Positions 1 to 34,893 of a stretch of DNA of 34,893 bases are shown in pieces. Position 1 is the first letter of the stretch; each line of letters begins with the position of its first letter. A program made the position numbers and the translations under genes. A model generated the notes under the pieces. It worked only from the letters and a program-made list of their open reading frames with translations, was not told the origin of the DNA and did not search any database. Origin of the DNA: Nocardioidaceae bacterium (GTDB taxonomy: Bacteria > Actinomycetota > Actinomycetes > Propionibacteriales > Nocardioidaceae); contig JAICRS010000003.1 in NCBI GenBank assembly GCA_025966335.1, positions 1 through 34,893 on the forward strand. Reading direction: 5' to 3'.

Positions 1-156
1 CGGGCCCTCGACGGCTACCTCGAGGCCAGCCCGCTCGCCGATGGGTGGGAGGACCGGGTCGCGCTGCACCAGCTGTTCCCGCTGCTGGTGCACGCGTGCA
101 TGTTCGGCGGCGGCTACGGCGCCCGGGCCGCGGAGGCCGCCCGCTCGCTCCTCTGA
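1..156 (+). CDS. C-terminal fragment of a fructosamine kinase-like protein (5' end outside window)
   Basis: Frame 1 is open from base 1 to TGA at 154-156: RALDGYLEASPLADGWEDRVALHQLFPLLVHACMFGGGYGARAAEAARSLL. The LHQLFPLLVHA..FGGGY stretch resembles the C-terminus of fructosamine/ketosamine kinases. Confidence 0.5.
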   Translation, partial: RALDGYLEASPLADGWEDRVALHQLFPLLVHACMFGGGYGARAAEAARSLL

Positions 157-210
157 CCGACTTGTCAGGCGGTGTGCGCGCCATAGCGGTCACAGGGCCT
201 GACAACTCGG
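157..210. repeat. 54-nt palindromic element, copy 1 (CCGACTTGTCAGG ... CCTGACAACTCGG)
   Basis: Arms 157-169 and 198-210 are inverted repeats with 12/13 identity. The same arms and the same 54-nt length recur at 10863-10916. Confidence 0.75.
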
Positions 211-212
211 GG

Positions 213-229
213 TTCAGGCGCGTCTCAGG
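213..229 (+). promoter_or_regulatory. Candidate OmpR-family response-regulator box (TTCAGGCGCGTCTCAGG)
   Basis: TCAG at 214-217 and 225-228, 11 bp apart. The same architecture is found upstream of the HtrA gene at 2376-2392. Confidence 0.45.
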
Positions 230-250
230 TCCACCTGGCACGCTAGGGGC

Positions 251-964
251 GTGGCTCCCACCAGCTCCGACCAGCAGACCCACCGGGTCCTGGTCGTCGA
301 CGACGACCGCGCCGTGCGCGAGTCGCTGCGCCGTTCCCTGGAGTTCAACGGCTACCAGGTGGCCCTGGCAAGCGACGGGGCCGAGGCGCTGGCGAGCATC
401 GGCGGCAACCCACCGGACGCCCTGGTGATCGACGTGATGATGCCGCGGTTGGACGGCATCGAGACCACCCGCGCGCTGCGCACCGCCGGCAACGACCTGC
501 CGATCCTGGTGCTCACCGCCCGCGACTCGGTGGGTGACCGGGTCGAGGGCCTCGACGCCGGCGCCGACGACTACCTGACCAAGCCGTTCGCGCTCGAGGA
601 GCTGCTGGCACGGCTGCGCGCGCTGCTGCGCCGGGCCCAGGTGCCCGAGGAGGACGACACCGACGAGGTGCTCTCCTTCTCCGACCTCACCCTCAACCCG
701 GCCACCCGGGAGGTACGCCGCGGCGAGCGTGCGATCGACCTGACCCGCACCGAGTTCACCCTGCTCGAGATGTTCCTGCGCCGGCCGCGTCGGGTGCTGG
801 ACCGCTCGTTCATCCTCGAGGAGGTGTGGGGCTACGACTTCCCGACCACCGCGAACTCGCTCGAGGTCTACGTCGGCTACCTGCGCCGCAAGACCGAGGC
901 CGGGGACGAGCCGCGCCTGATCCACACCGTGCGCGGCGTCGGCTACGTGCTCAAGGAAGGCTGA
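251..964 (+). CDS. OmpR/PhoB-family DNA-binding response regulator (MprA-like)
   Basis: Receiver domain [14 protein letters not shown]...DVMMPRLDG...KPF plus winged-helix output domain ending [16 protein letters not shown] start at 251; TGA overlaps the next ATG. Confidence 0.93.
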
Positions 965-2361
965 TGGGCCTGCACTACAGGCGGTCGCTGGCGAGCCGGG
1001 TCACGTTGCTCGCCACGATCGCGGTCGGTCTCGCCGTCGCCTTCGTCGCCGCGGCGGCCTTCATCACCGTCCGGGTGCAGATGTACGACACGCTCGACGA
1101 GTCGCTGCTGACCCGAGCATCAGCGGCGGCCGAGTCCGAGGCGCTCAGCGTGCTGACCGCGCAGAACGTGCCCTCCTGGACGCTGGGTGCGGCCGACGTG
1201 CGGATCGGCTTCATCGACGCCTCCGGGGACATCCGCACCGTGGGTCGGGCCCGGGACTCGGTGGATCTGGGCACACCGGAGCTCGCGGTGGCCCGCGGCC
1301 AGGCCCGTTACTCGCTGCGCACCATCGCCAGCGAGGACGGCCGCTACCGGGTGGTGGCCGTGCCCACCCAGGAGGCCGGGGTCGCCCTCGTGCTGGCCCA
1401 GTCCCTGGAGTCCACCGAGCGCACGCTGGAGAAGCTCGGCATCGTGCTGCTGATCTTCGGCGTGGCCGGGGTGGTCGGCGCAGCGCTGGCCGGCTGGGCC
1501 GTGGCCCGCAACGGCTTGCGACCGGTTCGCCGGCTGACCACCGCCGCCGAGGACATCGCCCGCACCGAGCAGCTCGACCCGATCGAGGTGGAGGGCAACG
1601 ACGAGATCGCCCGGCTGGCCTCCGCGTTCAACGCGATGCTGGCCGCGCTCTCGGCCTCCCGGGACCGGCAACGCCAGCTCGTCGCCGACGCCGGCCACGA
1701 GCTGCGCACCCCGCTCACCTCGCTGCGCACGAACCTGGACCTGTTGGTGCAGGCCGACAAGCGCGGTGGACTCTCCGAGCGCTCCCGCAACGAGCTCCTC
1801 GAGGACGTCCGGTTCCAGATCGAGGAGCTGACCACGCTGATCGGTGACCTGGTCGAGCTCGCCCGCGACGAGCCGCTGCCGGTCGCGGTGGAGGCCGTGG
1901 ACCTGGCCGAGATCGCCGACCGTGCGGTTGCCCGGGTACGACGACGCGCCCCGAGCCTGGACTTCCAGGTGCACACGAACCCGTGGTGGGTCACCGGCGA
2001 GCCGCACGCCCTGGAACGGGCGCTGACCAACCTGCTCGACAACGCCGCCAAGTGGAGCCCGCCGCTCGGCGTGGTCACGGTCACCCTCGACCAGGGCACG
2101 CTGATGGTCGCCGACCAGGGGCACGGCATCGCCGAGGAGGACCTGCCGCACGTGTTCGACCGGTTCTACCGCTCGAAGGAGTCCCGGACGATGCCCGGAT
2201 CCGGACTCGGCCTGGCGATCGTGCGCCAGATCGTCGAGCGGCACGGCGGGTCGGTGCGCGCGGGACGCTGGGACGACGGCGGCGCCGCGTTCTGGGTGGA
2301 GATCCCCGGTGCCGCCGACCAGCGTGAGCCCGCGGCGGACGAGGTCAGCCGGCTTTCCTGA
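964..2361 (+). CDS. Sensor histidine kinase with HAMP, HisKA and HATPase_c domains
   Basis: DAGHELRTPLTSLRTNLDLL (H box), NLLDNAAKWSPP (N box), GSGLGLAIVRQIVERHGG (G box). The ORF-track start at 826 is upstream of the likely ATG at 964. Confidence 0.92.
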   Translation: MGLHYRRSLASRVTLLATIAVGLAVAFVAAAAFITVRVQMYDTLDESLLTRASAAAESEALSVLTAQNVPSWTLGAADVRIGFIDASGDIRTVGRARDSVDLGTPELAVARGQARYSLRTIASEDGRYRVVAVPTQEAGVALVLAQSLESTERTLEKLGIVLLIFGVAGVVGAALAGWAVARNGLRPVRRLTTAAEDIARTEQLDPIEVEGNDEIARLASAFNAMLAALSASRDRQRQLVADAGHELRTPLTSLRTNLDLLVQADKRGGLSERSRNELLEDVRFQIEELTTLIGDLVELARDEPLPVAVEAVDLAEIADRAVARVRRRAPSLDFQVHTNPWWVTGEPHALERALTNLLDNAAKWSPPLGVVTVTLDQGTLMVADQGHGIAEEDLPHVFDRFYRSKESRTMPGSGLGLAIVRQIVERHGGSVRAGRWDDGGAAFWVEIPGAADQREPAADEVSRLS

Positions 2362-2375
2362 GGTCTTGTCCTCCC

Positions 2376-2392
2376 ATCAGCGCAGTCTCAGC
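2376..2392 (+). promoter_or_regulatory. Candidate OmpR-family response-regulator box (ATCAGCGCAGTCTCAGC)
   Basis: TCAG at 2377-2380 and 2388-2391, 11 bp apart as at 213-229, about 35 bp upstream of the HtrA start. Confidence 0.45.
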
Positions 2393-2425
2393 GCAGGTTA
2401 AGGAACGACAGGCATGCTCGTAGGT

Positions 2426-3754
2426 ATGAGCGAGCCGAACCACAACCAGGAACACGACGACACCCAGCGGATCCCGACGGCGGAGAACGTGCACCGCTAC
2501 GGCCCCCCTGAGCAGTCACCTGCTCCTGGGGCGAGCGCGCCCCCGCCGTACTCCTCGCCCGGCCCCTACGGGGCACGCCAGCCGGAGCCGTTCGGTTACC
2601 ACCCTGCTCCTCAGGAGCAGCGGCCTTCGCGGCCGGGGGGCGCGTTCACCGCCGGCCTGCTCGCCGCAGCGCTGATGGTCGGCGGCCTCGGTGGCCTCGC
2701 CGGTGCGGCCGGTTTCGCCACGGTCGACTACCTCAACGACGACAGCACCCCGGCAACCACCGCCGCGAGCCCGACGAACTCCGTCGTCTCCGACCGCGAG
2801 GACAGCCCCGCCGAGCCCGGCTCCGTGCAGGACGTCGCGGACTCGGTGCTCCCCTCGGTGGTCAAGATCAACGTCCGCGGCCCCCAGGGCGTCGGCTCCG
2901 GGTCCGGGATCATCCTCAGCTCCGACGGCGAGATCCTGACCAACAACCACGTGGTCGAGGTGGCCGCCGAGGGCGGAGCCATCTCGGTGAACTTCAACGA
3001 CGGCTCCGCGGCCCGCGCCGAGATCGTCGGGACCGACCCGATCACCGACCTCGCCGTGATCAAGGCGCAGGACGTCTCCGGCCTCACGCCGGCGACGCTC
3101 GGGGAGTCGGGGAACCTCGACGTCGGCGAGGAGGTGATCGCGATCGGTTCGCCGTTCGGGCTCGAGGCGACCGTGACCAGCGGGATCGTCTCCGCGCTGA
3201 ACCGGCCGGTCTCGGTCGGCTCCGGCAACCCGAATGCGATGGAGACGACGTACCCGGCGATCCAGACCGACGCCGCGATCAACCCCGGCAACTCCGGCGG
3301 TCCGCTGGTCAACATGCAGGGCGAGGTCGTCGGCGTGAACTCGTCGATCCGCAGCTCCAGCTCGATGGGCGAGGGTGGGTCGATCGGGCTCGGCTTCGCG
3401 ATCCCACTCGACAAGGTGCTGCCGATCGTCGAGCAGCTCCGCAACGGTGAGGCCCCGACCCACGCCCGGCTCGGAGTGACCGTCATCGACGCCACCAGCG
3501 AGAACGGTCTGCTGACCGGCGCCGGGATCCGCAGCGTGAACGAGGGGTCCGCAGCCGACGAGGCCGGCCTGGAGCGCGGCGACGTGGTCACCAAGGTCGG
3601 CGAGGACCTGATCTCCGGCTCGGAGTCCCTGGTCGCCACCATCCGCGGTTACCGTCCCGGTGAGACGGTCACCCTGACCGTCGTCCGCGACGGTGACCAG
3701 ACCGAGACCCTCGAGGTCACCCTGGACAGCGACGAGGGAGCTCCCCTCTCCTGA
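2426..3754 (+). CDS. Membrane-anchored trypsin-like serine protease with PDZ domain (HtrA/PepD-like)
   Basis: Catalytic motifs LTNNHVVE, TDLAVIKA and NPGNSGGPLVN, a C-terminal PDZ domain and an N-terminal TM segment. Start taken as ATG 2426; the ORF track extends to 2414. Confidence 0.92.
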   Translation: MSEPNHNQEHDDTQRIPTAENVHRYGPPEQSPAPGASAPPPYSSPGPYGARQPEPFGYHPAPQEQRPSRPGGAFTAGLLAAALMVGGLGGLAGAAGFATVDYLNDDSTPATTAASPTNSVVSDREDSPAEPGSVQDVADSVLPSVVKINVRGPQGVGSGSGIILSSDGEILTNNHVVEVAAEGGAISVNFNDGSAARAEIVGTDPITDLAVIKAQDVSGLTPATLGESGNLDVGEEVIAIGSPFGLEATVTSGIVSALNRPVSVGSGNPNAMETTYPAIQTDAAINPGNSGGPLVNMQGEVVGVNSSIRSSSSMGEGGSIGLGFAIPLDKVLPIVEQLRNGEAPTHARLGVTVIDATSENGLLTGAGIRSVNEGSAADEAGLERGDVVTKVGEDLISGSESLVATIRGYRPGETVTLTVVRDGDQTETLEVTLDSDEGAPLS

Positions 3755-3765
3755 GTCGCTCTCAT

Positions 3766-3848
3766 CTGGCCCGTCGACGTCCCCGGTGGTCGGCGGGCCA
3801 GTCCGACCCGGTGGCCGGCGCGTGAAGGACGGCCGTGCCGGCCACCGG
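3766..3848. terminator. Twin GC-rich hairpins between convergent genes
   Basis: Hairpin 1: CTGGCCCG (3766-3773) / CGGGCCAG (3794-3801). Hairpin 2: CCGGTGGCCGGC (3808-3819) / GCCGGCCACCGG (3837-3848), a perfect 12-bp stem. Confidence 0.65.
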
Positions 3849-3855
3849 TTGGGTC

Positions 3856-5751
3856 TCAGGTGAGCAGCTCGAGGACCAGGTCGTGGATCAGCTCGTAACC
3901 GTGCTCGGTGAGGATCGACTCGGCGTGGAACTGCACACCCCGGTAATGCGGACCGCTCACCATGTGGATGTCGCCCGTCACCGGGTCGGCAGAGGCTCGG
4001 ACGCCCTCGGGCAGGCCGCGGCGCGCGCGGCCGACGAACGTGTTGTAGAAGCCGACGTTCTCCTCGCGGCCCTCGAGGTCGACCCGCGACTGGGTTCCCT
4101 GGAAGACGATGTCCTTGTAGTCCAGGTCGATCCCGAGCCTGCCGCACAGCACCTGGTGGCCCAGGCAGACCGACAGGAACGGGCGGCCGGAGGCCAGCAG
4201 GTCATCGACCGCGGCCCCGAACGTCGCGATCTTGGGGTGGTCGGCCGCGCGCGGGTCACCCGGTCCGGGTCCGATGATCACCAGGTCGAAGCCGTCGAGC
4301 GCCCCGGCGGCGTACTCCTCGTGGCGGACCACGGTGGAGGTCATCCCCATCACCGCGAGCAGGTGCCGGAGCATGTTCACGAAGTCGTCCTCACCGTCGA
4401 GGATGACCGCGCTCTTGCCCTTCAGCTCCGGCGCCGGCGGTGACCCGCCCTGGTCGGTGAGCCAGAACTTGCTGAGCCTCTGGTTGCGCGAGTTGAGCGC
4501 GATCAGTACGTCCTCGTCGCGGGACAGCTCCGCGATCCCGTCGGGAGCCGAGCCCGCCGGGGGCACCAGCCCGAACGCGGTCAGGATGCCCCCGGCCTTG
4601 GCATGCGTCTCGGCCACCTCGGAGGCGGCCACGGAGTCCCGCACGAGAGTTGCTCCGGCCGTCACCTTGAGCGAACCGTCCGGCGCGACGTCCGCGGTGC
4701 GGATCACGATCGGTGAGTCGGCTGTCGGTCGGCCCTCGGCGTCGCGGCCGAGCAGGGCCAGGGCGGCGCCGTAGTAGCCACGCCCTTCGGGCTCGTACTT
4801 CTTGATCAGCCGGCACGCGTTCTCCACCGGTGACCCGGTGACCGTGGCCGCGTACATGGTGTCGCGCAGCACCTCGCGGACGTCGCGTGAGGTCCGGCCG
4901 GCGAGCAGGTACTCGGTGTGCACCAGGTGGGTCATCGGCTTGAGGAACGGGCCGAGCACCTGGCCGCCCTCGTTGCAGATGTCGCACATCATCTTCAGCT
5001 CCTCGTCGACGACCATGAAGAGCTCGTAGATCTCCTTCTCGTCGGCGAGGAACTCCAGCAGGGCCCGCTTCCGCTCCGCCGCGTCGTCGTGGCCCTTGAG
5101 CCGGAAGGTGCCGCTGATCGGGTTCATCCGCACGTCACCGCCGTGCACGCTGACGTGCCGCTCCGGGCTCGCGCCGATCAGGAACCGGTCGCCGGTGAAG
5201 AAGCAGTAGGTCCAGTAGGCGCCGCGCTCGCTCTCGAGCAACCGGCGGAACACGGTCAGCGCCTTGCGTGCGTCCCAGTCCGCCACCTTCGCCCGGTAGT
5301 GCCGGCCGACGACCAGGTTCGCGCCCTCGCCATGGCCGATCTCGTCCTTGATGATCCGATCCACCACGGCGCCGTACTCGTCGTCGTCGGTCTCGAAGCC
5401 GCCCCGGTCCTCGAACTCGATCGGCTCGTCGGGCAGTGCTCGCAGGACCTCGTCGAGCGGCACCTCGGTCTCGGACTCGACTCGCACGACGGTCAGCGGC
5501 GTGCCGTCGTCGTGGGCCTCGAAGCCGCGCTCGGAGACCTTCCGGAACGGGATCGCGAGCAGCCGGTCGAAGCGTCGCCCGGCCTCCGGTGTGCCGTCCT
5601 CGAGGGGTACGTCGGAGAGCCGCTCGACCTCGCTGCGGGACCCACCGACCAGGGTGACCGTGCTGGAGTCGCGGAGCCGGATCGCCGCCCAGGCCTCGTG
5701 CACCTGCAGCGCCTCGAGCATGGCTTCGGCGGTGCGGGCGGCCGTGTTCAT
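3856..5751 (-). CDS. Fused chorismate-utilising synthase plus glutamine amidotransferase (anthranilate synthase TrpEG or PhzE/ADIC synthase type)
   Basis: N-terminal chorismate-binding domain (MNPISGTFRLKG, DEELKMMCDICNEGG, TGSPVENACRLI) fused to a class I GATase (GPGPGDPR, SVCLGHQVL, FHAES). Confidence 0.88.
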   Translation of the reverse strand: MNTAARTAEAMLEALQVHEAWAAIRLRDSSTVTLVGGSRSEVERLSDVPLEDGTPEAGRRFDRLLAIPFRKVSERGFEAHDDGTPLTVVRVESETEVPLDEVLRALPDEPIEFEDRGGFETDDDEYGAVVDRIIKDEIGHGEGANLVVGRHYRAKVADWDARKALTVFRRLLESERGAYWTYCFFTGDRFLIGASPERHVSVHGGDVRMNPISGTFRLKGHDDAAERKRALLEFLADEKEIYELFMVVDEELKMMCDICNEGGQVLGPFLKPMTHLVHTEYLLAGRTSRDVREVLRDTMYAATVTGSPVENACRLIKKYEPEGRGYYGAALALLGRDAEGRPTADSPIVIRTADVAPDGSLKVTAGATLVRDSVAASEVAETHAKAGGILTAFGLVPPAGSAPDGIAELSRDEDVLIALNSRNQRLSKFWLTDQGGSPPAPELKGKSAVILDGEDDFVNMLRHLLAVMGMTSTVVRHEEYAAGALDGFDLVIIGPGPGDPRAADHPKIATFGAAVDDLLASGRPFLSVCLGHQVLCGRLGIDLDYKDIVFQGTQSRVDLEGREENVGFYNTFVGRARRGLPEGVRASADPVTGDIHMVSGPHYRGVQFHAESILTEHGYELIHDLVLELLT

Positions 5752-5815
5752 GCCGGAACGCTACCAACGCGCGGGTCGGCGCAGGTGCCTGTCCCAAACC
5801 CGCCGAGCCCGCGGG

Positions 5816-7960
5816 CTAGGAGGAGAAGACGGTCACCATCTGCTGGGTCGCACGGGTGAGTACGACGTACAGGGTGGCTCGGCCCGTGGCGGACTCGGAC
5901 TCGATCTCCCCCGGCTCGACCACCACGATCCCGTCGAACTCCAGGCCCTTGGTGTCCAGTCCGGTCAGGACGGCGATGCGGGCGTCGAACCCGCCGCGCA
6001 CGTCGTCACCGAGCTCGTCCCAGGTGTCCAGCCAGCCCTGCACCTGCGCGCGGCGGGCGACCGGAACGACCACCCCGACCGTGCCCTCGACGGCAGAGGC
6101 GAGCTCCGCCACCGCGGCCCGGACGCCGCTCTCGAGGTCCTCGACCTGACGCTGCACCGGGTCGACGCCGGTGGAGCGCACCGCGTTGGGCAGGTCCGCG
6201 TCGAGCCCGACCCGCGAGGCGTAGGCCGCCGCGAAGTCGTAGATCTCCTTGCTGTTGCGGTAGTTCGTGGAGAGGTGGAAGTTGTGCCGCGGCTTGTCGC
6301 CGAGCGCCTCCTCCCGGGCGCGTGCCGCCTCCGCGGGGACCGGCCACGACGACTGGGCGGGATCACCCACGATCGTCCAGCTGGCGCCCCGGCCCCGGCG
6401 GCCGATCATCCGCCACTGCATCGGAGTGAGGTCCTGGGCCTCGTCCACCAGCACGTGCGCGTAGTTGTCGTCCTCGATGCGCGTCGACGTGCGCGGCCCG
6501 GTGGCGAACTCGCGGTCGCTCATCGTGGTGACCTCGGGCATGTTCTCGTCGACCAGGTGCGCCAACGGGTCCAGCTCGCGATCGATCTTCTCCGGCACGT
6601 CCCCGAGCTGGTAGCGCAGCTCGTCGAGCAGCGGCACGTCCTCCACCGACCACTCGTCCTTGCCGGCAACGGCGCCGGTGGGCGCCCACGACTTGGACAG
6701 CAGCGCCATGTCCTCCTGGGACAGCACCCCCTCGCCGACCTTGGCGAGCAGCTCGGGGTCCCGCAGCCAGCGCAGCACCTCGGTGGCGTCCAGCGCCGGC
6801 CACCAGGACAGCGCGAACTCGACGAACTCAGCACTGCCGAGCATGACGTCGATGAACTCCTCCTTGCCGCGGGCGCGGCCGCGTTCGCCGCGCACCTGCC
6901 GCCACATCGCATCGAGCAGGGTCGAGGCGACCCGCGGCAGCTGCCGGTTCCGCTTGCCCTGCGACAGCAGCTGGCGGCGCAGGGCGGCGAGCTCGCGTCC
7001 GGACAGAACGATGTTCTCGTCGCGATAGAAAACCCTGAACTCGCTGGGTGCAGAGGGCACAGCCTGCCGGGCGGTACGCCGGACCAGCTCGACCATCCGG
7101 GCGGCACCCTTCACGTCGGCCACCGCCGGGTCGTCGTGCCGGACCCCCTTGACGCCGTCGACGACCTCCCCGAGCGAGCGCAACGACACCGCGGTCTCCC
7201 CGAGCGACGGGAGGACCCGCTCGATGTAGCGCATGAAGACACCGGACGGGCCGATGATCAGCACGCCACCGGTCTCGTAGCGCCGCCGCTCCGAGTAGAG
7301 CAGGAACGCGGCCCGGTGCAGGGCGACGACGGTCTTGCCGGTTCCCGGGCCACCGGAGATCGAGACCACGCCACGCCCCGGTGCGCGGATCGCCTGGTCC
7401 TGCTCGGCCTGGATGGTGGCGACGATCGAGTGCATGCTGCGGTCGCGGGCGCGGGACAGCTGCGCCATCAGCGCACCCTCGCCGACGATCGGCAGGTCGG
7501 TCTCGGCATCCGCGTCGAGCAGGTCGTCCTCGACCGCGACCACGATCGGACCGGCACACCGCAGGACCCGTCGCCGGACCACTCCCTGGGGATCGGCGGC
7601 AGTGGCCTGGTAGAACACCGCGGCCGCCGGTGCCCGCCAGTCGATGAGCATCGAGTCGCGGTTCTCGTCGCGCAGCCCGATCCGGCCGATGTAGCGCGGT
7701 GCCTCCTCGACGTCGTCGAGGTCGAGGCGGCCGAACACCAGGCCCTCGTGCGCGGCGTTCAGTGTGGCGAGCCGTTTGGCCGCCTGGAACACCATCGCGT
7801 CCCGCTCGACGAGCCCGCCCTCGTGGCCGAGCCGGCCGCGGCCGTGGCCTTCCTTGGCCAGCGCCTCGGCGTTCCGGGCCGACTGCTCCAGCTGCAGGTA
7901 GACGCGATCCACGAACTGCTGCTCGTGGGCGATCTCCTGCTCAGCGATCTCTGCTGACAC
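5816..7960 (-). CDS. UvrD-like SF1 helicase of the HelD/HelR type
   Basis: Walker A GGPGTGKTVVALHRAAFLLYSER, DEAQDLTPMQWRMIGRR, LSTNYRNSKEIYDFA, long N-terminal coiled region and GLEFDGIVVVEP. Confidence 0.85.
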   Translation of the reverse strand: MSAEIAEQEIAHEQQFVDRVYLQLEQSARNAEALAKEGHGRGRLGHEGGLVERDAMVFQAAKRLATLNAAHEGLVFGRLDLDDVEEAPRYIGRIGLRDENRDSMLIDWRAPAAAVFYQATAADPQGVVRRRVLRCAGPIVVAVEDDLLDADAETDLPIVGEGALMAQLSRARDRSMHSIVATIQAEQDQAIRAPGRGVVSISGGPGTGKTVVALHRAAFLLYSERRRYETGGVLIIGPSGVFMRYIERVLPSLGETAVSLRSLGEVVDGVKGVRHDDPAVADVKGAARMVELVRRTARQAVPSAPSEFRVFYRDENIVLSGRELAALRRQLLSQGKRNRQLPRVASTLLDAMWRQVRGERGRARGKEEFIDVMLGSAEFVEFALSWWPALDATEVLRWLRDPELLAKVGEGVLSQEDMALLSKSWAPTGAVAGKDEWSVEDVPLLDELRYQLGDVPEKIDRELDPLAHLVDENMPEVTTMSDREFATGPRTSTRIEDDNYAHVLVDEAQDLTPMQWRMIGRRGRGASWTIVGDPAQSSWPVPAEAARAREEALGDKPRHNFHLSTNYRNSKEIYDFAAAYASRVGLDADLPNAVRSTGVDPVQRQVEDLESGVRAAVAELASAVEGTVGVVVPVARRAQVQGWLDTWDELGDDVRGGFDARIAVLTGLDTKGLEFDGIVVVEPGEIESESATGRATLYVVLTRATQQMVTVFSS

Positions 7961-8017
7961 GCGACTTCACCGTCTCCTCGACGCGTTCCGAATGAAGAAA
8001 GCAAGTCGTCAACTCTA

Positions 8018-8032
8018 CCCCGAAAGCCGGGG
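8018..8032 (-). terminator. Small hairpin downstream of the DUF1801 gene
   Basis: CCCCG-AAAGC-CGGGG immediately after the stop of the minus-strand CDS. Confidence 0.35.
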
Positions 8033-8033
8033 C

Positions 8034-8492
8034 CTACTTGCCGGTTTTCGTCATCGCGCGGCTGGCTTCGTAGCGCTCGATGTACAGGTCCGGCGGGATC
8101 TTGGCGATCACCGCGCCGATCACGTCGAGCGGCACCTGGTCGAGCCGCTTGAACCGGACACAGGACTTGCCCATGTCGAGCTTCAGGCCGCGTTCGGCGT
8201 ACTCCTCGCGGAACCAGGCCTCCTCGGGCTCGCTTGCGTAGAGGCCCATCAGGTAGATCGCCATGTGGTTCTTCTGGCTCGCCAGCGCCGCGATGCCGAG
8301 CGGCTGGCCGTTGTAGGTGTCCGGGTAGTCCTCGAGCGGGATCCCCCACCCGATCATCCCGAAGGCCATCGACTCGCGATAGCCCTCGGGCAGGTTCGCG
8401 TTGACCACGTCCCGGACGGCGCTGATGGCTTCCCGGCGATCGTCGGGCAGGCTGGCGAGGTACTCCTCGACGGAGCTGGCATCACTCTGCAT
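8034..8492 (-). CDS. DUF1801 (YdhG-like) domain protein
   Basis: VEEYLASLPDDRREAISAVRDVVNANLPEGYRESMAFGMIGWGIPL is typical of DUF1801. Confidence 0.8.
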   Translation of the reverse strand: MQSDASSVEEYLASLPDDRREAISAVRDVVNANLPEGYRESMAFGMIGWGIPLEDYPDTYNGQPLGIAALASQKNHMAIYLMGLYASEPEEAWFREEYAERGLKLDMGKSCVRFKRLDQVPLDVIGAVIAKIPPDLYIERYEASRAMTKTGK

Positions 8493-8536
8493 CCGGCCAG
8501 TATGCGTCAGCGCACTGCGGCCGCCCGACAGTTCGC

Positions 8537-9286
8537 CTATTTCTTGCGGTTCAGGAAGGCCAGCATCGCGGCCTTCGCCTCCTCGGACCCGAACAGCCGG
8601 GCGGACAGCTTGGCGAGGTCGTCGCCGTACCGGTCGATCCGGTCCACGAGCGGCTGGCCGATCAGCCGCTTGGTCTCGCGCAGGCCCTGCGGGTTGCCCT
8701 TGGCCAGCGAGGCGCAGATCTCATCCGTCTCGAGGTTGAGCAGGTCGGCCGGGACCGCGCGGGTCACCAGACCCATCTGCTCGGCGGCGCGCCCGTCGAA
8801 CACGTCACCCGTCAGGAATGTGAGCGCGGCCGCACGGTCGGTCATCCTGGGCAGCACGGACAGTGAGATCGCGGCCGGGGTGAGCCCGAGCCGGACCTCG
8901 GTGAATGCGTAGGTGGCGTGCTCGGCGGTGACCGCGATGTCGGAGGCCGCGACGATGCCGATGCCGCCGGCGCGCACACTGCCCTGCACCCGGGTGACGA
9001 CCGGCTTCGCGAAGGTGGCGATCCTGCGCTGCAGGTCGACCAGCACGTGCGCGGCCTTCTCCATCCCGTCCTCACGCGCCTCCGCCATGTCCGCCCCGGA
9101 GCAGAAGGTCGGGCCCTTCGCCCGGATCAGGACGACCTTGACGTCCTCGTCGTTCTCGGCGCGGTCCAGATTCTCGAGGAGCTCGCCGACCAGCTGCCGG
9201 GACAGCGCGTTGCGGTTGTGCTGGGAGTCAAGGACCAGGGACGCGACGTGGTCGTCGATCCGGTAGTGCACGAGTTCTTCGCTCAA
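8537..9286 (-). CDS. Enoyl-CoA hydratase/isomerase family protein
   Basis: Crotonase signatures LIRAKGPTFCSGADMAEA and VQGSVRAGGIGIVAASDIAV. Confidence 0.9.
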   Translation of the reverse strand: MSEELVHYRIDDHVASLVLDSQHNRNALSRQLVGELLENLDRAENDEDVKVVLIRAKGPTFCSGADMAEAREDGMEKAAHVLVDLQRRIATFAKPVVTRVQGSVRAGGIGIVAASDIAVTAEHATYAFTEVRLGLTPAAISLSVLPRMTDRAAALTFLTGDVFDGRAAEQMGLVTRAVPADLLNLETDEICASLAKGNPQGLRETKRLIGQPLVDRIDRYGDDLAKLSARLFGSEEAKAAMLAFLNRKK

Positions 9287-9331
9287 GAGCTGTTTCCTTT
9301 CACGGGGCCACAGCCAGGCTATTCCTGCTGC

Positions 9332-10498
9332 TCAGTAGCTCTTCGGCAGGCCCAACGTGTGCGACCCGACGAAGTTCAGGATCATCTCCCTCGACACCGG
9401 CGCGATCCGGGTCGCCCGGGCGGCGACCAGCAGGCCGGCCATGCCGTACTCGGTGGTGATCCCGTTCCCGCCGTGCACCTGCACTGCCCGGTCCGCCGCG
9501 GCGCAGGCGGCCTCCCCGGCGGCGTACTTGGCCATGTTCGCGGCCTCGCCGGCGGCCAGGTCCTCGCCGGCGTCGTAGAGGGCTGCCGCCTTCTGGGTCA
9601 TCAGCCGGGCGAGCTCGATCTCGATCTTCGACTGCGCCAGCGGGTGCGCGACGCCCTGGTGCGAGCCGATCGGCGCGCCGAACACCTCACGTCCCTTGAC
9701 GTAGTCGGTCGCCTTTTCGAGGGCGAACCGGCCGATGCCGTTGGCGAAGGCCGCGGCCATGATCCGTTCCGGGTTCAGCCCGGCGAAGAGCTGGACGAGA
9801 CCGGCGTCCTCGTCGCCGACCAGGGCGTCCGCGGGCAGCCGAACATCGTCGATGAACACCGTGAACTGCTTCTCCGGGCTGACGATCTCCATGTCGATCG
9901 GCTGGTACTCGAAGCCCTCCGCATCGGTCGGCACCACGAACAGTGCCGGCTTGAGCCTGCCGGTCCTCGCGTCCTCCATCCGGGCGACGACGAGCACGGC
10001 GCCCGCCTCGTCGACCCCGGAGATGTAGATCTTGCGGCCCTTCAGCACCCACCCGTCACCGTCGCGGCGCGCGGTGGTGGTGATGTTGTGCGAGTTCGAC
10101 CCGGCGTCCGGCTCGGTGATCGCGAACGCCATGGTCAGTGTCCCGTCGGCGATCGAGGGCAGCCACTTCCGCTTCTGCTCCGCGGTGCCGAACCGGGCGA
10201 TCACCGTGCCGCAGATCGCCGGGGACACGATCATCATCAGCAGCGGGCAGCCCTGTGCGGCGAGCTCCTCGCAGACCGCAGCGAGGTCACCGATGCCACC
10301 ACCGCCGCCGTCGTACTCCTCGGGCAGGGCGACGCCGAGGTAGCCGTGCTTGCCCATGTCGAGCCACAGGTCGGTGGTCTTCTCGCCGGCGCGCGCCTGG
10401 CGCACGAAGTACTCGCGGCCGTACCCGGCGGCGAGCTTGGCGACCTCCTTGCGCAGGCTCAGCCGCTCGTCGGTCTCGGTGAACGCGTTGTGTGTCAT
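9332..10498 (-). CDS. Acyl-CoA dehydrogenase
   Basis: AFAITEPDAGSNSHNI, VQVHGGNGITTEYGMAGLLVAARATRIAP. 4-nt overlap with the upstream biotin carboxylase. Confidence 0.9.
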   Translation of the reverse strand: MTHNAFTETDERLSLRKEVAKLAAGYGREYFVRQARAGEKTTDLWLDMGKHGYLGVALPEEYDGGGGGIGDLAAVCEELAAQGCPLLMMIVSPAICGTVIARFGTAEQKRKWLPSIADGTLTMAFAITEPDAGSNSHNITTTARRDGDGWVLKGRKIYISGVDEAGAVLVVARMEDARTGRLKPALFVVPTDAEGFEYQPIDMEIVSPEKQFTVFIDDVRLPADALVGDEDAGLVQLFAGLNPERIMAAAFANGIGRFALEKATDYVKGREVFGAPIGSHQGVAHPLAQSKIEIELARLMTQKAAALYDAGEDLAAGEAANMAKYAAGEAACAAADRAVQVHGGNGITTEYGMAGLLVAARATRIAPVSREMILNFVGSHTLGLPKSY

Positions 10499-12570
10499 GG
10501 GTTTTCTCCTTCGGGAGCGGCGGACTCGGGGGCGTGTACGACGGCGAGTACGGCGCCGGATGCGACCTGCTCGCCCACGGCGACCGGGATCTTGGCGACC
10601 ACCCCGTCGTGGGGCGCGACCACGGTGTGCTGCATCTTCATCGCCTCGAGCACCAGCACGGGCTGGCCGGCCGAGACGGTGTCGTTGTGGGCGACGTCGA
10701 CCCGGACCACGGTCCCCGGCATCGGCGCCAGGAGCGAGCCGGTCGCCACCTGGTCGGCAGGGTCGACGAACCGCGACAACCGGCGAAGGGCGACGTGACC
10801 GAGTGAGGACTCCACGTCGACACGGTCACCGTCCACGAACACCTCGAAGCTCCGTCTCACCCCCGACTTGTCAGACGGGTGAGCGGCTAGGGCCACCTCG
10901 GCGTCTGACAACTCGGTGAGGGTGACGCGGTCGGGACCGGCGTCGACCACGTGCACGTCGTCGCGGGTCGCGGACCGGTAGCCGGTGCGGCCGCCGTACC
11001 ACTCCACCGTCACCTCTTCGGAACTGGTGACTTCGGAGCGGGCGGCGAACCGGGTCCGCTGCGGTTGGGACGGCACGTTGCGCCAGGCGACCGGGATCCG
11101 CCGCTGCTCCTCCCGTGCGGTGAGGTCCCGTTCGGCGAGGGCGACCGCGGCGGCGAGGGCGCTCAGCTCGACGGCCGTCTCCGCGGCGTTCGGTGTCGCC
11201 AGTCGGGCCAAGTCGTGGCGGGCGAAGAAGTCGGTGCTGACCTCGCCCGCGGCGAACGCGTCGTGACGGAGCACGTTGACCAACAGGTCGCGGTTGGTCC
11301 GGACGCCATGGATCCTCGCCCTCGACAGCGCACCGGCGAGCCGACGTACGGCCTGATCACGCGTCGGCGCCCACGCGACCACCTTGGCCAGCATCGCGTC
11401 GTAGTGGGTGCCCACCTCGTCCCCCGAGACGAACCCGGAGTCCAGGCGGATGCCGTAACCGCTGGGGTTGCTGAACTCGGCGGCCACGTCGGGGATCTCG
11501 AAACGGGTCAGGGTCCCGCTCTGCGGTTGCCAGTCGGCGGCGGGGTCCTCGGCGTACAGGCGAACCTCGACGGCATGCCCGTCCGGCCAGGGCGACTCGC
11601 CGCGCGGCCCGGACGGGATGATCTCGCGCAGCGAGCGCCCCTCGGCGACCGCGATCTGCGCGGCAACCAGGTCGACCCCGGTGACACACTCGGTGATCGG
11701 GTGCTCGACCTGCAGCCGGGTGTTCATCTCCAGGAACCAGAACCTCTCCGTCTCCGGCTCGTAGAGGAACTCGACGGTTCCCGCGCCGAGGTAGTGCGCC
11801 GACGCCGCGACCAGCGAAGCGGTCCGGAACATCGCCTTGCGGGTGTCGTCGGAGATGCCGGGTGCCGGAGTTTCCTCGACGACCTTCTGGTGGCGGCGCT
11901 GGATCGAGCAGTCACGCTCACCGAGCGCGCAGGTGTTGCCCTCGACGTCGACGAGGACCTGGACCTCGATGTGCCGGCCGCGTTCGACGTACGGCTCGCA
12001 GAACACCGTCGAGTCACCGAACGCGGAGGCAGCCTCGCTGGTGGCGAGCTCTACCTGGGCGGCTACATCGGCAAGGTTCCGGACCACGCGCATACCGCGT
12101 CCGCCACCACCGGCCGACGCCTTCACCAGCACCGGCAGGTCGTCCGCGGTGATCTCACCAGGCGCGAGCTCGGCGAGCACCGGGACACCGACCTCGGCGA
12201 CCAGCTTCTTCGCCTCGATCTTGGAGCCCATCTGCTCGACGGACTCCGGCGGCGGGCCGACCCAGGTCAGCCCGGCGTCGAGCACCTGGCGGGCGAAGTC
12301 GGCGCTCTCGGACAGGAAGCCGTACCCGGGATGGATGGCGTCGGCCCCGGCTGCCCTGGCCGCTGCGACGATCAGGTCGCCGCGCAGATAGGTATCGGCG
12401 GGAGCGCTTCCGAGAAGGGCGACCGCGACGTCGGCCTCGGCCACGAACGGCAGCCCGGCGTCGGCGTCGGAGAACACCGCGACGGTCTCGATTCCAAGAT
12501 CGCGACAGGTGCGGAAGACCCGGCGGGCGATCTCCCCGCGGTTGGCGACCAGGAGACGGTTGATGGTCAT
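10495..12570 (-). CDS. Acyl-CoA carboxylase alpha subunit (biotin carboxylase + BCCP)
   Basis: Starts MTINRLLVANRGEIARRVFRTCRDLG at 12570 (the ORF-track N-terminal extension to 12915 is spurious). KASAGGGGRGMR ATP-grasp loop and C-terminal biotinylation motif EAMKMQH. Confidence 0.93.
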   Translation of the reverse strand: MTINRLLVANRGEIARRVFRTCRDLGIETVAVFSDADAGLPFVAEADVAVALLGSAPADTYLRGDLIVAAARAAGADAIHPGYGFLSESADFARQVLDAGLTWVGPPPESVEQMGSKIEAKKLVAEVGVPVLAELAPGEITADDLPVLVKASAGGGGRGMRVVRNLADVAAQVELATSEAASAFGDSTVFCEPYVERGRHIEVQVLVDVEGNTCALGERDCSIQRRHQKVVEETPAPGISDDTRKAMFRTASLVAASAHYLGAGTVEFLYEPETERFWFLEMNTRLQVEHPITECVTGVDLVAAQIAVAEGRSLREIIPSGPRGESPWPDGHAVEVRLYAEDPAADWQPQSGTLTRFEIPDVAAEFSNPSGYGIRLDSGFVSGDEVGTHYDAMLAKVVAWAPTRDQAVRRLAGALSRARIHGVRTNRDLLVNVLRHDAFAAGEVSTDFFARHDLARLATPNAAETAVELSALAAAVALAERDLTAREEQRRIPVAWRNVPSQPQRTRFAARSEVTSSEEVTVEWYGGRTGYRSATRDDVHVVDAGPDRVTLTELSDAEVALAAHPSDKSGVRRSFEVFVDGDRVDVESSLGHVALRRLSRFVDPADQVATGSLLAPMPGTVVRVDVAHNDTVSAGQPVLVLEAMKMQHTVVAPHDGVVAKIPVAVGEQVASGAVLAVVHAPESAAPEGENP
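10863..10916. repeat. 54-nt palindromic element, copy 2, inside the biotin carboxylase ORF
   Basis: CCGACTTGTCAGACG (10863-10877) / CGTCTGACAACTCGG (10902-10916). Same arms, length and mismatch position as 157-210. Confidence 0.75.
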
Positions 12571-12575
12571 CGCGC

Positions 12576-14272
<1,697 letters not shown>

Positions 14273-14276
<4 letters not shown>

Positions 14277-15415
14277 GCGGTGTATCCCAGCAGCCGGGCG
14301 GTCAGGTCGTTGAGCACCTCGGTGGCTCCTCCTCCGATTCCGAGGACCCGGGCGTCGCGGTAGTGCCGCTCCACCTCGATCCCGTGCATGTAGCCGGTCC
14401 CACCGTGCAGCTGTACGGCCTGGTCGACCACGAACGAGCAGGCCTCGACCGCGGTGGCCTTCGCCATCAGGGCCTCGGCCAACGGGTTCTCACCGGCAAC
14501 GAAGCGCCGGGCCACCTCGTGGGTGTAGGTCCGGGCGACGTCGACGCGGCGATGCATCTCGACGAGCTTGTGCCGGACGACCTGGCGCGAGATCAGCGGC
14601 CGACCGAACGTCTCCCGGCTCTTCGCGTGCTCGACTGTCAGCGCCAGCGCGCGGGCGGCGATGCCGTAACCGTGCGCGGCAAGAGCGAGCCGTTCGGTGA
14701 CGAACTGCTGCGCGATCATCGCGAAGCCGCCGTTCTCCTCACCGACCAGGTTCGCCGCCGCCACCCGACAGTCCACGAACGCCAGCTCGGCGGTGTCCGA
14801 GCAGTGCCAGCCCATCTTCGCCAGGGACCGGGTCACCTCGAAGCCGGGCGTCCCCTTCTCGATCACGAGCAGGCTGATCCCGCCGTGCCCCGGCCCGCCG
14901 GTGCGCACAGCCGTGGTGACGAAGTCCGCCCTGACGCCCGAGGTGATGAAGGTCTTCGCGCCGTTGACCAGGTAGTGGTCGCCGTCGCGTACGGCGGACG
15001 TGGTCAGTCCGGCCACGTCGGAACCACCGCCTGGTTCGGTCACGGCCAGCGCGCCGATCAGCTCGCCGGCAAGCGTCGGCCGGACGAACCGGTCGGCCAG
15101 GTCAAGGTTGCCGGAGGCGATGATGTGCGGCAGCGCGATGCCGGAGGTGAACAGTGCGGCCAGCAGCCCTGACGACGCACCGGCTTCGGCCATCGACTCG
15201 GTGACCACCAGCGCATCGAGGAAGTCACCACCACTCCCGCCGAGCTCCACCGGGACACCGACTCCCAGGAAGCCCTGCTTGGCTGCGGCCAGGTGCAGCG
15301 ACCGCGGCACCTCACCGACGTCCTCCCACTCCTGCAGGTGCGGCGCCACCTGTCGTTCCACGAACGCCCGGGCACTCTCGCGCAGGGCGACGCGTTCCTC
15401 GGTCCAGATGCTCAC
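14273..15415 (-). CDS. Acyl-CoA dehydrogenase
   Basis: [52 protein letters not shown] start at 15415 overlaps the atuA-like stop by 4 nt. Confidence 0.9.
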
Positions 15416-17178
15416 AGCAGGTGCTCCGTGATGCTCACGTGGCGGGAACGCAGCCACTCGCCGAGCGCCTTGGCCTGCGGGTCGAACCGGCTCGACGCCG
15501 CGACGCCGTCGCCGAGCAACCCACGGATGAGCACGTTGACCGCACCCAGGTTCGGGAGCGGGTACACCTCGACCTCGAGGTCGGCCGCCTCCGGGACCAG
15601 CTCCTTGATCCGCTCGGGCGTGATCAGTTTCGTCAACCAGGCAACGCGTTCCGCCGCGTTACTGCTCCGGTCGACCCACAGCCCGATGTTCGCGTCGCCG
15701 CCCTTGTCGCCGCTGCGGGCGTGGACGAACGTCCCCAACGGGAGGCGCCGGGTGACCCGGTCCTGCGGAGCGCCGGCCGCGACCTCGGCGTTGCGTTGCG
15801 TTGACGATGGCGCTGACGACTCCGGGCCGCGCGTCACCGGCTCCCCGGCCTGGTGGCGGCTCGTCCGTGGCGGCGCCGGGACCAGCTCCGCGGTGCCGTC
15901 GTGGTGGACGACCTGCTCGGCGACGGCTGTGCGGTCGACGTACGCAGGACGGTAGACGCCGTACGGAGCGGCCGGTGCGGGTGGTCCGCTGAGCGTGAAG
16001 CCGGGGTAGGAAGCCAGCCCGAGCTCGACCGCCGCCGCGGTGAACGCCCGGCCGACGACGTTGGGGTTCTGGTCCTTGACGGTGACCCGGAGCCGGGAGC
16101 TGGCCGCCTCCTCGGTGTCGGCGTCCTCACGGTCGGTGCGCGCCAGCACCCACTCGATCGAGGCCGGTGAAGTCTTGGCCAGCCGGGCCTCGAGCTGTGC
16201 CCGCACCCACTCGGCCTTCGCGTCGATCTCCAACCCGGTGAGGATGAGCTCGATCGTGTTGCGGAAGCCGCCGAGCTCGTTGACGCAGACCTTCAGCTGC
16301 TCGGGTGGCTCCTGCCCGGTCACGCCGGAGATGCGAACCCGGTCCGCACCGTCGTCGGCGAGGTCGATCGAGTCCAGGTGCACGGACACGTCCGGGCCGA
16401 GGTAGAGCTGTGACTGCACCTCGTACACGAGCTGGGCGGTGACCGTGTCGACGGTGACCGCGCCGCCCGTGCCCGGGTGCTTGGTGATCACCGAGCTGCC
16501 GTCCGCTGAGATCTCGGCGATCGGGAACCCGATCGGTGTGGCGTCGGGCCGCATCGCCCGGAAGCCGGAGAAGTTGCCGCCGCAGGCCTGCGGCCCGCAC
16601 TCGAGGACGTGTCCCGCGACCACGGCACCGGCCAGCGCGTCGTACTCGGTGCTCTCCCAGCCGAAGTGCGCGACCGCCGGCCCCACCACGACCGAGGCGT
16701 CCGTGACGCGGCCGGTGACCACGATGTCCGCGCCACGTCGGAGCGCCGCGGCGATGCCGAAGGCACCGAGGTAGGCGTTGGCGGTCAGCGGCTTGCCGAA
16801 GCCGAGCTGGTCGGCGCGGTCGGTCAGGTCGTCACCCTGCACATGCGCCACCTGTGGGGACAACCCGAGTCCGCTCGCCACCTCGCGCAGCTTCTCGGCG
16901 AGCCCGGCCGGGTTCAGCCCCCCGGCGTTGGCGACGATCGTGACGCCGCGTTCGAGTGCCAGGCCCATGCACTCCTCGGCTTGCTTGAGAAAGGTGCGCG
17001 CGTAGCCGAGCGACGGGTCCTTCATCCGGTCCCGACCGAGGATCAGCATGGTGAGCTCGGCGAGGTAGTCACCGGTGAGCACGTCCAGCTCGCCGCCCTC
17101 CAGCATCTCGCGCATCGCCGAGAGCCGGTCGCCGTAGAAGCCGCTGCAGTTGCCGACCCGAAGGATCTGTGCGGTCAT
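15412..17178 (-). CDS. AtuA-like (DUF1446) acyclic terpene utilisation family protein with fused C-terminal AtuA-like domain
   Basis: MTAQILRVGNCSGFYGDRLSAMREMLEGGELDVLTGDYLAELTMLIL; C-terminus LGTFVHARSGDKGGDANIGLWV. Start set at ATG 17178. Confidence 0.88.
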   Translation of the reverse strand: MTAQILRVGNCSGFYGDRLSAMREMLEGGELDVLTGDYLAELTMLILGRDRMKDPSLGYARTFLKQAEECMGLALERGVTIVANAGGLNPAGLAEKLREVASGLGLSPQVAHVQGDDLTDRADQLGFGKPLTANAYLGAFGIAAALRRGADIVVTGRVTDASVVVGPAVAHFGWESTEYDALAGAVVAGHVLECGPQACGGNFSGFRAMRPDATPIGFPIAEISADGSSVITKHPGTGGAVTVDTVTAQLVYEVQSQLYLGPDVSVHLDSIDLADDGADRVRISGVTGQEPPEQLKVCVNELGGFRNTIELILTGLEIDAKAEWVRAQLEARLAKTSPASIEWVLARTDREDADTEEAASSRLRVTVKDQNPNVVGRAFTAAAVELGLASYPGFTLSGPPAPAAPYGVYRPAYVDRTAVAEQVVHHDGTAELVPAPPRTSRHQAGEPVTRGPESSAPSSTQRNAEVAAGAPQDRVTRRLPLGTFVHARSGDKGGDANIGLWVDRSSNAAERVAWLTKLITPERIKELVPEAADLEVEVYPLPNLGAVNVLIRGLLGDGVAASSRFDPQAKALGEWLRSRHVSITEHLL

Positions 17179-18005
17179 CGGTCCTCCGCCCCGATCGCCT
17201 GCGCCGATGTCGGCGCGCGGCCGGTGCCCGCCGGACCGGCGAACGCCTGGGCGATGTCCAGCCAGGTCTCCGCGTCCGCGCCGTCGGCGCCCAGGTCGAG
17301 GTCGGCGCGGTTGCGGCGTTGGGTCACCAGCAGGCAGAAGTCGTACGCCGACCCGTCCACCCGTTGCGGGGCGTCCTCCGGCCCGAAGCTCCACGTCTCG
17401 CCGCCCGGCGCGGTGAGCTCGACCCGGAACTCCTCGGTCGGCGGGGTCAGCCCGTGCACGCCGAACGCGAAGTTGCGGGTCCGCACCCCCAGATGCACGA
17501 GATGCCGGATCCGGTCGCTCGGTGCATGCGGCACACCGAGCGCATCAGCGACATCGAGCCCGTGCGCCCAGGTCTCCATGTAGCGCGCGGTAGCCATCGA
17601 CGTCGCGCTCATCGGTGGCCCGAACCACGGGATCTTGTCGTCCGAGGGATGAGCGGCGAGCGTTTCGACCAGCAGCGCCCGGGCCCGGCGCCAGCGGACG
17701 AGGAGGTCGTCCGGCGCCAAGGCTGCGCCGCGCGAGGCTTCTGCGTCGACGAAACCGGTCGGGTCCTCGATCGCGATCAGGACCACGTCATCCCAGGCGC
17801 GCTTGTCGGTCGCCGCGATGACCGCGACCTCGTCGGTCCACGCCAGGTGCGCGATCTGGTGGGCGATGTCCCAGCCGGGGGCGGGCGTGGCGGCGCGCCA
17901 CTGCTCCGGGTCGAGCGGGGCGACCATGGACTCGAGCACGTCGCCCTCCGCGGTCAGGTCTGCCAGCACGCCGGCCAGCCGCTGGTCGCGTTGTGTCTGC
18001 GTCAT
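17175..18005 (-). CDS. TIGR03084-type metal-binding (DinB/maleylpyruvate isomerase-fold) protein
   Basis: WRAATPAPGWDIAHQIAHLAWTDEVA and TARYMETWAHGLDVADALG. Start MTQTQRDQRLAG at 18005. Confidence 0.8.
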   Translation of the reverse strand: MTQTQRDQRLAGVLADLTAEGDVLESMVAPLDPEQWRAATPAPGWDIAHQIAHLAWTDEVAVIAATDKRAWDDVVLIAIEDPTGFVDAEASRGAALAPDDLLVRWRRARALLVETLAAHPSDDKIPWFGPPMSATSMATARYMETWAHGLDVADALGVPHAPSDRIRHLVHLGVRTRNFAFGVHGLTPPTEEFRVELTAPGGETWSFGPEDAPQRVDGSAYDFCLLVTQRRNRADLDLGADGADAETWLDIAQAFAGPAGTGRAPTSAQAIGAEDR

Positions 18006-18676
18006 CGCTTGTCCTTCGAGGGCGGCTCGTCCGCGAGCCGGGCGTCGAGGGTGCGCGCCCACTCATCCAGGATCCGCTTCCGACGGGCGGCGTCGTCGCC
18101 GATCGTGTTCGCCAGTCCGAGTCCGCGGACCAGGTCGAGCGTGGCCTGCACCAGCTCGCGCACCCCCGGCCGCTTCTCGTCGACGCCGAGCAGCTCGACC
18201 GTGTGCCGGTGGATGTCGCGGCCGATGCGTTGCTCGAGCGGCCCGACCGCCTGGTGGAGCGTGCGGTCCGTGCGGGCGGCCACCCAGAGTTCCAGCGCGG
18301 CGGTGAACACCGGGCTGGTGAAGTGGTCGGCGAGCATCTCGAGCACGGCCCGGGTCCGCCGGCGTCCCGACGGCAGCTCCCGCGCGGCCGCCGCGAGATC
18401 GGCCCCGCGTACCTCGGTCACGTGGGCCACGGCGGCCAGGACCAGGTCGTTCTTGGTCGGGAAGTGGTGCAGCTGCGCACCGCGCGAGACACCGGCCCGC
18501 TTCGAGACCAGCGTCGTCGACGTACCGCTCCAGCCGCGTTCGACCAGGCAGTCCACGGTCGCCTCGAGCAGCCGCTGCCGCATGGCGCGGGTGCGCTCCT
18601 CCTGCGGAACCCGCGCCGCCGCCGGGGCCGCCGCCGGTGCCGCCGCCGGTGCCGGTGCCGTGGTCATGCTCCGCAT
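18002..18676 (-). CDS. TetR-family regulator, first gene of the operon
   Basis: RQRLLEATVDCLVERGWSGTSTTLVSKRAGVSRGAQLHHFPTKNDL helix-turn-helix; low-complexity APAAAPAAA N-terminus. Confidence 0.9.
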   Translation of the reverse strand: MRSMTTAPAPAAAPAAAPAAARVPQEERTRAMRQRLLEATVDCLVERGWSGTSTTLVSKRAGVSRGAQLHHFPTKNDLVLAAVAHVTEVRGADLAAAARELPSGRRRTRAVLEMLADHFTSPVFTAALELWVAARTDRTLHQAVGPLEQRIGRDIHRHTVELLGVDEKRPGVRELVQATLDLVRGLGLANTIGDDAARRKRILDEWARTLDARLADEPPSKDKR

Positions 18677-18690
18677 CCTCCCCTCCCACT

Positions 18691-18718
18691 AACAAACAGT
18701 CAAGCCTGCCTTTTTGTT
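18691..18718. promoter_or_regulatory. Candidate TetR operator (AACAAACAG N10 CTTTTTGTT)
   Basis: Inverted arms 18691-18699 and 18710-18718 match at 8/9 positions; AT-rich island 15 bp upstream of the TetR start. Confidence 0.4.
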
Positions 18719-18850
18719 GAGACGCGAGTTTTTCGCGTGTGAGACGCGAGTTCTTTACGTGCGGCCGGGGCCGCGCGACGGACCGTCGCGAAGACTCCAC
18801 GTCTCACCCGCAAAAACTGCACGCCTCAACGGGGAAAACCTCACGTCTCA
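18718..18850. repeat. 22-bp repeat array A: 2 forward units, spacer, 3 inverted units
   Basis: Forward units 18718-18739 (tgagacgcgagtttttcgcgtg) and 18740-18761 (tgagacgcgagttctttacgtg). Inverted units 18785-18806, 18807-18828 and 18829-18850 (reverse complements tgagacgtggagtcttcgcgac, tgaggcgtgcagtttttgcggg, tgagacgtgaggttttccccgt). Confidence 0.8.
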
Positions 18851-18852
18851 AC

Positions 18853-18906
18853 GGGGGTGGGGGTGGGAGGGAGGGGTGGGGTCAGGGTGGGTGGGAGGAT
18901 GGGGGC
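18853..18906 (+). other. G-rich tract with G-quadruplex potential immediately upstream of the GNAT start
   Basis: Many consecutive runs of at least 3 G: gggggtgggggtgggagggaggggtggggtcagggtgggtgggaggatgggggc. Confidence 0.6.
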
Positions 18907-19401
18907 ATGTCGGGCGTGTTCCGGGTGGCGCGGGAGGACGACCTGGTCGGGCTCAGGGACCTGGAGCGTACGGCGAACCTGGCCGCGCTGGGGCACGTGT
19001 TTCCACCGGACCGGTACCCGTTCCCCGACGATGACGTGCTCGCCCGGTGGCGGATCGTGATGGACGACCCCTCGGCCAGCATTCTGGTGGCCGACGACCC
19101 GCGAGGCTCCGGGCTGATCGCGTACGCCGCCCACGACGACACCACCCTGCGCCATCTCGCCGTGCACCCCGACCACTGGGGCGAGGGGCTGGCCACCGCC
19201 GCGATCGAGACCGCGCTGCATGAGATGGACCTCCGCGGCGCGACGTCGGCGTCGCTGTGGTGCCTGCTGGAGAACCACCGGGCCCGCAAGCTCTACGAGT
19301 ATCTCGGCTGGCGGTCGACCGACCACCAGCGGGAGGCGCCGTGGCCGCCGCACCCCACCGAGGTCAGGTACACCCGGTTGATCATCGCCTCCGAGCGATG
19401 A
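18907..19401 (+). CDS. GNAT-family N-acetyltransferase
   Basis: LRHLAVHPDHWGEGLATAAIETALHEM and LWCLLENHRARKLYEYLGWRSTD. ATG at 18907. Confidence 0.88.
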   Translation: MSGVFRVAREDDLVGLRDLERTANLAALGHVFPPDRYPFPDDDVLARWRIVMDDPSASILVADDPRGSGLIAYAAHDDTTLRHLAVHPDHWGEGLATAAIETALHEMDLRGATSASLWCLLENHRARKLYEYLGWRSTDHQREAPWPPHPTEVRYTRLIIASER

Positions 19402-19465
19402 CTGCGGTGACCGCGCCTACAGCGCAGACAACGCGCTGACCCACTGACCGTGCCACGCTGAGCAC

Positions 19466-20896
19466 GTGACGCAGCCGATCGCGCGCAACAGCCGCCAGGG
19501 CCGGTGGGTGCTGGCCGCGGCCGTGCTCGGCTCGGGGATGGCCCTGCTGGACGGGACCGTGGTCAACATCGCGCTGCGCAACGTCGGCGAAAGCCTCGGC
19601 GCCACCGTGTCGCAGCTGCAGTGGGTGGTGAACGCCTACCTGCTCAGCCTGGCCTCGCTGATTCTGGTCGGCGGGTCCCTCGGGGACCGGTTCGGACGGC
19701 GCCGGATCTTCATGGTCGGAATCACCTGGTTCGCGGTCGCCTCGGCGCTCTGCGCGGTCGCCCAGTCCCCGGTCCAGCTGATCCTGGCCCGACTCGTGCA
19801 GGGGGTCGGCGCCGCGCTGCTGACCCCGGGCAGTCTCGCGATGATCCAGGCATCGTTCCGCGCCCAGGACCGGGCCCGGGCGATCGGGCAGTGGGCCGGG
19901 CTCGGTGGCATCGCGGCGGCGGTCGGGCCGCTGCTCGGCGGGTGGATCGTCGACAACGCGAGCTGGCGCTGGATCTTCTGGATCAACGTCCCGGTCGCCG
20001 CCGCCGTGCTGGTCATCTGTGTCAAGCACGTGCCGGAGACACGGGACCCGGAGTCGCGGCGCAGCTTCGACCTCCTCGGCAGCGGGCTGGGGGCAGCCGG
20101 CCTCGGCGGGCTCACCTTCGCGATGGTGCAGGCCGGAGTCACCACCACGACGTACGTCGTCGCCGCGGCGGTGCTCGGCGTGCTCGCCCTCGGACTGTTC
20201 CTGGGCTGGGAGCACCGCGCCCCCCGGCCGCTGGTGCCGCTGCACCTGTTCGGGTCACGGGTCTTCACCGCCGCGAACGCGATGACGTTCCTGGTCTACG
20301 GGGCGCTGGGCGCGGTGATGTTCTTCCTGGTCCTCCAGCTGCAGGTGTCGACCGGCTACAGCCCGTTGGAGGCCGGGCTGGCGACGATCCCGCTCACCGT
20401 CGCGCTGCTGCTGCTCTCCTCCCGCTCGGCGATGCTGGCCGGCCGGATCGGCCCACGCTTGCAGATGTCGGCGGGTCCGCTGCTCTGCGGTGTCGGCGTG
20501 CTGCTGCTGCGGGAGGTCGACGCGGACACCAGCTACCTCACCGGCGTGTTCCCCGGCATCACGGTGTTCGCGCTGGGCCTGGCCGCCCTGGTCGCCCCGT
20601 TGACCTCCAGCGTGCTGGCCGCGGCACCCGACCGGTACGCCGGAACCGCGAGCGGGATCAACAACGCGGTGGCCCGCACCGGCTCGCTGTTCGCGGTCGC
20701 GGCGCTCCCCGCCGCGGTGGGCATCACCGGTGACGACTACGCCCGCGCCTCGACGTTCACGTCCGGCTATGCGCAGGCCCTGTTGATCTGCTCGGTCCTG
20801 CTGGTCCTCGGCGGCGCGGTCAGCTTCGTCGGCCTGCGAGCGGGCGGGGCAGCCGAGCCCGGCGGGACGACCGAGCCGGTCGAGGCTCCCCGTTGA
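19466..20896 (+). CDS. MFS drug transporter, DHA2 (EmrB/QacA-like) family
   Basis: LDGTVVNIALRNVGESLGATVSQLQWVVNAYLL, GGSLGDRFGRRRIF, multiple hydrophobic segments. GTG start. Confidence 0.9.
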   Translation: MTQPIARNSRQGRWVLAAAVLGSGMALLDGTVVNIALRNVGESLGATVSQLQWVVNAYLLSLASLILVGGSLGDRFGRRRIFMVGITWFAVASALCAVAQSPVQLILARLVQGVGAALLTPGSLAMIQASFRAQDRARAIGQWAGLGGIAAAVGPLLGGWIVDNASWRWIFWINVPVAAAVLVICVKHVPETRDPESRRSFDLLGSGLGAAGLGGLTFAMVQAGVTTTTYVVAAAVLGVLALGLFLGWEHRAPRPLVPLHLFGSRVFTAANAMTFLVYGALGAVMFFLVLQLQVSTGYSPLEAGLATIPLTVALLLLSSRSAMLAGRIGPRLQMSAGPLLCGVGVLLLREVDADTSYLTGVFPGITVFALGLAALVAPLTSSVLAAAPDRYAGTASGINNAVARTGSLFAVAALPAAVGITGDDYARASTFTSGYAQALLICSVLLVLGGAVSFVGLRAGGAAEPGGTTEPVEAPR

Positions 20897-22220
20897 CCCG
20901 TTCCCGAGAGATCCGCCGCTCTCGCTGCACCTCGGCGAAGTACCGGTGGAAGTCGACCTGGATCGTGTGCCGTTTCGACGCCACGTAGCGGCGGCGGACC
21001 TCCTCGTCGTACGCCCGGATCTCGCTCCGCATCTCCTCCTCGGAAGGCAGCGCACCGACCCCGCTGATGAGGTCGGCCACCCACTCGGCCTGGACCTCCG
21101 CCAACGGCATGATCGCGCCGAGCGGCTGGACCAGGCCGACGAAGAACAGGCCCGGATGGTCCGGGTCGACCACCCGGCGGTAGAGCGCGACCTTGTTGTC
21201 TGCGGCGGCGACCACCCGGTCGTCGAGGAACGGGAAGCTCACCTTGTAGCCGGTGCAGTAGACCACCGTGTCGACCTCGGCAGCGGACCCGTCGTTGAAG
21301 AACACCTTCGCGCCCTCGAACCGGTCGATGTTCGGCTTCACCACGATGTCGCCGTGGCCGAGCCGGGTCAGGAGGTCGTCGCTGACGGTCGGGTGCGCGT
21401 GCAGCACGGCGTGGTCGGGCCGGGGCAGGCCGTAGTCGGTGACCTTGCCGCGGGCGAGCCGCAGCATCGCCGCCATCGCGGTCTGCTGCACCTTGAGCGG
21501 CATCCGGGCCACGACCGAGTCGGTCAGATGGTCGGTCGGCATCCCGAAGATGTACTTCGGCACGACGTGCGCGCCACGACGCATCGCGAGGTAGGTCGCC
21601 TCGGCCACCCGTGACGCCTCGACGGCGATGTCGCACGCGGAGTTGCCGATCCCTAGCACGAGCACCCGCTTGCCCTCGAGGACGTCCGGCGTCTTGTAGT
21701 AGTGCGCGTGGATCTGCCGGCCGGGGAACGTCTCCGATCCCGGGTAGGACGGCTCCGGCCAACGCGGGTCCCAGTGATGCCCGTTGGCCACGATCACCTG
21801 CGCGTAGTGGCGGACCTCCGGGTCCAGCGGCTCGTTGTGCTCGTTGCGGCCGCGGACGGTCACGGCGTACGCCGGTCCCTCCGGCTCGACCTTGACCACC
21901 TCCGTGCGGAACCTGATCCGGTCACGGAGACCGAAGTGGTCGACGTAGTCGTCGAAGTACTGCGCGATCTGCCAGTGGCTCGGGTAGTCCGGGAGGTCCT
22001 CGGGCATCGGGTAGGTGCGGTACTCCATCAGCTGCCGCGAGGTGTTGATGTGCAGCGACCGGTACGCCGAGGACATCCCGTTGTCGTTCTGGTAGCGCCA
22101 GTTGCCGCCGACCTCGCTGCCGATCTCGAAGCAGTCGAACGGGATCCCGCGGGCGTGGAGCACCTGCGCCGCCGCGATCCCCGATGAGCCGGCGCCGATC
22201 ACGCAGACGCGTTCATTCAT
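20820..22220 (-). CDS. Flavin-containing monooxygenase
   Basis: CVIGAGSSGIAAAQVL (FAD), VLVLGIGNSACDIAVEAS (NADPH), FPGRQIHAHYYKTPD (FMO/BVMO-type fingerprint). Confidence 0.88.
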   Translation of the reverse strand: MNERVCVIGAGSSGIAAAQVLHARGIPFDCFEIGSEVGGNWRYQNDNGMSSAYRSLHINTSRQLMEYRTYPMPEDLPDYPSHWQIAQYFDDYVDHFGLRDRIRFRTEVVKVEPEGPAYAVTVRGRNEHNEPLDPEVRHYAQVIVANGHHWDPRWPEPSYPGSETFPGRQIHAHYYKTPDVLEGKRVLVLGIGNSACDIAVEASRVAEATYLAMRRGAHVVPKYIFGMPTDHLTDSVVARMPLKVQQTAMAAMLRLARGKVTDYGLPRPDHAVLHAHPTVSDDLLTRLGHGDIVVKPNIDRFEGAKVFFNDGSAAEVDTVVYCTGYKVSFPFLDDRVVAAADNKVALYRRVVDPDHPGLFFVGLVQPLGAIMPLAEVQAEWVADLISGVGALPSEEEMRSEIRAYDEEVRRRYVASKRHTIQVDFHRYFAEVQRERRISRERVNGEPRPARSSRRARLPRPLAGRRS

Positions 22221-22265
22221 GTGCTGACCTTCCCCGATGCTGGAGCACCAGGGTGCCAGAGCGGG

Positions 22266-23078
22266 TCAGCGACTGGTGGAGCGGCGGTACTGCGCGTTCG
22301 ACAGCGGCACGAAGATCAGCAGCACGACGGCCGCCCACAGGATCGTGTAGATCTCCGGGTTCTGCAGCGCCCAGGAGGTCGGCTCCGGGGCGGCCGGGTT
22401 CGGGTTCGGGTTGCCGCACAGGTCCCGGGCCGCCTGGGTGACCGCGGAGACCGGGTTCCACTCCGCGAACGTCTGGAGCGGGCCGGGCAGCGTCTCCAGC
22501 GGGACGAAGGTGTTGGCCACGAAGGTGAGCGGGAAGATCACCATGAACGAGGCGTTGTTCACCACCTCCGGGCTCGGCACCAGCATCCCGACCCAGGCCA
22601 TCACCCAGGAGATCGCGTAGGCGAACAGCAGGAGAAGCAGGAACCCGAGCAGCGCCTCCTCGAACGAGGTCCGGATCCGCCAGCCGACGAGGAGGCCGGT
22701 CAGCCCCATCACGACCAGCACGATCACGTTGTTGGCGACGTCGGACAGGGTCCGGCCGAACAGCACCGCCGACGGCGACATCGGCAGCGACCGGAACCGG
22801 TCGATGATGCCCTTCTTGATGTCGTCGGCGAGCCCGGCGCCGGTGACCGTGGCGCCGAACACCACGGTCTGCGCGAAGATGCCGGCGATCAGGAACTCGC
22901 GGTAGCCCTCACCGCCACCCTGCTGGTCGATGGCCCCGCCGAAGACGTAGGCGAACAGCAGGATGAACATGATCGGGGACATCGTGGTGAACACGATCAT
23001 GTCCGGTACGCGCTTGATCTTGATCAGGTTGCGCTTGGCGACGACGAAGCCGTCGGACAGTGCGGTCGCGGTGCTCAT
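22266..23078 (-). CDS. ABC-2 type transporter permease (DrrB-like)
   Basis: MSTATALSDGFVVAKRNLIKIKRVPDMIVFTTMSPIMFILLFAYVFGGAI, hydrophobic; overlaps the ATPase gene by 4 nt. Start set at 23078, internal to the ORF-track entry. Confidence 0.88.
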   Translation of the reverse strand: MSTATALSDGFVVAKRNLIKIKRVPDMIVFTTMSPIMFILLFAYVFGGAIDQQGGGEGYREFLIAGIFAQTVVFGATVTGAGLADDIKKGIIDRFRSLPMSPSAVLFGRTLSDVANNVIVLVVMGLTGLLVGWRIRTSFEEALLGFLLLLLFAYAISWVMAWVGMLVPSPEVVNNASFMVIFPLTFVANTFVPLETLPGPLQTFAEWNPVSAVTQAARDLCGNPNPNPAAPEPTSWALQNPEIYTILWAAVVLLIFVPLSNAQYRRSTSR

Positions 23079-24082
23079 CGGGCCACCTCCTCGAGCTGGT
23101 CGTCGGACTCGGCCTGCTCGGACTCCTCCGCGGTGTGGCCGGTCAGGGTCAGGAACACGTCGTCCAGGGTCGGCCGCCGCAGTCCGACGTCGTCCACCTC
23201 GATCCCCTCTCCGTCGAGGCGACGCAGCGCGTCGGCGAGCACGGACGCGCCGCCGGTCACCGGCACCAGCAGCGAGCGCTGGTGCTCCTCGACGACGACC
23301 GGCCCGACACCGAGCGGCTGCAGCACCTTGCGGGCCTGCGCGATCCGGGTCGCGTCGGAGACGGTGATCTCCAGTCGTTCCCCGCCGACCTGTGCCTTGA
23401 GCTGGTCGGCCGTGCCCTCGGCGATCACCAGGCCGTGGTCGATGACCACGATGTTGTCGGCGAGCAGGTCGGCCTCTTCCAGGTACTGCGTGGTCAGCAG
23501 CAGCGACGTGCCGGCGGCGACCAGACCCTTGATCACGTCCCACATCTCGGTGCGGCTGCGCGGGTCGAGGCCGGTGGTCGGCTCGTCGAGGAACAGCACC
23601 GGCGGGTCGGCGACCAGTGCGCCCGCCAGGTCGAGCCGGCGGCGCATGCCACCGGAGTAGGTCTTGGCCATCCGGTCGCCGGCCTCGTCGAGCCGGAACT
23701 GCTCGAGCAGCTCACGGGCCCGCTGCTGGCTGCGCTTGCGGCCGAGGTGGTAGAGCCGGCCGATCATGTCGAGGTTCTCGAAGCCGGTGAGGTACTCGTC
23801 GACCGCGGCGTACTGCCCGGAGACACCGATCTTGGTCCGGACACCGGCGGGGTCCTCGACCACGTCGATCCCGGCCACCTGGGCCCGGCCGGCGTCCGGC
23901 TTGAGGAGGGTGGTCAGGATCCGCACCGCGGTCGTCTTCCCGGCGCCGTTCGGCCCGAGCACGCCCAGCACGGACCCCTGGGGCACCCGGAGGTCGAGCC
24001 CGTCGAGGGCCTTGACCTCCTTGTAGTGCTTCACGAGGCCTTCGGCGATCACTGCATCAGTCACAAGTCTTGACACTGTCAT
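23075..24082 (-). CDS. ABC transporter ATP-binding protein (daunorubicin-resistance DrrA-like)
   Basis: LGPNGAGKTTAVRIL, YSGGMRRRLDLAGALVADPPVLFLDEPTTGLDPRSR. Confidence 0.93.
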   Translation of the reverse strand: MTVSRLVTDAVIAEGLVKHYKEVKALDGLDLRVPQGSVLGVLGPNGAGKTTAVRILTTLLKPDAGRAQVAGIDVVEDPAGVRTKIGVSGQYAAVDEYLTGFENLDMIGRLYHLGRKRSQQRARELLEQFRLDEAGDRMAKTYSGGMRRRLDLAGALVADPPVLFLDEPTTGLDPRSRTEMWDVIKGLVAAGTSLLLTTQYLEEADLLADNIVVIDHGLVIAEGTADQLKAQVGGERLEITVSDATRIAQARKVLQPLGVGPVVVEEHQRSLLVPVTGGASVLADALRRLDGEGIEVDDVGLRRPTLDDVFLTLTGHTAEESEQAESDDQLEEVAR

Positions 24083-24184
24083 GCCCTACCGACCATCTTC
24101 ACCCGGTTTTCTCATCGCCGCGCCGCAACCTTTCTCCGTCCGCGCCCGGACACACCGGCCGGGACGCCCGAATAGGCTGTCGCT

Positions 24185-24781
24185 GTGCCGTTCCCCTCAC
24201 CGCCGTGGACCCTGCAGGGCGACATGTGGCTCTCCCTGTTCCGGGTCGGGTCGAGCGGTACGTCGTACCGTCCCCCCGGTCTCTACGGCGCCGCCTTCGT
24301 CGACTACCGCGAGGGCAGCGTGCTGACCTACCGGGAGCTGCTCGTCGCGCGGGTGATCCGCGAGGGCGCCGTGCCGCGGGTACGGGTCGTCGACATCTGG
24401 GTCGACTCGACCGCCTCCCGCGACGGTGGCCGGGCACTCTGGGCACTTCCCAAAGAGCTCGCGCACCTTCACATCGAACGGGGCGGGGCCGGCCCGGTGA
24501 GCCGGACGTCGTGGGACGCGAGCCTCGCCGGCGGCACCCTGGCCACCGCCCGCGCGACCGGAGTGCGCGCTCCGGCACCGCGGACACCGCTCCGGTTCGG
24601 CGTCAGCCAGGAGCGGGAGGACCGTACGACGGTGGTGGCCGGCGTCGCGGGAAGCGCCCGGGTCCTGCCGTGGGTGATCCATTGGGACTTCCCGACGGAT
24701 GGGCCGCTCTGGTGGCTGCGCAGCCACCGGCCGCTGGTGTCGCTCCGGATGACGGGCTTCCAGATCCGCTTCGGCGAGTGA
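24185..24781 (+). CDS. Acetoacetate decarboxylase-fold family protein
   Basis: PWTLQGDMWLSLFRV...YRELLVARVIREGAVPRVRVVDIWVDSTASRDGGRALWALPKELA. GTG start. Confidence 0.65.
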   Translation: MPFPSPPWTLQGDMWLSLFRVGSSGTSYRPPGLYGAAFVDYREGSVLTYRELLVARVIREGAVPRVRVVDIWVDSTASRDGGRALWALPKELAHLHIERGGAGPVSRTSWDASLAGGTLATARATGVRAPAPRTPLRFGVSQEREDRTTVVAGVAGSARVLPWVIHWDFPTDGPLWWLRSHRPLVSLRMTGFQIRFGE

Positions 24782-24868
24782 TACCGAACTGTGTCTTTAC
24801 TTTGCAGCGGAGCGTCGGGGGTCGCTGTTAGACAGGGGCCACAACCCCAACCCTTTTGGAGGGATTTT

Positions 24869-25483
24869 ATGTTGAACCGGTTCCAGAGCCGGAAGTCCAC
24901 GGCAGCCGTCGTGATCGGCGCTGCCGCGCTGATCGGTCTCGGAGGCACCACCACCGCGGTGGCGCACGGACTGATCGACAGCCACGACATCCGCAACGGA
25001 ACGGTCCACTCGGCCGATGTCAGGAACAGCAACCTGCGCAGCATCGACGTTGCCAGGAACACCCTGCGCAGCATCGACATCAGGAACGGTGTCATCGGGA
25101 TGCGCGACCTCAACCAGTACACCCAGGACAAGATCGAGGCGGCCGGCGGCGCGCAGGGCCCGAAGGGTGACCAGGGTCCCAAGGGCGAGCCGGGCGCTCC
25201 CGGGAAGGACGGCGTGAGCGGCTACGAGCCGGTGAGCGCGGAGGTCCGCTGGTCCGAGGCGAACAACGTCACCGAGACCGTCGTGAGATGCGATGAGGGC
25301 AAGGTCGCCCTCGGCGGCGGCTACGAGATCGACAAGACGGCCAACGGGTCCGCCGTGGACACCAGGATCCTGGACAACGGACCGGTCTTCGCGGACGGCA
25401 CCGCTACCGCGTGGCGGGTCGCCGGCGTCCCGTCCGGTGAGGTCAACGTGAAGGCCTGGGTCACCTGCGCGACCGCGAGCTGA
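24869..25483 (+). CDS. Secreted collagen-like repeat protein
   Basis: Signal-like hydrophobic N-terminus, four 10-residue D[IV]xxxxxxx repeats, then Gly-X-Y stretch GPKGDQGPKGEPGAPGKDG and a C-terminal domain. RBS-like ggaggg upstream of ATG 24869. Confidence 0.8.
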   Translation: MLNRFQSRKSTAAVVIGAAALIGLGGTTTAVAHGLIDSHDIRNGTVHSADVRNSNLRSIDVARNTLRSIDIRNGVIGMRDLNQYTQDKIEAAGGAQGPKGDQGPKGEPGAPGKDGVSGYEPVSAEVRWSEANNVTETVVRCDEGKVALGGGYEIDKTANGSAVDTRILDNGPVFADGTATAWRVAGVPSGEVNVKAWVTCATAS

Positions 25484-25496
25484 CCTTCGGCTGAGG

Positions 25497-25736
25497 TCAG
25501 CCGTCGACGGGCCCGTCCGGCCGGTCCTCGACGACCTGCTCCGCGCGGGCCCGTCGTACGGCATCTCTGATCTCGAACACCTCGGTGGCCAGCCCGCCGA
25601 CCGTGCGTGCCACGTCGCGCACCGCCGTGGTCACGATCGTGGTGACCGTGCCCACGGCGGTCGCGGTGGCCTCGACCGTGTCCTGCACGGCGTCCTTGCG
25701 GATCTCCGCCTTGCTGAGCTCGTCGCTGGGCGTCAT
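25497..25736 (-). CDS. Small hypothetical protein (~79 aa)
   Basis: MTPSDELSKAEIRKDAVQDTVEATATAVGTVTTIVTTAVRDVARTVGGLATEVFEIRDAVRRARAEQ...; start at 25736 within a longer ORF-track frame. Confidence 0.55.
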   Translation of the reverse strand: MTPSDELSKAEIRKDAVQDTVEATATAVGTVTTIVTTAVRDVARTVGGLATEVFEIRDAVRRARAEQVVEDRPDGPVDG

Positions 25737-25774
25737 CTCGTCCTCGTGTCGTGCGGGAGTCTGGAACTCCAGTC

Positions 25775-26881
25775 TCACGCAGCCGGGCGCAGCTGCGCGA
25801 CCGGGGACGGATCGTGGGACTTCTTCCGGTCCGGGAGCGCGAACCGGCAGATCTTGCGCGCGACACTTCCGAGCTGCCGGGCGAGCGGGCCGGTGTTGTA
25901 CCCGAGGCCGTACCTCTCGCAGATCCCGCGCACCTCCGCCGCGATCTGCGGGTAGCGGCGGGCGGGGAGGTCGGGGAACAGGTGGTGCTCGATCTGGAAG
26001 CTCAGGTTGCCGGTCATGATGTGGAACAGCTTCCCACCGGTGATGTTGGCCGAGCCGAGGAGCTGTCGGTAGTACCAGTGCCCGCGGGACTCGTTCTCGG
26101 TCTCCTCCTCGGAGAACGTGGACACCCCGGCCGGGAAGTGGCCGCAGAAGATGATCCCGAACGCCCACACGTTGCGGACCAGGTTCGCCGTCACGTTACC
26201 GACGACAGTGGGAACGAACAGCGGGCCGGTCAGGGCCGGGAACAGCACGTAGTCCTTCAGCGTCTGGTTACGGACCTTGCGCAGCATGCCCTTGTGCAGG
26301 TGCTTCGTGTCGGCCCACGTGCGTTCACCGGCGACGATCCGCTCGATCTCGAGGTCGTGCATCAGCACTCCCCACTCGAAGAACACCATCAGCAGGAACG
26401 CGTAGAGCGGGTTGCCCAGGTAGTAGGGCTTCCACTCCTGGTCCTCGTCCATCCGCAGCACGCCGTAGCCGATGTCACGGTCCTTGCCGAGAATGTTCGT
26501 GAAGGTGTGGTGGATGTAGTTGTGGGAGTACTTCCACTGCTCGGAGGGGCAGACGTTGTCCCACTCGTACATCTTCGAGCTCAGGCCCGGGTCGCCCATC
26601 CAGTCGTACTGGCCGTGCATGACGTTGTGCCCGATCTCCATGTTGTCGAGGATCTTGCTCACCGACAGCGCAGCGACCGCGAGCGGCCACGCGGGCGGAA
26701 GGTAGAACAGCGCCCGGCCGGCGATCTCGAACCTGCGCTGCGCCTTGACGATGCCGCGGATGTAGTCCGCGTCGTCCGTGCCGAGGTCGGCGATGACCCG
26801 CTGCCGGATCGCGTCCATCTCTGCGCCGAACGCCTCGAGCTGCTCCGGCGTCAGCGTGGTCCTGTGGGATGTGGTGGTCAT
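25775..26881 (-). CDS. Membrane fatty acid desaturase (acyl-CoA delta-9 desaturase, DesA3-like)
   Basis: Histidine boxes HNVMHGQY, HNYIHHTF and IEHHLFPD. Confidence 0.9.
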   Translation of the reverse strand: MTTTSHRTTLTPEQLEAFGAEMDAIRQRVIADLGTDDADYIRGIVKAQRRFEIAGRALFYLPPAWPLAVAALSVSKILDNMEIGHNVMHGQYDWMGDPGLSSKMYEWDNVCPSEQWKYSHNYIHHTFTNILGKDRDIGYGVLRMDEDQEWKPYYLGNPLYAFLLMVFFEWGVLMHDLEIERIVAGERTWADTKHLHKGMLRKVRNQTLKDYVLFPALTGPLFVPTVVGNVTANLVRNVWAFGIIFCGHFPAGVSTFSEEETENESRGHWYYRQLLGSANITGGKLFHIMTGNLSFQIEHHLFPDLPARRYPQIAAEVRGICERYGLGYNTGPLARQLGSVARKICRFALPDRKKSHDPSPVAQLRPAA

Positions 26882-26932
26882 GTGATGCTCCTTTCCGGTC
26901 GGTGCGAAAGAGCTCGCTCCTCAACCGGGGTG

Positions 26933-27994
26933 TCAGAGGTCGACTGCGCAGTCGCCCATGGGCTGGCTCACGCAGATCTGGATGTCCTCGTCGGGCAGAC
27001 CCGACTCGGCGCCGGTGATCACGTTGCGGACGGTTCCTTCGGTCTTGCGGGAGGTGCAGGAGAAACAGATGCCCATCCGGCAGCCGTACTCCGGCCGGAG
27101 TCCGAGCGCCTCGGCCTGCTCCAGGAGGGTGCCGCCGGTGTTCTCGGCGGCGCGCCCGCTCCGGGCGAAGCGCACGCTGCCGTGGGCGTTGTCGGGATCG
27201 GCGGTGATCGTCGAGGTCTTGAAGTACTCGACACGTAGCCGGTCGTTGTCGCCGAAGACGCGCTGGACGTTTTCCACCAGACCGGCCGGCCCGCACACGA
27301 ACGTGTCGATGTCCGCGAAGTCGGGAGCGACCTGCTCGAGCCGCGCCGCGGTGAACCGCTCGCCTCCGGCGCGGGTGTGTACGACGGCGAGGTCGATGTT
27401 CTCGCGACCGGCCAGCTCCTCCAGCTCGCGACCGAAGATCGTGGATCCGGGGAACCGGCTGTAGTGCAGGAACGTGATGCGGCCGGCGTACTCCCGGTCG
27501 ACGAGGGTGCGCACCATCGACATCACCGGGGTGATCCCGGATCCACCGGAGATCATCAGCAGCCGCTGGGGCAGCGTCTCGGGAAGCGTGAACGTTCCCT
27601 CTGCATGGGAGAGGTGCAGGACCAGGCCGAGCCGCGCACGGTGGGCGAGGTACGCCGAGACCAGCCCGTCGTCGTGGGCGCGGACCGTGATGGTCAGCGT
27701 GTCCGGGTCGCCGACCTCGGAGGAGGAGATCGAGAAGCACCGGGTACGCCGGGCGCCGTCGACCTCCACGCCGACCTGGACGAACTGTCCGGCGCGGAAG
27801 CCGTGCCAGGTGCTCGTCGGCCTCAGCGTCAACGTGGTGACCTCGTCAGTCTCCGGGTGGATCCCGATGACCCGGGCGCGCACGTCGTGGACGGCCCACA
27901 TCGGGTTCATGATCTCGAGGTAGCGGTCGACGCCGTGGGGCGACGTCAGCGCCGCGACCGCTGGGGACCGCAGGAGGCTCTGGGTCAGGCTCAT
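26933..27994 (-). CDS. Ferredoxin reductase with C-terminal [2Fe-2S] domain (electron donor for the desaturase)
   Basis: RAGQFVQVGV, SGGSGITPVMSMVRTL, YGCRMGICFSCTSRKTEG. Start MSLTQSLLRSP at 27994. Confidence 0.9.
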   Translation of the reverse strand: MSLTQSLLRSPAVAALTSPHGVDRYLEIMNPMWAVHDVRARVIGIHPETDEVTTLTLRPTSTWHGFRAGQFVQVGVEVDGARRTRCFSISSSEVGDPDTLTITVRAHDDGLVSAYLAHRARLGLVLHLSHAEGTFTLPETLPQRLLMISGGSGITPVMSMVRTLVDREYAGRITFLHYSRFPGSTIFGRELEELAGRENIDLAVVHTRAGGERFTAARLEQVAPDFADIDTFVCGPAGLVENVQRVFGDNDRLRVEYFKTSTITADPDNAHGSVRFARSGRAAENTGGTLLEQAEALGLRPEYGCRMGICFSCTSRKTEGTVRNVITGAESGLPDEDIQICVSQPMGDCAVDL

Positions 27995-28008
27995 GGTTGC
28001 TGGGCTCC

Positions 28009-28034
28009 TTTGAGTGAACAACCGTACACTCAAA
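28009..28034. promoter_or_regulatory. Candidate operator 1: TTTGAGTG N10 CACTCAAA
   Basis: Perfect 8-bp inverted repeat (28009-28016 / 28027-28034) in the divergent intergenic region. Confidence 0.5.
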
Positions 28035-28043
28035 CCATGTCAG

Positions 28044-28058
28044 CATACCGGCGGTATG
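28044..28058. promoter_or_regulatory. Candidate operator 2: CATACCG G CGGTATG
   Basis: Perfect 7-bp inverted repeat with 1-bp centre; directly flanked by a minus-strand TTGACC (28058-28063). Confidence 0.5.
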
Positions 28059-28162
28059 GTCAACCGCGGTGCGCGTGACCTGTCCCACGTCGGGTGGCGC
28101 GCCCGGTCTTTCGGTCCATACCCGTTCACCGAGCCCAACGGAGCAGCGATAGTTTGTGGTGC

Positions 28163-28792
28163 GTGGAGACTGCGGCCGAGACCCGACAGGAGCGCAAGGC
28201 GCGGACCCGACGGGCGATCCTCGCCGCGGCGCTGGACATCGCGGACGAGCAGAGCCTGGCCGCGCTCTCGCTGCGCCAGGTGACCCGGGAGGTGGGCATC
28301 GTGCCGACCGCGTTCTACCGCCACTTCGCGTCGGTGGAGCAGCTCGGCCTGGCCCTGGTCGACGAGTCGTTCGCGTCGCTGCGGGAGATGATCCGCGACG
28401 TGCGCCGCGGGAACCCGGAGCTGCACGGCGTGATCCGCGGCTCGGTGGGGGTTCTCGTCGAGCACGTGCACGACCAGCGCGCACATTTCCGGTTCATCGG
28501 CCGTGAACGGTTCGGCGGCGTGCCCGCCGTACGCACGGCCATCCGGCACGAGCTCGAGCTCTTCGAGCGCGAGCTGGCCACCGACCTGGCCCGGCTGTCG
28601 GACCTGGACGCCTGGACGTCCGAGGACCTCCGGGTGCTGGCGAACCTGATCGTGAACGCGATGGTCTCCACCGCCGAGGGGATCATCAGCGCGCCCCCGG
28701 AACAGCCCGATGCCGAACGCGCGATCATCCGCACCGCCGAGAAGCAGCTGCGGATGATCGTGGTCGGTGCGGCCAACTGGCGCTCGAGCTAG
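28163..28792 (+). CDS. TetR-family regulator divergent from the ferredoxin-reductase/desaturase genes
   Basis: RKARTRRAILAAALDIADEQSLAALSLRQVTREVGIVPTAFYRHFASVEQL. GTG start at 28163. Confidence 0.88.
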   Translation: METAAETRQERKARTRRAILAAALDIADEQSLAALSLRQVTREVGIVPTAFYRHFASVEQLGLALVDESFASLREMIRDVRRGNPELHGVIRGSVGVLVEHVHDQRAHFRFIGRERFGGVPAVRTAIRHELELFERELATDLARLSDLDAWTSEDLRVLANLIVNAMVSTAEGIISAPPEQPDAERAIIRTAEKQLRMIVVGAANWRSS

Positions 28793-28793
28793 C

Positions 28794-28903
28794 CGAACCG
28801 TCAGGTTTGGTGTGCCGAGCCGTCAGGTTTGGTGTGCCGAGCCGTCAGGTTTGGTGTGCCGAGCCGTCGGGTTTTGCGGGTCGAGCCGTCGCGTATGGCG
28901 GGC
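28794..28903 (+). repeat. 22-bp repeat array B, forward block: 5 contiguous units
   Basis: Units at 28794, 28816, 28838, 28860 and 28882. Units 2 and 3 are identical (cgagccgtcaggtttggtgtgc) and unit 1 differs from them at one position. Confidence 0.92.
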
Positions 28904-29017
28904 CGGGTCCGCGCGGTCCGCGCCGGGCCATCCGTCCGAGCGCCGTGATCGTCCAGGTGGACGGCAATGACGTCGGGGACCGTGCAGGGTGAAACCCCGC
29001 GGAGCGCCGTACGGGCA

Positions 29018-29061
29018 GCCCGCCAAACCTGACGGCTCGGCACGCAAAACCTGACGGCTCG
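29018..29061 (-). repeat. 22-bp repeat array B, inverted block: 2 units
   Basis: Reverse complements cgagccgtcaggtttggcgggc (29018-29039) and cgagccgtcaggttttgcgtgc (29040-29061). Confidence 0.92.
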
Positions 29062-29079
29062 GCGAGGGAGGGGTTAGGG

Positions 29080-29457
29080 CTAGGCGGTCTGCCACAGACC
29101 CATCAGGTTGCCCTCCGGGTCCTTGAAGTAGGCGGAGAACCCCATGTCGGCGACGGCCTGCTTGGCGATCACCGTGCTACCGCCGAGCTTCTCGATCTTC
29201 TCCAGCGACCCGTCGATGTCCTCGACGTCGACGACGATCACCGGTGACCCGACCGGAGCGTCGCGCTGCAGCATGCCGCCGTTGATGAACCCTGGCTCGC
29301 TCGGCGGGCCCTGCTCGTCGGTCGGACCGGTGGAGACCATCGTGTAGTTCATCTCGGGCATGTTCATGATGTTCCAGCCGAAGACGTCGGCGTAGAAGCC
29401 CCGAGCCCGGTCCCCGTCCTCGAACGGGATCTCGAAGTGGACGACGCGACCTGTCAT
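29080..29457 (-). CDS. VOC/glyoxalase-family protein
   Basis: VVHFEIPFEDGDRARGFYADVFGWNI...FKDPEGNLMGLWQ. Confidence 0.9.
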   Translation of the reverse strand: MTGRVVHFEIPFEDGDRARGFYADVFGWNIMNMPEMNYTMVSTGPTDEQGPPSEPGFINGGMLQRDAPVGSPVIVVDVEDIDGSLEKIEKLGGSTVIAKQAVADMGFSAYFKDPEGNLMGLWQTA

Positions 29458-29527
29458 GGTGCCTCCCTCGGCTCGCGGGCGCTGCGGGAAGCGCGGCGCC
29501 TCTCCGAGTCAGGCTTACTCTCGTGCC

Positions 29528-29923
29528 ATGGAACGGTCAATGGCATGCTCGCCCCAGCCCGCTGCGATCGACCTGCTTGTCGCCGAGTGCCGGGCCGGGC
29601 TGGACCGGGTCACCCCGGAGGCGCTCGCCTCGGAGATCGCCGCCGGCGCCCTGGTGGTCGACATCCGATCCTCGGAGCAGCGGCGACGTGACGGTGAGGT
29701 GCCGGGCGCGCTGGTGGTCGACCGGACGGTCCTGGAGTGGCGGCTCGACCCCACCTCGCCACACCGGCTGCCTGAGGCGACCGATCCGGGCCGCCGGATC
29801 ATCCTGGTCTGCCACGAGGGCTACAGCTCCAGCCTGGCCGCGGCGACGTTGCAACGGCTCGGCCTCCGGAGGGCTACCGACCTGGTCGGCGGCTTCCAGC
29901 AGTGGCGGACCAGCCAAGGCTGA
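29528..29923 (+). CDS. Rhodanese-like domain protein
   Basis: LVVDIRSSEQRRRDGEVPGALVV and active-site loop VCHEGYSSSLAAATL. Confidence 0.88.
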   Translation: MERSMACSPQPAAIDLLVAECRAGLDRVTPEALASEIAAGALVVDIRSSEQRRRDGEVPGALVVDRTVLEWRLDPTSPHRLPEATDPGRRIILVCHEGYSSSLAAATLQRLGLRRATDLVGGFQQWRTSQG

Positions 29924-29933
29924 CGGCAACAGG

Positions 29934-30683
29934 TCAGGACATCAGCTTCCTGGCGAGCGGCAGCGGCAGGTGCTTCAGGGCGACACCCACCGGCACCCAC
30001 GGCCACGCCGGCACGTTGGCCCGCGGCTTCTCCTTCTCGATCGCCTCGACCATCGCCCGCACCCCCTTCTCGGTGGAGACGATGAACGGCACGTGCTTCA
30101 CCCGCTCGTTCATCTCCGAGCGGATGTAGCCGGGGTAGATCACCGAGACCTTGATCGGCGTGCCCATCAGCTCCGCACGGAGCCCCTCGGCGAGGTGCGC
30201 GACACCGGCCTTGGTGGCGGCGTAGGTGGTCACCGTCTTCGGCATCCCACGCATCGCCGACATCGAGGAGATCATCACCAGGTGGCCGGCGTCCTGCCGT
30301 CGGAAGATCTCCATCGCGGCCTCGGTCTGCGCGAGGGCCGCGACGAAGTTCGTCATCGCCGTCTGCTTGTTGGCGTCGTAGCCGCCGGTGCCGATCGGCG
30401 CGCCCTTGCCGAGGCCGGCGTTGATGACGACCCGGTCGAGCCGGCCGAAGTCGGCGGCGAACCCGCGGAAGACCTCGAACACCTGCGCGTCGTCGTTCAC
30501 GTCGAGTGCGCGGACCTCGAACCGCTGGTCCGGATGCCGCGTCGCGAGCTCCGCCTGCAGCCCGTTGAGCCGGTCGGTACGGCGTGCGCACAACGCGAGG
30601 TCGTGGCCGAGGGCGGCGAACTGGCGTGCCATCTCCTCGCCCAGGCCAGAGCTCGCGCCGGTGATCAGGATCGTCTTGGCCAT
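29934..30683 (-). CDS. SDR-family oxidoreductase
   Basis: MAKTILITGASSGLGEEMARQFA; VINAG; YAATKAGVAHLAEGL. Start 30683. Confidence 0.9.
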   Translation of the reverse strand: MAKTILITGASSGLGEEMARQFAALGHDLALCARRTDRLNGLQAELATRHPDQRFEVRALDVNDDAQVFEVFRGFAADFGRLDRVVINAGLGKGAPIGTGGYDANKQTAMTNFVAALAQTEAAMEIFRRQDAGHLVMISSMSAMRGMPKTVTTYAATKAGVAHLAEGLRAELMGTPIKVSVIYPGYIRSEMNERVKHVPFIVSTEKGVRAMVEAIEKEKPRANVPAWPWVPVGVALKHLPLPLARKLMS

Positions 30684-30854
30684 CGGGGTTCCTGTCGGTA
30701 GGTGACCGGGCCGAGAAATCATGGCATGACGACAGGCGGTCACCCCTTCACCACCCTCGACGAGGTGCCGCGCCCGTGCCGGGCGGGTTTTCGGGGTGCC
30801 TGCTCGGGTACGGGTGGGTGCACGACGTACCGACCTGCCCGACGAGAGGACCCC

Positions 30855-32483
30855 ATGGCAACCGCAGACGCAGTGGTGATCGGCAGCGGGCCGAACGGCC
30901 TGGTCGCCGCGAACCTGCTCGCCGACGCCGGATGGGACGTGATGGTCCTCGAGACCCAGGCCGATGTCGGCGGCGCCGTGCACAGCGACTCGTCGGTGCA
31001 GGACGGTTACATCCACGACACCTTTAGCTCGTTCTACCCGCTCGCCGCGGGATCGCGCACTCTGAAGTCGCTGGGGCTCGAGCGGCACGGACTGGAGTGG
31101 CTGCACGCCCCGTCCGTGGTGGGCACCCCGTTCTCGGACGGCAGATGGGCGGTGCTGCACCGCGACCGGGACGACACCGCCGCAGGCCTGGATGCCTTGA
31201 CCCCCGGCGACGGCGACGCGTGGCTGCAGATGTGTCGGCAGTGGGACCGGATCGGCGACCAGGTGGTCGGCGCCCTGCTGTCCCCGTTCCCGCCGGTGAA
31301 GAGCGGGCTCGGCGCACTGGCCAAGCTGCGCTCGGCCGGCGGCCTTGCCTTCGTGCGGATGCTGCTCGCCCCCGCGCGCACGGTCGCCGACCAGCATTTC
31401 CGCGGCGACGGCCCCAAGATGCTGCTCGCAGGAAACGCCGCGCATGCGGACATCCCGATGGACGCACCGGGCTCGGCGGTGATGGGCTGGCTGCTGATCA
31501 TGCTCGGACAGCACATGGGGTACCCGGTGCCGAAGGGCGGCGCGGGGATGCTCGCACAGTCGATGGCGCGCCGGTTCGAGTCCGAGGGCGGGACCATCCG
31601 CACCAGGACGCGGGCCACCGAGGTCGTCGTCCGCGACGGGCGCGCGGTGGCGGTCCGCACCGAGCACGGCGACCAGATCGAGGCACGCCAGGCGGTGGTC
31701 GCGGACGTGACCGCGCCCAGCCTGTACGGCGACCTCGTCGGCTGGGACAACCTCCCGGACCGGTTCCGGAGGAAGATGGGCCGCTTCGAGTGGGACCCCG
31801 GCACCGTCAAGGTGGACTGGGCGCTCGACGGACAGATTCCGTGGACCAACGGGCCGGCGCAGACCCCCGGCACCGTGCACCTGGCCGAGACGATCGACGA
31901 GCTCGCCACCGCCCAGCAACAGATCAACAACCATGAGGTCCCGGCGCGTCCGTTCATGCTGGTCGGACAGATGGCCAGCGCAGACCCGACCCGGGCGCCG
32001 CAGGGCGGTGAGGCGGTGTGGGCCTACACCCACGTCCCGCACCACACCGACTCCGACGCCGGCGGCGAGGGCATCCGCGGCACGTGGGACCGCGACGACG
32101 CGGAGCGGATGGCTGACCGGATGCAGCGCAAGATCGAGGAATACGCCCCCGGCTTCGGCGACCGGGTCACCGCCAGACGCGTGCTCGGCCCCCACGAGAT
32201 GCAGGACCGGAACGAGAGCCTGCACGGCGGAGCGCTCAACGGTGGCACGTCCAACCTGCAGCAGGAGCTCGTGTTCCGCCCGGTCCCCGGCCTCGGCCGC
32301 GCCGAGACACCGATCAAGAACCTGTACCTCGGGTCGGCCTCGGCCCACCCCGGCGGCGGCGTGCACGGCGCCTGCGGCTCCAACGCCGCGCGTGCCGCGC
32401 TGGCCCACGCCCGAGTACGACGGCTGTTCACGGGCGGCCGACCCGAGCAGAGCACGACCCGACCTGGAGAGGTGGATGCATGA
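30855..32483 (+). CDS. NAD(P)/FAD-dependent oxidoreductase, phytoene-desaturase-like
   Basis: ADAVVIGSGPNGLVAANLLADAGWDVMVLE and C-terminal NLYLGSASAHPGGGVHGACGSNAARAAL. Confidence 0.9.
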   Translation: MATADAVVIGSGPNGLVAANLLADAGWDVMVLETQADVGGAVHSDSSVQDGYIHDTFSSFYPLAAGSRTLKSLGLERHGLEWLHAPSVVGTPFSDGRWAVLHRDRDDTAAGLDALTPGDGDAWLQMCRQWDRIGDQVVGALLSPFPPVKSGLGALAKLRSAGGLAFVRMLLAPARTVADQHFRGDGPKMLLAGNAAHADIPMDAPGSAVMGWLLIMLGQHMGYPVPKGGAGMLAQSMARRFESEGGTIRTRTRATEVVVRDGRAVAVRTEHGDQIEARQAVVADVTAPSLYGDLVGWDNLPDRFRRKMGRFEWDPGTVKVDWALDGQIPWTNGPAQTPGTVHLAETIDELATAQQQINNHEVPARPFMLVGQMASADPTRAPQGGEAVWAYTHVPHHTDSDAGGEGIRGTWDRDDAERMADRMQRKIEEYAPGFGDRVTARRVLGPHEMQDRNESLHGGALNGGTSNLQQELVFRPVPGLGRAETPIKNLYLGSASAHPGGGVHGACGSNAARAALAHARVRRLFTGGRPEQSTTRPGEVDA

Positions 32484-33472
32484 TGGACAGAGGAGTCGTC
32501 GTCGTGACCGGAGGAACCTCCGGGGTGGGTCGCGCGACCGCCCGGGCGTTCGCCGACCGCGGCCACCCGGTCGCGGTGCTGGCCCGGGGACAGGACTCCC
32601 TCGACGCCACCGAGCAGGAGCTGCGGGAACGCGGCGTGCCTGCCCTCGGCATCTCCGTCGACGTGACCGACCGGGACGGCGTCGACGCCGCGGCCGACCG
32701 GGTCGAGAGCGAGCTCGGCCCGATCGAGGTCTGGGTCAACTCGGCCATGGTCACCGTGCTGGGCGAGTTCCGGGACGTCGAGCCGGACGACTTCGACCGG
32801 GTCCACGACGTGGTCTTCCGCGGCACCGCCAACGGCACACGCACGGCCCTGCGCTGCATGGCGGGCCGCGCCAGCGGACGGATCATCCAGGTCGGTTCCG
32901 CCCTCGCCTACCGCGGCATCCCGCTGCAGTCGGCGTACTGCTCGGCCAAGCACGCCGTGCAAGGACTCTCCGACTCCGTGCGATCGGAGCTGCTGCACAA
33001 CGGCAGCGCGATCACCGTCAGCGAGGTGAACCTGCCCGCGGTGAACACCCCGCAGTTCGACATGTGCAAGAACCTCCTCGACGGAGCACCGCAGCCGGTC
33101 CCGCCGATCTACCAGCCGGAGATCCCCGCCGCCGCGATCGTCGAGGCGGCCCGGACCGGAGAACGCGCGGTCAACGTCACCTTCACCACCACCCGCACCA
33201 TCCTCGGCAACAAGGTGGCCCCCGGCGCGCTGGACCAGGTGCTGGCCGGGACCGGCTACTCAGGACAGACGGTGGACCGGCCGCGCCAGCCGGACAACAA
33301 CCTGCACGAGCCGCTGCCCGGCGACCACGGCTGCCACGGTTCCTTCGACGACCAGGCGAGGGAGACCTCGACGCAGGAGCGGCTCCGGTTCAGCCCGCTG
33401 GGCACGGGCGCCCTCGCCGTGGGGAAGATCGGCCGGCGGGTTGGTGCGGCGGCGATCAAGCGCGTCGTATGA
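32480..33472 (+). CDS. SDR-family oxidoreductase with C-terminal extension
   Basis: VVVVTGGTSGVGRATARAFADRGH; AYCSAKHAVQGLSDSVRSEL. 4-nt overlap with the upstream gene. Confidence 0.9.
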   Translation: MMDRGVVVVTGGTSGVGRATARAFADRGHPVAVLARGQDSLDATEQELRERGVPALGISVDVTDRDGVDAAADRVESELGPIEVWVNSAMVTVLGEFRDVEPDDFDRVHDVVFRGTANGTRTALRCMAGRASGRIIQVGSALAYRGIPLQSAYCSAKHAVQGLSDSVRSELLHNGSAITVSEVNLPAVNTPQFDMCKNLLDGAPQPVPPIYQPEIPAAAIVEAARTGERAVNVTFTTTRTILGNKVAPGALDQVLAGTGYSGQTVDRPRQPDNNLHEPLPGDHGCHGSFDDQARETSTQERLRFSPLGTGALAVGKIGRRVGAAAIKRVV

Positions 33473-33508
33473 CGGCATAGCCATCACGTTGAGGGGTACA
33501 CCGGCGCC

Positions 33509-33970
33509 ATGAGCCGAACCAGCAGAGTGATGAACTGCAGTCAGCAGGCGGTCTTCGACGTCCTCAGTGACGGCTGGACCTATGCCACCTGGGTGGTAGG
33601 AGCAGCCCGGATCCGCGAGGTGGAGGAAGGCTTCCCCGCGGTCGGCACCAAGATCCACCACTCCGTCGGACTGTGGCCGGCGCTGCTGAGCGACAACACC
33701 GAGGTGGAGCGGGTCGACGAGCCGCGCGAGCTGCAGCTGCGGGTCAGGGCGTGGCCAACCGGAGAGGGTGTCGTCACCATCATCTGTGAGCCGCACGGTG
33801 ACGGGCAGACGGAGGTGACCATGACCGAGCAGGCGGTGACCGGGCCGGCCAAGATGATCCCCGACCTGGTCCAGGACGCGATGCTCAAGATGCGCAACAC
33901 CGAGACCCTGCGCCGGCTCGCGTTTCTCGCGGAGAGTGGTGCACGCAGCAAGCACGGGCGCTACGAGTAA
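33509..33970 (+). CDS. SRPBCC-family (polyketide cyclase/dehydrase-like) protein
   Basis: NCSQQAVFDVLSDGWTYATWVVGAARIREVEEGFPAVGTKIHHSVG. Confidence 0.8.
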   Translation: MSRTSRVMNCSQQAVFDVLSDGWTYATWVVGAARIREVEEGFPAVGTKIHHSVGLWPALLSDNTEVERVDEPRELQLRVRAWPTGEGVVTIICEPHGDGQTEVTMTEQAVTGPAKMIPDLVQDAMLKMRNTETLRRLAFLAESGARSKHGRYE

Positions 33971-33998
33971 CCGGCCGGCGCCCGCAGGCTGGTAGCCG

Positions 33999-34893
33999 AT
34001 GAGGATCAGCGACACCGGTGACCTGTGGTGGAAGACCGCGGTCGTCTACTGCCTGGACGTGCAGACCTTCATGGACTGGGACGGCGACGGGGTCGGCGAC
34101 TTCCAAGGTCTCTCCGAACGGCTGGACTACCTGGCCGACCTCGGCGTGACCTGTCTGTGGCTGATGCCGTTCTATCCCACCGCCGACAAGGACGACGGCT
34201 ACGACGTCACCGACTTCTACGGCGTCGATCCCCGGCTCGGCACGCACGGTGACCTGGTCGAGGTGATCCGGACCGCCCGGGACCGCGGCATGCGGGTGAT
34301 CATCGACCTGGTGGTCAACCACACCTCCGACAAGCACCCGTGGTTCCGGTCGGCGCGGGCGAGCAAGACCTCGCCGTACCGCGACTTCTACGTATGGCGC
34401 CCGGACGAGCCACCGGACACGTCGGCGGAGGTGATCTTCCCCGACCAGGAGACCAGCATCTGGGAGCTGGACGAGAAGACGGGCGAGTACTACCTGCACC
34501 GGTTCTACAAGCACCAGCCCGACCTCAACATCGCGAACCCGTTGGTTCGCGACGAGATCGCCAAGGCGATGGGGTTCTGGCTCGAGCTCGGCATCTCCGG
34601 GTTCCGGGTGGACGCGGTGCCCTATCTGGTCGCCACCACCGGCGTGCCCGAACCGCAGGCCGAGATGTTCGCCGACCCGCACGCCTACCTGCGCGACCTG
34701 CGTGCCTTCCTCGGCCGGCGCACCGGTGACGGCATCCTGCTCGGCGAGGTCAACCTGCCGCACAAGGAGCAGCGGAAGTACTTCGGCGGAGGGGACGCCG
34801 ACGAGATCACCATGCTGTTCGACTTCATCGGCATGCAGAACCTCTACCTGTCCTTCGCCCGCCAGGACGCCCGGCCGCTCGAACGCGCGATCA
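33999..34893 (+). CDS. Alpha-amylase family (GH13) protein, trehalose-synthase-like; truncated by window end
   Basis: Open to the window end so missing from the ORF track: MRISDTGDLWWKTAVVYCLDVQTFMDWDGDGVGDFQGLSERLDYLADLGVTCLWLMPFYP...VIIDLVVNHTSDKHPWF...GFRVDAVPYL. Confidence 0.88.
   Translation, partial: MRISDTGDLWWKTAVVYCLDVQTFMDWDGDGVGDFQGLSERLDYLADLGVTCLWLMPFYPTADKDDGYDVTDFYGVDPRLGTHGDLVEVIRTARDRGMRVIIDLVVNHTSDKHPWFRSARASKTSPYRDFYVWRPDEPPDTSAEVIFPDQETSIWELDEKTGEYYLHRFYKHQPDLNIANPLVRDEIAKAMGFWLELGISGFRVDAVPYLVATTGVPEPQAEMFADPHAYLRDLRAFLGRRTGDGILLGEVNLPHKEQRKYFGGGDADEITMLFDFIGMQNLYLSFARQDARPLERAI

Follow-up and report, generated by a model that had tools for sequence, protein, structure and literature searches.

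Inverted arms made of repeats are known from eukaryotic foldback transposons such as FB, Galileo and Tm1, whose terminal inverted repeats consist of tandem direct repeats on both sides of a variable middle. Among bacterial elements, the closest described systems include the REPs, defined as small palindromic stem-loop units that carry an unpaired GTAG or CGTC tag on one side. Both types are extragenic and are found downstream of genes as well as between convergent ones, and the CGTC type lacks a dedicated transposase (Di Nocera et al. 2013, PMC3733652). The element described here lies in a stretch of 34,893 nucleotides (the window) from the draft genome of a Nocardioidaceae bacterium and is referred to as element B. 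A second element of the window, element A, is included for comparison (Table 1).

The layout reported for element B by the first-pass annotation, i.e. five forward and two inverted 22-bp units around a 114-bp spacer, starting 1 nt after the TetR stop codon (28790-28792) and ending 18 nt before the stop of the convergent gene, was confirmed. Tandem repeat analysis resolved the left arm into four contiguous 22-bp copies and a degenerate fifth (TRF period 22, score 137-156), and the two inverted copies at 29018-29061 are 91% alike. The potential to form a very long hairpin could likewise be verified, since the arms 28814-28859 and 29018-29063 show 91% complementarity across 46 nt and strong folds are predicted for both strands. 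For the 268 nt of 28794-29061, the RNA of the + strand has a predicted folding energy of -178.3 kcal/mol (z = -9.1, reached by 0 of 200 shuffles) and that of the - strand one of -153.7 kcal/mol (z = -7.5). The spacer showed no homology to the spacers of other elements. A coding role for the array was rejected, since the period of 22 is not divisible by 3 and the listed open reading frames across the array lie in overlapping frames.

Table 1. Features of elements A and B and the genes adjoining element B, in window positions.
Feature	Position	Strand	Description
Element A left arm	18718..18761	+	Two units, class 2 dialect TGAGACGYGNNNTTTTCGCCGT
Element A right arm	18785..18850	-	Three inverted units
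TetR-family regulator	28163..28792	+	Separated by 1 nt from the left arm of element B
Element B left arm	28794..28903	+	Five contiguous 22-bp units, class 1 dialect CGAGCCGTCAGGTTTKGCGGGC
Element B spacer	28904..29017		114 bp; secondary stems in the predicted fold
Element B right arm	29018..29061	-	Two inverted 22-bp units
VOC/glyoxalase-family gene	29080..29457	-	Convergent with TetR; stop 18 nt past the right arm

Two known systems can be set apart on the basis of this layout. Like CRISPR, the array contains direct repeats at a fixed period, but its units are contiguous without spacers, its arms face each other and there are many loci per genome. CRISPR was therefore rejected, in agreement with the initial description. 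With intrinsic bidirectional terminators, the element shares a hairpin between convergent genes right after the stop codons. It differs from them in that stems are many times longer and built from repeats, that it is dispensable at orthologous sites and that no U-tract terminator matched in 28500-29400, which upholds the earlier view that this is not a simple terminator. No match to a sigma-70-like promoter was found at element B. A scan of the element against Rfam 15 gave nothing above the gathering threshold, the sole match being a plant miRNA-hairpin model with 39 bits compared to a gathering value of 268, and a known RNA family was rejected.

An isolated array would have spoken against a repeat family, and this was looked for; instead, similar arrays are plentiful in the same genome and in some relatives. 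The source assembly is fragmented, comprising 3.03 Mb in 371 contigs at 78% completeness. A degenerate two-unit pattern allowing up to 3 mismatches gave 63 matches across the whole genome compared to 4 for the reversed-pattern control, so the arrays do not arise by chance. With a unit-profile scan of the contigs containing pattern matches, a minimum of 57 arms with two or more units each was determined on 33 contigs or stretches, and since several contigs (C90, C214, C235) start inside an array, these counts are lower bounds. The step between units was 22 in 122 of 128 cases. Two unit dialects were distinguished: class 1, CGAGCCGTC-NNN-TTKGCGGGC, with 14 arms including those of element B, and class 2, TGAGACGYG-NNN-TTTTCGCCGT, with 43 arms including those of array A. 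The order is nearly always forward array, spacer, inverted array, and the spacers differ among the two-arm elements listed. In class 2 arms the outermost unit is closest to the consensus, with an inward decay of the mean scores from 27.9 via 25.1 and 23.2 to 19.5, and these arms are adjoined on the outside by a tract rich in C and poor in G, with CGT or CGC at its end. In 8 of 40 arms starting with TGA, this triplet coincides with the stop codon predicted for the adjoining gene. Gaps carrying elements were convergent in 14, codirectional in 13 and divergent in 7 cases (n=34), compared to 23, 110 and 62 element-free gaps (n=195), which corresponds to an enrichment of convergent gaps (14/34 vs 23/195, Fisher p = 1e-4). 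These genes were called by a simple codon-usage script, so that single gene boundaries may be off.

Array A (18718-18850) is flanked by a divergent gene pair, of which one gene is on the - strand and the other, GNAT-like, on the + strand. Its right arm is adjoined at 18853-18905 by a G-rich tract, GGGTGGGAGGGAGGGG..., the complement of the C-rich tract outside other arms, which could form a G-quadruplex. At another locus (L068:119-1317, contig C214 of the source genome, G000), the facing arms of a class 1 element enclose an IS3-type transposase pair, giving the appearance of an IS inserted there.

The anatomy was read from forty loci of the relative G284, in which 615 unit matches stand against 71 for the reversed pattern. 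Here an element consists of n forward 21-bp units, a central hairpin unit of approximately 26 bp with a loop of 4-6 nt, and m inverted units, with arms of 1-8 units, a unit step of 21 in 122/123 cases and an outer GC as boundary in 72 of about 88 arms. Median distances are about 6 nt to stop codons and about 79 nt to start codons. Elements occupied 23 convergent, 17 codirectional and 1 divergent gap (n=41), while element-free gaps were convergent in 4, codirectional in 40 and divergent in 23 cases (n=67). The convergent enrichment (23/41 vs 4/67, Fisher p = 8e-9) refers to background gaps drawn from the same fetched stretches and not to a random genome sample. Long hairpins are predicted for arrays of this family. 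Among the matches listed for G284:C1 (exact + strand units), none fell at about 2.05-3.25 Mb or 5.09-6.03 Mb, and the distribution of units along the chromosome looks uneven among these matches.

Compared with REP and BIME sequences, the family shows the same tendency in several respects: the copies are numerous, short and extragenic, the families are specific to a lineage, one genome holds several types, the location is downstream of genes and between convergent ones, and facing copies can form large hairpins. The initial statement that the array is unlike REP/BIME thus did not hold, as the family shares with the REP class its dispersal, its lineage specificity, its position at 3' ends and between convergent genes, and its hairpin potential. 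What stands of the contrast is limited to the head-to-tail arms, the absence of a GTAG- or CGTC-tagged palindromic unit and the absence of a RAYT. The 22-bp unit has neither a stem-loop of its own nor a GTAG/CGTC foot, the central hairpin of G284, although perfectly or almost palindromic, carries no unpaired tag, and, unlike in BIMEs, the units run head to tail in facing arms of up to 8 or more. No RAYT (Y1_Tnp, PF01797) was found in any of 30 genomes, array-rich and array-poor, while positive controls were detected; seeding driven by a RAYT was therefore rejected. This sets the arrays apart from the GTAG REPs, and in having no known transposase they resemble the CGTC REPs. The host belongs to the Actinomycetota, a phylum that the text of PMC3733652 does not mention. 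The family behaves as a REP class and yet is not a member as defined in PMC3733652, given the missing tagged palindrome and the tandem arms. To the foldback transposons FB, Galileo and Tm1 there is a likeness of form only, namely inverted arms of tandem direct repeats; the present elements are bacterial and short, show no target duplication, and the one transposase type searched for, Y1_Tnp, was not found.

A scan of 299 genomes of the family with GAGRCGTSN{10,18}GAGRCGTS gave tens to hundreds of matches in a few Nocardioidaceae genomes, with 0-4 matches for reversed controls except in G280 (12 control matches). G003, from the same genus, showed 51 matches and the g7 genomes G229, G264, G270, G274, G284 and G316 showed 107-212 each, while most other genomes of the family were at background (0-3). 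The GAGRCGTS core is common to the arrays in relatives, with periods of 19-22 and units specific to each genome: 22 bp in G003 and G007, 21 bp in G270, G284 and G150, 20 bp in G010 and 19 bp in G065. Outside the family, a class-wide sample of 395 genomes gave practically no similar excess, apart from G600 with 8 matches. Matches in Bacteroidales and Chloracidobacterium MAGs were rejected, L054 being an A-rich simple repeat and L055 containing no such array. In some other g7 genomes, differently spelled facing or tandem arrays (e.g. L180, L196) were recognised by eye. Upstream of sdhB, L180 (G202), L184 (G256) and L196 (G242) carry facing or tandem 22-bp arrays of another spelling, CGAAAGGTGACCCATCAACCCG and CGCAACCCCCGCACTTCGAGCC; G202 and G242 have few or no GAGRCGTS matches. 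No description of arrays of this type in Nocardioides was found in the open-access literature.

At orthologous sites across related species, the element is present, lost with a remnant of 4-8 nt, altered in unit number, or represented by a hairpin of different sequence. A comparison of unit number had been proposed at the outset, and it does differ between related species at orthologous sites. The gap between ohr and sdhB contains a 68-bp element in G284, a 47-bp element in G249, none in G268 and G229, and an unrelated hairpin in G280 and G270. On the sdhB side of this gap, a conventional hairpin is kept in G284, G249, G280, G268 and G229, and a similar one occurs in G274 and G264. In the same gap, an apparently repeated hairpin GATACGACGGGACGTT...AACGTCCCGTCGTATC was noticed at L172, L169 and L170 (G270, G280, G316), the inner stem of which varies and yet pairs in each copy.

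Three further orthologous sites (e1-e3) were compared by eye across nine relatives. At e2 the element occurs in G284, G316, G270 and G280, which differ in the number of units and in the core; G316 shows extra unit copies at an orthologous site. In six relatives (G268, G274, G304, G264, G249, G229) e2 is empty, leaving about 10 nt between two stop codons and no hairpin, and most of these sites keep a remnant of the unit (CTCG, CGCCTCG). At e3, G249 retains GTCTCG, and G268 and G304 carry a differently spelled hairpin element (L261 and L258, respectively) with CCGAATC...GATTCGG ends where G284 has the GAGACGTCA element. At e1, facing repeats of GCCGACTCGGCGAGGGGTGTGGTCAGGAC... were seen in L251 and L254 (G280, G274), apparently a dialect with a longer period of about 31 bp. 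No target-site duplication was visible between full and empty states at the three sites in nine relatives, although old insertions could have lost it. For the few sites compared, the wide distribution at e2 together with the remnants suggests that the history of the arrays includes losses as well as gains.

Within the inverted arm, neighbouring units resembled each other more than under permutation (p = 0.0007 in G284, 0.002 in G270), the corresponding values for the forward arm being p = 0.12 and p = 0.07. The facing arms pair because both are built from the same unit, and when a single unit class is considered, pairing between facing units is no better than between units taken from different elements. 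An excess of pairing within elements of the source genome was rejected, as it vanished once the two unit classes were separated. Covariation in 34 central hairpins showed no excess, with 4 pairs changed on both sides compared to 3.8 in shuffled data, and the paired percentage was reached by 38/500 shuffles. One column pair (AU/UA) stands out with p = 0.001, uncorrected over about 50 positions. The variable triplets of facing units were paired to 39.9% compared to 48.8% when permuted (p = 0.001 pooled), a difference carried by G284, of which G270 shows the same direction only and which is absent in the source genome. Selection against pairing of these triplets, an idea framed after viewing the per-position values, is unproven. 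A bias of G.U over A.C on the sense strand was not significant (109 to 87, p = 0.13). Loss of SbcCD as a permissive condition was rejected, since SbcD was present in 12/13 array-rich and 7/13 other genomes.

Altogether, the family has many copies of strict periodicity, which are homogenised inside each genome and differ from one genome to the next. Its members are placed directly after stop codons, mostly between convergent genes; between related species, copies were gained or lost and unit numbers changed, and neighbouring units are copies of each other. Our preferred reading, which we hold tentatively, is that element B is a dispersed, lineage-specific foldback repeat of the REP class, with arms that grow by duplication, and that it forms a hairpin at the 3' end of mRNA where it is transcribed. 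The likeness of neighbouring units in the inverted arm points to growth by tandem duplication of units, probably through slippage or unequal exchange. Upon read-through from either neighbouring gene, the transcript would fold into a long imperfect hairpin just past the stop codon, which may help to end the mRNA or to protect its 3' end. Judged from position and predicted fold, such a long 3'-terminal RNA hairpin for either strand is the most likely effect where the element is transcribed. After stop codons the element would be tolerated or mildly useful, and elsewhere it would be purged. Against a role as RNA hairpin, orthologous convergent gene pairs do without the element, and against the 3'-hairpin reading, some elements, including element A, lie between divergent genes.

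The main rival, in our estimate a less likely one, is that these are purely selfish or neutral foldback repeats, spread by a putative transposase or by template switching during replication or repair and found after stop codons because insertion elsewhere is harmful. The patchy high copy number, the genome-specific dialects, the presence or absence between related species, losses without replacement and the absence of evidence for selected pairing are all consistent with this, and CGTC REPs likewise have no dedicated transposase (Di Nocera et al. 2013, PMC3733652). The placement, however, is very tight (0-20 nt past stop codons), no target duplication and no Y1_Tnp transposase in 30 genomes were found, and orthologous sites in relatives carry other hairpin elements of different sequence, which suggests that a hairpin is useful there or that the site is a hotspot.

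It is improbable that the units form an array for a putative DNA-binding protein loading cooperatively on two-turn units of 21-22 bp, which would insulate convergent genes or organise the chromosome. Such a protein could account for the regular period of 21-22 bp, the conserved flanks around a variable NNN core and the GAGRCGTS core common to different genera, whereas a period of 19, 20, 21 or 22 depending on the genome, the differences in the rest of the unit and the many related genomes near background argue against it, and the facing architecture would be left unexplained.

A dedicated, required bidirectional terminator for convergent genes is more doubtful still. While convergent enrichment, the position immediately after the stop and hairpins predicted from both strands would fit, and the C-rich, G-poor tract outside arms of the source genome could favour Rho, there is no U-tract, codirectional and divergent copies exist, convergent pairs at site e2 have neither the element nor a substitute hairpin, and the ohr-sdhB gap keeps its conventional hairpin beside the array as well as in species without it. 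Least probable of all are cut-and-paste transposon ends with multiple transposase sites of the Tn7 type, or miniature derivatives of these, since the inverted arms of about 22-bp sites and the outermost units closest to the consensus in the source genome are outweighed by spacers that differ and are not homologous, by the absence of shared cargo, with only ordinary genes or the apparently inserted IS3 between distant arms, and by full and empty sites that show no target-site duplication, so that Tn7-like ends were rejected.

Beyond the reading of element B as a REP-class foldback repeat, it is conceivable, though we would not yet count on it, that the arrays represent an undescribed bacterial class of tandem-arm foldback elements, which keep their architecture and their location at 3' ends, whereas the sequence and period (19-22 bp) of the unit are rewritten in each genome, so that one orthologous site can hold different dialects. 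If true, facing arrays would have to be generated and homogenised by a dedicated process.

The arrays also account for breaks in assemblies of this kind, several source-genome contigs starting within an array. With the present family, the REP-class repeats gain a family from the Actinomycetota of unusual build. Through its tandem arms, the absence of a RAYT and the fast turnover of dialects, it uncouples the transposase of REPs from their hairpins and 3'-end position. As full, reduced and empty sites are available in closely related array-rich species, the old question of a benefit to the host or to the extragenic palindromes themselves becomes directly testable.
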